In this document: one piece after another, positions 1-64,000 of the stretch
How the letters are laid out: every line of letters begins with the position of its first letter
How positions within the stretch are numbered: position 1 is the first letter of the stretch
Origin: Planctomycetota bacterium
GTDB lineage: Bacteria; Planctomycetota; Planctomycetia; Planctomycetales; Planctomycetaceae
Direction of reading: 5' to 3'
DNA length: 64,000 nt
Assembly: GCA_027618475.1 (NCBI GenBank)
Contig: JAQCEJ010000017.1
Span: 1 to 64,000 of the forward strand
Notes under the pieces: generated by a model
The model's database searches: none
Seen by the model: only the letters and a program-made list of their open reading frames with translations
What the model was told of the DNA's origin: nothing
Position numbers and translations under genes: made by a program

Positions 1-42
1 ACGTTTCCTCAAACGTCTTAACGTCTCTCACACACCCACCAA

Positions 43-56
43 ATTGTCAAAGAGCA
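43..56 (-). promoter_or_regulatory. boxA-like antitermination element of an rRNA leader
   Basis: The minus strand reads TGCTCTTTGACAAT, one base away from the TGCTCTTTAACA boxA element of bacterial rRNA leaders, where NusB/NusE bind to prevent premature termination. It lies about 65 nt downstream of the leftward promoter at 121-148. A small ACGTTT/AAACGT hairpin (1-16) follows toward the edge. No mature rRNA sequence is visible inside the window, so which rRNA follows cannot be told. Confidence 0.6.
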
Positions 57-120
57 AACCACACATACGAAGCCCACCTCAATCGGGACTCTCTCCGCAA
101 GTGTGATTGTTACGTACGCC

Positions 121-148
121 ATCATACAGGACCAAACTTGCCTGTCAA
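121..148 (-). promoter_or_regulatory. Sigma-70-type promoter reading leftward, probably for an off-window rRNA gene
   Basis: On the minus strand a perfect -35 hexamer TTGACA (143-148) is followed after 16 bp by TATGAT (121-126), close to the housekeeping consensus. Transcription would start near 113 and run off the left edge. The boxA-like element at 43-56 lies downstream in the same direction, which suggests an rRNA leader. The promoter is read directly from sequence; the rRNA assignment is inferred. Confidence 0.65.
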
Positions 149-507
149 TGGTTCTGAAAGAAAAAATGAGAATATCATAAATCCCGTTCATAAACGGTCG
201 ACAACTCGACGTTAACTCCTCAGATACCTCTGGTTATCGACGATCGCTTCATTGTGGAGGCAACACCATTATCGACTCGAATTTCCGCCTGACGAGTCGA
301 ATTCGAACAACTTTTTTTCGTATTCATTGTCTGTCTCTCGGATCGGAATTGCGATTTCCCGCGAGTGACATATACAATCCCCGCCTGAAAAGAACCTGTC
401 CGTAAGCGAGACTTCACCCGGTAAACCGACGGATGAAAATGTCTCAAAAACCATGAAATAACAGTCATTTAGGGCGAAATCACTTCGCCGGAGTTTCGGG
501 AGTATAC
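149..507. other. Intergenic region upstream of metG
   Basis: No convincing gene. Short frames on either strand lack a ribosome site and family resemblance. The right end holds the metG ribosome-binding site (GGGAG, about 5 nt before the ATG). The left end is upstream sequence of the putative rRNA promoter. Confidence 0.6.
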
Positions 508-2562
508 ATGCCGGGGCGTCAGATTCTGGTGACCGCCGCTCTGCCTTATGCCAATGGGCACATCCATCTGGGGCATTTGGTAGAGTATCTACAAACCGAC
601 ATCTGGGTCCGTTTTCAAAAACTGCGGCAGAATCGTTGTCTTTACATCTGTGCCGACGACACCCACGGCACGGCGATTATGATCCGCGCTCGGCAGGAAG
701 GGCGATCAGAAGAAGAACTTATCGCCGAAATGAAGTCGGCGCACCTGAAAGATTTCACCGGTTTTCAGATCGAATTCGACAATTACGGCAGCACCAACAG
801 CGACGAGAATCGCGAGTTGTGTGCCCGCATCTGGAAGTCGATTCGCGAAGCGGACATCATTGTCGAGAAGTCGGTCGAACGGCTGTACGATCCCGAGATC
901 AAAACGTTTCTTGCCGACCGATTTGTAAAAGGGAAATGCCCGAAATGCGGAGCCGCCGACCAGTATGGAGATAGTTGCGAGAAATGCCTCGCGAATTACA
1001 GTCCCACGGAACTCGTCGACCCCTTCAGCACAATATCGGGGACGAAACCCGAATTGCGATCGAGCACGCAACTTTTTGTGCGGATCGAAGACCTGCACCC
1101 CTTTCTCGAAGAATGGACGCAAACCGGCGAGCATCTGCAACCCGAGGTGTCGAACTTCCTCAAGCAGAATTTTTTGAGCGAACCGCTACGCGACTGGGAC
1201 GTTTCGCGGCCCGCACGATACTTCGGTTTTGAAATCCCCGACAGCCCCGGCAATTATTGGTATGTCTGGTTCGATGCGCCGATCGGCTACATCGCTTCGA
1301 CGTGGGAATGGTGCAAGCGTAATGGCGAAGATCTCGCTACATGGTGGAACGAACCCGGGACCGAGATTCATCACTTTATCGGCAAAGATATCACGTACTT
1401 CCATACGCTCTTCTGGCCCGCAATGCTGAAAACAGCGGGGTTCACTCTGCCGGCGAAGGTGCACATTCATGGGTTTTTGACGGTCGACGGCGAGAAGATG
1501 TCGAAGTCGCGCGGCACGTTCATTCTCGCCAGCACGTATCTGAAACATCTCGACCCCACGTATCTGCGGTATTATTTCGCCTCGAAACTCGGCCCGCGAC
1601 TGGATGATCTCGATCTCAATATGGATGACTTCATCGCCAAGGTGAATAGCGATTTGGTCGGCAAGCTCGTCAATCTTGCCAGCCGGACGGCGCGATTCGT
1701 CGAGGGAACTGAACTGTCGGCGGAGTATCCGGATGACGGCGGCCTTTTTGCTGCCGGTGTTGCCAAAGGTGACACGATAGCCGAGGCCTATGAGCGATGT
1801 GATACCAACACCGTCGTGCGTGAAGTGATGGCACTTGCGGATGCAGCCAATCGATACGTCGACGACAAGCAGCCGTGGACTCTCAAAAAAGATCCTGCAA
1901 AACAGGGCGAATTGCGAGAGGCTTGTACGGTATGCCTGAATCTCTTTCGTCAGATCGTCGTCTATTTGGCTCCTGTGTTGCCGCAGTTGGTGCAGCAGAC
2001 GCGAGAATTGCTCGGGGCACCGATTGCCGATTGGGCCGAGTCGCAGCAGCCGTTGCTGAGGACTCCAGTAAATCCGTTTCGTCATATGTTAAATCGAGTC
2101 GATAGAAAACAGGTTGATGCCATGATTGAAGAGAGCAAAGCTCCTACGTCCGAAGTGCCCGCCGGTGAAGCGACAACGAACGAGTCTTCCGGTGATGGTC
2201 TGGAAGCCCTCGAAAAGGAACCTTTGGTCGCCGAGAACTGCACGATCGACGACTTCGTAAAGGTCGATCTACGTGTTGCTCGCGTCGTCGAGGCAATGCA
2301 CGTCGAAGGGGCCGATAAACTTCTGCAGTTGACGCTCAGTTTGGGTGGCGATATTCGCCGAAACGTCTTCGCAGGAATCAAGTCGGCCTATCAACCTGAG
2401 ACATTAGTCGGCCGCTTGGTTATCGTCTGCGCGAATCTGCAACCACGGAAAATGCGATTCGGTGTAAGTGAAGGAATGGTTCTCGCCGCCGGGGCCGGTG
2501 GGAAGGAAATTTATTTGCTCGAACCCGACAGCGGTGCGATACCGGGTCAACGGGTGCATTGA
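508..2562 (+). CDS. metG: Methionine--tRNA ligase
   Basis: Cytoplasmic methionyl-tRNA synthetase, charging tRNA-Met with methionine using ATP. The Rossmann catalytic domain shows the class I signature HIHLGH at residues 18-23 and the KMSKS loop near residue 331 ([11 protein letters not shown]). A zinc knuckle with CPKCG and a second CEKC pair sits around residues 144-160. The C-terminal 110 residues form the EMAPII/Trbp111-like tRNA-binding and dimerisation domain ([13 protein letters not shown] onward). At 684 residues it is full length for the dimeric bacterial form. The ATG start is preceded by GGGAG. It is a single gene converging on the BatA-like gene. Confidence 0.98.
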
Positions 2563-2610
2563 CCGACCCTCTGACAAATGTCGAAATGGTCGATTCAACT
2601 CGTATCGCGA

Positions 2611-5040
2611 TCAATGACGTCGAGTAGGAAGCCTTGCGAGGACACGTCTGGCCAGGGTGGTCCGCGACAGATATATCGCAAAACAAATAAGGGTCATCGC
2701 GCCGAACAGGTGTGCGGGCCAGTCGCCGATGACACCGGTTTTCCATACCACGAGCCAGACGCCGATGGCGACGAAGAAAATCAACAGACTCACACCGTGC
2801 TGAAAACGCCACGCAAGGACTGGTTCGGCGATCAGACATAACAACACGATCCATAACAGAACCTTTGGAAATGTCGCCGGTGGAGTCGCAACCGTGCTGA
2901 ATGTTCTCGTGAACGGTTGAAAGTCCGTCTGAAATCGCACCGGCACGTCGACAAAAATTTCTTTTTCGAGCGTACGCTGATCGAAATACGTCAAGTCGCT
3001 TTCGGATGCCGGCGGATGTACGGCGAAGAAGATCGGTTGTTGATCGGTCGATACGCCGGTGAGCTCATACACTCCGATTTTATCGGTTTTTTCGTAGATA
3101 ATTGAATTTGAAAGAACACTTTGCTGGGAGGTTGTCGGTGTTTCCGAGATATTTGATGCCATCTCGTCCTTTGTAATTCCGGATTCCTGCAGCGTGAGTG
3201 TTTCACTGACACCGTCCGGACGTTTCAGCGTTGGATTTTGAACCGTAGCGCCAGACTGAAGAATCGGCCAGTGAAACGGTTCACCCGACATCAAATGCCT
3301 ATGATCTTCGTTGCCGGTAACGGCATAACGGACAAGTTCGTTCATCAGCGGTGGAAAGCTAGGCCAAAGAACCCAAGTTCCCCAAGTGCGATCAAGTGAT
3401 GTCGTCACGACCAGCACCTTACCGCGGCCACGCCTGTTTTCGACGATCATGGGATCGCCGGTGTCATATTTCAGCGCCACTCGCAACGACGCCGGATATG
3501 GTGCTTCAAGTTGGTAATACATCGAAACCCGACTCGTCTCCAACCCGGCATCGGGGTTACCGGCAAAGACTTTCAGCAGCGGATGCTCGTAGCCGATAGG
3601 GTCGAACGCAAACAAAGCCGGCGCATCGCCGAGTTTGCCATTACGATTGCCCAGTCTGGTGGGAAGAATTCCCTTGCCATCACGATAGAGTATGTCGTTA
3701 TATGCTTCGGGAATCACCTGATCGCCAAGAGCAAGAATCAAGCCCCGACCGCTCTCAACAAATTTTTCGAGAATATCGACTTCGCGAGCGGTCATAGTGG
3801 CGACGTTGCAAACGACAATGCACGAAAATCGTGACAAATCCGTTGCCACCAGTTCTCCATCTCGAATGACCTGCGGCCTGATCCAGTCACGGACCGGTAT
3901 GTTTTTTTCACCAAAGCGGGGAGCCAATGCGAGTTCAGCAAAATACGTCGCCTGTTGTGACCGCTCGCCTGAAATTTTTCCATTCACCATAAGTACCGGA
4001 AGTTCATCGCGGCAATTGATGATTCTCCAGCGCCGATTGTCGGCAAGCAATGCGTCGTCTCCCAATCGGGACTCGATAAAATACGCCCCCGATTTGGCGA
4101 ATTGGGACTGAAATTCTACGGTTGCTTCACCTCCGACGGCGAGTTGCAGCGTCTTCGAATCGGTCAGGCGACCATTGATGAAAAAATCGACCGGGACTAT
4201 TGTGGCGGCTGCTTCACCCCAGTTTTTGACGGTGACCGTCCAGCGGACGGGTTGCTCTGTCGTGATGAGTTCGTCTTGCGAACGACATTCGGTGATCGCC
4301 AGATTTGCAATTCGGGATTGCTCGGGACCGGCATCGATGCAGGTGACTTGTGCCAGTTCGCTCAATTTCTTGAAAAGCGTTCGCAGTGAATTCGCTGCGT
4401 TATCGGTTGGGGATTTCCAGTTCGTTTGCTGAAAATCAGAGAGCAGATAGATTTCTTTGTGCTGAAACTGGGAGGCTGATTCGAGAAGTCCGATCGCTTC
4501 GTCGATCGACTGCCCCCACGATCCGGGTTCTTCGGACACGGCGAGACGGTCGATTTCGCTCACAATTTCGTCACGGAGAAAACCGTGTTGTCGCACGAGA
4601 ACGCGCGGGTGACCGGCCGTCCGAATAATCTGCACACTGTCTCCCGGCCGGCTCGAATCGATGATCTGATACGCTAACGACTGGGCACGCGAAAACGGTG
4701 AGGTGTCTCCCGTACGGATTCCCATGCTGAGCGTCGTATCGAGAATCAGTACGCGCTGTGTAGGTGTTTCAGCGGGGAAAAGTGGACCGAGCTCCTGTCC
4801 GCTCGGCCGGGCAAACGCTGTCACGAGAAGCACAACGGCAAGGGTTCGCAGAAACAAGAGCAACCACTGTTCCCACTTGAGTCGCCGGGCATGTTTTCTG
4901 GATGCCGCCAGTAAAAACCGCATCGCTGCCCATGTGGTGACCTGATAACGCCGACGGAAGAACAAATGAATGATGAGTGGTATCGCCGCAGCAAGCAGTC
5001 CCCAGAGCATCCAAGGTTGTGCAAATCCGTAAGCGAGCAT
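2611..5040 (-). CDS. BatA-like membrane protein with von Willebrand factor A domain
   Basis: Large inner-membrane protein of the aerotolerance (BatA) N-terminal type. The first 80 residues carry two hydrophobic helices and the family signature (PWMLWGLLAAAIPLIIHLFF, then an arginine-rich loop). A VWA domain follows from about residue 90; its metal-site motif reads DTTLS instead of the usual DxSxS, so one serine is threonine. The middle holds a CARDB-like beta segment and a glutamine-amidotransferase-like region, and two or three helices close the C-terminus (about 735-795). In planctomycetes such proteins usually sit beside MoxR/DUF58 genes; here it stands alone. The function is unknown, probably cell-envelope related. 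Confidence 0.85.
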   Translation of the reverse strand: MLAYGFAQPWMLWGLLAAAIPLIIHLFFRRRYQVTTWAAMRFLLAASRKHARRLKWEQWLLLFLRTLAVVLLVTAFARPSGQELGPLFPAETPTQRVLILDTTLSMGIRTGDTSPFSRAQSLAYQIIDSSRPGDSVQIIRTAGHPRVLVRQHGFLRDEIVSEIDRLAVSEEPGSWGQSIDEAIGLLESASQFQHKEIYLLSDFQQTNWKSPTDNAANSLRTLFKKLSELAQVTCIDAGPEQSRIANLAITECRSQDELITTEQPVRWTVTVKNWGEAAATIVPVDFFINGRLTDSKTLQLAVGGEATVEFQSQFAKSGAYFIESRLGDDALLADNRRWRIINCRDELPVLMVNGKISGERSQQATYFAELALAPRFGEKNIPVRDWIRPQVIRDGELVATDLSRFSCIVVCNVATMTAREVDILEKFVESGRGLILALGDQVIPEAYNDILYRDGKGILPTRLGNRNGKLGDAPALFAFDPIGYEHPLLKVFAGNPDAGLETSRVSMYYQLEAPYPASLRVALKYDTGDPMIVENRRGRGKVLVVTTSLDRTWGTWVLWPSFPPLMNELVRYAVTGNEDHRHLMSGEPFHWPILQSGATVQNPTLKRPDGVSETLTLQESGITKDEMASNISETPTTSQQSVLSNSIIYEKTDKIGVYELTGVSTDQQPIFFAVHPPASESDLTYFDQRTLEKEIFVDVPVRFQTDFQPFTRTFSTVATPPATFPKVLLWIVLLCLIAEPVLAWRFQHGVSLLIFFVAIGVWLVVWKTGVIGDWPAHLFGAMTLICFAIYLSRTTLARRVLARLPTRRH

Positions 5041-5338
5041 ACGAAAGAGAAGTCCGTGGTGAAGCGGTTTGAATTCGTGAACGATGAACGGTCGATTATC
5101 GATATGATACGTTGAGCCTGAGAGGATGTGTAGTCGTTTAAAGAACGGCGACGAAACTGGGTGACATTGTTAAACGATGGAGGCTGGTCTAAAAGCTCTG
5201 ACTGAGATGTCCATGTCTGCGACGACGTCTCGGCTTCACAGGGATCAGCCGCAATTGCACCAATGGAGATCATTATTTGTTGGATGTATCAAGAACGATG
5301 AATGCCCTCTTCAGAAACGCTCACAAGACGCATCTCGA
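5041..5338. other. Intergenic region between the DUF389 and BatA-like genes
   Basis: About 300 bp between two leftward genes. Short overlapping frames here show no family features. It presumably carries the promoter of the BatA-like gene; no clear hexamers, terminator or repeats stood out. Confidence 0.5.
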
Positions 5339-6409
5339 TTACGGAGTCTCCTTAAAAAAACGAACCGTACCAATCGCGCCGCTGAGGATGCCGGAGCCTG
5401 TGATCCAGAGAACCAAAATCAACAGGGCAAGCGACGTGAGCCAAAGGAAAATGGCCTTACGTGTCGCCGACTTCGCCTTTTTGGCTTCCCACCAATTGCG
5501 AGGACGAACCCCTTGCGCTAGAAATGCCGCAATTCCAGAGAGATTGACGCAGATGACGTTCGTCCCCGTCAGCAGCAAGGCATTCATCGACGGTATGAAA
5601 TAGCCTGCACCCAATAAAATTCCCGATGTAATCAGCGGGGGCATCAGCGCAACGGCAACCATAACGCCAATGACCGGACCAGATAAGCCACGCGTAAACG
5701 CCAACGTACCAGCGGTACCGGCGCAAATGGCGAGCAGCAGGTCACCCAGTCCGACGTTCGTGCGGGATGCGATCGCCGGGATTTCCGGGTTGATGGTAAA
5801 AATCATGCCGATGACGACGGCGAGTAAAAACGCCGAGGTCACACCCACGACATTTGTGAGCAGGGCGCGTTTTAGCAAGTTCATATCGCCAAGGGTCGTG
5901 GCGAGGGCCATGGCGACGTTCGGTCCGAGCAGCGGAGCGATCACCATGGCACCGATGATAACGGGAGTATCGTTTCGCATGAGCCCGACGGCGGCGACGA
6001 TTGCCGAGATCACCGTCATCGCTCCGAATACTCGCGTGACACCGATCCCCTCACAAATTTGTGAGTAGAGTTCTTCGCGGCTGATGCGTCCTGCGATCTT
6101 GGCTTTGTCGTTATTTTCAGTGGTTTCTGAAGACGCGTCATCGATCTGTTCAGCGTCCTCTTTGTTTTTGCGAGGGAGGGCCGCTTCGACGGGAAACAGA
6201 ACCACATGAAACCCGTCAACCCCCGAAAATTCATGCTCGAATCGATCCATAATCGGTTCGGTTTCTTCGACGTGAACAAGCAGGTTTAACACGTTCTGGT
6301 CGGCCTGCTCATCATGCCAACGGCCAAGAACCTCTTGCTCTTTCAGGATTTCGTCGGCTCTCGTGCCGGAACCTGCGGGGACGTAAATCTGTATTACGCG
6401 TAACGGCAC
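5339..6409 (-). CDS. DUF389 family (TIGR00341-type) membrane protein
   Basis: Integral membrane protein of the DUF389 family, whose molecular role is not established. The N-terminal 120 residues form a soluble ferredoxin-like domain (VIQIYVPAGSG onward). After an acidic linker come six or seven hydrophobic helices, including the family-typical NDTPVIIGAMVIAPLLGPN stretch and the GLSGPVIGVMVAVALMPP segment. The GTG start at 6409 is preferred because AGGA lies 8 nt upstream and the protein then begins with the conserved strand; an upstream GTG at 6457 would add 16 unconserved residues. No operon partners are evident. Confidence 0.85.
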   Translation of the reverse strand: MPLRVIQIYVPAGSGTRADEILKEQEVLGRWHDEQADQNVLNLLVHVEETEPIMDRFEHEFSGVDGFHVVLFPVEAALPRKNKEDAEQIDDASSETTENNDKAKIAGRISREELYSQICEGIGVTRVFGAMTVISAIVAAVGLMRNDTPVIIGAMVIAPLLGPNVAMALATTLGDMNLLKRALLTNVVGVTSAFLLAVVIGMIFTINPEIPAIASRTNVGLGDLLLAICAGTAGTLAFTRGLSGPVIGVMVAVALMPPLITSGILLGAGYFIPSMNALLLTGTNVICVNLSGIAAFLAQGVRPRNWWEAKKAKSATRKAIFLWLTSLALLILVLWITGSGILSGAIGTVRFFKETP

Positions 6410-6570
6410 GGAGACATGTCCTATAGCGGGCGACGGGCGAAATCGATAGGGCGACACAACGTCGGCGCGATTATATCATGTGAGAACTCGCTGCCGCTAT
6501 GCTCGCGACGTCGTGACTGAATTCCATCAGTTTTGACCGCTGTGAGAAACGCGACGGGTGAAAAGAGACG

Positions 6571-7590
6571 TCACTCCACGGCAAATTTTTGCACCCGGTC
6601 GTTCATCGTGTCGGCGACGTAGAGATTGCCGGTGCTGTCGATTGCCATGCCGTGCGGACGGTAGAATTGGCCGGGGTCGGCTCCTTCACCACCCATGCCG
6701 CAGAGGTATTTGCCATCGTTGGTGAAAAGTTGCACGCGGCTATTGGTGGCGCTCACCCAGACGCGGTCTTGCTTATCGAGGCAGAGGGCGATCGGTCCGC
6801 CGAAACTTGGCGTGCCGTCTTTATTGAGCGGAGGAGGGCCAAACCCGCCTGGCTCGCTCGACTCGCTCCCCCACATGCCGAGGAACTTTCCCTCGGGTGT
6901 AAACTTCGTCACACGATCGAGAGCCGCATCCGTTGTGTAGATATTCGAATGGCTGTCGAATGCCACAAACTGCGGACCGGCGAAGCGGCCGCCGGGAGAT
7001 TGATCACCGCCGAACTGCCCTGGTTCGAAGCCGAGCGACCCAAATTGGCCGACGTATTTTCCCTCTTTCGTAAATTTCTGCACGCGGCTGTTTCCCTGGT
7101 CCGGGACGTAGATCAAATTGTCGGGACCGACGGCGACCGAGCCGGGCAACAGAAACTCACCATCGCCGGAGCCCTTCGTTCCCCATTCGCGAAGCAGTTC
7201 ACCGGCGGACGAATACGCCGCAACTTTGTTGCTGTTCCAGTGTCCGACGAAGACGGTTCCTTCAGCATCGACGGCGATCCCGCCGACATGCGGCTGGACT
7301 TTGAACATGCCGAGAAATTTTCCGTCGGTCGAGAATTTTTGAATCCGTTCGTTGCGGAATTCGCCGGTGTAGATGACGTCGTCGGGTCCGATGGCCAGTC
7401 CGACGCAGGCACTGAATTCTCCCTCTTTTTCTCCGTGCTCGCCCCATTCGAGCAGGAATTTGGGCGTGGGAACATCGTCGCCGAAGGCGAAACGAGAGTG
7501 CAACAACAGTGCGAAGGAGCCGAGACCGGTAGCGAGAAAGTGTCGGCGGGAAACATGCGATAGTGTGGCAAGTCGCGTGTTGGCGGTCAT
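6571..7590 (-). CDS. Exported NHL-repeat beta-propeller protein
   Basis: Predicted secreted protein of 339 residues. The N-terminus carries a twin-arginine-type signal (SRRHFLATG at about 14-22, then a hydrophobic stretch). The rest is a series of NHL repeats of about 45 residues, each with a DxxGNLYVAD-like core (for example VAVGPDNLIYVPDQGNSRVQKF and the C-terminal DSTGNLYVADTMNDRVQKF), enough for a six-bladed propeller. Such domains bind proteins or ligands; some are lyases, but no catalytic assignment is possible here. A secreted hydrolase and a DUF1501 protein follow upstream on the same strand, but spacings of tens of bases do not prove co-transcription. Confidence 0.85.
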   Translation of the reverse strand: MTANTRLATLSHVSRRHFLATGLGSFALLLHSRFAFGDDVPTPKFLLEWGEHGEKEGEFSACVGLAIGPDDVIYTGEFRNERIQKFSTDGKFLGMFKVQPHVGGIAVDAEGTVFVGHWNSNKVAAYSSAGELLREWGTKGSGDGEFLLPGSVAVGPDNLIYVPDQGNSRVQKFTKEGKYVGQFGSLGFEPGQFGGDQSPGGRFAGPQFVAFDSHSNIYTTDAALDRVTKFTPEGKFLGMWGSESSEPGGFGPPPLNKDGTPSFGGPIALCLDKQDRVWVSATNSRVQLFTNDGKYLCGMGGEGADPGQFYRPHGMAIDSTGNLYVADTMNDRVQKFAVE

Positions 7591-7627
7591 TTACATACCT
7601 CAAGTCGGAGGGGCGATACGCGGTACA

Positions 7628-8674
7628 TTAAAACTCCACCTCCAAGAACTTCCGGCTGGCTTCCGTTGCATATTCATGTCCCCCGCTGTGAACGTGAAAC
7701 GCGACGTTCTTGCATGGGGCAAGGAATTTTTGGGTGAGATGATCGGTCACTTCGATGCGGTACGTGCCAACTTCCTGTTCGCCGTAGCTGAAGAGAAACT
7801 GTGTCGGCATCTTTTGAATCTCATCGCGAATCGTTTCGTAGCTCCAATGCTTGCCGACGCCGGGAATGATGATTTGATTGTGCCCCGACCAGAGGGCCTT
7901 TTGATTGATGATGGAAAAGCCCGAGGCGATGACGGCGACATCGGGCCGCGATTGCAGAATATTAAGAATCGCGGCTCCGCCCCCTTGCGATAAACCGGCC
8001 ACAAGAAGTTTGTCGTATTTGTTGTTGAGATATTTCGAAAACGCCAGCGTGCTTGCGATGTAATGGGCGGAGTACGAACCGCCGTTTTCGAGATGCCAGT
8101 TGACGAAGAAATTGGTGTTCAGCTTTTTCTCGCCGTTATGAATGGCGAGGCAGTCTTCATTCGGTTTGATGAAAATATAACGGTCGGCCCGGTCGCCGAC
8201 CGCCTTAACGATGCCGACCTGATTGCTTTTCGGGTTTTCTTCGTACATTCCCGAAGCGAGATTGAACGCGCTGCCGGGAATCAAGAGAGCGGCTTTGGTG
8301 CTGCCGCCACTGACGAGTTTCGTGTAAGCATAGGCGTCGAAGGTGCGGTCGGCGAGGTGGTAGGTGAGCTTCAGCAGCGTCGTCTGGCCGTCGTCGATCG
8401 TCATCGGTTCGGCGGCGACGATTTCGATGTTCTCGTAAGCATCGAAAAACGCCTCAACCGGTAAATACATCAACTGATTTGCCGCATACAGTTCGTCGAT
8501 CGTCGCGATAGGGGGATGAATCTGCTCACCGGAGATAAGCGGATCGGTGAAAGCGTGTTGTATGAGCTCGTGGTCGTTGGCGGAGGGTTCACCCGCAGGA
8601 AGCAATTGAGCAAATGACGCGATTGCAATTACAACCGAAAAGCATGCACAACGGAACGTCGTAAGCCGTTTCAT
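7628..8674 (-). CDS. Secreted alpha/beta-hydrolase fold protein
   Basis: Exported protein of about 348 residues. It starts with a signal peptide (MKRLTTFRCACFSVVIAIASFAQ) and shows a nucleophile elbow GLSQGGG near residue 227, typical of serine alpha/beta hydrolases. A late histidine in GGHEY near residue 335 is the likely catalytic base. The substrate is unknown; an esterase or peptidase-like activity is possible. The start at 8674 is chosen because the signal peptide begins there and AGGTTCC precedes it; the frame could open five codons earlier at 8689. Confidence 0.8.
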   Translation of the reverse strand: MKRLTTFRCACFSVVIAIASFAQLLPAGEPSANDHELIQHAFTDPLISGEQIHPPIATIDELYAANQLMYLPVEAFFDAYENIEIVAAEPMTIDDGQTTLLKLTYHLADRTFDAYAYTKLVSGGSTKAALLIPGSAFNLASGMYEENPKSNQVGIVKAVGDRADRYIFIKPNEDCLAIHNGEKKLNTNFFVNWHLENGGSYSAHYIASTLAFSKYLNNKYDKLLVAGLSQGGGAAILNILQSRPDVAVIASGFSIINQKALWSGHNQIIIPGVGKHWSYETIRDEIQKMPTQFLFSYGEQEVGTYRIEVTDHLTQKFLAPCKNVAFHVHSGGHEYATEASRKFLEVEF

Positions 8675-8740
8675 AAAGGAACCTCCCACGCGACTTTCGT
8701 CGAAAGCATAGATCCGTGATGTCTTCCGATACGACTACGG

Positions 8741-10231
8741 TCACGTCAGGCCGAGAATCGGGTCGCCGTGGTAGACGTGGTGGGGGCGGTCGAGGCTGTC
8801 TTTCCAGGCGATCGTCTTCGGCAGACCGAGGGCCTCGAAAATTGTGGCGGCCATGTTTTCCGGGGTCTGTGGGTCAGCAACCGGGTAGCCGCCGATCTTG
8901 TCGGAGGCTCCGATGACCGTGCCTCCTTTGACGCCGCCCCCCGCGAAGAAGACGCTTTGCACCGCTCCCCAATGATCGCGGCCGGGACGTTTTGATTTTG
9001 CGCCGGGAAAGGTGAACGTCTTCGGTGTGCGGCCGAATTCGCCGGCGACGACGATCATCACGTCATCCAACATGCTGCGCTGATCGAGATCGTCGATCAG
9101 TGCCGAGATCGCACGATCGGTCGGCGGCAGGAGAAATTCACGCAAATTCTTGAACGCGGCTTCGTGCGTGTCCCACGATTCGTCGTTGCCAAGATTGACC
9201 TGCACAAGGCTGACTCCCGCTTCGACGAGCTGGCGGGCCATCAGCAGCGACCAGCCGAACGAATTGCGACCGTAACGATCTTGACTTTTTTCGTCGGCGG
9301 CGTGCACGTCGAGTGCCTTATGCACGACGCCTCCCATCAGCATCGAGACGGCGTTCTGCCGATGGCGGTCGAATTCGCGGACGGTCGCGGCGCGATCGAG
9401 TTCGCGACGCTGCTCTTCGAGCGAAGCCAGAAGGTCGATGCGGCTTTGAAACTGGTCGTGTAAGAGTCCCTGCGCGAGTTCGAGTCGCGGGGCTTCGAAT
9501 TTGTAGTTTTCGGGGGTGACAGCTCCTTCCCAGCGCTGGAAGCCATATTCAGGGAATGCACCATGAACATAGGTGGTGTCGCGATAATTGCTCGCCTCGA
9601 TAAACCAGGGGTCGTACTTCGACCCCATCTCGCCGGCAAACTGGCCGGGGATGGTACGCCCCGAGACGTGAATCAATTTTTCGGGTAGAACCGCCGCAGG
9701 GGGCAAATTGTTACGCGACGGGACGATGCCGTTTACGAGCGAGCCCAACGTGGGGTAATCGTGTGGTGTCGGCTTATTACCGTCAAAGCCGATCGGCGTC
9801 GGCGTGCGGCCGGTGAGCATCACGTGATGGCCGATCGAGTGTTCGTTATAGGGATGTGTGAGCGAGCGTACGAGCGCCCATTTGTCGCTCATTGCGGCGA
9901 GCATCGGCAGGTGTTCGGAGATGAACAGTCCGGGTGTGTTCGTGGCGATGGGCGAAAACTCGCCACGGATGTTTTCGGGAGCTTGCGGTTTGGGATCGAA
10001 GCTCTCGTGCTGGGCCAGACCGCCGGAAAGAAAAATATAGATGACCGCCTTGTGACGTCCCGATGACCACGGTGTTACTTCTGAAGGCACCGAATTTTCA
10101 ACCGCCAGGGCGCGCAATCCGGAGACATGATTCATGCCGAGGCCCAAGAGGCCGATCGAACCGATCTGCAGCGCAGTTCGGCGAGGGATTCGAGGATGAG
10201 AAAACCGTGAACTCTGGAACGTCGGCGGCAT
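8741..10231 (-). CDS. DUF1501 domain-containing protein (first copy)
   Basis: Secreted protein of 496 residues from the large planctomycete DUF1501 family, related to the alkaline phosphatase/sulfatase fold. A twin-arginine-like segment (HPRIPRRTALQIGSIGLLGLG) opens the protein. Typical family blocks are FLSGGLAQHESFDPKP, HSIGHHVMLTGR, the late GEFGRTPK and GRDHWG, with conserved Asp/His metal-type ligands. These genes often follow a DUF1549/DUF1553 gene; none is present here. The substrate is unknown. Confidence 0.93.
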   Translation of the reverse strand: MPPTFQSSRFSHPRIPRRTALQIGSIGLLGLGMNHVSGLRALAVENSVPSEVTPWSSGRHKAVIYIFLSGGLAQHESFDPKPQAPENIRGEFSPIATNTPGLFISEHLPMLAAMSDKWALVRSLTHPYNEHSIGHHVMLTGRTPTPIGFDGNKPTPHDYPTLGSLVNGIVPSRNNLPPAAVLPEKLIHVSGRTIPGQFAGEMGSKYDPWFIEASNYRDTTYVHGAFPEYGFQRWEGAVTPENYKFEAPRLELAQGLLHDQFQSRIDLLASLEEQRRELDRAATVREFDRHRQNAVSMLMGGVVHKALDVHAADEKSQDRYGRNSFGWSLLMARQLVEAGVSLVQVNLGNDESWDTHEAAFKNLREFLLPPTDRAISALIDDLDQRSMLDDVMIVVAGEFGRTPKTFTFPGAKSKRPGRDHWGAVQSVFFAGGGVKGGTVIGASDKIGGYPVADPQTPENMAATIFEALGLPKTIAWKDSLDRPHHVYHGDPILGLT

Positions 10232-10381
10232 CGAGCGAGTCTCCCAATTGCCGATTACAAATTCGTCGAATGAAGTCTGTCAATCACCTTAGGATTATAA
10301 CCAATGATGATTCATAAATGAATCTTAATCTGATGACGTTTGCGAACGAACAGCCCGGTTGTGGAATTTTCGCAGAACGAC

Positions 10382-10413
10382 AAAAAAGCCCTTCTCTCGG
10401 CGAGAGAAGGGCT
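10382..10413 (-). terminator. Rho-independent terminator of the PilM operon
   Basis: A 12-bp perfect stem (10387-10398 with 10402-10413) and a 3-nt loop are followed, on the minus strand, by six U residues (the A run 10382-10387). It lies about 75 bp beyond the stop of the last gene of the leftward operon, exactly where transcription should end. Confidence 0.92.
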
Positions 10414-10485
10414 AAATATCATTATGTTATCGATCGTGTGAATGACAAAGTGACTGTTATCCGGCTTCGACGACAGTGTGGATCG

Positions 10486-12717
10486 TCATCGTCTCCCTCT
10501 CATCCCCGGAGCACCACCTGCTCCGGCCGCACCGCCAGGCATTGCACCGGGCATCGCACCGGCTCCTTGCATACGTAAGGGGTTTCTGCCGCGTCCTCTC
10601 CTGCCAGACTCCATGGCTCCGGCACCGGCAGCCATTCCTGGACGCGCACCGAGTAGCTCGTCGAGTCCGCCTGCGTCTTCGGCTGAGTCGGCGTTCTTTA
10701 TCGCGTCCTTTAGGGATTCGTAAGGTTTCTGTTCGAGTTCGAGCAAGGCCTTGGCCCTCTTGTGCTCTCTGGCGGTTGCCACGGGGTCAATCGAGGCCAG
10801 TTCACCGTAACGGTTCATGATGAGCGCCCGGTCAACGACACCGATGCGTCCTCGCTGCTTCGCATTGAGTTGCAGATCGGGGTGTTCATCCCGATCGAGA
10901 ACAAGTTGTTCGCGGGCATCGACCAGCACGTCTCCCGAATCAAACATGACCTCTGCTTCTTCGAAAGATTGTTCGAGCGGTTTGAGAACATGTGCCGTGG
11001 CTTCACCGCCGATGATCTGACCAAATTTCACATTCAAGATGTTGTTGATGAACGTACCGGTTTCGGGATACCACTGATAGATGTCGAACTTGGCACCGTC
11101 GGTCGTACTCCCTCTGATCTGCACATTGTCCATGAAATACTGCACGTCCTTTTTGACATACGACGGATTGCTCGGTTCGCTCCAAGGCGTTTCGCGCGTT
11201 TCACCTTCGATGACGGAGGGGTCGATCACATCAGTAATCGGACGTTCGAAGTTGGGATTGCGCACTGTCAATTTGACACGGTAACGGTAAACATTTTCCG
11301 GAGCGACTTCGAAATCGAAATAGCGGAACAACAACACACGGCCTTGTGCCTGAACGCGGGTCTTAATGCTGTCCATCAAGGCCTTTTCTCGCTTGTCGGG
11401 ATCCATCTCCTTTTCAAGCAGATTCAGAAAATCGTTGCCGTATTGTCCGTTACGGTTGAACATCACGTCCTGGCGAATGCCGCGAATATCTAAGACCGTG
11501 TCAGCAAAACCTCCTGGCTTGGCTGTGAAGCGTTTGCCTTCCTGATTGTCCATTTGCTGATACTGTTCGATCAACTTCTGGTTGATCTCGATTTCGCGTT
11601 CCATTTCTTCGGGACTGAGTTCGTAGTTTCGCACCTGCGGGTGGGAAGCGACATCTTCGGTCCAGTATCCTGCCCCTCGCGCCGGCAAGGGCATCGTGAT
11701 CACGTTATCGGTAATGCCGCTGTCGACGACATCGGGATCAAAATCAGACGTCTCGGCAAGAACATCTTTTGCACGCTGTATGTTCAGAGGTTCCCACGGC
11801 CCCCATCCCTCTTCGCCGAGAACAGCCGTTTGACGTTCGAGTGTGAAATCGAGGAATTCCAGGAGTTCCATCTGAGCGTTGATGGCTTGATTCGTGGCAT
11901 CGGCGATTTTGTCGCGTTGAGCCATAATGGGAAACACGCCACGGACCGCCACAAAGCGAACGCCGCGACCTTTGCCCGTGGGGCCAAGACTGGAAAAGCC
12001 TCCGAGACCGCCTCCCCGAGGCATTAATCCACCATCCTGGGCGAGACCACCAGCTTTTCCTGGCATGACGTCTGCTCCCGCACCAGGTCTCCCTGCACGA
12101 CCTCGACCGGCCGCACCTCCAGCTTTAGCCGCCAGAGCCCCTGCTGGATCACCCGCTTTGCCGGCCCCAGCAGCAGCCCCAATCCCAAAGGTGCCGCCCC
12201 CAACCGAATTTCGCGGGGCAAAACGAGGATCGAATTCTTCGGGTTCTTCGCCTTCGGGATACACATTGGGATCGTACATGTCGAAGTCATCTTCGGGGAG
12301 ACGTTCGCTCAAAATAAACGTTCCAGACGTCGCTGCAAGATCCTGCACGAGCATCCATTCCGGCTCGGTGATCGGTACCTTTTTCTTAATGAGCGGCCAA
12401 CTCGGCCCTTCGTTTCCATAAACCCATTTTCCCACGTCGACACCGGTCACCAGCGTCTCCACCTGTTCAACAATATTTGAACCGACTTCAAATGATTTTT
12501 TCTTCTCTTCGGGCCAGGTGCTGCTGAGGATTTGTCTTTTTGCATTGTCGGTCAGCTGTTGCAATTCCATCGGCTCTTTTGCGAAACCTGACCAACGTGT
12601 GCCGACTAACGAAAGAAGGACAATGAAGGCAAAAAGCCCAAAAACCATCTTTTCCAGATGATCGATGGCAAATTGCTTGTAGTCCATGTTTTTCAGTTTG
12701 GCGGTCAGATTTTTCAT
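10486..12717 (-). CDS. Glycine-rich single-pass membrane protein of the PilM operon
   Basis: Third gene of the leftward PilM operon, about 743 residues. One membrane helix lies near residues 24-44 (FGLFAFIVLLSLVGTRW), so most of the protein is extracytoplasmic. A Gly/Ala/Pro-rich tract occupies about residues 170-250, a fibronectin-like beta region (YRYRVKLTVRNPNF) lies near 500, and a second Gly/Met-rich tail ends in GAPGMRGRR. No named domain is recognised. Position after PilM and a second single-pass protein suggests the role of a PilO/PilP-like alignment-complex part of a type IV pilus or secretion machine. The ATG at 12717 is preceded by GGAGTG 8 nt upstream. It is followed by the terminator at 10382-10413. 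Confidence 0.8.
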   Translation of the reverse strand: MKNLTAKLKNMDYKQFAIDHLEKMVFGLFAFIVLLSLVGTRWSGFAKEPMELQQLTDNAKRQILSSTWPEEKKKSFEVGSNIVEQVETLVTGVDVGKWVYGNEGPSWPLIKKKVPITEPEWMLVQDLAATSGTFILSERLPEDDFDMYDPNVYPEGEEPEEFDPRFAPRNSVGGGTFGIGAAAGAGKAGDPAGALAAKAGGAAGRGRAGRPGAGADVMPGKAGGLAQDGGLMPRGGGLGGFSSLGPTGKGRGVRFVAVRGVFPIMAQRDKIADATNQAINAQMELLEFLDFTLERQTAVLGEEGWGPWEPLNIQRAKDVLAETSDFDPDVVDSGITDNVITMPLPARGAGYWTEDVASHPQVRNYELSPEEMEREIEINQKLIEQYQQMDNQEGKRFTAKPGGFADTVLDIRGIRQDVMFNRNGQYGNDFLNLLEKEMDPDKREKALMDSIKTRVQAQGRVLLFRYFDFEVAPENVYRYRVKLTVRNPNFERPITDVIDPSVIEGETRETPWSEPSNPSYVKKDVQYFMDNVQIRGSTTDGAKFDIYQWYPETGTFINNILNVKFGQIIGGEATAHVLKPLEQSFEEAEVMFDSGDVLVDAREQLVLDRDEHPDLQLNAKQRGRIGVVDRALIMNRYGELASIDPVATAREHKRAKALLELEQKPYESLKDAIKNADSAEDAGGLDELLGARPGMAAGAGAMESGRRGRGRNPLRMQGAGAMPGAMPGGAAGAGGAPGMRGRR

Positions 12718-12843
12718 CGTTTCACTCCGCGTCGTTACGTTCCAGAACAAACAGGGGAACGGTTGGCGTCTTAACAGTATTTGAAATCAGGTGTCGATTT
12801 TCGGTCGTCGAATGTCATTTACCGAAACGAGATGCAGGCTTGA

Positions 12844-14655
12844 TCACGACTCCGATTCGGTCGTATCCGTCCCAGATTCCGTGGCCGGTTTGTCATCGTC
12901 AGGTGATTCTGTTGACGAATCTTCCAAATCGCTCTCGGAGTCATCGGGATTCGACTCATCTGTCGCCGGTTCGTCGTCGCTGTTCTCGTCGTCGGTATTC
13001 TCACTCTCGGACCCGTCATCCTCCGATACCGGTTCGGAATCGTCCGCAGAGGGTTCGCTGTCCGATTCGGACATCTCTTCCGTCGATTCGTCATCGGCTG
13101 CCGGCTCTTCACCGCCATCGGACACGTCCGCTCCACTGGCAATCACATCTCGGGGAGGGGGCGATGTCCCGGGGGTTGTTTCTTTAGCTTCGACCGGACG
13201 GTAAATCGTCATTAATCCGGCGATGGCCACGGTGCAGAGATCGGGATCAGACAACGCCGACTGAGCAACCGCTTCAAAATCACCGGTATCCTGTGCACTG
13301 GATCCTGGGCCGGTGCGGAACGAGTCTCCCCCTTTGGCGGCCCCCAGCGGACCTCGACCTGCTCCTGATGATGCACGATTCCCCAAGGGACCACGAGACG
13401 ATCCCATTCCGCGACCTCGGGTCGAAGCCTGACCGGCTTCACCCATACCACCAGGAAGTCGCGACCGTCCCATCGGACTGCGACTAAATCCACCACCAGA
13501 CGTATCGACGTCGTCCATCATCACATCGGCCTGCTGAACGCGTACAACGCGGACGGGGTATGGGCTATTCGTCAATTCCACAATTAATTCAGGGACATGA
13601 CGGATCTCCATCACGACTTGCAGATAAAACCCGCGGGTTTTAAACGGCATGTCTTTGTCATCGTCGACGTAGCGGATCAATTTTGTCGTACCTCCAAAGT
13701 TGGCGCCTGCGGCTCCTCCCGCCGCACCACCGGCTGCTGCCCCCGGAGTACCAGCGGCACCGGGCATATCCCCCCCTGCTCCTCCCGCCGTTGACGCACT
13801 TTCCTGGCTGCCGAATTCATCTTCCGGGGGAAAGTCAGCCGGTGCGGGTCCACCCCCACCCATGCCGTTCGCTCCGGTACCGACTCCTCCGCGTGACATT
13901 CCGATCGCCGGTCCGCCTGCTTTGGCATCCGCCGCGCCACCGGGCATTCCAGCCGCACCACCGGCCGCCCCCGCTGCTCCCCCCGCTGCGCCGCCACCTG
14001 GAGACGTTTTTGAACCACCACGAAATTCGAGAATTTCCACCGAACGAATTGGCGATTCGGTGAGTCTCGACGAGTTGGCATTGACGCGATGGATCGATTC
14101 CAACATCGCTTTCAGCAGCCAGACATCTTCCTGGGCATCCCACATCTCTTCAGCTGTCGGAGCGTAGTCTTCCCACAACTCATCATCGATGCGCGGTGCA
14201 CTGTATTTGTCAAACAGCACCAGTCCCTCGCCGGTCTGGTAATTGTAAGGATGCACCGTCTGAAACACTTTGTCCCATGTCGTGAAATAACTCGTACGAA
14301 ACAGGTCGCGCGCGTTGTTGGAGGGATCACCGCGATAGGGAATCTTGGCCATCATATCTTTGATATTGTCCGGCCAGAACATCAATCGTTCTTGCGAGTG
14401 CCACAGGAAATTTGCAGATTCTTCGTTCTGCTTCTCGATCGATTTGTTGATCTCCGTCAGTCCCTCCGTCCAACTATCGTTCGGTGTATCGGTCGAGGGG
14501 ATGCTGTCGAACGCCGCTTTCAGCGCCGTCTCGCGATCGTCGATCTGTTTCGTCACGGCGGCGGAGGCCATCCACCAACCGATCAAGGGCAACAGGATCG
14601 CCGGTGCCGAGATGATCCAGAAACGATGGGTCAGAATGGGTTTCAGTTTATCCAT
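12844..14655 (-). CDS. Single-pass protein with Gly-rich linker and long acidic tail (PilO-like position)
   Basis: Second gene of the PilM operon, about 603 residues. An N-terminal membrane helix (FWIISAPAILLPLIGWWMASAA, about 12-35) precedes a helical region. Then come a Gly/Ala tract (about 205-310), a beta domain (TKLIRYVDDDKDMPFKTRGF onward), a second Gly/Arg/Ser-rich stretch and a final 80-residue tail made almost wholly of Asp, Glu, Ser and Thr. Layout and location fit a PilO-like component, but no sequence family is recognised. ATG 14655 has AAGG 7 nt upstream; a GTG three codons earlier is the alternative. Confidence 0.75.
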   Translation of the reverse strand: MDKLKPILTHRFWIISAPAILLPLIGWWMASAAVTKQIDDRETALKAAFDSIPSTDTPNDSWTEGLTEINKSIEKQNEESANFLWHSQERLMFWPDNIKDMMAKIPYRGDPSNNARDLFRTSYFTTWDKVFQTVHPYNYQTGEGLVLFDKYSAPRIDDELWEDYAPTAEEMWDAQEDVWLLKAMLESIHRVNANSSRLTESPIRSVEILEFRGGSKTSPGGGAAGGAAGAAGGAAGMPGGAADAKAGGPAIGMSRGGVGTGANGMGGGGPAPADFPPEDEFGSQESASTAGGAGGDMPGAAGTPGAAAGGAAGGAAGANFGGTTKLIRYVDDDKDMPFKTRGFYLQVVMEIRHVPELIVELTNSPYPVRVVRVQQADVMMDDVDTSGGGFSRSPMGRSRLPGGMGEAGQASTRGRGMGSSRGPLGNRASSGAGRGPLGAAKGGDSFRTGPGSSAQDTGDFEAVAQSALSDPDLCTVAIAGLMTIYRPVEAKETTPGTSPPPRDVIASGADVSDGGEEPAADDESTEEMSESDSEPSADDSEPVSEDDGSESENTDDENSDDEPATDESNPDDSESDLEDSSTESPDDDKPATESGTDTTESES

Positions 14656-14841
14656 ATCAGTCACCTTCAGACTCTAAACCAACAAAGGGTCGACGTGTGC
14701 GATCTACATCCATTCGCCAATTGTAAACTGTGCCGATAACGACACTCGATAATCCAAGACAGAACAACTTCAGGCGTCTTCTACCAAAACGATTTTCCAA
14801 AATTCTGCGGGTCATACCCGCGTGAAAATGAGCCCGGCATC

Positions 14842-17133
14842 TTACTCGCCCGCTTTTTCTTCATTTATGTCGGCTGCCGGTGCGGAATCCGACGGAGGTG
14901 CAGGTTGAGCCCCTTCCGCGGGTGCCGCAGCCGGCGCTCCGGCTATTGGATCGATATCCGGTCGTTCGGAACGGGGTGTTGGCTTCCATATGAATTCCAA
15001 CGTAAATTCCGTCATCGTGCCTTTGACCATTTCGGGTTGACTGGAGTTCGGGTCATAACCCCCTAATGTGGGATCAGTAACTCGAAGATCCACGGGAGAG
15101 GGGGCACCGCTATTACGTGCACCGCGCCCCGGCAGCCCACCTGCACCTTTAGCGGTTGCTCCAAACCCCGCGCCAGGGAATGCCCCTCGACCTGCCCCTG
15201 GAAATCCTGCGCCTCCCGGAACACCCGCTCCCCCCCGACCGGGCATCAGACCGCCACGACCGACATCCATCGCCCCTGGAAATCCTCCCGCCAAATCTTG
15301 AGAATTGCCACGAGGGTCATACTGAATCGGTTTCGATGTGGGATTGCGCGTCACCACCGGATGGGTGATTCCGATCTTACGCACGGGAACTTCACCCACC
15401 CCCTGATCGGGAGTCACCACCCAGCTTTGCAGATTCTTGATCAGCGTTTTCCCGATGTAAAGAACGCCCTGCTCCGACGTATCATTTTTGTCGTGACGGT
15501 AATGAACCCCTTCCAGCTTGAAGACATAACCCTCACCCTCCGGGGGGGCGTCCTTATCGGGGTTGCCGTCCACGTTCATACGGTCTTTCGTAGTTTGAGG
15601 CAACGCCTCATACCACACCTTCAGATCGGGAACTTTCTCACAGGTGATACTGTGAATCTTCATCCGTTTGCGTTCCGAAATATCGATATCTTCGGGAAGA
15701 TTCAGCGGATCGCGCGGCAGACAGGCGTTAATCGCACGATAAATCTCTAACCAGTATTCGCGGGTATCGATATTGCCGACCAGTTTTTGGCCGGTTTCCT
15801 GCAAGGTCTTGTATTTCCCTTCCGCCGTACCGTACGACGCCTTATAGCCATCCATTTCACCTTTCACCGATGCGAGATTCGCCTCGGCAACCGACCACTT
15901 TTCGGTACTCACAGTAGCCGCCACCCGGGCATTAAAAATCATAGAGATCGAAAACCCGACCAGCAGCGTCGCCGCGGTCGCAACGGCCCACGGTTTCTTA
16001 CGGCGAATCTTGCGAGCCGTTATCAATTCCGGCGGCAGCAACGACGTGTGAATGCTCGTCAACTTGAGAGACTGCAATCCGAGACCGTAGGCCACGCCGA
16101 AACTCATGACGTTTTCCTGCATGAGCGGCGCATTCAGGACGGCGTCACCGATTGCCGCATGAAAGGTCTCCACGCGTTCAACGTCGTATTGCAGATTTTG
16201 TTGCAGAAATTTCTGCAGGCCGGCGAGTTTGAAGCCGTTCCCCAGTCCCAGCACTTTGACGATTTTCGAATCGCGATTGACGCTTGAGAAAAATCCGATC
16301 GACCGCTGAATTTCAGCGACATAATCGTTGAATACGGGCCGGAGCGCCTGAAAAACCGCCCTCGGATCGGGAGACTTCGTTGCGTTGCACTTGAGATGTT
16401 CGGCTTTGGCGAACGTCAGCTTCATCTCTTTGGTCAATGCCCGGGTGAAATGATTCCCGCCGATGGGGACGTTGCGAATCCAGATTTTCTTACCGTTGGA
16501 AATCAGGATTGTCGACGTATCGCAACCCATATCGATGAGCATCGTAAATTCATCTTCGGCAACATCGTCCTCTTTTGATTTGATTCCCAAATGATCGTAG
16601 GACAGCAAATTGAACATTGCCAACGGGGCAATCTGAATCAGGTCGACTTCGATCTTGGCGTTGGTATAGGGCTTGAGGTGATTCATAACCTGATCGCGCT
16701 TCATAGCGAACAGGCCGACCTCGGCGTCGAGAAGGTAACCGCTTTCTTCCGTTCCGCTGCTGAGGGGCTGGTAATCCCAGATGACATCGTCGAGGTCGAA
16801 AGGAATCTGCTGCTTCGCTTCGTATTTTACGATCTCCGCAACTTTGCCCGCCTCAACCGGTGGCAACTGAATGAAACGTGCCAGCGCTGTTTGTCCCGGC
16901 ACACTCATCGCGACCACATCGCCCCGGACGTCGTTGCGAGAGAGAAATTTCTCGAGTGCCTGTGCGATCAATTCCTCAGGGACGGCGTCGGGCTGGCTGA
17001 GAATTTTCGCATGAGGAATGTAATCGAACGCCAATGCCATCACTCGATCGGCACCGTCGTTGTACTGCAGTTTGATCGCCTTGAGGCCGGCCTGGCCAAT
17101 ATCAATGCCCCAAACGGCTCGGGTTTCCGCCAT
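14842..17133 (-). CDS. pilM: Type IV pilus-type assembly protein PilM with PilN-like C-terminal extension
   Basis: First gene of the leftward operon. Residues 1-360 form the actin-like ATPase PilM (WGIDIGQAGLKAIKLQY at the start, KYEAKQQIPFDLDDVIWDYQ, IDMGCDTSTILISNG), the cytoplasmic anchor of the inner-membrane alignment complex. A membrane helix follows (PWAVATAATLLVGFSISMIF, about 382-402) and then a periplasmic part resembling PilN in layout. A Gly/Pro/Ala tract lies around residues 625-690. At 763 residues it is roughly twice the usual PilM length, so this looks like a PilM-PilN fusion. No pilin, PilB/C/T or PilQ gene is in the window. Confidence 0.88.
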   Translation of the reverse strand: MAETRAVWGIDIGQAGLKAIKLQYNDGADRVMALAFDYIPHAKILSQPDAVPEELIAQALEKFLSRNDVRGDVVAMSVPGQTALARFIQLPPVEAGKVAEIVKYEAKQQIPFDLDDVIWDYQPLSSGTEESGYLLDAEVGLFAMKRDQVMNHLKPYTNAKIEVDLIQIAPLAMFNLLSYDHLGIKSKEDDVAEDEFTMLIDMGCDTSTILISNGKKIWIRNVPIGGNHFTRALTKEMKLTFAKAEHLKCNATKSPDPRAVFQALRPVFNDYVAEIQRSIGFFSSVNRDSKIVKVLGLGNGFKLAGLQKFLQQNLQYDVERVETFHAAIGDAVLNAPLMQENVMSFGVAYGLGLQSLKLTSIHTSLLPPELITARKIRRKKPWAVATAATLLVGFSISMIFNARVAATVSTEKWSVAEANLASVKGEMDGYKASYGTAEGKYKTLQETGQKLVGNIDTREYWLEIYRAINACLPRDPLNLPEDIDISERKRMKIHSITCEKVPDLKVWYEALPQTTKDRMNVDGNPDKDAPPEGEGYVFKLEGVHYRHDKNDTSEQGVLYIGKTLIKNLQSWVVTPDQGVGEVPVRKIGITHPVVTRNPTSKPIQYDPRGNSQDLAGGFPGAMDVGRGGLMPGRGGAGVPGGAGFPGAGRGAFPGAGFGATAKGAGGLPGRGARNSGAPSPVDLRVTDPTLGGYDPNSSQPEMVKGTMTEFTLEFIWKPTPRSERPDIDPIAGAPAAAPAEGAQPAPPSDSAPAADINEEKAGE

Positions 17134-17814
17134 GACCTGAATTCCTGATCGAGAGGTGAAAACGAGAAAACATCAAGTCGGCATCTCCGCATTCGAACGA
17201 AATCAGGAGACATCGACCTAAGCTAAAGCTACCACAGGGTTTCAATATCTGTCAACCAAAAAGGACCGAAGTCCTCTGTTCGCAAGAACATAGTTCCCCA
17301 ATTTGCGGTCACTTTCCCTGTGAAAATATCAGTTGTGAGAATTCTATCAGATTTGTCAGGAATGATGACGTCAAAATAATTCGCGAACGGGAAAATCCCA
17401 GAGAAATAACCCAGAGAAAAAACATTGTGAGCCCGTCAACACTCGCATCGACAATTTCACACGCTCCGGTCCACACGGGCTGAACCGGTCTGCCGTTCTC
17501 GATTCAGTCGACCTTCGCGTTCACGACTATTGCAAATATTCCTCATCCTTTGCCTCCCAGCTTCATCTATTGTGACGCACTTGTAACCGAAAAGTTCCAG
17601 AAATATGGCGCCTCTCTACTTTTTATAAGAACAGATTCGATATCGGTCTCATGTCCCGATGCGGAATGTCGTTGATGATCGACCGGAGAGCAGACAAAAT
17701 CGGATGGAATTCGTTATGATCCATTGATTGTGTTCCTCGATTCATGAGGATATTCCGGATGATGCCGAAACGATAGAAAAACCATCGCCCAGACATTCAA
17801 AGGCTTTATTGAAG
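17134..17814. other. Divergent promoter region between pilM and the GH38-like gene
   Basis: About 680 bp without a convincing gene. It separates two divergent units and must hold both promoters. AT-rich patches occur near 17330-17420 and 17610-17640. No repeat, riboswitch-like structure or conserved small frame was recognised. Confidence 0.55.
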
Positions 17815-20800
17815 ATGAGATATGACGACATCCTCATTTTGATTTCCAGTCATTCGCTGGAAGACCTCCCTTCTGACCTGGGTGAGGAAGATGCCGCCAG
17901 TCTGCTCAACGCATTTGCCGTCGGCTGGCACCCGGTATGCCTTGCCTCAGCCGGAGTGATTCCGAGTTGGCACCGCGCCGACGTTCCTCCCGAACTCACC
18001 GCGAATCGACTAATCATCGTCCCCAACAATTGCAAAAACCTGCTACCTGGCGGTTGGGCCGACCACGCCCGTAAAAAGGGTGGTGTCGTCATCACGGGAA
18101 TGTCCGATCGCCAGAAAATGCTCGACGCCCTTCTCGAACCGTGCGAAATCGAATCCCCCGTCGATCCTGAACTTGTCAAGGATTTTCTCGCGCTGGGAAC
18201 CTGTTACATTCTTCTGGAACTTCTCACCCGTCAAATGCACCACTTCAGCAGTATGGATGAAATCCACCTGCAACGCGAAGCGGTCGCTGCTGCGAAGGCC
18301 GCCGTTGCCAACGATCACGACGGGGCGGTCTCTCATCTCCGTTCGGCGTTTGAAGTTCTGCTAGAAGCCCGCGAACGATTCTTCCCCGTCGATTGTTATC
18401 TGCTCGACCTTTGCCTCATCATTCCCCGCTGGGCCAACGAACATTTCGAGCAACTGCTGGCCCGCAACGAGACATTCAACCTGCTCGTTTCCGGGGAGGA
18501 TCTCGAAACCATCGCAGCCGAAAAACCGGACATGATCTCCCGTTGTCGAGAACTCTGCGAGCAAGAGTTGCTTGAATGTATCGGCGGCGAATGGACCGAC
18601 CCTCTGCTGCCGTTGCTCTCGATCGATTCGGTTCTCTGGCAGTTTCAGCGCGGGGGGCAGGCGTTTCAAAACGTCCTCGGAAAATCTCCCAAAACCTGGG
18701 GACGACGACGTTATGGTGTGCATCCGGCGCTGCCGCAAATTCTCACGCGGTTCGGGTACACCTCAGCGATGCACCTCGTACTCGACGACGGTCTGTATCC
18801 CGACGAAGAATTCAGCAAGCTCCGCTGGCAAGGCTGCGACGGCACGGTGATTGAAGCCATTTCACGAATACCGCTCGCCGGCGACAGCGCCAGCAGTTAC
18901 CTCCGCTTTCCCGCTCGCATGGCCGAGTCGATGCAACACGATCAAGGGACTTCGCTCATTCTCGCCCGTTGGCCCGACCTGCGCACGCCGTGGCTCGAAG
19001 ACCTTCGCCGTATGAACAAGTATGCCCCGGTGCTTGGGCGGTTTGCCACCTTCGAGCAATTTTTTCAGGCGACCGATTCTTCGGGCCGATTGATGACCTA
19101 CGAGGCGAAAGATTATCTCACACCAAGTCTCATTCACGCCGTCGCCCGGCGCGAGTCGTTCCCCGTACAACGGCATGTCGAATGCCTTAGTCGACGACAT
19201 CTGTTCGACGTGGCGAGAAATTGTTCGATGCTCTCTTCGGTCCTGATGCGAAAATCTCTTGACCGGCCTGAGTTCAAATCGCTCGAAGAAAAAATCGAAA
19301 ACGCCGGTCCCGATATTGCCGAGCCTCTCGAAAAATGGACCGACGCCGATCAGGCCGTGCTCGACCAATGGGAGTTGTCGGCGCATGAACTGGCCGATGT
19401 CATTCTCTCGACCAGCACGCAAGACACGCCGGGCTATCTTTTGATCAACACACTTTCCTTTCCTCGAACGGTTTCAGTTTCCTTCCCCACCGAAGCCGAA
19501 CTCACCGCCGCAGCCGAAGTGGGGCGTACCGAGAATGCGACGGAAACGTCGCCATCGATAGATTCAAACGTCGTCAACGATGCGCCGTACGGACCGATTC
19601 AAACGGGGGGTGAAGTGAAAACCGTGCAATGGGAAGAACAACGCCGTCTCGCAACGGTCGCATGTCCGGGTTTGGGTTTCACATGGATTCCGCAAATCGC
19701 TGACGAAACCAACGCGACCACCCCCTCAAAAACGCTGCTAGCCGAGCATAATTTGCTCCGCAACGAACTTTTTGAGGTCCACATTCACGACGGGACCGGC
19801 GGCATCGCCCGCATAAAGGGGCACGGACGAAGTCCGACACGACTGAGTCAGCAGCTCACGTTTCGATATCCGAAAGAACGCCGTTACCACGTTCCCATCG
19901 CCGGCACCGATGAGCACGAAGAGGTTAAGACCTTTTATGCGACGATGGTCTGCCGCGATTCGAATGTCACATCGACCGGTCCTGCGATGGGCGAAATTCA
20001 GACAGCGGGGGAGATCATCGACCCCGAACACAACACAGTGCTCGCGAAATTTCATCAGACTGTCCGCGTCTGGCGCGCCCGGCCGGTGATCGACGTCGAT
20101 ATCGAACTTTCTGAAGTGCAAATGCCCGATGGCGACCCGTGGAGCAACTACTTTACCTCGCGCTTTGCGTGGAACGACAGCGCTGCCGCCCTTACGAGAG
20201 GAATGCTCGAAGGGGCTCATGGCATCAAGATGGAACGTTTTGAAGCCCCGTATTATATAGAGATCGCCGAGGATGAAATGCGCACGACGATTCTCACTAA
20301 AGGGTTGCCGTTTCACCGCAAAACCGGACCTAGAATGCTTGATACGATTCTGATGCCCGAAGGAGAACAAACTCCGCACTTCAGTTTTCAGGTGGCGATC
20401 GACGCCGAATTTCCGATGCAGGCGGCTCTCGATGCGTTTTCGCCGGTCGTCATGTTGCCGACCAAGCGAGGCTGGGGATCCGAAGGTCGCAGCGGTTGGT
20501 TTTTCCACGTCGATGCCCATAACGTCCTCTTGACGACGATCATGGACGCCCCCACCGATGTACCGATCACCTCGGCGATATGGGACCAATACGATCAGCC
20601 GAAACTTCCCGGAAAAAGAGCCTACGCCGTCCGTTTGATAGAAACCGAAGGCCGCGCCGTGCGAGTGAAACTCCGAGGACTCGAAACCCCCGACTTCGCC
20701 CGCCAACGCGACTTCCAGGGACGTACCGTTTCGGAACTCGCCATCATCGACGACGCCGTACAAATCGATCTGACGGCGTACGAGATCGCTGATATTGAAT

Positions 20801-20817
20801 TGAGATTCGATAATTGA
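17815..20817 (+). CDS. GH38-like glycoside hydrolase (alpha-mannosidase-like)
   Basis: About 1000 residues, without a signal peptide. The N-terminal two thirds resemble the GH38/GH57-type (beta/alpha)7 catalytic domain, with conserved blocks GGEWTDPLLPLLSIDSVLW, WGRRRYGVHPALPQILTRFG and HLVLDDGLYP; the last contains candidate catalytic aspartates. The final 300 residues form a beta-sandwich region of the GH38 C-terminal kind (NELFEVHIHDGTGGIARI). The assignment rests on block recognition, so the substrate is uncertain. ATG 17815 is chosen; the frame is open back to a TTG at 17728. The product is probably cytoplasmic. cmk follows 63 bp downstream. Confidence 0.65.
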   Translation: MRYDDILILISSHSLEDLPSDLGEEDAASLLNAFAVGWHPVCLASAGVIPSWHRADVPPELTANRLIIVPNNCKNLLPGGWADHARKKGGVVITGMSDRQKMLDALLEPCEIESPVDPELVKDFLALGTCYILLELLTRQMHHFSSMDEIHLQREAVAAAKAAVANDHDGAVSHLRSAFEVLLEARERFFPVDCYLLDLCLIIPRWANEHFEQLLARNETFNLLVSGEDLETIAAEKPDMISRCRELCEQELLECIGGEWTDPLLPLLSIDSVLWQFQRGGQAFQNVLGKSPKTWGRRRYGVHPALPQILTRFGYTSAMHLVLDDGLYPDEEFSKLRWQGCDGTVIEAISRIPLAGDSASSYLRFPARMAESMQHDQGTSLILARWPDLRTPWLEDLRRMNKYAPVLGRFATFEQFFQATDSSGRLMTYEAKDYLTPSLIHAVARRESFPVQRHVECLSRRHLFDVARNCSMLSSVLMRKSLDRPEFKSLEEKIENAGPDIAEPLEKWTDADQAVLDQWELSAHELADVILSTSTQDTPGYLLINTLSFPRTVSVSFPTEAELTAAAEVGRTENATETSPSIDSNVVNDAPYGPIQTGGEVKTVQWEEQRRLATVACPGLGFTWIPQIADETNATTPSKTLLAEHNLLRNELFEVHIHDGTGGIARIKGHGRSPTRLSQQLTFRYPKERRYHVPIAGTDEHEEVKTFYATMVCRDSNVTSTGPAMGEIQTAGEIIDPEHNTVLAKFHQTVRVWRARPVIDVDIELSEVQMPDGDPWSNYFTSRFAWNDSAAALTRGMLEGAHGIKMERFEAPYYIEIAEDEMRTTILTKGLPFHRKTGPRMLDTILMPEGEQTPHFSFQVAIDAEFPMQAALDAFSPVVMLPTKRGWGSEGRSGWFFHVDAHNVLLTTIMDAPTDVPITSAIWDQYDQPKLPGKRAYAVRLIETEGRAVRVKLRGLETPDFARQRDFQGRTVSELAIIDDAVQIDLTAYEIADIELRFDN

Positions 20818-20880
20818 ACCGCAATCCGCCACTTACTGATGTTCATTAATAACAATTTGATAAAGATATAGATCAGACCT

Positions 20881-21552
20881 ATGATCGTTACCATCGACGG
20901 ACCCGCAGGATCGGGAAAAAGTTCGGCAGCCAGAGGACTGGCAAAACGGCTGGGGTTTCGGCTGCTCGACACCGGAGCGATGTACCGCGCCGTTGCCTTG
21001 GCGTGCGTTCGTCAGAACGTCGATCTTGCCGACGAATCGGCTGTCACCACTGTTGCGCGGCAATGCCAGATCGTTGCTGAGGATGGCCGTGTGCTGCTCG
21101 ACGGCGAAGATGTCTCGCAGACGATCCGCGAACCGGCCGTCAGTGAAGCGGCGTCGCAAGTCGCATCGCAACCGGAAGTCCGTCAGCATCTCGTTCGAAT
21201 GCAAAGAGAATTGGGCAAGGAGCGAAACCTTGTCACCGAAGGCCGCGATCAGGGGACCGTCGTCTTCCCCGACGCCGAGTGCAAATTCTACGTCGACGCT
21301 CACCCCGACGAGCGGGCACAACGTCGGTATCAGGAAATGCTCGCTCAAGGCCAGACGATTTCGGTTGAAGAAACGTTACAGCAAATCCGCGAGCGAGACG
21401 CACGCGATGCCAGCCGCGTCGTCTCGCCAATGAAGAAGGCTGATGATGCGATTGAGGTCGATACGTCGACTATGCCGTTAGAGGCGGTCTTGGACTTGAT
21501 GGAACGGGTCGTACGGGAGCGATTAAATTCTCCCGCCCCCAAGAGCCAGTAG
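20881..21552 (+). CDS. cmk: (d)CMP kinase
   Basis: Cytidylate kinase transferring phosphate from ATP to CMP/dCMP. The P-loop GPAGSGKSSAARGLAKRLG lies at residues 7-25 and is followed by LLDTGAMYRAVA, the CMP-binding block. The GRDQGTVVFPDAECKFYVDA block (near 120-140) is the classic Cmk signature, with a lid around RDARDASR. At 223 residues it is full length. It follows the GH38-like gene in the same direction and converges on nnrD. Confidence 0.97.
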   Translation: MIVTIDGPAGSGKSSAARGLAKRLGFRLLDTGAMYRAVALACVRQNVDLADESAVTTVARQCQIVAEDGRVLLDGEDVSQTIREPAVSEAASQVASQPEVRQHLVRMQRELGKERNLVTEGRDQGTVVFPDAECKFYVDAHPDERAQRRYQEMLAQGQTISVEETLQQIRERDARDASRVVSPMKKADDAIEVDTSTMPLEAVLDLMERVVRERLNSPAPKSQ

Positions 21553-21592
21553 ATCACGTTAGACCAAGCCGCAGGTTCAAAGAAATATCCGT

Positions 21593-22456
21593 CTATTGTT
21601 TCGTCAGATATTTTTTCCACGCCACCCCCAAGAATCGCACTACATCCGAAGCCATCAATCCAGGTTCCGATAACTCCTCCGCCGCGAGGTCGCCGGCGAG
21701 GCCGTGTAAGTAGACTGCAAGATGCGCCGCCGCAAACGGTTCGAGTCCTTGTGCCAGCAACGCGGCGATCAGTCCAGTGAGCACGTCGCCGGTCCCACCG
21801 GTTCCCATGCCCGGGTTGCCGGTATCGTTGATGGCGGTTCTCTCACCATCGGTGATGACCGTTCCCGCCCCTTTGAGAATCAGTACAACACTGTGTTCTT
21901 TCGCATACCGATTCGCCAGATCTATTCGCTGGTTCGCGATTTCAGTCGGTGATGTCCCCGACAACCTCGCAAACTCCCCCGGATGAGGCGTTAAGATTCG
22001 CGGTCCTTTTGCCGCAGGCAACGAACCGTTCATTCGCGACAGCAGATTCAGCGCATCGGCATCACACACCATCGGTCTGCTCACCGTTTGATACAACCAG
22101 TTGACCAGCGTGAAGAGATCGTCCGATTGTCCCAAACCCGGACCAACAGCTATCGCATCGAACTGTTCGAGTCGCGGCGCGAGTATTCGCTGCGCTCCGA
22201 TCGAAATTCTTCCGTCGGCATCTTCGGGGAGGGGAATCGTCAAATAGGATGGCTCGATCGCCGCCACGATCGGAATTAAACTTTCCGGCGTTGCGACGTA
22301 AACCAGTCCCGCTCCGCCTCGAAGTGCGCCCATGCCCGACAACCCCGCCGCCCCACTCATCCCGCGACTGCCGGCGATGATCAGCACTTTACCGTACGAA
22401 CCTTTATGACCGGTTCGATCGCGTGAAGGAAGTTGAGGGAGTGCGGGAGAGGCCAT
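21593..22456 (-). CDS. nnrD: ADP-dependent NAD(P)H-hydrate dehydratase
   Basis: Metabolite-repair enzyme that dehydrates damaged (S)-NAD(P)H hydrate using ADP. It is a ribokinase-like (YjeF C-terminal) fold protein of 287 residues. Visible signatures are GKVLIIAGSRGMSGAAGLSG near the N-terminus, the LTPHPGEFARLSG block, and NDTGNPGMGTGGTGDVLTG containing the catalytic aspartate. The NnrE epimerase domain often fused in bacteria is absent, so it must be encoded elsewhere if present. larB lies upstream on the same strand. Confidence 0.95.
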   Translation of the reverse strand: MASPALPQLPSRDRTGHKGSYGKVLIIAGSRGMSGAAGLSGMGALRGGAGLVYVATPESLIPIVAAIEPSYLTIPLPEDADGRISIGAQRILAPRLEQFDAIAVGPGLGQSDDLFTLVNWLYQTVSRPMVCDADALNLLSRMNGSLPAAKGPRILTPHPGEFARLSGTSPTEIANQRIDLANRYAKEHSVVLILKGAGTVITDGERTAINDTGNPGMGTGGTGDVLTGLIAALLAQGLEPFAAAHLAVYLHGLAGDLAAEELSEPGLMASDVVRFLGVAWKKYLTKQ

Positions 22457-22625
22457 GTTCTTGTCCTAAGAATTTCACCGCGAAGTCTCGGAGGACGCGA
22501 AGCGGTAAATGTCATGAGTCATAAAATATGAAAAACTCAATACCTGAAGTTCGTCAGTATTTTATTCATCCGGTCTCTGTCACCCGATCTCCCTGTCAAA
22601 CTTTGCGACCTACGCAACTTCGCGG

Positions 22626-23405
22626 TTAATACATCCGATGCACCCGCCGGCAGATCAACCCTGCGACATAACCCGCTTTGAAACCGGCGTCGATGTTGAC
22701 GACCGTGACATTCGCTGCGCAGCTGTTGAGCATGCCGAGCAGTGCGGCGACGCCTTGAAAGCTGGCTCCGTAACCGACGCTGGTCGGGACGGCAATCACC
22801 GGACACGAGACCCAGCCCCCGACGACCGAAGGAAGAGCCCCTTCCATGCCGGCGGCGACAACAATCGCATCGGCCGATTGCAATCGTTGTCGATGGTCTC
22901 CCAATCGATGCGGACCGGCGACGCCGACGTCGCCGATAAGTTCGACACCACAACCCATCCATTTGAGTGTCTCGACCGCTTCTTCGGCGACGGGGCGGTC
23001 GCTCGTCCCGGCGGTGACAACGAGCGTATCGCCAATCGATACCTGATCGGCGGTGTCAGGCGAGCGAATTGTCCGTCCGGTGGGATTATGAATCAATTGC
23101 GGAAACCGTGCGAGAATCCCCTCGGCTTGCTCTTCACTGACGCGCGTCGCCAGGCAGGATTGTCCACGTTGTTGTTGCACGTCGAAAATATCGATAATCG
23201 CTCGCGTCGTTTTACCTGCGGCGTAAACCACTTCCGGATACCCGCACCGCGCGGCTCGGTCGAGATCAACATGCGCATCGTCAGTTTTTATCGCATGCGG
23301 ATGACGTTCGCCGATCGCTTCGGCCATGCGGCGTTCAACCTCTTCAAGAGGAATCGACCCGGCCTGCCAGCCTTCGAGGAGCTTAAGGAGTGAAGGGGGT
23401 TGCAT
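22626..23405 (-). CDS. larB: Nickel-pincer cofactor biosynthesis protein LarB
   Basis: LarB carboxylates and hydrolyses nicotinic acid adenine dinucleotide in the first step of the nickel-pincer nucleotide made for lactate racemase and related enzymes. The C-terminal half is AIR-carboxylase (PurE)-like, with [28 protein letters not shown] and [24 protein letters not shown]. Length is 259 residues from the ATG at 23405; the frame extends upstream without good features. No larA, larC or larE is next to it. The start lies in a region shared with the divergent DUF1559 gene. Confidence 0.93.
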
Positions 23406-23423
23406 AGTCTCAGTTCTCAGATG

Positions 23424-23499
23424 GCACAGACAGAAATATCTGTGCTTAAAGATGCATGTCCTCTTATCGCTGCGCGACCGGGACACAAAGCTGTCCCGG
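23424..23499. repeat. Tandem hairpin pair of a dispersed planctomycete-type palindrome
   Basis: Hairpin one pairs GCACAGA (23424-23430) with TCTGTGC (23439-23445). Hairpin two pairs CCGGGACA (23478-23485) with TGTCCCGG (23492-23499). The GCACAGACAGAAAT core recurs at 47421-47442. It lies in the spacer between larB and the DUF1559 gene. Confidence 0.75.
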
Positions 23500-23601
23500 C
23501 TACCCGAGCGTATGATTTATCTATTTTGTTCCAACAGGTAGACTTGGTTCATCGTAACATCCTGTGCGAGATTATAACATCTTCCACTTGGGAACATCAT
23601 C

Positions 23602-24342
23602 GTGAAAATCCATTCAACTTTACTGGGGTTCGTTTTGATGCTGACGGCGTCCACCGCGTTATCGGCCGAGGACAAATTCGATCGTGATTTGCAAGCCGGG
23701 GGAAAAGTGTGGACCTTATTACTCGCCCTGCACAATTACCACGATACTCATGGGATGTTTCCGGAAGCGTACTCTTATGACAGAAAAGCGGGGCGGGCAC
23801 TGCTCAGTTGGCGGGTGCAACTCTTGCCGTTCGTCGGCCATGCCGAGCTGTATCGGAAGTTCAAGCAAAACGAGCCGTGGGATAGCGAGCACAACAAGGC
23901 GTTAATCGCAGAAATGCCGGCGAACTATGCCGCCCCCGGTGGTGCCGATCGCGACAAAGGGAAAACCTGCTACTTGACGATCCGCGCCGATGATAGCGCG
24001 TTTCCTGCGGAAAAACGCATCGGTTTAAAGGATATTAAAGATGGCACTTCGAATACAATCGCGGTTGTAGAGGTAAATGACAATACCGCGGTGATTTGGA
24101 CACGGCCCGACGATTACGTGCTTCCCGAGAACCCTCTTGAAGGTTTGCTGCGCTCGGAAGAGCAGGGAATCATCGTGGCGATGTGCGATGGAGCCGTTTA
24201 TCGGTTGTCCAAATCGATCGACGACGAGCGGTTTCGCAAACTCGTCAGTCGTGACGGCGGAGGGTCTCGCATGGTGAGTGAATGGATCGAATTTGCGGAA
24301 CCATTGAAAGTCCGCGAGGTGAAGCTGGTGGACGTGCCGTAG
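23602..24342 (+). CDS. Secreted DUF1559-type protein lacking a prepilin leader
   Basis: 246 residues. A normal signal peptide (MKIHSTLLGFVLMLTASTALSA) replaces the type IV prepilin N-terminus found in most planctomycete DUF1559 proteins. The remainder shows the DUF1559/SBP_bac_10 pattern: LHNYHDTHGMFPEAY, LLSWRVQLLPFVGHAELYRKF, NEPWDSEHN, and the DGTSNTIAVVEV block. The protein is probably exported; its function is unknown. It is transcribed away from larB with a 196-bp spacer. Confidence 0.88.
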   Translation: MKIHSTLLGFVLMLTASTALSAEDKFDRDLQAGGKVWTLLLALHNYHDTHGMFPEAYSYDRKAGRALLSWRVQLLPFVGHAELYRKFKQNEPWDSEHNKALIAEMPANYAAPGGADRDKGKTCYLTIRADDSAFPAEKRIGLKDIKDGTSNTIAVVEVNDNTAVIWTRPDDYVLPENPLEGLLRSEEQGIIVAMCDGAVYRLSKSIDDERFRKLVSRDGGGSRMVSEWIEFAEPLKVREVKLVDVP

Positions 24343-24380
24343 GGTCAGCCGTCACTTAGCACGCGCGTTGAACGGAGGCT

Positions 24381-24536
24381 CTACTGTCCAAGTTCCCGCT
24401 CAATCTCGGCTTCGATTTCTTCGAGCGGTATCCGATCTGTACACGCCATGCGTTCGTCGAGGAATTTCTGAAAGACTGCGCTACCGCGGAGTGCTTCAGC
24501 TTCTTTGTCGAAGTCGTCGGCTGTTTCATTGTCCAT
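24381..24536 (-). CDS. Small acidic protein, antitoxin-like (51 residues)
   Basis: A short frame starting ATG GAC AAT GAA. The product begins MDNETADDFDKEAEALRG, contains FQKFLDERMACTDRIPLEE and ends IEAEIERELGQ. It is strongly acidic, predicted helical and ordinary in codon use. The AGGTAGACG upstream could serve as a weak ribosome site. The C-terminal pattern resembles prevent-host-death/DUF-type antitoxin tails seen beside PIN or RelE toxins, but no toxin gene is adjacent. It is convergent with the DUF1559 gene and downstream of the phoX-like gene. Confidence 0.5.
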   Translation of the reverse strand: MDNETADDFDKEAEALRGSAVFQKFLDERMACTDRIPLEEIEAEIERELGQ

Positions 24537-24665
24537 GATCGTCTACCTTTCAATGCGGTGTGTCTGCGCGGTTTCGCAGTTGGACCCGCCCTACCCGCTA
24601 TCGCCATATCGATGCGCGCTCCGGAAACCCTTCGCGGCGCGGCTAACCGGAAGTCGCTAAGATCA

Positions 24666-26063
24666 CTACGTCATCCACGGCCCCGTGATCGCCAGCGTGA
24701 AACCCTTCCCTTGCATGTTCACGAACAACGTCGAACCGTCGGGCGAGAAACAGACGCCGGCGAATTCGGTCAGCATGTGCGAATCGGCGAATGTGTAGAG
24801 TTTGCCTGACGGTGTAACGCCGATCAGTCGCACCTGGTCTCCCGAACGATCTTCACACACCATCAGATCGCCCCACGGCGAAACCGTAAGATTGTCGGCG
24901 TTCTCGATGAGCGTTCCGTCGTTCGGCTCGATGAAGAGTTCCAATCGGCCCGGCGATTTCTGTTCGTTGGCTGTCCCTTCGTGTTCGCTGGGAACGTACT
25001 TCCAGATTTGCCCTTTCTTGGCACTGCCGCCGCTGGTGCAGGCGAAGTAGATACCGTTAGGGGAGTACCAGATTCCTTCACCGCGTGCGAACCGTGCCGC
25101 GCCCGCATCGAAACTGCGATGTCGCAGGTCTCCGTTGGGAGATTCCACCTCATCGAGGTCGATCCATTCGACATCGAACGTCTGCCCGACTTTAATGTCG
25201 TGCGTACCGTCGATCCAATTTCGCGTATCGAGACTCTTCTGATCACGGACTTTGAGGGCCTGCAATTTACCTCCCGAAGCGAGCACGCCGGGCGTGTTCG
25301 GAATGAAACGATAAAACGAACCGTCCCCTTCGTCTTCGGTTTCGTAAACGATGCTCGTGGCGGGATCGACGGCGACCGCTTCGTGCACGAAGCGGCCCAT
25401 TGCCTTGAGTGGAATCGGTTCGGCCAGCGAAATCTCGGCACTCGCAGGAACTTCGAAGTTGTAACCATGATCGCGATCGAGCTCGACATTCGATTTGTTG
25501 TTTTTCCCCGCGTGCAGAATCGTTTCTTCGCAGGTGATCCAACTGTTCCACGGCGTAGGCCCTCCGGCACAGTTGCGAATCGTTCCGGTGAGGCTAAGAG
25601 ATTCACGGACGACCCGTTGCTGTTTCGTGTCGAAGACGATCGTCGTCGTCCCGCCGCCGCAGACGTGCGATCCACCTGCCGTGTCGTACGCTTTAGAGCT
25701 GTCGTAATTCGACGGCGGTTCTTTCGGATTGGCGAGCGGCCCTACACCCCCGGGGCTGACTTCATGATTACGAACGATCAGCGTAAGTCCATCGGGACCG
25801 GCGAACGTCGCCATGCCATCGGGAAGGCCGGGAACGAGAAACCCGTCATCCATTTTGCGACCTTGAACCGAAATGATGCGATACGAAAATCCATCCGGCA
25901 GATCGATGACACGACTGGGATCGGACACGAGCGCTCCATATCCCGCAGCCGCTTTCGCCGCGCGAGCATGAGCCGTTGAGCCGTTGACCAGCGAACGCAA
26001 ACCACAAAATCCGGCGGTCACGGCGACCGACGATGTGAGAAAATTTCGGCGTGTTGTAAACAT
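24666..26063 (-). CDS. PhoX-like (DUF839) secreted phosphatase
   Basis: About 465 residues. A twin-arginine signal (TTRRNFLTSSVAVTAGF) precedes the PhoX-type propeller. Family marks are VRNHEVSPGG, CAGGPTPWNSWITCEE (cysteine and glutamates of the iron/calcium cofactor region), HEAVAVDPATSIVYETED and the late GDLMVCEDRSGDQVRLIGV. PhoX enzymes are calcium/iron alkaline phosphatases exported folded by Tat. ATG 26063 is supported by AGGAGG 8 nt upstream. Substrate range is not evident from sequence. Confidence 0.88.
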   Translation of the reverse strand: MFTTRRNFLTSSVAVTAGFCGLRSLVNGSTAHARAAKAAAGYGALVSDPSRVIDLPDGFSYRIISVQGRKMDDGFLVPGLPDGMATFAGPDGLTLIVRNHEVSPGGVGPLANPKEPPSNYDSSKAYDTAGGSHVCGGGTTTIVFDTKQQRVVRESLSLTGTIRNCAGGPTPWNSWITCEETILHAGKNNKSNVELDRDHGYNFEVPASAEISLAEPIPLKAMGRFVHEAVAVDPATSIVYETEDEGDGSFYRFIPNTPGVLASGGKLQALKVRDQKSLDTRNWIDGTHDIKVGQTFDVEWIDLDEVESPNGDLRHRSFDAGAARFARGEGIWYSPNGIYFACTSGGSAKKGQIWKYVPSEHEGTANEQKSPGRLELFIEPNDGTLIENADNLTVSPWGDLMVCEDRSGDQVRLIGVTPSGKLYTFADSHMLTEFAGVCFSPDGSTLFVNMQGKGFTLAITGPWMT

Positions 26064-26294
26064 GAAGTTTCCTCCTGTATTCAGCGGCTGAGAGCCCCCC
26101 CCGATCACTGATGCCGCAAACTGTTGGCGTTTCAGTTTGTTTCCTCGATCATGGACGCATCGAAAAGATGGCCGGTTTAGTGAGGAATCAGCATCTTCAA
26201 TACTGTATCATTTCGTTTTCGATCTGTCTCCCTTCGTAAGAGTATGAGTACAAATCCGAGTGAGATGGAATCTCTTCCTGGAGGAAACGAATTC

Positions 26295-27431
26295 GTGATC
26301 AAACATTTTCTAAGCGCAAACGTTTTCGCAGCTTCATTCTTCGCGACGATGTGTTGTGTTTGCGGCGGGACTATTGAATCGCGCGCCGTCGCTAACGATT
26401 TAGAACATGTGCTGCTCTTCGATTCGGGAGCTGGTGAGTATCCCCGTTATCGGATCCCGGCACTCGTTGTGACTCCGTCGGGAATTCTTCTCGCCGTGTG
26501 CGAAGGACGCAAAGATGGTCGCGGCTTGACCGGAAACATCGATCTCGTCTGCCGGCGCAGCCGCGATCATGGAAAAACGTGGTCACCCGAAGTAGTCGTC
26601 GCCGACGACGGTGACAACACGCTCGGCAATCCCTGCCTTATTCGTGACGATCAAGAAAAGAAGGTCTGGCTGGCTTTCACCCGCAGCCTGGGAATCGATA
26701 CCGAAGAGGAAATCGTTGACGGAACAAGTCGTGAGTCGACACGCGTTTTTGTTATCAACACAAACGACGAAGGCGAATCGTGGTCGAAGCCCGTCGACAT
26801 TACGGCGACCGCGAAGCGATCCGACTGGACGTGGTACGGAACCGGTCCCGGTGTCGGTATTCATATGAAGAGCGGCCGACTGGTGATTCCTTCGTATCAC
26901 GCCGAAGCGAAATCGGGCGTTTATCGCAGTCATATGGTTTTCAGCGACGATCATGGTGAGACATGGACACACGGGACACCGATCGGCGACCAATGCGGTG
27001 AATGCCATGTCGTCGAAACTCGTGAGGGAGACCTCGTATTGAACGCCCGGACTAATGTCGGAATAGAGCAGCGAACGATTTCACGCAGCCACGATGGGGG
27101 AGAGAGCTGGCTCGATGCAGAATTCGACGAACGGCTTTACGATCCGCATTGTCAGGCCTGCGTGATCGCGTTACCGCCAACTGAGGAACAGGCGTCGCGA
27201 TGGCTGTTTACACATCCCGCCGGTCCCGGTCGCCGCGATCTGACAGCTCGCTTGAGTTTCGACGAAGGGAAGAGCTGGCCGGTCTCGCGTTTGCTGCATA
27301 AGGGGGATTCTCAATATTCATGCACGGCCGTTTTGCCCGACGGATCGATCGGCTGTCTCTACGACTGCTGGAAAGAGGGCAACTATCGCTTGTTTTATAT
27401 GCGTTTCGATCTGACAGACTTCCGGAACTAA
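26295..27431 (+). CDS. Exo-sialidase-like BNR protein (GH33 type)
   Basis: About 378 residues. A signal peptide-like start (VIKHFLSANVFAASFFATMCCVC) leads into a six-bladed propeller. The YRIPALV motif (arginine of the sialidase triad) and five Asp-boxes are visible: SRDHGKTW, TNDEGESW, SDDHGETW, SHDGGESW and SFDEGKSW. This matches bacterial sialidases that release terminal sialic acids from host or algal glycans. GTG 26295 is preferred because GGAGG lies 10 nt upstream; an ATG at 26244 is the alternative. It stands alone, with no sialic-acid catabolic genes nearby. Confidence 0.87.
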   Translation: MIKHFLSANVFAASFFATMCCVCGGTIESRAVANDLEHVLLFDSGAGEYPRYRIPALVVTPSGILLAVCEGRKDGRGLTGNIDLVCRRSRDHGKTWSPEVVVADDGDNTLGNPCLIRDDQEKKVWLAFTRSLGIDTEEEIVDGTSRESTRVFVINTNDEGESWSKPVDITATAKRSDWTWYGTGPGVGIHMKSGRLVIPSYHAEAKSGVYRSHMVFSDDHGETWTHGTPIGDQCGECHVVETREGDLVLNARTNVGIEQRTISRSHDGGESWLDAEFDERLYDPHCQACVIALPPTEEQASRWLFTHPAGPGRRDLTARLSFDEGKSWPVSRLLHKGDSQYSCTAVLPDGSIGCLYDCWKEGNYRLFYMRFDLTDFRN

Positions 27432-27667
27432 AAAACCGAACCCACTCCCCTTTGCGTGCTTGTTCGGCCCTTTCCCGGATTGCGTTTCATCACCTGTTGA
27501 AGCTCAGCGGATGAGACACAGCCTCTTCAACGCAGTCGGCCGTTAATCGTTGCACATCTCGGCAACAGGTTGATGGTTGTCTTGGTGCTAATATGGTACA
27601 AAAGAATTCCACGTCCCTGTCGATGAACCTTACATTGAAAACTTTATTTCCGGCAGAAGCAATTTTC

Positions 27668-29122
27668 ATGAGCGAACAGACTTCGACATCCGCGCCGACG
27701 AACTCCACTCATCTGAAGAAGGCTCTGGGTCCGGTGACGTTGTGGGGGCTGGGCGTTGGTTACGTGATTGCCGGCGAGTACATGGGTTGGAACCTCGGCA
27801 TGCCTGTCGGTGGAACGTACGGGTTTCTGCTGGCGGCATTTTTTATCACGGTGATGTACGTAACCTTTGTCTTCAGTTACACCGAAATGGCCTGTGCGAT
27901 TCCTCGCGCGGGAGGGGTGTTCGTCTACGGCGTTCGCGGGCTCGGTCTTCTCGGCGGATACGTCGGCGGCGTGGCACAGGTTATCGAGTTCGTCTTCGCA
28001 CCCCCGGCCATCGCGATGACCATCGGCGCCTATGCACAAAACTGGTTTCCCGAAATTAGTGCCAAAGAAGTGGCGATACCCGCTTACTTCATCTTCACGA
28101 CGCTCAACATCATCGGCGTCAAGCAAACCGCCATCTTCGAGTTGATCGTCGCCGGGATAGCCGTCTTCGGCATTATCATGTTCACGGTCGTCGCCGCACC
28201 TCATTTTCAATGGGCAAACATCACTCGAAACGGATGGGCGGGAGAAACCTGGGCGAGCGCATGGGCGGGTTCGGTCGCCGAGATCCCGTTTGCCATCTGG
28301 CTCTACCTTGCCATCGAAGGCGTCGCCAATGCCGCCGAGGAAGCCAAAAATCCCCAGCGTGACGTCCCGTTGGGCTTTGGTTCGGCAATTCTGACACTCG
28401 TTACACTCGCGGTACTCGTCGTATTTTTCAGTGTCGGAATCGGCGGCTGGGAGAAGATCGTTTATCACCCCGATGCGATCAGCCACCTTGACGACGGCAC
28501 GACAATAATCGAACCCGATGCCGCATTGCTTGACAATCCCTTAGCACTCGGCTTCAAACAGATTCTGCCGGAAGGACACCTGCTGCATCACATTCTCGCG
28601 ATGATCGGTGTCGTTGCCGGCATTGCCGGACTTAACGGCATCACGATGGCGGCCAGCCGATCTTTATTCGAAATGGGTCGAGTCGGGTTTCTGCCGCACT
28701 TCATCGGCAAGACATGGCCTCGCACGCAGACGCCGGCAAACGCGCTCCTGTTGAATCTTGTGATCGGCGTAACATCGATTCTGCTGTTCGATACGGGGCG
28801 ACTGGTTACGATGTCGGCACTCGGAGCGGTCATGCTTTATATGGTTTCGATGTTGGCATTGATGAAACTGCGCACCAAAGAACCCGATTTACATCGGCCT
28901 TTCAAGACTCCGTTTTATCCCGTATTTCCGATCATTGCCGGCAGCATCGCCACATTTTCGTTCGCGACGATGATGTACTTTCAATTCGATCTGAACAACA
29001 TGCGGCATTCCCCCGGCGTCTGGTTTATTGGATTTGTCATCGTCGCCGTTCTTTATTACCAGTTGGTGGTGAGGCATCGATTGACGTCGGTTGACATTCG
29101 GCATTTTCATCAGATTGATTAG
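27668..29122 (+). CDS. eat: Ethanolamine permease (APC family)
   Basis: Twelve-helix amino acid/polyamine/organocation transporter of 484 residues. It resembles the ethanolamine permeases of Proteobacteria: LGPVTLWGLGVGYVIAGEY near residue 20, GGVFVYGVRGLGLLGGYVGG, and PFAIWLYLAIEGVANAAEE. It would import ethanolamine across the inner membrane as substrate for the lyase encoded next. ATG 27668 is used; upstream in-frame ATGs add an unlikely hydrophilic leader. Its TAG stop (29120-29122) is the first triplet of a dispersed repeat that bridges to eutB. Confidence 0.92.
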   Translation: MSEQTSTSAPTNSTHLKKALGPVTLWGLGVGYVIAGEYMGWNLGMPVGGTYGFLLAAFFITVMYVTFVFSYTEMACAIPRAGGVFVYGVRGLGLLGGYVGGVAQVIEFVFAPPAIAMTIGAYAQNWFPEISAKEVAIPAYFIFTTLNIIGVKQTAIFELIVAGIAVFGIIMFTVVAAPHFQWANITRNGWAGETWASAWAGSVAEIPFAIWLYLAIEGVANAAEEAKNPQRDVPLGFGSAILTLVTLAVLVVFFSVGIGGWEKIVYHPDAISHLDDGTTIIEPDAALLDNPLALGFKQILPEGHLLHHILAMIGVVAGIAGLNGITMAASRSLFEMGRVGFLPHFIGKTWPRTQTPANALLLNLVIGVTSILLFDTGRLVTMSALGAVMLYMVSMLALMKLRTKEPDLHRPFKTPFYPVFPIIAGSIATFSFATMMYFQFDLNNMRHSPGVWFIGFVIVAVLYYQLVVRHRLTSVDIRHFHQID

Positions 29123-29203
29123 AACGTGTTTCATAACCCGGTTGGCGGTGGAATGATCGTCCAAATTACCCGGAACGACCCTTCGTCCAGAGGGTTATGA
29201 AAC
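29120..29203 (-). repeat. TTTCATAACC-type palindromic repeat, copy 1 (inverted)
   Basis: About 84 bp, terminal inverted repeats GTTTCATAACC/GGTTATGAAAC. It is the reverse complement of the copies at 45838, 57487 and 59082, with matching inner segments (GGTTGGCG, GTCCAAATT, TTCGTCCAGAGGG). It spans the whole eat-eutB spacer and supplies the eat stop codon. Confidence 0.88.
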
Positions 29204-29217
29204 GGATTGTAACGACC

Positions 29218-30636
29218 ATGCCACCGTATCGCGTTCAAATCGGACAAACGGGATACGAGTTCCCCGATCTCAAAACGGTGCTCGCGAAAGCGAGTCCGCA
29301 GCGATCGGGCGACGAACTCGCCGGCGTCGCCGCCGCTTCCGCTGAAGAGCGCATGGCGGCAAAGATCGCGCTCGCCGAGATTCCGCTGCGCAATTTTCTC
29401 GCGGAACCGATTATTCCGTATGAAGACGACGAGATCACGCGACTGATTTGCGACCGGCATGATGCAGCAGCCTTCGCACCCGTCAGCGGTCTCACCGTCG
29501 GTGAATTCCGCAACTGGCTGCTGCGTTACGAGACCGACGCCGACGTGCTCACGGCAATTGCCCCTGGTTTGACCCCCGAAATGGTCGCTGCCGTCAGCAA
29601 ACTGATGCGCAATCAGGATCTGATTCTCGTCGCGCACAAATGCCGCGTCACCGCTGCGTTTCGCGATACTCTCGGCTTGCCCGGTCGTTTATCGGTGCGG
29701 ATTCAACCGAATCACCCGACCGACGACGCACACGGCATCGCGGCGTCGATCGTCGACGGACTCTGTTACGCCTGCGGCGACGCCGTCATCGGCATCAACC
29801 CGGCGACCGATAACGTCGCCAACACGATCGACCTGTTACATCTCGTCGATAATCTCATTCGCACATTCGATATTCCCACACAGTCGTGCGTACTGGCACA
29901 CGTGACGACGCAGATGGAAGCGATCCGCCGCGGGGCACCAGTCGATCTCGTGTTTCAATCGATCGCCGGGACCGAAACCGCGAACACGTCGTTCGGCATC
30001 AATCTGGCGATGCTCAACGAAGCCCGCGCGATGGCCCTTGAACTCAAACGAGGCACGGTCGGCGACAACGTGATGTACTTCGAAACCGGACAGGGGTCGT
30101 GTTTATCGGCGCAGGCCCATCACGGCGTCGATCAGCAGACCTGCGAAGCGCGGGCGTACGCCGTCGCGCGAGAATTTCATCCACTGCTCGTCAACACGGT
30201 GGTCGGGTTCATCGGTCCCGAATATCTGTACGATGGCAAGCAGATCATCCGCGCGGGGCTCGAAGATCATTTCTGCGGCAAGCTGCTCGGTGTGCCGATG
30301 GGCTGCGACGTCTGTTATACCAATCACGCCGAGGCCGACCAGGACGACATGGACACCCTGCTGACGCTGCTCGGCACGGCGGGAGTCAATTACATCATGG
30401 GCATCCCCGGTGCCGACGACATCATGCTCAACTATCAATCGACATCGTACCACGACAGCCATTACTTAAGACAAACCCTCGGCCTGCGCCCCGCTCCCGA
30501 ATTCGAAGACTGGTTGAAACACTTCGGCGTCATCGATGAGAAGAATTGCTTGCTGCCGATCGATAGGAAGCACCGTCTGTTGACGGCATCAAACCCTCTC
30601 CCGTCGGGAGAGGGTGGCGGCGCAGCCGCCGGGTGA
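29218..30636 (+). CDS. eutB: Ethanolamine ammonia-lyase, large subunit
   Basis: Catalytic subunit of the adenosylcobalamin-dependent lyase converting ethanolamine to acetaldehyde and ammonia. The barrel is well conserved: CVLAHVTTQMEAIRRGAP, YFETGQGS, NTVVGFIGPEYLYDGKQIIRAGLEDHF, and MGCDVCYTNHAEADQDDMD. Length is about 472 residues. The ATG at 29218 aligns with known EutB starts; an ATG at 29197 lies inside the preceding repeat. The last 16 or so codons, including the TGA stop, come from a REP-like hairpin element (30594-30639), so the native tail is replaced. No EutA reactivase gene is nearby. Confidence 0.96.
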   Translation: MPPYRVQIGQTGYEFPDLKTVLAKASPQRSGDELAGVAAASAEERMAAKIALAEIPLRNFLAEPIIPYEDDEITRLICDRHDAAAFAPVSGLTVGEFRNWLLRYETDADVLTAIAPGLTPEMVAAVSKLMRNQDLILVAHKCRVTAAFRDTLGLPGRLSVRIQPNHPTDDAHGIAASIVDGLCYACGDAVIGINPATDNVANTIDLLHLVDNLIRTFDIPTQSCVLAHVTTQMEAIRRGAPVDLVFQSIAGTETANTSFGINLAMLNEARAMALELKRGTVGDNVMYFETGQGSCLSAQAHHGVDQQTCEARAYAVAREFHPLLVNTVVGFIGPEYLYDGKQIIRAGLEDHFCGKLLGVPMGCDVCYTNHAEADQDDMDTLLTLLGTAGVNYIMGIPGADDIMLNYQSTSYHDSHYLRQTLGLRPAPEFEDWLKHFGVIDEKNCLLPIDRKHRLLTASNPLPSGEGGGAAAG

Positions 30637-30639
30637 GGG
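30594..30639 (-). repeat. REP-like double hairpin, copy in the 3' end of eutB
   Basis: A perfect 10-bp hairpin (CCCTCTCCCG with CGGGAGAGGG, 30594-30614) is followed by GGCGGC-GCA-GCCGCC (30616-30630). Same architecture as the copies in the microcompartment operon. It encodes the last residues of eutB and its stop. Confidence 0.85.
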
Positions 30640-30974
30640 GTGGGAATGTCTAACGAATTCCCAAATTCCATGAGCCGGTCGGTTGAGCGAAAGCGAAACC
30701 ACCGGAAAGCGGTCGACCTTCACATCGACCCTGGTCGGGGTCGCAGCCTGCGGTATGGCAAAGGTCTGCTCTGCACAGGCGCATCACGTGATGACACAAG
30801 CGGACCGAGGAAACGGGTCGCGGAATTGACAGGTGCGAGCGACAGCGATGTAATGTTTACTGTTCGGTGTTTTCATTCGGATGAACCGAACAGGAATGAA
30901 CGGAGGATGATTGGAGAGCATGCGGTCTGCATATGGGTCCTACACAAGTGTTATATGGATCAGCCTATTTACAA
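30640..30974. other. Spacer between eutB and the cassette-like gene
   Basis: About 335 bp. The reading frame of the downstream small protein is open here but shows no protein-like features (a basic, low-hydrophobicity sequence with no ribosome site). A GTTCGG...CCGAAC palindrome lies near 30861-30890. No function is assigned. Confidence 0.45.
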
Positions 30975-31297
30975 GTTAGGTGGCAAGCACATGTCAGTAG
31001 ATGCCGAGACAAAACGCCTTCTGATCCGGTGGCAAGCGCTCTCGCAATCCGATGCACTGCAGCGTACGAAGTCGATGGCGCTGACGCTCTGGATAGTCGG
31101 CCTTGTCGTCGTGGTCTTCGTCGTAGTCGCAATAGCAAAGGGTCTTTCCCCCATCCTGGTCGCATGCGGAGCAGCGGTTGCAGGTTGGGTCATCGCGGAG
31201 ACAAACGCCTTGCGGACTCGGATAGCCCAGTGGAATACCTTTCAAAACTATCTCGACTGGAAGCGCATCGAACAGGATCTCAATGATGCCACCTAAC
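30975..31297. repeat. 10-bp perfect inverted repeats flanking a small gene
   Basis: GTTAGGTGGC (30975-30984) sits 6 nt before the ATG. Its exact reverse complement GCCACCTAAC (31288-31297) contains the stop codon of the same gene. The ends fit the integron core patterns GTTRRRY and RYYYAAC, but a full attC hairpin is not recognisable downstream. Confidence 0.6.
30991..31296 (+). CDS. Small two-helix membrane protein between eutB and eutC
   Basis: 101 residues from the ATG at 30991 (MSVDAETKRLLIRWQAL). Two adjacent hydrophobic helices (TLWIVGLVVVVFVVVAIA and LSPILVACGAAVAGWVIAE, about 28-66) are followed by a charged helix ending KRIEQDLNDAT. It is not a known Eut component. It separates genes that are normally adjacent and is bounded by 10-bp inverted repeats, so it may be a late insertion. 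An ATG 12 codons upstream (30955) is an alternative start. Confidence 0.65.
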   Translation: MSVDAETKRLLIRWQALSQSDALQRTKSMALTLWIVGLVVVVFVVVAIAKGLSPILVACGAAVAGWVIAETNALRTRIAQWNTFQNYLDWKRIEQDLNDAT

Positions 31298-31398
31298 AAA
31301 TCCCCGGGTGGCACAGACCAGCCTTCCTTTTGACATTCCATCGCAGCAAGATTTTGCGAACGGGTTCATTGAAACGAAGAGTTACGAGCGGACAATCC

Positions 31399-32196
31399 AT
31401 GAACGAGCCCGGCACGTCTTCGCTACAGAAAACAGACGCCGTCCACGCCGATGCGTGGCATCAACTGCGGGTGTTCACCGCCGCGCGGATTGCCCTGGGA
31501 CGCAGCGGCGGGAGTCTGCCGACGAGTGAACTGCTCGACTTCGGTCTGGCTCATGCCCGCGCGCGTGATGCCGTGCATGCCGAGTTCGAACCGGAAACGT
31601 TAACCCGCGAGCTTTCAGAACTGGGAATTCCCTGTGCGACGATCGAGAGTTGTGCCCACGATCGCTGGGAATATCTCCGCCGCCCCGATCTCGGGCGGCA
31701 ATTGAGTGATGCCAGTCGGGAACGACTCAACAATCTGTCTCATGCGTCATGCGATCTGTCGATTGTCATCTCCGACGGGCTCTCGGCGACGGCGGCACAT
31801 CAGCAAGCCGTGCCTCTGCTGAAAGCACTCTGGCCCCGGCTGCAACGCGACGGATGGAACCTCGCGCAGGTGCAACTCGTGCGCTTCGGTCGCGTCGCGA
31901 TTCAGGATGAAATCGGCAAGCGGCTTGATGCACAACTCTCGTTGATGCTCATCGGCGAACGTCCGGGGCTCGGTTCGCCCAACAGTCTCGGGGCGTATTT
32001 TGTCTTTCAACCTCAAGCGGGGAAGACCGACGCCGACCGCAACTGCGTCTCGAACATCCGCAAGGAAGGGTTGTCTCCCGAAGCCGCCGCCGAGACGCTC
32101 TATTATTTATTGAGTCAATCTCGCCAGCGCAAGCTGAGCGGCGTGCAGCTCAAGGATGACCGCATGCGGCTCATTTCGAAAAGCTCCTCTGGTTAG
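31399..32196 (+). CDS. eutC: Ethanolamine ammonia-lyase, small subunit
   Basis: 265 residues. EutC completes the adenosylcobalamin-binding site of the lyase. Signatures include FTAARIALGRSGGSLPT near the N-terminus, DLSIVISDGLSATAAHQQA, LIGERPGLGSPNSLGAYFVF and CVSNIRKEGLSPEAAAETL. The N-terminus is shorter than in enteric EutC and lacks an obvious compartment-targeting helix, in keeping with an unencapsulated enzyme. ATG 31399 is chosen by alignment of the conserved core; the frame is open further upstream. Confidence 0.94.
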   Translation: MNEPGTSSLQKTDAVHADAWHQLRVFTAARIALGRSGGSLPTSELLDFGLAHARARDAVHAEFEPETLTRELSELGIPCATIESCAHDRWEYLRRPDLGRQLSDASRERLNNLSHASCDLSIVISDGLSATAAHQQAVPLLKALWPRLQRDGWNLAQVQLVRFGRVAIQDEIGKRLDAQLSLMLIGERPGLGSPNSLGAYFVFQPQAGKTDADRNCVSNIRKEGLSPEAAAETLYYLLSQSRQRKLSGVQLKDDRMRLISKSSSG

Positions 32197-32344
32197 CCGC
32201 GACGCAACGCGGAGCGCTAGCCGATGCGCACGTTCTTATCTCACGATCTCCCCATCCCGTGAGTTGCGTTTGGCGTTCTCTTGGCCGACAATGGAGCACC
32301 TTGGCAGACGACCCTTCCCTCCCCTCCCTTCACAGGAGAAAACC

Positions 32345-33181
32345 ATGTGGCGTGTGTGCTTACTTACAGGTGCAGTCGGTTTATTCGGCGGACTGGCTGC
32401 GGCTCCCGATCCAATCCGACCTGACTTTGATTCCCCCCGGCCCATCGACGCTCCCGATACCGTCTTCACCGAAGAGATGACCTGGATGGAAATCCGCGAC
32501 GCGATGCGCGCGGGTAAGACAACCGTCATCGTCGCCACCGGCGGCGTCGAACAGAACGGCCCCTACCTCGTCACCGGTAAACATCAGGTCGTGCTTCGCG
32601 GATTGACCGAAGCGATTGCCCGCAAGCTCGGCAACGCCCTCGTCGCACCACTTATTCCTTTTGTTCCCGAGGGAGACATCGACCCGCCGTCGATCCACAT
32701 GTTTTACCCCGGCAGCATCAGCCTGACTGAAGATACCTACCGCGCGCTGCTCGTCGACATTTTGTCGAGCATGAAGGCCAACGGTTTTACCGATATCGTC
32801 CTCATCGGCGACAGCGGCGGCAACGTCGAGGGGATGAAAGCGGTCTCCGAACAGCTCAATGAAAAATGGAAAGGGGGCAAAACCCGCATCCATTACATTC
32901 CCGAATATTACAACTACGGCGACGTCGTCAAGTTTCTTGAAGACCAGGGAATCAAACAGGAAGACGAAGGCTATCACGACGATTTCGGCATGACTGCGAT
33001 GATGATGGCGTTTGATCCCGAATCGGTACGAACAAATGAACGCATCGCCGCGAACAAGTTTCGCATCAACGGCATCGAACTCGCTCCGGTCGACAAGACG
33101 AAAGCCTGGGGGCAAAAAGTGATCGACTTCCGTACCAACGTCGCCGTCGACGCGATCCTGAAGTCGATCGGCGGAGAGTGA
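32345..33181 (+). CDS. Exported creatininase-family protein
   Basis: 278 residues with a short signal peptide (MWRVCLLTGAVGLFGGLAAA). The creatininase fold is indicated by VIVATGGVEQNGPYLVTGKH, VAPLIPFVPEGDIDPPSIHM, and DIVLIGDSGGN. The canonical EQHGPHL metal motif reads EQNGPYL, so one usual zinc ligand histidine is asparagine. This pattern appears to be a recognised exported subfamily rather than random decay. The reaction is unknown, probably amide hydrolysis. The start is set at the signal peptide ATG, 149 bp beyond eutC. Confidence 0.83.
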   Translation: MWRVCLLTGAVGLFGGLAAAPDPIRPDFDSPRPIDAPDTVFTEEMTWMEIRDAMRAGKTTVIVATGGVEQNGPYLVTGKHQVVLRGLTEAIARKLGNALVAPLIPFVPEGDIDPPSIHMFYPGSISLTEDTYRALLVDILSSMKANGFTDIVLIGDSGGNVEGMKAVSEQLNEKWKGGKTRIHYIPEYYNYGDVVKFLEDQGIKQEDEGYHDDFGMTAMMMAFDPESVRTNERIAANKFRINGIELAPVDKTKAWGQKVIDFRTNVAVDAILKSIGGE

Positions 33182-33244
33182 TGATTCACCATAGCGTCAC
33201 AGAGGACACAAAGAAGGACGGAACACAGGCAAGAAAGGCAAGTT

Positions 33245-33388
33245 GTCCGCAGATTTTCGCAGATGAACACAGATGAAAAGCCAATTTATGAAATTTTATA
33301 TTTCATCCACCGAAATCCCGCTCGCAAAAAAATGATTCACTCTTGATTTGCCTTCTTATCTGCGTTCATCTGCAGAAAATCTGCGGAC
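33245..33388. repeat. Imperfect long inverted repeat (CCGCAGATTTT...)
   Basis: Left arm 33245-33277 (GTCCGCAGATTTTCGCAGAT...) and right arm 33356-33388 are reverse complements over about 30 of 33 positions, separated by 78 bp of AT-rich sequence. It fills most of the spacer before the VOC gene. Looks like a mobile hairpin-type repeat; the arm sequence resembles repeats widespread in environmental bacteria. Confidence 0.75.
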
Positions 33389-33423
33389 CGTCTCTTTTTA
33401 ACAACTTTCCAGCGTAGCTCACT

Positions 33424-33810
33424 ATGATCAAAAACATCCAACACATCGATTACGTCATCCTGCTCTGCGACGACTTCGCCGGGATGAAGGCGTTTTATCA
33501 GGATCTGTTCGGCTTTTCCGTTGCGACCGAGCGCGAAGACGTGCTCGCGATGAGCGTCGGTGCCATGATGTTCTGCCTGCGGAAACGAACCCGGCATTAC
33601 GACGGCACATCGCCCGGCGTGCAACACCCCGGCGTGCAGATCGCTTTCCGTGTAGCCTCGGGTGAAGTCGATCTCTGTTATGCCGAGTTGCAAAGCAAAG
33701 GGGTGACGATTCTCGATCCCCCCACCGATCAATTCTGGGGCCATCGCACGGTGTTTTTCCGCGATCCGGAAGGGAACATACTCGAGTTTTATGAAGAACT
33801 CGAACGATAA
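33424..33810 (+). CDS. VOC (glyoxalase/bleomycin-resistance) family protein
   Basis: 128 residues, full length for a two-module VOC protein. It opens with IQHIDYVILLCDDFAGMKAFYQDLFGF, the first beta-alpha-beta-beta-beta unit, and closes with RTVFFRDPEGNILEFYEEL, the second-unit metal-ligand Glu region. Family members include lyases, dioxygenases and binding proteins, and the sequence does not decide among them. It sits directly after the inverted repeat at 33245-33388. Confidence 0.88.
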   Translation: MIKNIQHIDYVILLCDDFAGMKAFYQDLFGFSVATEREDVLAMSVGAMMFCLRKRTRHYDGTSPGVQHPGVQIAFRVASGEVDLCYAELQSKGVTILDPPTDQFWGHRTVFFRDPEGNILEFYEELER

Positions 33811-34008
33811 GAGGATGTCATGATCGGGTGCATTCAATCGTCCATTTTGAAATTTAACGATCGAGATCAAAGACAGCGACTGGTCAGGACGGCCCAAACA
33901 GTTTTCAATGCTCATCGAGCATCGTGACTTTTCAATTGGGGTCGTTTGAAACATCCACGCGTCCGCTATACCCGTTCTTCTCTTGAACTCCTATTCTGAA
34001 ACAAATTC

Positions 34009-34749
34009 ATGCCCTCTGGTTGGACTTCCACTGATATCAACGGCCATCCCGCTGAAATGTTCGTACCGGAATCGGTCGGTGATTCTCGGTTTGCTCTGCT
34101 GTATCTGCATGAATATGGAGAGCATCAACTGCTCAAAGACGATGTTGTCTCCGAGGCACTCGATCGTCACGGAGTACGAGTGTTGGCGCCTCTGGGAGGG
34201 GTCTGTGGTTGGCTCGATCGCGTGTTTCCCTCGTTTGATGAGCAGGTTTCTCCCTTGGATTTCCTCATATCGACGATACCCAGCGAGTTTGCTGCTCGCT
34301 GGAACGTTTCGCCACCGGGAATCGGGCTGTTGGGGTTTGATGTCGGGGGACAGGGAGTATTACAACTTGCGTATCGGCAGGCGCGGAAATTTCCGGTTGT
34401 GGCGGCAATCAATCCGGCTATCGACTTTCATATGTGGTATGGTCATGGATTGTCGATCGATACGCTGTATGCGAATCAGGAAGACGCCCGGCAATCGACA
34501 GTGACTCTGCAATTGCATCCCCTCAACTGGCCCGCACATCAACGGTTACTCTGCGACCCTGCGGATTTAACGGTCATCGACGGTGTCGAGCGACTTATCA
34601 GCAAGCTGAATTCCACCGGTATCTTACACGAGGCCGACGTGACAACCAGTGCTCATGGCGATCGCATCGCCTATCTGCGTCAGACCATTAATCCGGTATT
34701 GGACTTCATCCTGAACGGACTCGCATTTGAGGCAAATCGGCTCGTTTGA
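34009..34749 (+). CDS. Alpha/beta-hydrolase fold protein with Asp at the nucleophile elbow
   Basis: 246 residues, no signal peptide. Alpha/beta-hydrolase features are LLYLHEYGEH (oxyanion region), LAPLGGVCGWLDRVFP and the elbow GFDVGGQG near residue 108, where the usual serine is aspartate. A late SAHGDRIAYLRQ histidine could be the base. The Asp could act as in dehalogenases, or the protein may be non-catalytic. It overlaps no neighbour; the E1 alpha gene starts 127 bp downstream. Confidence 0.7.
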   Translation: MPSGWTSTDINGHPAEMFVPESVGDSRFALLYLHEYGEHQLLKDDVVSEALDRHGVRVLAPLGGVCGWLDRVFPSFDEQVSPLDFLISTIPSEFAARWNVSPPGIGLLGFDVGGQGVLQLAYRQARKFPVVAAINPAIDFHMWYGHGLSIDTLYANQEDARQSTVTLQLHPLNWPAHQRLLCDPADLTVIDGVERLISKLNSTGILHEADVTTSAHGDRIAYLRQTINPVLDFILNGLAFEANRLV

Positions 34750-34876
34750 TAGCCGTGCTTCACGACACTTTTTGTCGAGAATGAATACGAAACTGGCGAA
34801 TGCGTTTGCACAGTGGTATCATGACTTTGAACCCTTCAACGGTCGCTGTCCGTCCCTCTTTCAGAGGAAACAAGTC

Positions 34877-35845
34877 ATGAGTTTATCGAAAGCCGAATTG
34901 CTGGACGTCTATCGCGTCATGAAAACCATTCGCGAATTCGAAGAACGCGTACACGATGAGTTTGCGGCGGGGGAGATTCCCGGTTTCGTGCATCTGTATG
35001 CCGGAGAAGAGGCGAGTGCGGCGGGAATTTGTCAGCATCTCACGCGCGACGATTTCATCGCCTCGACGCATCGTGGGCATGGACATTGCATCGCGAAGGG
35101 GGTCGACGTCTTCGGCATGATGGCCGAGTTATTCGGTCGCAGCAGTGGTGTCTGTCGAGGCAAGGGAGGCTCGATGCACATCGCCGACCTCGATCTCGGC
35201 ATGATGGGAGCCAATGGCATCGTCGGCGGCGGTCCGCCCCTCATCTGCGGTGCGGCACTGGCGTGTAAGCGGGCAGGAAAAGGGAATGTCGCGATCGCTT
35301 TCGTCGGCGACGGGGGATCGAATCAGGGGACGACGTTCGAAAGCATGAATCTCGCGAAGATCTGGAATCTGCCGGCGATATTTGTCATCGAAGACAACGG
35401 TTACGCCGAGGCGACAAGTTCGAAATGGTCGATCGGGGCATCAAGCAATGCAGAACGAGCGAGAGGATTTGGTTTACCGGCTGCCCGAGTGGATGGTCAT
35501 GACTTTTTCGCCGTTCATAAAGCGGCGGGAGAGGCAATTTCACGGGCGCGGAGCGGAGGAGGCCCGACGTTGCTCGACTGCAAACTTGACCGATATTACG
35601 GTCACTTCGAGGGAGACGCCCAGACCTATCGCGGAACCGATGAAACGAAGAAACTCCGCATCGACAAAGATTGTTTAAAGATTTTCGCTGAACGAGCGAC
35701 AGCGTCGGAAGAACTGCAACAAGATGAACTCGATGCCATCGATGCTGAAGTCGTTGCTTTGATTGCCGAAGCGATCGTACAAGCCAAAGCGGCTCCGAAG
35801 CCGATGGAAGACGAACTGTTGAGCGATGTGTACGTCTCGTATTAG
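34877..35845 (+). CDS. TPP-dependent dehydrogenase E1 component, alpha subunit
   Basis: 322 residues. Alpha subunit of a 2-oxoacid or acetoin dehydrogenase complex, which decarboxylates or cleaves its substrate with thiamine diphosphate. The TPP motif GDGGSNQGTTFESMNLAKIW...IEDN is intact near residues 145-175. RGHGHCIAKG and the C-terminal GHFEGDAQTYR are close to acetoin dehydrogenase (AcoA) types. ATG 34877 has AGGAAACAAG upstream. No beta subunit, E2 or E3 gene is nearby; the next gene is argF on the opposite strand, so the partner must be elsewhere. Confidence 0.9.
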   Translation: MSLSKAELLDVYRVMKTIREFEERVHDEFAAGEIPGFVHLYAGEEASAAGICQHLTRDDFIASTHRGHGHCIAKGVDVFGMMAELFGRSSGVCRGKGGSMHIADLDLGMMGANGIVGGGPPLICGAALACKRAGKGNVAIAFVGDGGSNQGTTFESMNLAKIWNLPAIFVIEDNGYAEATSSKWSIGASSNAERARGFGLPAARVDGHDFFAVHKAAGEAISRARSGGGPTLLDCKLDRYYGHFEGDAQTYRGTDETKKLRIDKDCLKIFAERATASEELQQDELDAIDAEVVALIAEAIVQAKAAPKPMEDELLSDVYVSY

Positions 35846-35952
35846 CCGATGGCTGTAAGAAAACGGGCTTCCGTAACAGAAGACTGGTGTGACATATTAC
35901 ACTCCGACGCTTCGTCCGGACCGCATAGAAAACGAGAGCGATCAGCGAAATG

Positions 35953-36876
35953 TCATACGGTTGTCGATCCGAGTAGCCACACCAACAGCCCTTTTGCAAG
36001 ATGCATGCGGTTCTCGGCCTGCGGAAAAACCAAACTTCGGTCGCCATCGATCACGTCGTCCGTGACTTCTTCTCCACGATGAGCCGGCAGGCAGTGCATG
36101 AAGCGGCAATCTTTCGGAGCAGCCGCAAACAACTTTGCATTTACCTGATAGGGAGCAAAGATGGCCTTTCGCTCATCGCGTTCCGACTCTTGTCCCATAC
36201 TCGCCCAGACATCGGTATAAATCACTCCCGCGTCTCGCACGGCCTCGTACGGATCGGTCGTCTGTTCAACTTCGGCATGAGGAACGTAATTCTGAAGCTG
36301 CGACAGAAAATCTTCGGGCAACTGGTACTCTTCAGGAGCCGCCAGCGTAAACGGGATCTTTAAGAGGGCCGCGGCGACCGCGAGCGAGTTGGCAACGTTG
36401 TTGCCATCGCCGACGAAGACGATTTTTCGAGAATGGTCGGCTCCGAAGATTTCCTGAATAGTGAAAATATCGGTCAATGCCTGGCAGGGGTGATTGCGGT
36501 CCGACAATCCGTTGATCACGGGACAACTTGAATATCCCGCGAATTCCTGAATCAATTCGTGCGAAAACGTTCTGAGCACAACGGCATCGGAATAATCGGT
36601 CAGCACGCGGGCAACATCGGGAAGTGACTCTCTTCCATGTAAACCGGCGTCTTTCCCGGAAAGAAAAATGCTTGTCCCACCGAGATGAATAATTGCGGCT
36701 TCGAAACTGACGCGCGTTCGCAACGACGGCTTTTCGAAAACCTGTGTGAGTACGCGGCCCGGTAGCAGTACCGGACGTTCGCCCTTCAGCAATCGGGCTT
36801 TGAGCTCGGCCGTCGTTTCGAAGATCGTGCGTAGATCCTCGGCATTGAAATCAAATAACGAAATAACATGTTTCAT
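35953..36876 (-). CDS. argF: Ornithine carbamoyltransferase
   Basis: Arginine biosynthesis enzyme forming citrulline from ornithine and carbamoyl phosphate. The carbamoyl-phosphate motif FEKPSLRTRVSFE (S-T-R-T type, here S-L-R-T) lies near residue 50, HPCQALTD near 135 and the ornithine-binding FMHCLPAHRGEEV near 265. 307 residues, full length. Last gene of the leftward argB-argD-argF set, about 155 bp after argD. Confidence 0.97.
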   Translation of the reverse strand: MKHVISLFDFNAEDLRTIFETTAELKARLLKGERPVLLPGRVLTQVFEKPSLRTRVSFEAAIIHLGGTSIFLSGKDAGLHGRESLPDVARVLTDYSDAVVLRTFSHELIQEFAGYSSCPVINGLSDRNHPCQALTDIFTIQEIFGADHSRKIVFVGDGNNVANSLAVAAALLKIPFTLAAPEEYQLPEDFLSQLQNYVPHAEVEQTTDPYEAVRDAGVIYTDVWASMGQESERDERKAIFAPYQVNAKLFAAAPKDCRFMHCLPAHRGEEVTDDVIDGDRSLVFPQAENRMHLAKGLLVWLLGSTTV

Positions 36877-37030
36877 GATTGTTCATTCGACCCTTGACAC
36901 GGTTCGTTTTCTCGATATGTCTGACATGAGCTGATTTCATCACCCGTGAGATGCGGCGTGTTGTCGGAATTTGTGCGAGATCGATTCCGGGGCCACGTGA
37001 TGATGAAACGGCCGCACGAGAAAAACGTCG

Positions 37031-38233
37031 TCAGGTCTCCTCGGCCATTTCGCGAAGAACCTCTTCGATGACAGTGCATCCCTGGTCCACTTGTTCGGCC
37101 GAGATATTTATCGCCGGAAGCAAGCGTAAGACCGTATCGTGCGTGGCATTGACCAGCACGCCGCGTTCCATGCATTTCGCGACGGCCGGCATCGAAGGAA
37201 TGTTCAAGTCGATACCGATCATCATGCCGCGGATTCGCAACTCGCGAATGATGGGGAGAGATGATTGCAGCGCCGTGAGACGTTCGCGAAAGAGGTCGGC
37301 CATCTGCGTGCAATTGTCGAGCAGGTTCTCGTCTTCGATCATTCGTGCCGTCGCAATACCGGCGGCCATCGCGAGCGGATTGCCGCCGAATGTGCTGGCA
37401 TGCATTCCAGGTCGCATGCTCGGTGCGACTTTGTCGGTGGCGATAATCGCGCCGCAGGCCACTCCGCCGGCGAGACCTTTCGCCAGCGTCATGATGTCGG
37501 GCTGCACGCCCCATTGCTGATAGCCGAACCATGTCCCCGTCCGCCCCATGCCGGTTTGAACTTCGTCAAAAATGAGCAGACAGTTGTGTCGGTCCGCCAG
37601 TTCGCGCAATCCCGGTAGAAAATCGTCATTCGGGATATTTACGCCCCCTTCGCCTTGAATCGGTTCGATCAAAATCGCACAGGTTTCGTCGTCGACAAGC
37701 TGCGCGACCGCTTCGAGATTGTTATGCGGGGCATATCGAAAACCGGCGAGCAACGGGCCGAGACCGTCGTGATATTTCGGCTGTGCGGTCGCGGTAACGG
37801 CGGCATAGGTTCGACCGTGAAAACCATTCTCGAAGGTAACGATCTTGTACTTCCCTTCGGTGCTGTGCAGTCGCGCGAGCTTGATGGCCCCTTCGATCGC
37901 TTCAGCTCCGCTGTTGGCAAAAAATGCTTTACCGAATCCGCGCGTGCATAGAATCTCGGCGAATTCACCTTGCTGTTCGGTGTACCAGGAATTGGGAACG
38001 TGGATCAGTTGAGCAACCTGGTCCTGAATCGCCTTCACCACGGGGGGCGGACAATAACCGAGGATGTTACAGCCCCACCCGGGAAACAAATCGAGATATT
38101 GTTTTCCCTCGGCATCCCAGACAAATGAACCTTCCCCGCGCACCAGCGAGATGGGATAACGCTTGTAATTCGGAATAACATATCGATTGAACAGTTCGAT
38201 CGTCTCTGCGCTGCTGCGTGTAGCCGTACTCAC
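37031..38233 (-). CDS. argD: Acetylornithine aminotransferase
   Basis: PLP-dependent class III aminotransferase converting N-acetylglutamate semialdehyde to N-acetylornithine. About 400 residues. Signatures are FWGCN-type substrate region ([14 protein letters not shown]), [46 protein letters not shown] and [13 protein letters not shown] with the PLP lysine. The GTG at 38233 is chosen, with AAGGA about 5 nt upstream. It lies between argB and argF in one leftward group. Confidence 0.96.
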
Positions 38234-38403
38234 GTTCCTTCTCCTTTTGACGTCAAACGACAATAGTCCCCACGGGTCGATGTCGAACTTCGGCGAAACG
38301 ACTTTGACGCCTGCCATCGACGGGGGATGATTCTGCGTTCAACTCACCTGTTATATCACGTTATATCATGCTCATTTCTACGGAGAATTTCTACGTCGAT
38401 AAG

Positions 38404-38483
38404 GGATAATTGGTAATAGAACGTCGACAATGAAAAAGAGGGGACGTTCGCATTGCCTTTTCATTGTCAATCATCAATTATCC
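38404..38483. repeat. Hairpin-forming inverted repeat in the argB-argD spacer
   Basis: GGATAATTG (38404-38412) pairs with CAATTATCC (38475-38483), and GACAATGAAAA (38426-38436) with TTTTCATTGTC (38458-38468). Together they make a long imperfect stem in the argB-argD spacer. It could act on mRNA processing or stability, or be a dispersed repeat. Confidence 0.65.
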
Positions 38484-38494
38484 ATGATCAATGG

Positions 38495-39370
38495 CTACCG
38501 AACGATTTCCGTCCCGATTCCACGATCAGAATAGATTTCGAGCAGTACCGAATGGGGCATGGCGGCATCGACGATGTGGACTTTCGAGACGCCGACTTCG
38601 AGTGCTTCGAGTGCCGCTTCGACTTTGGGGATCATTCCGGCGTCGATGGTGCCATCGGCAATCAGCCCGCGACACGAACCGACCGTCAAATGCGAGATCA
38701 GCGTTGAAGGATCCTTTTTATCGCGGAAAATCCCCGGCACATCGCTTAAGAAAACCAGTTTTTCCGCCTTAAGCAACCGTGCCACTGCCGCGGCCGCGGT
38801 GTCGGCGTTGACATTATATTTCTGTCCCGCACGATCCATGCCGACCGACGGAATGACCGGAATCATCCCCGCACGGCAGGTTGATTCGATCACCTCTCGA
38901 TTCAAATCAACCACATGTCCCACGAAACCAAGATCGAGCGGCTGACCTCCTTCAACGGGCAGATACAATTTCTCGGCGATCAGGCAGTTTTCGGTCAAAT
39001 AGCTCAACCCGCGGGCCCGGCTTCCTTGACGTTCGATTTCTTCGACTAACGAGCCGCAGAGTTCACCAGCGAGCACGCGGGCCACGATTTCAAGCGTCGC
39101 TTCGTCGGTGTAACGCCGCCCCTGTATGAAATGAGGCGTGATGCCAGAGGTTTTCATCGCCTGGTTGATCGCCTTCCCCCCGCCGTGTATTAAAATCGGC
39201 TTCATGCCGACCGCTTCCATAAACATCACGTCGGTTAGCAGGCTCTTGACGGCTGCGGTTTCTTCGAGAGCACTTCCGCCGAGTTTGATGACGACATATT
39301 TGCCTCGAAATCGGCGGATCCAACCGAGCGCTTCAATTAACACATTGGCTTTTCGAATGGCTTCGTCCAC
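38495..39370 (-). CDS. argB: Acetylglutamate kinase
   Basis: Second enzyme of arginine synthesis, phosphorylating N-acetylglutamate. Amino-acid-kinase fold of 291 residues: [11 protein letters not shown] near residue 27, [13 protein letters not shown] near 60, [28 protein letters not shown] near 190-217. A GTG start is used; upstream codons in the same frame still look protein-like, so the true start may be slightly upstream at a non-ATG codon. First gene of the leftward arg group. Confidence 0.95.
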
Positions 39371-39842
39371 GATGAAACGCTCGATGAGTTCTTGATTCAG
39401 ATAGAGAAGAAGATCAGGGAGGGCTCACGCCCCCCCTGCGCGAAGCAAACATTGTAGACCACGGAGATCGTGAGTCAATCTTCGAACCGATGTGAACGCC
39501 CTTTCCTGGAGAGAAGAGAGCGAAAACGGAGCGAACGCTCTGGACTGCGGCGTTTGACTCGTCATTCCAAAGTAAAAGTCTGGTAAAAACTGCAACACAC
39601 TCCGAACAAGGGCGCGCAAACCGGCTGCCTGTGTCATCGGTCAAGCCCTACTCACCTACGACCGATACCGATGCAGAAATCAAACGACTTTTTCGTCGTA
39701 ACATCTGATATTTTATGCGGTTCCGATAAAGAAGTAGGGACAGGTAAAGCCTGACTGTCTTTCCAATCGTAAGAATGGAAACGGGAAGGTTATCAATCTT
39801 GACCGATAATGACTGCCTCTTGTCTTCATCTTTGATTTATTG
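39371..39842. other. Intergenic region between argB and the microcompartment regulator
   Basis: About 470 bp holding divergent promoters for argB and the rightward compartment operon. Short minus-strand frames near 39414-39644 lack any family feature and look like degenerate repeat sequence. AT content rises sharply past 39800. Confidence 0.5.
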
Positions 39843-39878
39843 TGATATTTAATGACATATTTTGAAATAATATGACAT
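39843..39878 (+). promoter_or_regulatory. Four phased TGANAT direct repeats, candidate DeoR operator
   Basis: TGATAT (39843), TGACAT (39853), TGAAAT (39863) and TGACAT (39873) start exactly 10 bp apart, one helical turn. They lie in AT-rich DNA about 105 bp upstream of the deoR-type gene that heads the operon. Tandem direct repeats with about 10-bp period are a binding mode described for DeoR-family repressors; autoregulation is inferred. Confidence 0.65.
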
Positions 39879-39983
39879 TTATATTCCATTTACGATTGAA
39901 TTCCTTCATGTAAATGGTATTTTAGTTAAAGTAAGTTGAGTTTCTCGTCGGATTTTTCCAACTCAAGGAGGCCTTTAACAGCC

Positions 39984-40748
39984 GTGCCCATGCTTCTCGA
40001 TGAACGGCGACAAAACATCCTTCATGTCGTTGAACAGAAAGGATTTGTGTCGTTGCAAGAACTGGTTGATGCCATCGGTTCGAGTGAATCAACGATCCGA
40101 AGGGATCTCGAGTTTCTTGACAACATTGGGCAAATTCGCCGGACCCGAGGTGGAGCCAGCTATATCGGTGATTCGCTGACGGCATTGGAAGAACGACGGA
40201 CGAAGAGTTATCCCCAAAAACAGCACATTGCCAAAGCCGTTGCGGAATTCATTCAATCAGGAGAAACCGTGCTTCTTGATGGAGGAACTACCACTCTTGA
40301 AGTCGCCCGGCAGCTCATCGGCAAGCAGTTACAGGTCGTCACCAACTCGATGCCGATCGTCAACCTCTTGATCAATCAACCGTCAATCGAACTGATCGTC
40401 ATCGGCGGATATTTATATCCGAAAACGGGCGTGGCCTTAGGCGCCATGGCGACGTCCGCATTGGATGGAATTCATGCCCGTCGACTGGTAATGAGCGTCG
40501 GCGGCGTGAACGAAATGGGGTTGTACAACAGCAACTCGCTGTTGGTGGAGACCGAACGCAAGATGATGGAGTGTGCCGAAGAGGTCATTGCCGTCTGCGA
40601 CAGCAGCAAGTTCGGACATTCGGCATTAGCACACTTGTGCCCATTGAAAGCGGTTCATCACGCCGTCGTCGATGACGGCATCAGTGACGAATGGCAAGAA
40701 ATTTTAAAATCGCACGGCGTGCAGGTCACCGTCGTTCAAGTGGAATAA
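39984..40748 (+). CDS. DeoR/GlpR-family transcriptional regulator of the microcompartment operon
   Basis: About 254 residues. An N-terminal DeoR helix-turn-helix (RRQNILHVVEQKGFVSLQELVDAIGSSESTIRRDLEFLD) is followed by the sugar-phosphate-sensing DeoR C-terminal domain, with VLLDGGTTTLEVARQL and the VIGGYLYPKTGVALG block. Regulators of this type generally release DNA on binding a phosphorylated sugar, here perhaps fuculose- or rhamnulose-phosphate or DHAP. The GTG at 39984 follows AAGGAGG (39965-39971); ATG 39990 is an alternative. First gene of the operon, preceded by the phased repeats. Confidence 0.92.
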   Translation: MPMLLDERRQNILHVVEQKGFVSLQELVDAIGSSESTIRRDLEFLDNIGQIRRTRGGASYIGDSLTALEERRTKSYPQKQHIAKAVAEFIQSGETVLLDGGTTTLEVARQLIGKQLQVVTNSMPIVNLLINQPSIELIVIGGYLYPKTGVALGAMATSALDGIHARRLVMSVGGVNEMGLYNSNSLLVETERKMMECAEEVIAVCDSSKFGHSALAHLCPLKAVHHAVVDDGISDEWQEILKSHGVQVTVVQVE

Positions 40749-40764
40749 GACTAGCCTCGGGTGC

Positions 40765-40787
40765 CACTGGCGGCTAGTCCGCCAGTG
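40765..40787. repeat. Perfect 9-bp hairpin after the regulator gene
   Basis: CACTGGCGG (40765-40773), loop CTAGT, CCGCCAGTG (40779-40787). No U tract follows, so it is a poor terminator. It could attenuate or punctuate transcription between the regulator and pduL, or be a dispersed palindrome. Confidence 0.7.
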
Positions 40788-40829
40788 TGATTTGTAATAC
40801 GAAAACAGCGTCGAACAGGTTCTAGAACA

Positions 40830-41540
40830 ATGTCACAACTGGCAACACCATCCCGACTTTCCCGTACCGACATCGAACGGGTCGTGCGCGACGTCCTCTC
40901 AGGACATCTTGCAGGTTCGACCGGCAAACGAACCGAGCAACCCAACCCGCTGATGGTCAATATTTCGGCCCGCCATGTACACCTCTCTCAAGAGCACGTT
41001 GAAGTATTATTTGGTGCCGGTTCGCAATTGACCGTCTTCAAGCCGTTGTATCAGGAAGGATACTTCGCGGCGAACGAAACTGTCGCCGTTGTAGGGCCTC
41101 GATTGCGGATGATCGCCAACGTCCGCGTACTCGGTCCGTGTCGCGGGGCCTCGCAAGTTGAACTCGCCTTTACCGACGGCATATCGCTGGGCATCGATCT
41201 CCCCGTGAAAATCAGCGGCGATCTCGCAGGAACACCTGGATGCGTACTCGTCGGTCCAAAAGGAGTGATCGAACTTCAGTCGGGAGTCATCCGCGCGATG
41301 CGTCACGTTCACATGGGACCGGACGATCTCGACTATTTCAAATGTCAGAACGGCGACCACCTGCAACTCAAAATACACTCGCCCGGCTGTACAACGATTT
41401 TGGAAGACGTTGTCGTTCGGGCTTCAAAAGAAGTCAAACTCGAAGTCCATCTCGATACCGACGAAGGAAACGCAGTCAACTTGGATCGGGCTACGCATGT
41501 GGAACTGATCAAGCCCGAGAAATGTGGATGTAAGCATTGA
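40830..41540 (+). CDS. pduL: Phosphate acyltransferase, PduL type
   Basis: Microcompartment-type phosphotransacylase exchanging CoA for phosphate on an acyl-CoA, regenerating CoA in the lumen. Two beta-barrel halves with zinc-type histidines: [14 protein letters not shown] near residue 46 and [12 protein letters not shown] near residue 156. Residues 10-28 ([19 protein letters not shown]) form the amphipathic helix that targets PduL to shells, followed by a flexible linker. 236 residues, full length. Second gene of the operon, about 80 bp after the regulator. Confidence 0.95.
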
Positions 41541-41565
41541 ACATCGGGGGTGGCTGAGAGTCAAA

Positions 41566-41611
41566 GGCACCCTCATCCGGCCTGCGGCCACCTTCTCCCG
41601 GCGGGAGAAGG
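41566..41611 (+). repeat. REP-like double hairpin after pduL
   Basis: CACCCTCATCCGGCCTGCGG then CCTTCTCCCG-G-CGGGAGAAGG. Two stems, GGCC-TGC-GGCC and a 10-bp hairpin. This is the reference full-length copy of the family. Confidence 0.88.
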
Positions 41612-41733
41612 ATAAATGACAAATTGAATAACGTGTTCGGCGAGAGCGATGCCGCCCGGCAACCGATCACAACCAAAAAATCAGGGCGGGACAACCGCAA
41701 TGCCATTCGGCAAAGCAACGGGAGAAATGAATT

Positions 41734-42027
41734 ATGGCCAAGGCGATGGAAGCACTCGGAATGATTGAAACGAAGGGGTTGGTCAGCCTGATCGAAGCGT
41801 GCGACGCCATGCTCAAATCGGCGAACGTGCAGATGGTCGGCTGGGAAAAAATCGGCAGCGGATTGGTGACCGCATTTGTCGTCGGTGACGTCGCCGCTGT
41901 CAAAGCCGCCGTCGATGCCGGCGCCAGTGCCGCGAGCAAGATCGGCGAAGTCGTCAGCGTGCAGGTGATTCCGCGTCCGCACGAAGAGCTATCGAGCGTG
42001 TTGCCGACTCCCAAGGCCGCGAAGTAG
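41734..42027 (+). CDS. BMC-H hexameric shell protein (first)
   Basis: Single Pf00936 BMC domain, 97 residues, forming hexagonal facets of the compartment shell. It begins with the family signature [24 protein letters not shown] and includes the pore-loop region KIGSGLV and the [16 protein letters not shown] helix. A short C-terminal extension [10 protein letters not shown] follows. GGGAG lies about 12 nt before the ATG. It is adjacent to a second BMC-H gene; the two probably form the facets. Confidence 0.97.
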
Positions 42028-42116
42028 TCGACGACACCGACAAGCTCGTGAAATGAAAGCGTTATACGGTTGACACAACGTCAAAGCAACGTCCTGCAAC
42101 GATAAGGAATACCAGC

Positions 42117-42380
42117 GTGGAAGCGATTGGATTGATCGAAACCAAAGGGCTCGTCGCCCAGATTGAAGCCGCCGATGCGATGCTCAAAGCGGCAAACGTG
42201 AAACTCGTCAAACAGATTTCCATCGGCGGTGCCTACATCACCACCGTGATTCAAGGAGACGTCGGTTCGGTCCGCGCGGCGGTCGATGCCGGCGCCAGTG
42301 CCGCATCAAAAGTGGGCGATCTCATCAGTTCGCACATCATCGCCCGCCCGGATCAAAACCTGATGAATTATTTTATGTAG
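42117..42380 (+). CDS. BMC-H hexameric shell protein (second)
   Basis: 87-residue single-domain BMC-H, starting GTG with AAGGAA 7 nt upstream. EAIGLIETKGLVAQIEAADAMLKAANV and [18 protein letters not shown] are conserved. The pore loop reads SIGGA, unlike the first paralogue's IGSG, which may change pore chemistry. It lacks the C-terminal extension of its neighbour. Confidence 0.97.
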   Translation: MEAIGLIETKGLVAQIEAADAMLKAANVKLVKQISIGGAYITTVIQGDVGSVRAAVDAGASAASKVGDLISSHIIARPDQNLMNYFM

Positions 42381-42391
42381 AGGTTTACTAG

Positions 42392-42410
42392 CTCGAAGCG
42401 CAAGCGAGGA
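42392..42410 (+). repeat. CCCGAAGCGCRAGCGAGGG-type 19-mer, copy 1
   Basis: CTCGAAGCGCAAGCGAGGA, two mismatches from the copies at 43779 and 46245. In the spacer after the second BMC-H gene. Confidence 0.7.
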
Positions 42411-42420
42411 GGCTCTTATT

Positions 42421-42467
42421 CCTTCTCCCTCCGGGAGAAGGTGTCCGCAGGCCGGATGAGGGTGCCT
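42421..42467 (-). repeat. REP-like double hairpin, inverted copy
   Basis: CCTTCTCCCTCCGGGAGAAGG followed by GTCCGCAGGCCGGATGAGGG, the reverse complement arrangement of the copy at 41566. Confidence 0.85.
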
Positions 42468-42500
42468 TTGATGGATTGTCAAACGTAAAAGGCGAAAGAC

Positions 42501-42540
42501 ACCCTCACCCCGACCCTCTCCCAGTGGGAGAGGGAGAAAA
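42501..42540 (+). repeat. REP-like hairpin, shorter variant
   Basis: ACCCTCACCCCGA then CCCTCTCCCAGTGGGAGAGGG. It faces the inverted copy at 42421, giving a head-to-head pair in front of the kinase gene. Confidence 0.8.
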
Positions 42541-42575
42541 ATGCAAGACGTGTCCGAAGAGAACGGAATGTTGTT

Positions 42576-43766
42576 ATGAAGATTCTGGTGGCCAATCTGG
42601 GTTCGACCAGCTTCAAGTATCGATTGTTCGACTTTCCCAGCGAACGGCAACTGGCCCGCGGCGGCATCGATCGCATCGGTCAGCCTGTCAGCCATTGCGT
42701 TGTGGATATCGACACGCACCACGACCAGACCGATCGAAACATTCCCGATCACGCTGCGGCAGTGAGCATGTGCCTCGAACATCTCACGCATCCCGATTGG
42801 GGTTGCCTCAAGGACGTTTCGGAAGTGGCGGCAATCGGTTTCAAAGCGGTATTCGCCGGCAAGATGAGCGGCATTCGTATCGTCACCGAAGAACTGCTGC
42901 AAGTGATGGAGCAATTTTCGGACGTGGCCCCGGCTCACAATCCGCCGTATGCCAACGCGATGCGACAACTGCAAAAGGCTTTTCCGCAGATACCGCTCGT
43001 CGCGGCACTCGAAACCGCGTTTCACGAAACGATTCCGCCGGAAAATCGCGCCTATGCAATTCCGTACGAATGGCAAGAGGAATACGGTATTCAGCGTTGG
43101 GGATATCACGGGGCGAGCCATCGTTACATCGGCGGCCGGGTGGCGCAATTGATGCAGCGGGACGACCTTCGCGTCATTTCCTGTCATCTCGGCGGCAGCA
43201 ATTCGCTGAGTGCGTTGAAAGGGGGCGTCTCGCTGGCCAACACCCTGGGAATGAGTCCGCAATCGGGGTTGCCTCACAACAATCGCGTGGGTGACTTCGA
43301 TCCGTTTGCGTTACCGATTTTGATGAAGGAGTCCGGTAAATCGCTCACAGAACTGCTCGACGACCTCTCGAATAAGAGCGGCCTGTTAGGGCTCAGCGGA
43401 CTCAGCAGTGACGTCCGCGATCTCGAAGAAGCGGCGTCGAAGGGGAATCAACGAGCCGATCTTGCACTAAAAGTCTTCACGCAAGAGATCCGTCGCTATC
43501 TCGGAGGGTATCTCACGATTCTTGCCGGGGCCGATGCGATCGTCTTCACCGGAGGCATCGGCGAGAATAGTCAGCGCGTTCGTGCGGCGGTTTGCGAAAA
43601 CCTCGATTGGGCCGGCATACAGCTCGACGAACAGAAGAATCGATCGGCCAAGGGTGAGTGCGAACTCTCACATACCGACAGTCAGACGAAGATTTGGGTG
43701 ATTCCCACGAACGAAGAGTTGGTTGTCGCGAGACAATCGGCGGAAGCCGTGGGGCAGATGAAGTAG
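42576..43766 (+). CDS. ackA: Acetate kinase homologue of the microcompartment
   Basis: 396-residue ASKHA-fold acid kinase, expected to make ATP from an acyl phosphate (lactoyl- or acetyl-phosphate). Conserved parts are [33 protein letters not shown] (catalytic-type His), [10 protein letters not shown] (substrate Arg) and [13 protein letters not shown]. Two catalytic positions differ from classical acetate kinase: the GHRVVHGG arginine is Lys90 in GFKAVFAG, and the FDTAFH aspartate is Glu146 in LETAFH. No targeting helix is evident at either end. The family is certain; catalytic competence and substrate are open. Confidence 0.92.
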
Positions 43767-43778
43767 TCCACATACCAG

Positions 43779-43797
43779 CCCGAAGCGCGAGCGAGGG
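43779..43797 (+). repeat. CCCGAAGCGCRAGCGAGGG 19-mer, copy 2
   Basis: CCCGAAGCGCGAGCGAGGG, 12 bp after the kinase stop, identical to the copy at 46245. Confidence 0.8.
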
Positions 43798-43844
43798 TCT
43801 ACTGGCGAGAAAAGATAAATACAAAGTCGAGAGACAAAGAAAAA

Positions 43845-43891
43845 GGCACCCTCATCCGGCCTTCGGCCACCTTCTCCCAGAGGGAGAAAGG
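43845..43891 (+). repeat. REP-like double hairpin after the kinase gene
   Basis: GGCACCCTCATCCGGCCTTC then GGCCACCTTCTCCCAGAGGG and a GAAAGG end. Near-identical to the copy at 41566. Confidence 0.87.
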
Positions 43892-43953
43892 ATAAAACCT
43901 GACCCGAAAAGCAGATGCGGGTCTTAAAAAAATTGTACTGAATTGAGCAAACC

Positions 43954-44259
43954 ATGTTTCTAGCCCGTATCACTGGAAGTATCGTCTCCACGCAAAAGGT
44001 GGAATCGATGAAAGGCCAGAAGCTGCTCATCGTCGAACCGTTACGCGTCAACGAGCAAGACAAGAGCGACCTCAAACCAACCGGACGAACGTTCGTGACG
44101 GTCGACACTGTCGGGGCCGGTGAAGGAGAAGTCGTGCTCTGCGTGCAAGGCTCGAGCGCTCGTTTTACACCCGAAACCAAACCGTTGCCGGTCGACACGG
44201 CAATTATCGGCATCGTCGATACCGTGCAGATCGGCGCGAATGTCGTCTACAAATCTTGA
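43954..44259 (+). CDS. BMC-P pentameric vertex protein (first)
   Basis: 101-residue EutN/CcmL family protein (Pf03319), forming pentamers that cap shell vertices. It begins FLARITGSIVSTQKVESMKGQKL, with the vertex-family TVGAGEGEVVLCVQGSSAR core and the AIIGIVDTVQ end. One of three BMC-P paralogues in the operon, as in known PVM compartments. Confidence 0.96.
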   Translation: MFLARITGSIVSTQKVESMKGQKLLIVEPLRVNEQDKSDLKPTGRTFVTVDTVGAGEGEVVLCVQGSSARFTPETKPLPVDTAIIGIVDTVQIGANVVYKS

Positions 44260-44391
44260 AATTCTGGACGAAAGATTTTGACCTCAGAGACACAATGAAC
44301 TTCGAAGTCATCCCAAAAATTTAATGGGTCTTATTGTTGCCTCTGTGGTGAATTCTGACCAAATAGAGATATAGAGATAAGGTAACCAATA

Positions 44392-45819
44392 ATGCAAGCG
44401 ACCGAACAAGCCATCCGTCAGGTTGTCGAAGAAGTGCTGTCGAAGTTACGACAGCCGTATCCCGCGACAGCGAAGGCTGCGCCGAATCGCGATGGCGATT
44501 GGGGCGTGTTCCGTTCGGTCGACCAGGCGGTCGATGCGGCGACGGCTGCGTTTCGTCAACTTCAGGATGGTCCGGTTTCGCATCGCATGCAGATCATCGA
44601 GATCGTCAAGAAAATGTGTCTCGACAACTGCGAAGAATGGGGGCGTGCCGAACTAGAAGAGACCAAAATCGGTCGTCTCGATCACAAGATCGAAAAATTG
44701 ACGATCGTCAAACTCGTTCCCGGCGTCGAATTCATGCGAACCGACGCACAGAGCGGCGATCACGGCTTGACCGTCACTGAATACGCTCCGTTCGGAGTAA
44801 TCGGTGCGATCACCCCGGTCACGCATTCGCTACCGACGCTGGCGGGTAACGTCGTCAGCATGGTCGCGGGAGGGAATACTCTGGTCGTCAATCCGCATCC
44901 CGGAGGAGCCCGCATCGCCTGTGAAGGCGTTCGCCAGTTCAATAAAGCCATTCACAAGGCGATCGGCATCGAGAACGTGATTACGATCGTCGAACAGCCG
45001 ACGCTCGAATCGGCCGATCAGATTTTCAATCATCGTGGCGTCCGTTTGCTCTGCGTTACGGGGGGGCCGGGTGTCGCCCGTGCGGCATTGGCGAGCCGGA
45101 AGCGAGCGATCGTCGCCGGTCCCGGCAATCCACCGGTGGTCGTTGACGAAACCGCCGACATCGAAAACGCCGCTCGCTCAATCATCAAAGGAGGCTCGTA
45201 CGACAACAACCTCTTATGCATCGGCGAGAAAGAAGTCTTCGCCGTAGATGCCATCTTCGATCCACTCATGGAGGCTATGGGGCGCAATGGCGGATATCGC
45301 CTTAGCGACGATCAAATCGCCGCGCTCACGAAACTCGCGTTTTCGCCCCCGAAGGAACCAGGAGGGCACGCCGTCCTTAATCGCGATCTCATCGGTAAAG
45401 ACACGCAGGTGCTCGGCGAAATGATCGGCATTCGAATTCCGCCGGGGACCGATCTGCTCTACGGCGAAACCGACGTGAACAACCCGTTCGTTCCCGAAGA
45501 ACAGATGATGCCTTTCGTCCCCTTTGTGCGTTGCCGCAATGTCAACGAGGCGATCGAACGGGCTCTTAAATACGAACACAACTATCGTCATACCAGTTTG
45601 ATTCACAGCCGTAACGTGCGGACGATGTCGACGATGGGCAAGCTGATGGATACGACGTTGTTCATCAAGAACGGCCCTTGCATGGCGGGCTTAGGGCTCG
45701 GCGGCGAAGGCTATCTCTCATACAGCATTGCGACGCCGACGGGCGAAGGGGTAACGAACCCCATGACGTTCACCCGCGTCCGACGATGTGCGATGGTGGA
45801 CGATTTGCGGATTATTTAA
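44392..45819 (+). CDS. CoA-acylating aldehyde dehydrogenase (PduP/EutE type)
   Basis: 475 residues. Oxidises an aldehyde (by analogy lactaldehyde) with NAD and CoA to the acyl-CoA inside the compartment. The N-terminal 18 residues ([18 protein letters not shown]) form a targeting helix followed by a linker. The ALDH body shows [35 protein letters not shown] and the catalytic cysteine in [17 protein letters not shown] precedes the ATG. PduL and the kinase complete the route to acid plus ATP. Confidence 0.95.
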
Positions 45820-45837
45820 GAGAAGACAATACAAGCA

Positions 45838-45921
45838 GTTTCATAACCCTCTGGACGGCGGATAATTCCGGACAATTTGGATGATTATTCCTTCGCCAAC
45901 CGGGTTATGAAACCAGTTCTA
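45838..45921 (+). repeat. TTTCATAACC-type palindromic repeat, copy 2
   Basis: GTTTCATAACCCTCTGGACG at the left and CGGGTTATGAAACCAGTTCT at the right. Located in the spacer after the aldehyde dehydrogenase gene. It is followed by a CTCCCTTCGTCCAGAGGGAG hairpin at about 45932-45951. Confidence 0.9.
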
Positions 45922-45969
45922 GGGACCACACACCTCCCTTCGTCCAGAGGGAGATAGAGTAGTGATAAC

Positions 45970-46233
45970 ATGCAAGTCGCAAAAATTATTGGTTCGGCAA
46001 CATCGACTGTGAAGCATCCAACAATGATCGGATGGCGGATGGTCGTTGCTCAACCACTCGATCATCGCGGCGAGCCCGATGAATTTCCGATCGTGGCAAT
46101 CGACAATCTGGGGAGTTCGGTCGGCGATACGGTGATCGTGACCAGTGACGGCAAGTCGGTCCGCGAAATGATCGGTTCGCCGAATACACCGGTCCGTTGG
46201 GCCGTCATCGGTTTAGCAGACGACCGGTCTTAA
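45970..46233 (+). CDS. BMC-P pentameric vertex protein (second)
   Basis: 87-residue EutN/CcmL protein. VAKIIGSATSTVKHPTMIGWRMVVAQPL opens it, followed by the DNLGSSVGDTVIVTSDGKSV core and the RWAVIGLADD end. Shortest of the three paralogues. Confidence 0.96.
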   Translation: MQVAKIIGSATSTVKHPTMIGWRMVVAQPLDHRGEPDEFPIVAIDNLGSSVGDTVIVTSDGKSVREMIGSPNTPVRWAVIGLADDRS

Positions 46234-46244
46234 TGCATTTTATG

Positions 46245-46263
46245 CCCGAAGCGCGAGCGAGGG
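46245..46263 (+). repeat. CCCGAAGCGCRAGCGAGGG 19-mer, copy 3
   Basis: CCCGAAGCGCGAGCGAGGG just after the second BMC-P stop and 28 bp before the next ATG. Confidence 0.8.
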
Positions 46264-46290
46264 ATTTGAATTGAGCTTTGTGTGAGTGTG

Positions 46291-46989
46291 ATGGGGCAGG
46301 ACGAACAACTGATCGATCAAATCGTCGCAGGAATCCTGGCTCGGCTGGGACAACCGACGGCGATCGCTCAGCCCGTTTCCGACGCGACATCCGTAGAGAC
46401 GAAAGCGGCGAGGCCGGAACCCGCAACGATAGTCTGGAATGAAAACGTTATCACGGGAGATCAGGTCAACGAGCGATTTAAGGGAAATACGAAACTCGCC
46501 GGTGTACTGCACATTGGCAAGCAAACGATTCTCACCCCCTCGGCGCTCGACGTGTTGCGGTCGAAAGGTGTGAACTGGAAGCGGGTGTCGGAAACGACAC
46601 AACAAACAGCCGCCATCGTCTCACAAACATGGAAGATCATTTTGCAGCATGTGACACCGCCGGTGAAAACGGTAATGGAGGAATTGAAAACGACAGGATC
46701 GGTGAAATGGATTCAGGAAATCACGGGGACGTTAGATGAAGGAATTGCGACGGCGGTTACCCCCCTTTCACGAGCGGAAGTCGACGGAGTGATGATGTTA
46801 ACCGATCGCCCGCATGCGGCGGCGTGTTTGGCAAACCGTCATGCCGTGTTGCGAGCGGCCGTTGTGAAGGAATTCTCCGACGTGGCATTGTTGAAAAGAG
46901 AACTCGATCCGAACATGTTTTGTCTCACGCCGAAAGGCTGGGGTGGTTTTGCGTTACGCAAAGTGATTTTGGCGTGTGTTGAGGGATAA
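46291..46989 (+). CDS. Unassigned microcompartment protein with targeting helix and RpiB-like C-terminus
   Basis: About 232 residues, between two BMC-P genes. Residues 2-20 (DEQLIDQIVAGILARLG) look like an encapsulation helix followed by a Pro/Ala/Thr linker. The middle has LHIGKQTILTPSALDVLRSKGV, reminiscent of PduM-like BMC proteins. The last 75 residues (TDRPHAAACLANRHAVLRAA, then NMFCLTPKGWGGFALRKVIL) echo the second half of RpiB/LacA sugar-phosphate isomerases. No catalytic role can be assigned; it may be a lumen isomerase, core-assembly protein or degenerate homologue. GTG 46282 is an alternative start. Confidence 0.7.
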   Translation: MGQDEQLIDQIVAGILARLGQPTAIAQPVSDATSVETKAARPEPATIVWNENVITGDQVNERFKGNTKLAGVLHIGKQTILTPSALDVLRSKGVNWKRVSETTQQTAAIVSQTWKIILQHVTPPVKTVMEELKTTGSVKWIQEITGTLDEGIATAVTPLSRAEVDGVMMLTDRPHAAACLANRHAVLRAAVVKEFSDVALLKRELDPNMFCLTPKGWGGFALRKVILACVEG

Positions 46990-46991
46990 AT

Positions 46992-47014
46992 CCTTCTCCC
47001 GCCGGGAGAGGGGG
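46992..47014. repeat. REP-like hairpin fragment
   Basis: CCTTCTCCCGCCGGGAGAGGGGG, only the 3' hairpin of the element, directly after the preceding stop codon. Confidence 0.75.
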
Positions 47015-47025
47015 AAAAACCAAAC

Positions 47026-47044
47026 CCCTCGCTTGCGCTTCGGG
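47026..47044 (-). repeat. CCCGAAGCGCRAGCGAGGG 19-mer, copy 4 (inverted)
   Basis: CCCTCGCTTGCGCTTCGGG, reverse complement of the family with one A/G change, upstream of the third BMC-P gene. Confidence 0.8.
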
Positions 47045-47066
47045 CTGGTATAAGAAGAAACAGATC

Positions 47067-47372
47067 ATGCGAATCGGTAAAGTGATCGGCAAAGTGACGC
47101 TCGGGCGATGTCATCCCAGTTTGAAGGGAGCGACATGGATCATCGCGGCCCCGTTGTATGCGGCCGGACTGACCGACGATGCGCCGGCAAATGGCGACAA
47201 CATACAAGGCGAGCCCTTAGTCGCGTTCGATGAATGGGGCGCGGGGACGGGGGCCTTGATTGCATTGAGTGAGGGTGCCGAAGCAACAGCACCCTTTGCA
47301 CCAGAACAAAAACCGATCGATGCTTATAACACGGCGATACTCGATAACGTCTCGATCAAATTAAAACTGTAG
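47067..47372 (+). CDS. BMC-P pentameric vertex protein (third)
   Basis: 101-residue EutN/CcmL protein: IGKVIGKVTLGRCHPSLKGA start, a longer insertion (AAGLTDDAPANGDN), FDEWGAGTGALIALSEGAEA core and AYNTAILDNVS end. Completes the set of two BMC-H and three BMC-P shell genes. Its stop overlaps the start of a complex hairpin element. Confidence 0.95.
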   Translation: MRIGKVIGKVTLGRCHPSLKGATWIIAAPLYAAGLTDDAPANGDNIQGEPLVAFDEWGAGTGALIALSEGAEATAPFAPEQKPIDAYNTAILDNVSIKLKL

Positions 47373-47442
47373 CCGGCCTCTGTGAGGCCGGTCCGAGGTC
47401 GCAGACCTCGGCTACAAATCGCACAGACAGAAATTGCTGTGC
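47369..47442. repeat. Cruciform-type element plus GCACAG hairpin
   Basis: Outer arms GTAGC/GCTAC (47369, 47411) enclose two perfect 8-bp hairpins: CCGGCCTC-TGT-GAGGCCGG and CCGAGGTC-GCA-GACCTCGG. A third hairpin GCACAG...CTGTGC follows (47421-47442), shared with 23424-23445. It fills the spacer before the aldolase gene. Confidence 0.82.
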
Positions 47443-47480
47443 CACTGAAAAGCGGAAAAAACAACGGGAGCAACGGTCTT

Positions 47481-48359
47481 ATGTCCTCGTCATGGAACAG
47501 CGGTATTCACGACCGCAAACTCAAAGAAGAAATCTGCGAAATCGGCCGGCGCGTCTATAACAAAGGATTTGCCGCGGCGAACGACGGTAATATCTCGATT
47601 CGCGTCGGCGAAAACGAAGTTCTCTGTTCGCCGACGATGATCTGCAAAGGCTTTATGACCCCCGACGACATCTGCGCGGTCGATCTCGACGGCAATCAGA
47701 TTGCCGGCAAGCGCAAACGGACCAGCGAAGTGCTGCTGCATCTGACGATCATGAAACAGCGTCCCGATGTAAAGGCGGTCGTCCATTGTCATCCTCCCCA
47801 TGCAACGGCATTTGCCATTGCAGGGGAATCGATTCCGCAGTGCATCTTACCGGAAGTTGAAGTCTTTATGGGCGAGATTCCAATCGCTCCTTACGAAACA
47901 CCGGGGGGACAGTCGTTCGCCGATACCGTGCTGCCGTTTTTGACGGCGACGAACACGATCATTCTCAAAAACCACGGTACGGTGAGCTTCGGAAAGACCC
48001 TCGAAGAGGCGTATTGGAAAACCGAAATCCTCGATGCGTACTGCCGTATTCTGCTGCTTTCGCGTCAACTCGGTCCCGTGGAATACTTGAGCGAAAAGCA
48101 TTCACGCGAACTGCTCGATCTGAAGAAACGGCTTGGCTTCGACGATCCGCGCTTTCACGTTGAAGATTGCGATCTCTGCGGCAACAGTGCGTTTCGCGAA
48201 GGGTATTGCGAGAATCTGCCGCAGTCGAAGGCCTTCGGGGAGACGCCGGCCTATCCCGGTTATCTGCAGAAGGCCTCGTACGAAAATCAGATGGCACCCC
48301 ATCAGATGGAACAACTCGTCCAGGCGATCACCGAACAAGTCCTGGCCTCGATGAATTGA
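47481..48359 (+). CDS. Class II aldolase (fuculose/rhamnulose-phosphate type) of the compartment
   Basis: 292 residues. A zinc-dependent class II aldolase/adducin domain, predicted to split a 1-phospho-ketose into L-lactaldehyde and DHAP, as shown for PVM compartments. Visible are NDGNISIRVGENEVLCSPT, the zinc ligands in VVHCHPPHATAFAI, and LKNHGTVSFGKTLEEAYWKTE. Beyond the aldolase domain an extension ends in QMEQLVQAITEQVLASMN, a C-terminal targeting helix. A cysteine pair (CDLC) sits in the linker. ATG 47481 is used; the frame is open upstream through a hairpin element. Confidence 0.93.
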   Translation: MSSSWNSGIHDRKLKEEICEIGRRVYNKGFAAANDGNISIRVGENEVLCSPTMICKGFMTPDDICAVDLDGNQIAGKRKRTSEVLLHLTIMKQRPDVKAVVHCHPPHATAFAIAGESIPQCILPEVEVFMGEIPIAPYETPGGQSFADTVLPFLTATNTIILKNHGTVSFGKTLEEAYWKTEILDAYCRILLLSRQLGPVEYLSEKHSRELLDLKKRLGFDDPRFHVEDCDLCGNSAFREGYCENLPQSKAFGETPAYPGYLQKASYENQMAPHQMEQLVQAITEQVLASMN

Positions 48360-48363
48360 TACT

Positions 48364-48391
48364 TCTCCTTCTCCCGGAGGGAAAGGGAGAA
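48364..48391. repeat. REP-like hairpin fragment after the aldolase gene
   Basis: CTCCTTCTCCCGGAGGGAAA then GGGAG; a degenerate 3' hairpin only. Confidence 0.65.
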
Positions 48392-48447
48392 ATTCAAATA
48401 CAATGCACGCGAATGGCTTCGAGATTAAATAGGTGGAGCGAAAAACA

Positions 48448-49374
48448 ATGAAAGTCAGCATCATCGGTGGCGGGGGACTGGTCGGTTCTTGTGCGGGGTA
48501 CGCACTTCAACTCGGTCGCATCGTTCGCGAAATTGCCCTCATCGACGTCAATCAGGAAATGTGCCAGGGACAGGCTCTCGACCTGCTTCACGGAGCGGCG
48601 CTCGTCGCCGATCAAAAAATCTCCGCTGAAACGACCGCCGGTTGTGCCAATGCCGACGTGATTTGTATCACAGCAGGTTTGCGTCGCAAACCCGACGAAA
48701 GCCGGCTCGATCTCATCAACCGCAACGTGGCATTGTTTCGCAATATTCTCGCCGATCTTAAAAAGACCGGATATCGAAAAGACGCCATCGTCTTCGTGGT
48801 GTCGAACCCGGTCGACGTGCTGACGTATCTGGCAATGCACGAACTAGGTCTGCCCGCGAATCAGGTGATCGGCCTTGGGACCGTGCTCGATACGGTGCGC
48901 TTACGAAGTCTGATTTCCGATCGACTGCAAGTACCGCCGACGCAGGTTTCGGCCATCATCTTCGGCGAACACGGAGACAGCATGGTTCCTATCTGGTCGG
49001 CCGCACAAATCGGCGGTTTGCCGCTCGAAAAATATCCCGGCGTGACGGCGTCGTTCATCAGCGAAATCGAAAAACGGACGCGCGGCAGCGGTGCCGAAGT
49101 GATCAAGAAAAAGGGGGGAGCCGGTTTCGCCGTCGGCGTCTCAATCGCCGACGTCATTCATTCGATCGCCCTCGACCAGCGTCGCATCATGCCGGTCTCC
49201 TCGCTGCAAAACGGCGTCTACGGCATTCGCGATGTCTGCCTGTCGGTACCGACCGTCGTCGGCCGTAAGGGAGTCCTCGAACAGATTGAAATCGAACTCT
49301 GGCCGAAAGAGAAAACCGGCCTGCAGAACTCGGCGAAGGTGTTGCGTGAGACGGTGGATAAAGTTTTACAATAA
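48448..49374 (+). CDS. Malate/lactate dehydrogenase family protein
   Basis: 308 residues. NAD-dependent 2-hydroxyacid dehydrogenase of the LDH/MDH superfamily: the GGGGLVGSCAGYAL nucleotide loop, SNPVDVLTYLA, and catalytic FGEHGDSMVPIW. The specificity loop reads AGLRRKPDESRLDL; Arg80 occupies the position that is Arg in malate and Gln in lactate dehydrogenases. The role is likely NAD recycling linked to the aldehyde dehydrogenase. No targeting helix. GGTGGAG lies 7 nt before ATG 48448, which fixes the start. Confidence 0.92.
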   Translation: MKVSIIGGGGLVGSCAGYALQLGRIVREIALIDVNQEMCQGQALDLLHGAALVADQKISAETTAGCANADVICITAGLRRKPDESRLDLINRNVALFRNILADLKKTGYRKDAIVFVVSNPVDVLTYLAMHELGLPANQVIGLGTVLDTVRLRSLISDRLQVPPTQVSAIIFGEHGDSMVPIWSAAQIGGLPLEKYPGVTASFISEIEKRTRGSGAEVIKKKGGAGFAVGVSIADVIHSIALDQRRIMPVSSLQNGVYGIRDVCLSVPTVVGRKGVLEQIEIELWPKEKTGLQNSAKVLRETVDKVLQ

Positions 49375-49418
49375 TCGTTTAGCCGCGATGCACATTCCAC
49401 ACGACTTCAATGACACCT

Positions 49419-49458
49419 ACATCCGGCCTGCGGCCACCTTCTCCCGGAGGGAGAAGGA
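49419..49458 (+). repeat. REP-like double hairpin before the last operon gene
   Basis: ACATCCGGCCTGCGGCCACC then TTCTCCCGGAGGGAGAAGG; full architecture, nearly identical to the copy at 41566. Confidence 0.87.
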
Positions 49459-49477
49459 AAAACATAGACGAGACGAC

Positions 49478-50722
49478 ATGCAAAAATCACTCGATCAAAA
49501 ACTGGCGGCGATTCATGCCGATCCTCAGGGATGTAAAGAGTTTATTATCGCCGATGCGAAGGATGCCGATATGGGTTTCGGCATCGGCGCGCCGGGACAA
49601 TCGCCCGAACGGCACGACGGTGAAATCCGCTTCAAAACGCTCGCCGAGTATCGTCAGCAAATTCGCGACGTGATCGAACAGGGTGTCGTCGATATCGTGT
49701 TGATGTCGGCCAGTACAAACGAAGTGCTCACGATTCAAGAACGGCTGTTCGACAATTCGCATATCACCCCCGCAGCGCGGGCCAATGATGCGACCGATAT
49801 TCACGTGATGCGAGGCAGCCGCATTCCCCTCGAAGCGGCTCGACCGTTTCGCTCGGCGAGTATCGATCACATTCAATGCGGCCATCTCGATTGCAAACCC
49901 GAAGAACGAATTCTTGGCGCGAACCTCGGCTTGTATTCGGTAACGTTCAATAACCGTCTCGAACCCGATCTCGAAACACTCGAACGTTTCAAGGAATTTC
50001 GCGAAGAAGCCGAACGTAAGGGGTTCAACTATTTCCTCGAAGTTTTCAATCCCAATTTGGGTGATTCGGTTGCACCCGAGATGTTGCCGAACTTCATCAA
50101 CGACGTAATTGCCCGCACGCTCGCTGGCGTGACAAGTTCCGGACGCCCACAGTTCCTGAAGATGGTCTATCAGGGGCCAAAAGCGATGGAAGACCTTGTA
50201 CGGTACGATCCACACCTTGTGGTCGGCATTCTCGGCGGCGCGGCGGGGACGACTCTCGACGCATTTCAACTCATCTACGACGCGAAGAAGTACGGAGGCC
50301 GCGTCGCGCTATTTGGACGCAAGATCAATCAGGCCGAGAATCAACTCGCGTTCATTCAGTTCTTGCGATATCTCGTGGAAGGGGTCATCGAACCCTCTGA
50401 TGCGGTGCGGGCCTATCACGGCGTGTTGCAAGCACTCGATATCCAACCGCATCGCAGTCTCGATGTCGATCTGACGTATCAGACCAACATCATGAGCTAC
50501 GCCGGGGGAGAGAAGACGATCAGCATTCCGCCTTCATCGCCGCCTGCCCCCCCTTCGCCGACGGTCGCGCCGTCCTCACCGCAAAAAGTGACAGAACCTG
50601 TTGTGGAGACAGTACACGAAGCCGCTCCCCTCGCCGCGCCGAATTTTGGCAGCATGTCAAAGGACGAACGGCTGGCATATCACCGCGAACGCTTGAATCG
50701 CATGTTCGGCGAAACGCATTGA
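49478..50722 (+). CDS. TIM-barrel class I aldolase-like protein of the compartment operon
   Basis: 414 residues. The first 330 look like a (beta/alpha)8 aldolase: VDIVLMSASTNEVLTIQERL, GVTSSGRPQFLKMVYQGPKA with a candidate Schiff-base lysine, and GGRVALFGRKINQAENQLAF. A Pro/Ser-rich linker (about residues 345-385) connects to the end helix MSKDERLAYHRERLNRMFGE, laid out like a cargo tag. The reaction is unknown; a class I aldolase activity on a sugar or sugar phosphate fits the context. ATG 49478 lies just after a REP-like element that carries AAGGAAA. Confidence 0.75.
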   Translation: MQKSLDQKLAAIHADPQGCKEFIIADAKDADMGFGIGAPGQSPERHDGEIRFKTLAEYRQQIRDVIEQGVVDIVLMSASTNEVLTIQERLFDNSHITPAARANDATDIHVMRGSRIPLEAARPFRSASIDHIQCGHLDCKPEERILGANLGLYSVTFNNRLEPDLETLERFKEFREEAERKGFNYFLEVFNPNLGDSVAPEMLPNFINDVIARTLAGVTSSGRPQFLKMVYQGPKAMEDLVRYDPHLVVGILGGAAGTTLDAFQLIYDAKKYGGRVALFGRKINQAENQLAFIQFLRYLVEGVIEPSDAVRAYHGVLQALDIQPHRSLDVDLTYQTNIMSYAGGEKTISIPPSSPPAPPSPTVAPSSPQKVTEPVVETVHEAAPLAAPNFGSMSKDERLAYHRERLNRMFGETH

Positions 50723-50761
50723 TCGGGCGACAACTCTTGTTCTCGGGATCGGCTTGACTGA

Positions 50762-51214
50762 TCACCGTTTTCGCATCGGTATTTTCCCTTTGCGCTCAAA
50801 CGGATAAAACCATACGCCGTACGGTAGAAACCGCACTGCTAACGGTTCGGCGAGACGATTTGGGTTACCGATGATCCAGGCATATTGCCCATTGAGATAG
50901 TCAAGGGGTACACACGCCGCCATTGCATCGTTCGGAGTGCAAGGCCGGCAATCGAGAATCTCCGCCGTCCCGACGAGTTGTCCCTTCGGTAAGGCATCAA
51001 CGTCAATGTCGTGCTTGCGCGACATCACGCTTGCACAATCGAGCCGTGCGATTTGTCGCGAGGCGTACAGGTATATCGTCCCTCGCCTTCGCGTGGCCTG
51101 CGACCGAACTTCAACCGTTTTGATACCGCGAAGAATCAGCTCGGCCCAGGGTTGGCGAATACCGAGGGCGATAAGGTTGTAATCCGAGCGCGAATGGTCA
51201 GGATTTTCACTCAC
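50762..51214 (-). CDS. ASCH domain protein
   Basis: 150 residues. ASCH domains have a PUA-like fold and are predicted RNA-binding or nucleotide-processing modules. The signature IRQPWAELILRGIKTVEVRS lies at about 19-38, with GTIYLYASRQIAR and GQLVGTAEILDCR following. GTG start with GGGAGGGA upstream. It begins 18 bp after the stop of the beta-CASP nuclease, indicating one transcript. Confidence 0.88.
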   Translation of the reverse strand: MSENPDHSRSDYNLIALGIRQPWAELILRGIKTVEVRSQATRRRGTIYLYASRQIARLDCASVMSRKHDIDVDALPKGQLVGTAEILDCRPCTPNDAMAACVPLDYLNGQYAWIIGNPNRLAEPLAVRFLPYGVWFYPFERKGKIPMRKR

Positions 51215-51232
51215 GATACGACATTCCCTCCC

Positions 51233-52627
51233 TCACACCTCAAACGACTGCATCCTCTCCGGAATGATCGGGTCGCTGTTGCAGTAGTCGTGAATGACCG
51301 ATGCGAGAGATTGCGACGACTTTGGTTCGCCGTGGACGAGGAATGTGTGGTCGGCTCCCCCTTGTTGCGAGAGATGTTCGAACCACCAGCGGAAATCGTC
51401 GGCATCGGCGTGAGCCGAGAGACCGTTGAGCACTTCAATTTTTGCACGTACGGGAAAGTCGCGATCGAAGATGCGAACGCGAGGCTGGCGTTCGACCAGT
51501 CGACGGCCAAGCGTGTACTGCGCCTGATAGCCGATAATCACGATCGTGTTGTTTTCATCACCAATGGCGTGCATCAGATGGTGACGGACGCGACCGTTCT
51601 CGCACATCCCACTCGCGGCGATGACGACAAACGCCCCTTTTCGATGATTGAGCTGCGTGCTTTCTGCCTGAGAACCAAGAAATACCAATCCGGGAAAGCC
51701 AAACAGATCGACGTCCGATCGGCTCTGTTCCTGAGCTTCGGCATCCATGATATGCGAATAGTGGCGAAACACATTCGTCAGCTTTTTCGAGAGAGGACTA
51801 TCGACGAACACGGGGATCCGAGGCAACTGGCCGATGTTTACGAGTTCGTTCAAGAAATACAATATATGCTGGGTACGTCCGAGACTGAACGCGGGAATGA
51901 TGACACGACCACCGAGCGTATTTGCTTCCTTGAAGATACGAATCAGATCGTGTTTGATATCTTCAACCGGCGGATGAACGTGGTCGCCATATGTCGATTC
52001 CGAAATGAGGACATCACAGGCCTCGACAAATTCGGGATCGCGTAACAGCGGCGTATGTCGGCGTCCCAGATCACCGGTAAAAACGACTCGTTTGCGCTCC
52101 GTTCCATCGCGAAGGTCGAGCTCGACGATTGATGACCCGAGGATATGCCCGGCATCGTGCAATCGGACTTTGAGATCAGGCGAGAGTTCGTGCCATTCGT
52201 GATAACCGATCGGTTCAAAGAGTTTGCAGCAGCCACGAACGTCATCTTCAGTGTAAAGCGGCTCGGGGCTGGGACCACCGTGAGTCCCGTGTTTCTTAAG
52301 GTAGCGGGCATCCTCCTGTTGAATGCCGGCACTATCTTCGAGCATGATTTCGGCGATATCAGCCGTCGCCTCGGTGCAAAAGATCGGACCACGATAACCG
52401 GCTTTGTACAGACCCGGCAAGTTGCCGCAATGGTCTATATGGGCATGGGAGAGAACGACGCCGTCAAGTGACTTGGGTGTGCAGAAGAATTTTTCATTCT
52501 TGTTGCGTGCCTCTGCCCGTCGGCCCTGGAATAGACCGCAGTCGAGTAACAATCGGAGACGATCGGACTCGATGAGATGTTGACTGCCGGTCACTTCACC
52601 AGCGGCTCCCAGAAAAGTCAGTTTCAT
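51233..52627 (-). CDS. Beta-CASP metallo-beta-lactamase-fold ribonuclease-like protein
   Basis: 464 residues. Metallo-hydrolase with the dinuclear zinc motif SHAHIDHCGNLP (about 65-76), further ligands in HDAGHILGSSIVEL and FTGDLGRRHTP, and beta-CASP blocks ISESTYGDH, VIPAFSLGRTQHILYFL and VIAASGMCENGRVRHHL. The final NGLSAHADADDFRWWF holds motif C. Such proteins process RNA (RNase J/CPSF73-like, YSH1 group). ATG 52627 begins the beta-lactamase core. The ASCH gene follows in the same operon. Confidence 0.94.
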   Translation of the reverse strand: MKLTFLGAAGEVTGSQHLIESDRLRLLLDCGLFQGRRAEARNKNEKFFCTPKSLDGVVLSHAHIDHCGNLPGLYKAGYRGPIFCTEATADIAEIMLEDSAGIQQEDARYLKKHGTHGGPSPEPLYTEDDVRGCCKLFEPIGYHEWHELSPDLKVRLHDAGHILGSSIVELDLRDGTERKRVVFTGDLGRRHTPLLRDPEFVEACDVLISESTYGDHVHPPVEDIKHDLIRIFKEANTLGGRVIIPAFSLGRTQHILYFLNELVNIGQLPRIPVFVDSPLSKKLTNVFRHYSHIMDAEAQEQSRSDVDLFGFPGLVFLGSQAESTQLNHRKGAFVVIAASGMCENGRVRHHLMHAIGDENNTIVIIGYQAQYTLGRRLVERQPRVRIFDRDFPVRAKIEVLNGLSAHADADDFRWWFEHLSQQGGADHTFLVHGEPKSSQSLASVIHDYCNSDPIIPERMQSFEV

Positions 52628-52935
52628 GCCGAAAACCCTAGAACGCACTTAAGTGATTAAACTGTATTGTGTTGCAGCAACAGCCACATCCACAATCAAT
52701 ACTCTTCTCAATGGACAACCTATGAGTTGGCAAGATGGTCATTTTGCATCGACTATACCTCTCAAAATCTGCGATATTGATACTCGACACGAAGATATGT
52801 AAGATGAGTTATCTGATTATTGCAGCTATCGTGAGTGCGAACGACACAATACGACGATATTTATAGAATAAGCAGTGTGGTTTTCGAAAGATAGACCGGA
52901 ACTCCCCTCTTTCATGGTTCCCATGGAGTGACAAC
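52628..52935. other. Divergent intergenic region
   Basis: About 310 bp between the beta-CASP gene and the second DUF1501 gene, AT-rich after 52700. A perfect TGTTGC-A-GCAACA palindrome (52670-52682) lies 43 bp upstream of the beta-CASP start and could be an operator. No gene recognised. Confidence 0.5.
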
Positions 52936-54312
52936 ATGCTGAAGGTGACGACAGGTTCTTCGAGTCGAAATTGTCAGGGAATCAGTCGGCGTTCGGCAAT
53001 CAAAGCCGGATTTCTCGGTCTGTCGGGGTTGACGCTTGCCGATCTGATGCGCATGCGAGCGAACGGCTCCGCCGAGAAAAACGAAAAATCGGTCATTCTG
53101 TTGTGGCTGGATGGCGGACCGAGTCAACTCGAAACCTACGATCCGAAACCTGAAGCTCCCTCCGAATACCGCGGCCCGTTCGAAACGATCGCGACCAACG
53201 TACCGGGGATGAATATCTGCGAAACTCTACCGCTCCATGCCAAGATGGCCGACAAAATGGCGTTTGTCCGTTCGGTACATCACGGCACGGGAGACCATTT
53301 CGCCGGTGCCCATTACATGCTGACCGGAAAATTCGGTTCGACGTCGGTTGATTTACCGCAGAAATATCCGTCGGTCGGATCATACATTTCTAAAGTGAAA
53401 GGGCCGAACAAAGAGGGAATGCCTGCATATGTAGGACTTCCATCGGCTCAAAGCGTGTATCTTTTCCCCGGTTATCAGGGGGCGGCATATTTGGGGCCGG
53501 CGTATAATCCTTTCAATGTCGATTCGACGAATGTGTATCTCGGTGCAACATACAACATCAACGTCGATAAGCCGCAATGCCTCGAAAATTTCAAAAACGC
53601 AAATCCCGAACGATCCGATTATCGCAAGGATTTGCTGAGCAGTCTCGACAACCTCAAGCGAGGGGTCGACCAATCGGGCATGATGGATGCTATCGACAAA
53701 TATCAGCAAGATGCCATGTCGATGATTCTCAGCGGCAAGGCGCAAGAAGCATTCAATCTCGAAAAAGAAGACCCGAAACACCGGGCGAAATACGGCCCGG
53801 GGCCTTGGGGACAGTACACGCTGATGGCCCGTCGGCTGGTCGAAGCGGGAGCCACTTTCGTGACGGTCGATATGCCTCACTGGGACGATCACTCGAATAT
53901 CAAAGTGACTCACGGCACAAAATTGCCACACGTCGACATGGCGGTGAGCGCGCTGCTTGACGATCTCGAAGTGCGCGGCATGCTTGATAACGTTATGATT
54001 CTGGTGATGGGAGAATTCGGACGCACGCCGCGCATCAACAACGGTCAGCCGGGCATTCCGATTCCTGGTCGCGACCACTGGGGGGATGCGATCTCTGTCT
54101 TGATGGCGGGGGGAGGACTCAGAGGGGGAACCGTCATCGGAGCCACCAACGAAAAAGCCGAGTTCCCGGTCGAACGGGCTCTCAAGCCGGCTGACATACT
54201 GGCGACGGTCTATCACGCCTTGGGAATCGATTATACAATGAAGTTCGACGATCGGGCGGGCCGACCCGTGGCGATGCTCGACGAGGGACATCACATCGCC
54301 GAACTGTTTTGA
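52936..54312 (+). CDS. DUF1501 domain-containing protein (second copy)
   Basis: 458 residues with a leader SRRSAIKAGFLGLSGLTLADLMR. Family blocks LWLDGGPSQLETYDPKP, HHGTGDHFAGAHYMLTGK, MGEFGRTPRINN and GRDHWGDAISVLMAGGG are clear. Shares the fold with the protein encoded at 8741-10231 but differs in length and central region (a Tyr/Gly-rich PGYQGAAYLGPAYNP stretch), so it is another subfamily. No DUF1549/1553 partner is adjacent. Function unknown. Confidence 0.93.
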   Translation: MLKVTTGSSSRNCQGISRRSAIKAGFLGLSGLTLADLMRMRANGSAEKNEKSVILLWLDGGPSQLETYDPKPEAPSEYRGPFETIATNVPGMNICETLPLHAKMADKMAFVRSVHHGTGDHFAGAHYMLTGKFGSTSVDLPQKYPSVGSYISKVKGPNKEGMPAYVGLPSAQSVYLFPGYQGAAYLGPAYNPFNVDSTNVYLGATYNINVDKPQCLENFKNANPERSDYRKDLLSSLDNLKRGVDQSGMMDAIDKYQQDAMSMILSGKAQEAFNLEKEDPKHRAKYGPGPWGQYTLMARRLVEAGATFVTVDMPHWDDHSNIKVTHGTKLPHVDMAVSALLDDLEVRGMLDNVMILVMGEFGRTPRINNGQPGIPIPGRDHWGDAISVLMAGGGLRGGTVIGATNEKAEFPVERALKPADILATVYHALGIDYTMKFDDRAGRPVAMLDEGHHIAELF

Positions 54313-54400
54313 ACATTGACGTCTCGGTGAGCACGACCGTGTCGACTGATCCGTGCGATATAACACGAATCAATACCCCCTATTTTGATCATCGATTGAG

Positions 54401-55126
54401 GTGAATCCCATCTCCCATGACGAGGCCCATCAGCAACGAACGATGATCGCCGCCGAAACCGCAAGAATGATCTTGCGAGGCGCCGAAACGGACTTTATCG
54501 CTACGAGTAAACAAGCAGCGAATGCATTGCTACGCCGTAAGTTGCCAACGAGCGACCTTCCCAACCTCGCCGAGATTCTTTCCCAGATCTTTGTCATCAC
54601 CGGTTGGTTTCAGAACGCCCCGTCCGTCGCCGGTGTAGAGAACTCCGACGAGCCGAAGCTGACATCCGACGTTATCGCATTTTTTCAAATGCTGTTGAAC
54701 CGATTAGCCGTCGTACGTCTTGATCCGGCGGAACATCCTGAAGGAGACCTGCTCTATCACGCCTTGCAGGTGTACGAATTAGGATTGGCCGAACGTGATT
54801 ATGACGAAGAATTCTTACTCGCGTGTTTGCTGCACGACGTCGGTTATGCCATCGACCGACGGGAACCGATCCCCGCTGCGTTAGAAGTTGTCGGGCGATT
54901 CTTAACGGAACGGACCCGGTTTCTAATTGAGAATCTTCCCGAAGCGCGCGAGTACATCAAAACTCACACGATTCGCGGCGGTCTGCGCAAGTCCGAGCAT
55001 TTCGAAGATCTTCAATTGCTCGCCCTGCTGGACATCAAGGGACGCAACGTCGGCGTGGTGACCGCAACAATTGATGAGGCGATCGAGTACATCGCCTCGC
55101 TTGATTCGGCGTGGGATGAATACTGA
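54401..55126 (+). CDS. HD-domain protein
   Basis: 241 residues. The HD metal motif appears in FLLACLLHDVGYAID near residue 147, with an upstream histidine in LLYHALQVYELGLAE and later THTIRGGLRKSEHFEDLQLLALLD, suggesting a phosphohydrolase. The N-terminal 100 residues are helical with no known domain. Substrate unknown. GTG start; an in-frame ATG lies 13 or more codons further in. Converges on rpsT. Confidence 0.78.
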   Translation: MNPISHDEAHQQRTMIAAETARMILRGAETDFIATSKQAANALLRRKLPTSDLPNLAEILSQIFVITGWFQNAPSVAGVENSDEPKLTSDVIAFFQMLLNRLAVVRLDPAEHPEGDLLYHALQVYELGLAERDYDEEFLLACLLHDVGYAIDRREPIPAALEVVGRFLTERTRFLIENLPEAREYIKTHTIRGGLRKSEHFEDLQLLALLDIKGRNVGVVTATIDEAIEYIASLDSAWDEY

Positions 55127-55137
55127 AGAACGGCGAC

Positions 55138-55416
55138 TCAGCTTTCCGCTTTGGTTCCGGCGGAAGATACAAGTTTTGCCAGTCGCGATTTCAGACGGGC
55201 CGATTTGTTCGGGTGGTACAGATGCTTGGCACCCGCCTGATCGAGGCGTTTTGAAACCAGACGTAATGCCGCTGTGGCTTCGTCGACTTTTCCTTCGGCC
55301 GTCAATTCCCGAACGTTCTTAATAAGCGTCTTGAGAGTCGATCGTTGTGACCGATTGGCAAGGCGTCGCTTGTTGTTCTGTTTAAGGGCTTTCTTGGCGG
55401 TTTTTGTGTTAGGCAT
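55138..55416 (-). CDS. rpsT: 30S ribosomal protein S20
   Basis: 92-residue basic helical protein that binds 16S rRNA. MPNTKTAKKALKQNNKRRLANRSQRS is the characteristic start, with KRLDQAGAKHLYHPNKSARLKSRL near the end. Single gene, convergent with the HD-protein gene. No strong Shine-Dalgarno is seen. Confidence 0.97.
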   Translation of the reverse strand: MPNTKTAKKALKQNNKRRLANRSQRSTLKTLIKNVRELTAEGKVDEATAALRLVSKRLDQAGAKHLYHPNKSARLKSRLAKLVSSAGTKAES

Positions 55417-55589
55417 ATTTCGCTATGATCCGTTCAAAACCAATGTCCATCTCGATAACGCAGTCCGGCCGATTACCGTTGCGAGCCACGTATTGTACAG
55501 CGTGACCCTCGACTTTTCCAGCGACCGGATTCAAAAGCAGAAATGTCGACGAAAGACATTTCACATCAATAACTTACAACTCACAACCA

Positions 55590-56519
55590 TCATGAAATGA
55601 CGCCGTTCTTGACCAGCATCTCTCTCACTTTTGGTCGATATTTTTCACGGATATCCCGCTGAGGAGGACGGACGGGGCCTCCTTCGAGACCAATCTGTTC
55701 GAGGCAGAGTTTGTCGAGCGTCCCTTCACCACTTGTCTCCTTGTACATTTCGAAGAACAGGTCGTAATAAGGCGAGACGATGCGGGCCACCTCTTTTTGG
55801 GCGTCAAAATATTGATGAGACTCCAGCAATTCCCAAAATTTCTGGCCCCATTTCGGAGCATAATTGCACGCATGCAGGTTGACTGACCGGCCACCATACA
55901 TGTGGCTTTTCACAAAGTCACATTGGTTATCGACGATCAGAAAATGCTTCGCGAAATGTCTCAGCCCCTGTTCGAACAGAAATGCGTCGGGAGCCGACCA
56001 TTTGATGGCGACGACCTGATCGATTTTGGTCAAACGCTCAAACATTTCCAACGTCGTCGAATATCCGGTCCAGTACGTGGTATATAACACCTGAGCGATG
56101 TCAGCGGCGTCGGCGGCAGCTTGCATCCAGTCAAACATGTCGTCATCGGTCGGAGCCGAATAAAACGGGGGTCCAATCTGCACTGCAACCGCCCCGCTTT
56201 TCGCGGCAGCTTTGACCAGCGTCACCATCTCGCGTGGATTGGTCGACTGCACACCGAACACAACACCCAAGCGACCGTTCACCGCCTCGATCACGGCATC
56301 GAGGATTTGAATACGTTCTGCCGTATCGAGAGCAGGAAATTCTCCCGCACCTCCACCGACTAGAATGCATGCGTTGCCGGTTTTAAGTCCGCTGTCGCAA
56401 AGAAAACGGACATGCTTCTGCATCCCGTCAAGATTAAGGTCGAGCGTTTTTTCGTGAAACAGCGTCGGAACAGGAACAAAACAACCGGTAAGCTGATGCT
56501 TGATCTGGTCGCGATTCAT
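55590..56519 (-). CDS. Dihydrodipicolinate synthase/N-acetylneuraminate lyase family aldolase
   Basis: 309 residues, (beta/alpha)8 class I aldolase of the DapA family. ILVGGGAGEFPALDTAER replaces the DapA GTTGE block, FYSAPTDDDMFDWMQAAADA follows, and the Schiff-base lysine is in VAIKWSAPDAF. The divergence argues against a DapA role; a keto-acid or sugar-acid lyase is more likely. ATG 56519 has AAGGA 7 nt upstream. Stands alone. Confidence 0.87.
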   Translation of the reverse strand: MNRDQIKHQLTGCFVPVPTLFHEKTLDLNLDGMQKHVRFLCDSGLKTGNACILVGGGAGEFPALDTAERIQILDAVIEAVNGRLGVVFGVQSTNPREMVTLVKAAAKSGAVAVQIGPPFYSAPTDDDMFDWMQAAADAADIAQVLYTTYWTGYSTTLEMFERLTKIDQVVAIKWSAPDAFLFEQGLRHFAKHFLIVDNQCDFVKSHMYGGRSVNLHACNYAPKWGQKFWELLESHQYFDAQKEVARIVSPYYDLFFEMYKETSGEGTLDKLCLEQIGLEGGPVRPPQRDIREKYRPKVREMLVKNGVIS

Positions 56520-56725
56520 GAGCAATTCCTTGGAGACGAAGCGTTATAATGAGTCAGTCGAATGCAGCCTATTTTATAATCAACTCTTTGTCATTGAATT
56601 CAGGACACTTTGCAATTGACAGGTTTTGTATTCTGCGGCGACAATGTCAGTCAAGCTGTTCGATTGGTCAGGTGACGCTAAGTCGTACAAAATAAAGTAA
56701 CATCTTCGGCATTTAGGTGCGATTG

Positions 56726-57195
56726 ATGGAGTCAGTCTATCTCTAAACCACATTTATCAGTTATCTGGTGGCTCGCCCGAGTCGAGACATCGTTGTAGCA
56801 GCGCACCAGCAAATTACTCGTGACTGGTGGGATTATCGCCATGAACTATTTAAATGCAGTATTTCCCAAGTCGTTATCGACGAAGCATCTGCTGGTGATT
56901 CGAGGGAAATCTCAAAACGACTCGACGTTATTCGTCATGTACCGGTGCTGGAAATCACTGCGTCTGCCGAGCAATTAGCGAAGGCGATTATCGCATCTGG
57001 AGTAATTCCTCCACGAGCTGTACGTGACGCGGCACATATCGCCGTGGCCGCGGTTCATGAAGTCGACTTTCTCTTAACATGGAATTGCAAGCACTTGGCA
57101 AACGCGCAGTTTATGCGAAAAATAAAAGAGATCTGCGAAACGATGGGCGAACAGATGCCGTGATTTGTACGCCGGAAGAATTAATGGGGAAATAG
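56726..57195 (+). pseudogene. Decayed vapC-type PIN toxin gene
   Basis: Reading from ATG 56726 gives MESVYL, a TAA stop (56744-56746), then TTFISYLVARPSRDIVVAA and a good PIN body (SQVVIDEASAGD, AVRDAAHIAVAAVHEVDFLL, TWNCKHLANAQ). Intact relatives have Glu or Asp at the stop position (YLETT), the first active-site acid, so GAA has become TAA. Near the end the frame stops at TGA (57161), but a one-base shift restores VICTPEELMGK and a TAG at 57193, the usual family tail. A GTG at 56768 could start a shorter protein lacking the first acid. The partner gene follows 1 bp later. Confidence 0.8.
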
Positions 57196-57196
57196 T

Positions 57197-57406
57197 ATGG
57201 AATGGAATGATCCTATCGTCGAGGATGTGCGCCGTCGGCGTGAAGAACTCTCCGCAAAGTTTAATTTCGATGCTGCCGCCATATTTGCCGATCTTATGGC
57301 GCGTCAAACCGCTGTCGGCGACCGACTTATTCGACTATCGCCGGACAAGTTGACGAGCAAAAATTCGAAAAAACCGGTCGCCGCGGTTCGGGTGGAAAAG
57401 GAATAA
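57197..57406 (+). CDS. Small partner protein (antitoxin-like) of the decayed PIN toxin
   Basis: 69 residues: MEWNDPIVEDVRRRREELSA, then KFNFDAAAIFADLMARQTAV and a basic tail. This type of small protein is commonly encoded beside VapC-like PIN toxins with TTxISYLxARPSRD starts and is thought to be the antitoxin or accessory component. It begins 1 bp after the restored toxin stop, consistent with ancestral translational coupling. It appears intact. Confidence 0.75.
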   Translation: MEWNDPIVEDVRRRREELSAKFNFDAAAIFADLMARQTAVGDRLIRLSPDKLTSKNSKKPVAAVRVEKE

Positions 57407-57486
57407 GAGATCCTAACAAAACTCGGTTGGCGTTTGCGTAACGGCGATATTGCGGTTAAAGCTCATCGTGTTAAAGGGGTCTTGTT

Positions 57487-57577
57487 ACAAGCCGTTTCAT
57501 AACCCTCTGGACGGCGGAGTTTTCGCTGTCATTTGAACGATCATTCCATCGCCAACCAGGTTATGAAACCAGTTCTA
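57487..57577 (+). repeat. TTTCATAACC-type palindromic repeat, copy 3
   Basis: ACAAGCCGTTTCATAACCCT at the left, AGGTTATGAAACCAGTTCTA at the right. Same orientation as copy 4; the two flank the beta-helix gene. Confidence 0.9.
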
Positions 57578-57591
57578 GCGAAATCGCCAGT

Positions 57592-58992
57592 CTACCCCAT
57601 GACATTGTTCGCCAGATCAATTCCGTCTTCGGACACCAGTAATTCCCCCGCCGTTCCTTTACTGAAACGACAACTGTGAACCATATTTCCGGTCCCGGCC
57701 CCTTGCCAGCGAAGGGCTGCTTCCATCAACGGCTTCTCTCTTGCATCGAGAATGCTGCATCCGTTGATTAAGATGTCGCTGCAATCTTCCAGATCGATTC
57801 CGTAGGGGGCGGGGTTGACGATTTGAAGTCCCGTGATCGTCATGCGCCGACAACGCACGAATTCGAGCAGCCCCGAACGTTCGACCGGTACGACATTGGC
57901 CACAGTATGTTGGCTTGTATCGCTATCCTGAATAACGTTTCCCGAAAGCGTGCAATTCTCAGCATCGACGAATCGCATTCCCGTACAGAGTTCTTTTGTG
58001 CCGTAATCGGGGTTGTGGCCGAAACAGTTCGATCCGACGACGATCTCCCGGCTGTTCTCCACCAGCAAATTACGATGATGGCCGCTGTAGATGAAATTGC
58101 CGGTGAGTGTAATTCCCCGGCATCCCGTCAGATGGACATTGTCGGTCTGACTGCCGATGAGATTGCCTGAGATCGTCCACATGCCCCCCTTTTGATTGAC
58201 GACCGTATCGCCGATAAATCGCACATTCGCACCGTTCGGGCTGGCCGTCGCCTGAATGGTATTCCCGACGATTGTCCCTTCACGAACAGACCCTTCGCGA
58301 ACGTCAATGTAAATCTCGGCTGTCGGCTCCGCATCGGCCCCTTCGATTCCATGCGCACGATTGTTGTTGTATTCAATGTCGTTGCCGCAGATTTGAAAAT
58401 TGCGAATTTCGCTTTTTTCGACCCGAATGCCGCCAAGACGGCAATAGCTGATGTGCGAGTTGTTGATGATTGCCTGATGCAGATTCAATTGATCGAGATG
58501 CACGCCGATGCAGGTGTTGTGATAGATGTGGCAATGCGAAATGATGAGGTTGCGAGCACGTTGTGTCACATGCACCCCGGTGCGGACCTGGCGAATGAGC
58601 AGCCCCGTAAGCGTTGCCTGTACTGCGCCGACAACTTCGATACCATCGGCCTCGGGATGGTCTCCCTGAATTTCAAATCCGGAAAGCGTCGGCATCCGCT
58701 CGTTCTGCCAGATCTCCGGCTTGAACGATGCGGGATCAGCCGACCCGGCATGTGTCCCTTTGATGACGAGCGCAGGACCGGCATGTGCGACAATCAGTTT
58801 GGCAAGCCCCTCCTGTCCATGAATCGCCCGGCGACCATGTTTGGCAAGATCGACAACAAGCGTACGAGTGAGCCGGTAATCCCCTCGCGGAATGTCAACC
58901 AGCCCGTCACCCGTTTGCAGGGCATGTTCGAAAGCGTCGGTATCGTCGGCAACGCCGTCGCCGACGGCACCGAAGTCGTAGATGTTGCTCAT
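57592..58992 (-). CDS. Right-handed parallel beta-helix protein (pectate-lyase-like)
   Basis: 466 residues. It opens with the pectate-lyase superfamily start YDFGAVGDGVADDTDAFEHALQTG, then a long run of short parallel-strand turns such as NLIISHCHIYHNTCIGVHLD, IINNSHISYCRLGGIRVEKS and LTGNFIYSGHHRNLLVENS. The fold is shared by polysaccharide lyases, GH28 hydrolases and tailspikes. No signal peptide is visible. The catalytic residues cannot be placed. It is bracketed by two direct copies of a 90-bp repeat. Confidence 0.85.
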   Translation of the reverse strand: MSNIYDFGAVGDGVADDTDAFEHALQTGDGLVDIPRGDYRLTRTLVVDLAKHGRRAIHGQEGLAKLIVAHAGPALVIKGTHAGSADPASFKPEIWQNERMPTLSGFEIQGDHPEADGIEVVGAVQATLTGLLIRQVRTGVHVTQRARNLIISHCHIYHNTCIGVHLDQLNLHQAIINNSHISYCRLGGIRVEKSEIRNFQICGNDIEYNNNRAHGIEGADAEPTAEIYIDVREGSVREGTIVGNTIQATASPNGANVRFIGDTVVNQKGGMWTISGNLIGSQTDNVHLTGCRGITLTGNFIYSGHHRNLLVENSREIVVGSNCFGHNPDYGTKELCTGMRFVDAENCTLSGNVIQDSDTSQHTVANVVPVERSGLLEFVRCRRMTITGLQIVNPAPYGIDLEDCSDILINGCSILDAREKPLMEAALRWQGAGTGNMVHSCRFSKGTAGELLVSEDGIDLANNVMG

Positions 58993-59081
58993 AGGATATA
59001 ATTCTCAGGTGTGAGTTGAAGGCTCAAATGAATCGACACTGGGAGTCGGACAGCGCAGCCTTTATCCGCTTAAATCACCCT

Positions 59082-59175
59082 ACAAGCCGTTTCATAACCC
59101 TCTGCTGGGCTTCGGGTATTTCAGGACCATTTGAACGTCTTTTCGGTCGCCAACTGGGTTATGAAACCAGTTCTA
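59082..59175 (+). repeat. TTTCATAACC-type palindromic repeat, copy 4
   Basis: TACAAGCCGTTTCATAACCC at the left, TGGGTTATGAAACCAGTTCT at the right; the interior (TGCTGGGCTTCGGGTATTTC) is more divergent. Confidence 0.88.
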
Positions 59176-59204
59176 CGAAAAAGTGATTGCGACGACAATG
59201 CTCA

Positions 59205-61235
59205 TCACGCCGCTTTTGGCGGGAGTTCGCGGGCGAGTTCGCTCTGTCCTGGGATATTCAATGGAGAGGTGTTCGACTGCAACTGTGCCAACAGATCGCG
59301 GATGATCTGTTCGGCTTCCAGCTTTTCGTGCAGCCAGCGATCGCGGATTGCTTCCCAGGCGGTTTCCTTGGTCTCAAACTGAACGGTATCGCGTTGCAAC
59401 GTCTGTTCGCGTCGGCGGATTTCTTCGTCGCGCTGAGCCACCCATTCGGTAAGCGTCTGACGCTCGCTGCGAAATTCGTCTTTCTGCTGCGAGAATGACT
59501 GTTGAGCCTGTTCCAACTCGCGGCGCTGTTGTGAGATGGCTTCTCGCAATCGGCGAAAGTGATCGGAGAGCGCCGACCGGGCATCGTCGAGCTTCTTGCG
59601 CGCTTCTTCAGCACCAATCGTGTTGGTCATTTCTGACCATGCCTCTCCCAGCGAAACCCGCATTTCAAGCACTTCGCGATGCGATTGTTCGAGTTCGGTG
59701 CGGAGCTGGTCGAGCCGCACACGTCGACTTTCGAGGTTCTCGGCGTGTTGTGTGAGCAAATCCTGCTGGCGACGGTTTTCGGTCAATTGGGCCTTGTGTT
59801 CTTGCTCCCACGCTTTTCGCTCCGCCTGGAGTTTGTCGCGCTCCTGGGCGATATTCGATAAGTGCGTCTTTTGCACGTCGCGCACGAGTTGCACGGCTCT
59901 CAAAATCGAACGTTCGCGTTCATCGATCACCTCGCGGTATCTTTCGAGCTGCTGGTTACGCAGACGAAAGATGGCGTTGTCCTGCTCGAGGCGCTGCTGC
60001 GCTTTCTGCATGTCGAAGCGATGAGCATTTTGAGACTGTTCGAGTTCCTGTTTGATTTTTTGCAGATGCTCACGCTGAAAACGGGATCGTTTTTCGAGGA
60101 TGCCGCGGTCACGTTCGATTTCTTCGTCGAGTTTCTTTCGGTCCTGTTCCCACGCCGATTTCTCCTGCATGATTTTCTCACGCAGTTCTGAAAGTTCTCT
60201 TTCAACTTCTTCGCGGGCCAAACGCAACGAGGCGCGTCCTTCGTCGACTTCGGCGTCGAAACGGTTCCGTTCTTCCTTCATGTCCCGGCGTTCTTCGTCG
60301 CGCTGTTTAAGAAACAGCGCCCGCGCCTGTTCGAGTTCGTGACGCTCGTCTTCGAGTTCCTTTGTGATCTCGAATCGAATTTTTTCACGTTCCTTCTCAA
60401 CCTGGCTGGCCAGGCCTGCCAGCGTACGTTGATGTTTTGCCTGATGCTCTTCGACCTGGCGAGCGAGTTCGCGCCGCTCGTTTTCCAGGGTTACACGCAG
60501 TGCGCGAATTGATTCGTTTTCGTCGGTTGTGTTAACGCGTGTCCCAGTCGATTCACGACGCTTTTCGTAATCGCGTTCCAGATCCTGTCGAGCGATATCC
60601 AATTCCTGAGACAATCGTTCGTATTCGTCAATCGTACTATTGCACTCATTGAGTTTTCGATTGAGGTCGTGTTCGCGCCGTCGAAGCTGATGTTCCTGCT
60701 CGTTGATTTCGTCTTCGGCCTGATGAGCCCACAACCGCAACTGGCGGCGTTCCTGGTCGAGGTGAGCGAGTTGGGCCTGAAGGTTTTGCTCGCGGCGAAG
60801 GAGATCATCGAACTGAGACTGCAATTGCTGAGCAATCTGATTCGCCTGCAACGGAAGATCAAATGAAGCAGCGGGATCCCGATTTGCTTCGGGCGATAAT
60901 CGGAGCGGACGGGACGTCGCGCGTTCGATTTCGTCGGTGTCGTTTTCTGACAGCAAACTCGACTTCGACAACGAGGGGCGAGGGGAAGACTCGACCTTGT
61001 TGCGTGCGGCTGAGCGGCCCACGGCTGTGGATAACGACTCCGCCGCTTCTAATGAACGGCGTTGGGGAGGGGCATTGACGCTGTGGGATGCCGGCTGGTC
61101 GTGCGGAGCATCGAGCCGGTGTTCCTGGGCAGGACGAACAACTTTCGACGAACGAACTCCCTGAACCGGTTGAGACAGACGTTGATCGTCCGGCGCTTCG
61201 GCAGGCGGAATGTCGCGTTCAGATTCCAAGCTCAT
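59205..61235 (-). CDS. Large coiled-coil protein
   Basis: 676 residues. After a disordered polar N-terminus (about 1-130), nearly all of residues 135-650 is charged heptad sequence rich in Glu, Arg, Gln and Leu, predicted as long coiled coil. There is no membrane segment, Walker motif or enzymatic domain. It could be a filament-forming or scaffold protein; similar proteins occur in planctomycetes without known function. ATG 61235 is supported by AAGGA 8 nt upstream; the frame is open to a TTG at 61265. trxA lies upstream in the same direction. Confidence 0.82.
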   Translation of the reverse strand: MSLESERDIPPAEAPDDQRLSQPVQGVRSSKVVRPAQEHRLDAPHDQPASHSVNAPPQRRSLEAAESLSTAVGRSAARNKVESSPRPSLSKSSLLSENDTDEIERATSRPLRLSPEANRDPAASFDLPLQANQIAQQLQSQFDDLLRREQNLQAQLAHLDQERRQLRLWAHQAEDEINEQEHQLRRREHDLNRKLNECNSTIDEYERLSQELDIARQDLERDYEKRRESTGTRVNTTDENESIRALRVTLENERRELARQVEEHQAKHQRTLAGLASQVEKEREKIRFEITKELEDERHELEQARALFLKQRDEERRDMKEERNRFDAEVDEGRASLRLAREEVERELSELREKIMQEKSAWEQDRKKLDEEIERDRGILEKRSRFQREHLQKIKQELEQSQNAHRFDMQKAQQRLEQDNAIFRLRNQQLERYREVIDERERSILRAVQLVRDVQKTHLSNIAQERDKLQAERKAWEQEHKAQLTENRRQQDLLTQHAENLESRRVRLDQLRTELEQSHREVLEMRVSLGEAWSEMTNTIGAEEARKKLDDARSALSDHFRRLREAISQQRRELEQAQQSFSQQKDEFRSERQTLTEWVAQRDEEIRRREQTLQRDTVQFETKETAWEAIRDRWLHEKLEAEQIIRDLLAQLQSNTSPLNIPGQSELARELPPKAA

Positions 61236-61390
61236 TCCGGGAATCCTTTCCCTGTGTTGAGCCAATTGTTCGTTCTCGAATTGAGGACGGCCCGAAATCG
61301 AATCGGCCGTGCATGTGATCTAGCCGCCACCATCCATAGTCGCGACTCGAATTTTAGGCGTTAAAACAAAACAAATACTGGACTTCAGAC

Positions 61391-61723
61391 TCAGCCGTTG
61401 AGGCAGTCGTCGATTGTTGTTGTGAAGCGTGTTTTCGGCGGAATGCCGAGAACGCGGTCGACAATTTCACCTTTTTTGTAGACGACCACCGTCGGAATCG
61501 CATTTACGCCAAGTTGCGTGGCAATCTGTGGATTTTGATCGATGTTCATTTTACCGACGCGTACCCGACCAGCGTAATCGCCTGCCAGTTCTTCGATCAT
61601 AGGGGTCAGCATTTTGCACGGTCCGCACCAGGGAGCCCAGAAATCGACCACAACGGGCTCCTCGCTTTCGAGGACTTCTTTCTGAAAGTTTGCATCGGTG
61701 AATTCAAATACGTTTTCAGCCAT
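61391..61723 (-). CDS. trxA: Thioredoxin
   Basis: 110-residue thioredoxin, reducing protein disulfides in the cytoplasm. The active site is FWAPWCGPCKML near residues 28-39, the cis-proline loop is NAIPTVVVYKKGE near 75, and the ending is RFTTTIDDCLNG. Strong ribosome site GGGAGGAGAGG upstream of the ATG. Full length. Confidence 0.97.
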   Translation of the reverse strand: MAENVFEFTDANFQKEVLESEEPVVVDFWAPWCGPCKMLTPMIEELAGDYAGRVRVGKMNIDQNPQIATQLGVNAIPTVVVYKKGEIVDRVLGIPPKTRFTTTIDDCLNG

Positions 61724-62370
61724 TGAAGCCTCTCCTCCCGGAAGTTACATCCTAGGAATATAAAAGGGGTTGCGATCAAATATTGATCGATCGTCCACAA
61801 AAGGGACTTCGCCCGAATTCAGTGAAATGTGTAATCGTTTCAAACCATAGGGGTGAAAGATTATAGGTATTGCAGGTTTTCTGTCAATCGACGCTTTCTT
61901 TGACATCAAGCGAGGGCATCGTAACACGCAACCGTAGACAGCTTGGGAATCCCTGCATACCCCCTGTGATGCCGTACGGCCATTCCCGGTGGAACTGTTT
62001 GACGTTGCACGGAGTCGTGAAATCAGACATCGTCGATTGGGAACAGAATATCCCCGAGAGCCACGTTGCGCTATAATGACTGGGTGAGCCGCGAGATGGT
62101 GGAATTTAAGCCCGGCTTTCCATTCGGTCTAAAGGTTCTCCTGTCACGACACCTGCATTCGTGCGAGAGTTCGCACAAACTCGTAGTGATCGACTCTCAC
62201 ACATCGAACGGAATGATTTCCCCATAGCAGCCCGTTGAGAAATGGGTGGGATTGCCGGCTTGTCCAGCAGTGCGGTTGTGAGACATCGGAAATACACAGG
62301 TGGACAAGCCACCCGTAGCACACAAAATTTGATCATCCTTTATTATCAACGGGTTGATAGGAAACATGTG
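61724..62370. other. Intergenic region between trxA and the membrane-protein gene
   Basis: About 650 bp between divergent genes. A perfect TATAAT at 62072-62077 could be a -10 element giving a roughly 290-nt leader for the downstream gene, but no good -35 is at the right distance. An imperfect inverted repeat occupies 62244-62314. No gene recognised. Confidence 0.5.
62244..62314. repeat. Imperfect inverted repeat GGGTGG...GGACAAGCCACCC
   Basis: Left arm GGGTGG(gattgcc)GGCTTGTCC pairs with right arm GGACAAGCCACCC (62302-62314). The left arm has a 7- to 8-base insertion. Upstream leader of the membrane-protein gene. Confidence 0.6.
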
Positions 62371-63339
62371 ATGAACGAGCAGCGTTATCGATTCATAATC
62401 ATGTCGGTGGCCACGGCGATCCTGGGATTGTGGATGACGTCTCTCGATAACGCTTTCGCTCAGGAGAGTGACGCCGCTTTGAATATCGAAGTCGATGACT
62501 TTCAGGCCGAAGCGGAGCCGATTGATATTCCCGCCGATGCCGTTGATCTACCACCGGAGGTATTTGACAACGTTTCTACTCGTTCCATCGGTATCAGTCT
62601 GGCGGAATCACCGGCGTATTATGCCATCTTGAATCATGCGAAGGTTTTAACCGCCGAAAAGCTGACACAGGCAGCCCGCCAACAACGCGAGATTCGATAC
62701 AAGGTGAGTCCGCTTTTCAAGGACAAGCCCGTCGATCAATTCCTTCCATTCGTCGATCTGTTCAAACATCCCGACGCTTATATTGGCAAAACGGTGACTT
62801 TGACGGGATACACGCGACGGTTAAATTCGATCTCGGCAGACCCCAATCCATACGGTATCAAGACGCTGTACGAACTCTGGTTATTCACCGACGACTCGCA
62901 GAATAACCCGTTGGTAATCGTCTGTACCGACATTCCGGACGATTTGCCGCGCGGTGACGACCTGATTAACGGGATTTCGGTCACCGGTTACTTTTTCAAG
63001 TTGTATGGATACGACGCAGAAGACAGCAAACGTCTGGCACCGATGATTCTTGCACACAACGTGACCTGGAACCCTCCCCGTACCTTGCCCCCGCCGGTTT
63101 CACCCTGGATTCTGTACCCGGCAGCCCTATTGGGTATCGGATTGTTACTATTCGTGCTCTGGTTCATGGCCTATCGCGATCGCGTGAATTCGCCGCTCAA
63201 ACGCGTTACACTTCACGCGCCGGAACAACTTTCCTGGCCTGCAAACGCGGCTGAGCGAGAGAGTTCGAATTCCTCCTCCCCAGATATTTCCAAGATCATC
63301 GAACAAAACAGCGACAGAGAAAGCGATACTCCGGTATGA
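62371..63339 (+). CDS. Exported membrane-anchored protein with OB-like domain
   Basis: 322 residues. A signal/anchor segment (FIIMSVATAILGLWMTSLDNAFA, 8-30) is followed by a soluble region. Its YIGKTVTLTGYTRR...ELWLFTDD...VSVTGYFF-like strand pattern resembles an OB-fold. A C-terminal helix (WILYPAALLGIGLLLFVLWFMAYRD, about 248-272) and a polar cytoplasmic tail close it. No named family recognised. Its stop overlaps purN by four bases (ATGA), showing translational coupling. Confidence 0.75.
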   Translation: MNEQRYRFIIMSVATAILGLWMTSLDNAFAQESDAALNIEVDDFQAEAEPIDIPADAVDLPPEVFDNVSTRSIGISLAESPAYYAILNHAKVLTAEKLTQAARQQREIRYKVSPLFKDKPVDQFLPFVDLFKHPDAYIGKTVTLTGYTRRLNSISADPNPYGIKTLYELWLFTDDSQNNPLVIVCTDIPDDLPRGDDLINGISVTGYFFKLYGYDAEDSKRLAPMILAHNVTWNPPRTLPPPVSPWILYPAALLGIGLLLFVLWFMAYRDRVNSPLKRVTLHAPEQLSWPANAAERESSNSSSPDISKIIEQNSDRESDTPV

Positions 63340-63986
63340 CCGAACGGCGTTTGACGGAACCCATGTCCCGACCGATTCGACTGGGAGTGCTGATCTCCGG
63401 TGGCGGCACGACGCTGGTCAATTTTTTGAAATACGTCACCGCAGGCAAACTCAACGCCGAGATTCCACTTGTCATCGCCAGCACTGCCGATTGTGCCGGA
63501 ATTACTCGTGCTCGTGAAGCAGGTCTGAATTGTGAAATCTTGGCGCGAAACGAATATTCAAGCGTCGTCGAGTACAGCAACGCCATTTTTGCGCTCTGCC
63601 GCGAACATCGCGTCGATCTGGTGACGTTTGCCGGCTTCTTGTGTCTACTACAGATTCCTGATGAATTCACCGACCGCGTGCTGAATATTCACCCGTCGTT
63701 GATACCGGCCTTTTGCGGCAAAGGGTTTCATGGTTCGCGAGTGCACACGGCAGCAATCGATCGAGGTGTGAAAGTCAGCGGTTGCACGATTCATTTTGCT
63801 GACAATCAGTACGATCATGGTCCCATCGTGTTGCAGCACACAGTTCCCGTCGACCCCGACGATACTCCCGAAACACTCGCAAAGAGAGTCTTTGCGGCGG
63901 AGTGCGTCGCGTACCCCGAAGCCATTTCACTCTATGCCTCGGGAAGATTATGGCGAACCGATGATGGCAGAATCATCGTGCGTTGA
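63336..63986 (+). CDS. purN: Phosphoribosylglycinamide formyltransferase
   Basis: Third step of purine synthesis, transferring formyl from N10-formyl-tetrahydrofolate to GAR. 216 residues. RLGVLISGGGTTLVNFL near residue 15 binds GAR phosphate; NIHPSLIPAFCGKGFHG and SGCTIHFADNQYDHGPIVLQ hold the catalytic Asn-His-Asp set. ATG 63336 overlaps the previous stop; an ATG nine codons later begins the conserved core and may be the true start. Confidence 0.95.
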   Translation: MTERRLTEPMSRPIRLGVLISGGGTTLVNFLKYVTAGKLNAEIPLVIASTADCAGITRAREAGLNCEILARNEYSSVVEYSNAIFALCREHRVDLVTFAGFLCLLQIPDEFTDRVLNIHPSLIPAFCGKGFHGSRVHTAAIDRGVKVSGCTIHFADNQYDHGPIVLQHTVPVDPDDTPETLAKRVFAAECVAYPEAISLYASGRLWRTDDGRIIVR

Positions 63987-64000
63987 TGGATGTCGACACG

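Follow-up and report, generated by a model that had tools for sequence, protein, structure and literature searches.

L. lactis FruR acts through adjacent 10-bp direct repeats, and E. coli GlpR has operators inside its target genes; both serve other sugars and have other motifs than the system described here. The operators of DeoR-family RhaR regulators are direct repeats with a period of 10–11 bp (PMC3870299). Chloroflexus aurantiacus RhaR binds four tandem TCGAAA repeats within 38 bp in mobility shift assays and is released by L-rhamnulose, not rhamnose (PMC3870299). E. coli DeoR, a DeoR-family repressor, loops between the separated operators O1, O2 and OE (PMC8053113). The PVM locus is defined by a class II aldolase, PduL, aldehyde dehydrogenase, BMC-H, several BMC-P, Ldh-type dehydrogenase, acetate kinase and a DeoR regulator (PMC4207490). 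In Planctopirus limnophila, PvmA/PpvmB gives rhamnose-inducible expression, and the authors argue for a repressor (PMC11958385).

The window, the whole stretch of 64,000 nucleotides analysed here, comes from a member of the Planctomycetaceae and carries such a locus. The regulator gene was followed by pduL, two BMC-H, acetate kinase, BMC-P, aldehyde dehydrogenase, two further BMC-P, class II aldolase and an Ldh-type dehydrogenase. All of the defining genes were present, and the locus fits this definition of the PVM locus for L-fucose/L-rhamnose. The regulator was assigned to the DeoR family by a predicted N-terminal DeoR HTH domain (PF08220, 60 bits, cut-off 21) and a predicted C-terminal DeoR sensor domain (PF00455, 156 bits, cut-off 31.8). 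None of the equivalog models named the regulator, and no solved structure was present among its close relatives. The features of the region are given below, the promoter and ribosome-binding elements being read from the sequence itself.

39800–39819, + strand: two canonical units, TGACCGATAA (start 39800) and TGACTGCCTC (start 39810), a weak and possible second operator
39833–39882, + strand: candidate main operator array, TGATTTATTG, TGATATTTAA, TGACATATTT, TGAAATAATA and TGACATTTAT, with a 10-bp period (pattern and motif scans)
39893–39902, + strand: in-phase unit CGATTGAATT holding the -35-like TTGAAT (39896–39901), putative promoter element
39918–39923, + strand: -10-like TATTTT, 16 bp past TTGAAT, putative promoter element
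39965–39971, + strand: Shine-Dalgarno-like AAGGAGG
39984–40748, + strand: DeoR-family regulator gene (pvmA-like), start GTG 39984 or ATG 39990 (PF08220 and PF00455 above cut-offs)
40098–40141, + strand: place of the intragenic array of relatives, where the window carries only a relic, TGACAACATT at 40118 (family comparison)
40765–40787, + strand: hairpin separating the regulator gene from pduL (structure and repeat search)
40830–41540, + strand: pduL-type phosphotransacylase, the first compartment gene (PF06130)
41734–49374, + strand: remaining PVM locus, with two BMC-H, acetate kinase, three BMC-P, aldehyde dehydrogenase, class II aldolase and lactate/malate dehydrogenase (domain matches)

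The distance from AAGGAGG to the two candidate starts was 12 nt for GTG 39984 and 18 nt for ATG 39990, so translation of the DeoR protein may begin at GTG. The hairpin may uncouple regulator expression from compartment expression. It belongs to a small dispersed repeat with three more partial copies in the genome (88–94% identical). A 235-aa open reading frame within the PVM locus (46282–46989) had no Pfam or NCBIfam match. The regulator was present in 50 of 59 relatives, and the DeoR–PduL–BMC-H–BMC-H order was conserved among orthologs at the family and class levels. One in-frame stop (TGA or TAA) was observed in the regulator orthologs of three genomes, L178 (G353), G432 and G433, which represents either an assembly error or a broken regulator.

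In the window, the hexamers TGATAT, TGACAT, TGAAAT and TGACAT begin at 39843, 39853, 39863 and 39873, respectively, and the 10-bp spacing that an earlier note on this DNA had claimed was verified at all four coordinates. When up to 3 mismatches were allowed, the four-unit pattern of 36 bases matched the window only here, readable in two registers that start at 39843 (0 mismatches) and 39833 (1 mismatch); 100 dinucleotide shuffles of the window yielded no match. The register at 39833 indicates a fifth, imperfect unit TGATTT, so that five units extend over 39833–39882. Across the 5.9-Mb genome, the relaxed pattern recovered the array, which was the only strong match, together with one site with 3 mismatches and nothing else; the reversed control pattern gave 0 matches in the whole genome. 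The pair of units at 39800 had a motif score of 10.3, compared with 9.8 for the 95th percentile of control regions, and began 43 bp (4.1 turns) before 39843.

The conservation of the repeats was evaluated upstream of orthologous regulators. TGA pairs at a 10-bp lag occurred 37 times in the 250 bp upstream of 29 orthologs, the window being left out, versus 4.4 ± 2.0 times in shuffles (z = 16), and the lags of 20, 4 and 14 were raised too. Expectation-maximisation on non-redundant upstream regions, with the window excluded from training, yielded the 10-bp periodic motif TGACAGAWWT TGACAGATTT TGATTGAWWT, which scored 25.5 bits at 39843 in the window. A motif model was trained on 29 loci (L002–L030) and tested on 44 other non-redundant loci; the best match of the whole locus, on both strands, fell within 250 bp upstream of the regulator in 39 of them. 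When the trained model was applied to the 64-kb window, the top three matches were registers of the array, and the next was far lower (14.6). Literal searches for TGANAT mostly failed in relatives, which indicates a broader motif. The unit conserved in the family reads TGAYWGAWWT, its TG recurring at 10-bp intervals, and TGANAT is the local version of this genome. A canonical-consensus search (TGAYWGA units) of this genome gave no matches, and hence no wider regulon was found.

The 10-bp signal persisted in other families of the class, with a degenerate motif and a 21-bp lag besides. In L138–L162, which belong to these families, the TGA pairs ahead of the regulator gene also peaked at 21 bp (two turns, z = 7). 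Moreover, 10-bp phased TGA pairs were found upstream of ten deep DeoR relatives (z = 8), which would fit an arrangement common to the DeoR family. Absence of the repeats from orthologous loci, which the earlier note had named as the outcome that would count against its reading, was not observed; the repeats were present there and their 10-bp phase was kept. Its reading of a phased, one-face operator of DeoR type for the compartment operon and its regulator is supported in part, with the unit corrected from TGANAT to TGAYWGAWWT. With a period of 10–11 bp, a position upstream of the operon and conservation among orthologs, the array has the predicted character of a DeoR-type direct-repeat operator.

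In the window, the main array precedes the likeliest transcription start by approximately 40–90 bp, a position that is also compatible with activation. A scan for consensus sigma-70 promoters was uninformative, and TATTTT at 39918 was absent from its list. The alignment of 67 upstream arrays, anchored on the motif, had conservation over offsets 0–33 and, further out, a weak T-x-A-A-A-A-T at 45–51, which stands 17 bp past TTGAWW within the third unit. Hence, the last unit appears to contain the -35 element in many relatives, and this position suits repression by occlusion. The window differs from many relatives in that its main array lies further upstream, ahead of the likeliest -35 (39896).

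A second array, missed in the earlier note, was found inside the regulator gene of most relatives and was helically phased to the upstream array. It was the only recurrent match of the model outside the upstream region and fell at codons 36–50, with the array itself placed at codons 39–49. This array, (CGACGGGATT) TGGAATATCT TGACGGAATT GGACAGATTC, is in frame with R-R-D-L-E-Y-L-D-G-I-G-Q-I-R and coincides with part of the HTH domain of the regulator. In 84 non-redundant genes, the strongest synonymous bias of the regulator gene was at codons 39–44, and CTT at codon 43 was the most anomalous (56/84 versus 9.6 expected, z = 16). Counted without a motif model, CTT occupied codon 43 in 62/83 genes (75%) of the family outside a subclade with inverted arrays, against a Leu background of 6%; the counts were 9/22 in the inverted subclade and 2/25 in other families with the same residue. 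Synonymous codons were then permuted within each gene. Against these shuffles, the intragenic site had z = 15, exactly at the best-scoring position of the gene, and 47/83 genes scored above 12 bits versus 4.6 expected. An intragenic signal above the synonymous shuffles was not seen in the genes of other families.

The distance between the two arrays was explored in 105 loci with less than 90% identity, 55 of which had both arrays. The spacings were 198–199, 206–211, 221, 229–234, 239–243 and 272–273 bp, that is, 19, 20, 21, 22, 23 and 26 turns of 10.5 bp (R = 0.73, phase -0.5 bp), and 49 of the 55 loci were within 2.1 bp of integer turns. For the 13 loci with an upstream array and no intragenic site, R was 0.18 and 4 were near integer turns; permuting the presence labels gave p < 0.0002 for this difference. 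The rule was fixed before more family genomes were added, and the 8 non-redundant new loci had spacings of 199, 210, 221, 231, 231, 231, 233 and 247 bp (R = 0.67). A register artefact of the 10-bp unit was rejected as the source of the phasing, since differences of 21–23, 31–34 and 41–42 bp occur and the period peaks at 10.6, not 10.0. Shared ancestry as the sole source was reduced by collapse to 39 tree groups (R = 0.70; free scan from 8 to 14, best period 10.6, p < 0.001) and by thinning to less than 70% protein identity (n = 21, R = 0.62), and relatedness still somewhat inflates these statistics. At the family level, the two arrays are therefore spaced by integral turns (R = 0.70–0.73 at 10.5 bp), as predicted for a looping operator pair. 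The intragenic place of the window scored 6.4 bits, no better than synonymous shuffles of the same gene (p = 0.19), and its distance from the upstream array was 265 bp, or 25.2 turns. The pair of units at 39800 may instead fill the second role at this locus. Hence, looping is not supported at the window locus; the upstream operator is claimed for this genome, and the loop is not.

One subclade (L080, L081, L091, L094, L100, L108–L110, L248, L257 and relatives) carries its arrays on the other strand. Most members had two minus-strand upstream arrays, at about -103 and -61 (spacing 41–43) or about -103 and -49 (spacing 52–54), corresponding to about 4 and 5 turns. The presence of the same intragenic site in this subclade was tested and unsupported; its members were largely without the intragenic array and had the second upstream array instead. 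It thus seems that lineages differ in how they maintain a pair of matched arrays at the promoter.

The upstream array is very probably the operator of the local DeoR-family regulator PvmA, and that PvmA is a repressor rather than an activator is nearly as probable. Each 10-bp unit would take one winged-helix domain of a PvmA oligomer, with all domains on one DNA face. Without inducer, PvmA would sit at or beside the -35 region and repress its own gene and the PVM operon for L-fucose/L-rhamnose, and a sugar (phosphate) intermediate would free it from DNA. The analogy with RhaR and the sensor domain family suggest that this effector is a ketose of the pathway, either free or phosphorylated. Most members of the family carry the second array in the pvmA coding sequence, on the same face and 17–26 turns downstream; one oligomer, which would have to be a tetramer or larger, may bridge both arrays, loop the promoter and shut the operon off. 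The whole-turn distance predicts such looping between face-matched operators, and an operator pair of this kind is likely in the family. We consider it similarly likely that the Planctomycetaceae hold two helically matched arrays, one written in synonymous codons of the regulator's own DNA-binding segment, for a whole-turn repression loop, and that one lineage swapped this for a pair of inverted arrays, both upstream and spaced by 4 or 5 turns.

If the upstream array were the whole operator, the intragenic signal would reflect coding constraint or codon habit, and there would be no loop. The segment does encode the conserved RRDLEYLD-IGQIR, codon bias near 5' ends is general, and the window's own intragenic site is weak. 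However, neither constraint nor habit accounts readily for CTT at codon 43 in 62/83 genes over a 6% background and in only 2/25 elsewhere with the same residue, for an excess over synonymous shuffles (z = 15) that falls exactly where the gene scores best, or for helical phasing confined to loci with the intragenic site (R 0.73 versus 0.18, p < 0.0002). An operator of the upstream array alone is thus rather unlikely.

The direction of control was also considered. E. coli FucR, a DeoR relative, is annotated as the activator of the L-fucose operon (NF007720, well below its cut-off here), and PvmA might likewise bind upstream of -35, with the array as an activation site; the main array of the window does precede the likeliest -35 (39896). 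Activation is improbable, however, since the P. limnophila PvmA/PpvmB reporter gave strong expression in E. coli even when rhamnose was absent, which its authors take to favour a repressor (PMC11958385), the third unit contains -35 in many relatives, and the intragenic site suits repression. More improbable still is recognition of the repeats by another protein, or a role as bent promoter DNA with phased A/T and no specific operator. The array of the window is A/T-rich, 10-bp phased A/T tracts bend DNA, and the units touch -35 in many relatives, but the conserved letters are TG steps rather than A-tracts, there is one site per genome adjoining the DeoR gene, and the arrays are inverted in one subclade, which a -35 element would not tolerate. 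Repression by PvmA from the upstream array remains the preferred reading.

The phylum concerned has almost no regulatory biology, and the unit provides a concrete candidate operator sequence for PVM microcompartment operons. The DNA-binding codons of the regulator gene double as its own predicted binding site, and the spacing rule supplies natural-variation evidence for DNA looping that can be read from sequence alone. The earlier note knew of no such motif for these compartments; no PVM operator sequence was found in the literature searched, and the arrangement itself is known from the DeoR-family RhaR (PMC3870299). A phased intragenic partner array was not described in the literature searched, most subscription papers lying outside its scope.

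The regulator and operon of the P. limnophila PvmA/PpvmA–PpvmB system are orthologous to those of the window, and the accessible part of that publication gives predicted -35/-10 elements only and describes no operator (PMC11958385). In L134 and L027 both the upstream and the intragenic array are strong, the arrays there being TGGCATGTTT TGCAATAATT TGGAAAATAA; they share the reported 46-bp pvmA–pvmB gap (PMC11958385) and hence probably represent the Planctopirus genus. If they represent that locus, the reporter holds both arrays, and the arrangement could explain the one inducible Planctomycetes expression system. E. coli DeoR differs in having single operators approximately 300–600 bp apart, with no arrays of 10-bp units and none phased inside its own gene (PMC8053113). 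The repeats of C. aurantiacus RhaR also precede the gene of a DeoR-family regulator at the head of a sugar operon, there for rhamnose; the accessible text reports no intragenic partner (PMC3870299). Given this precedent of tandem 10–11 bp repeats, the upstream array joins an already known kind of operator, with TGAYWGAWWT and a compartment operon here in place of TCGAAA, free enzymes and no compartment (PMC3870299).
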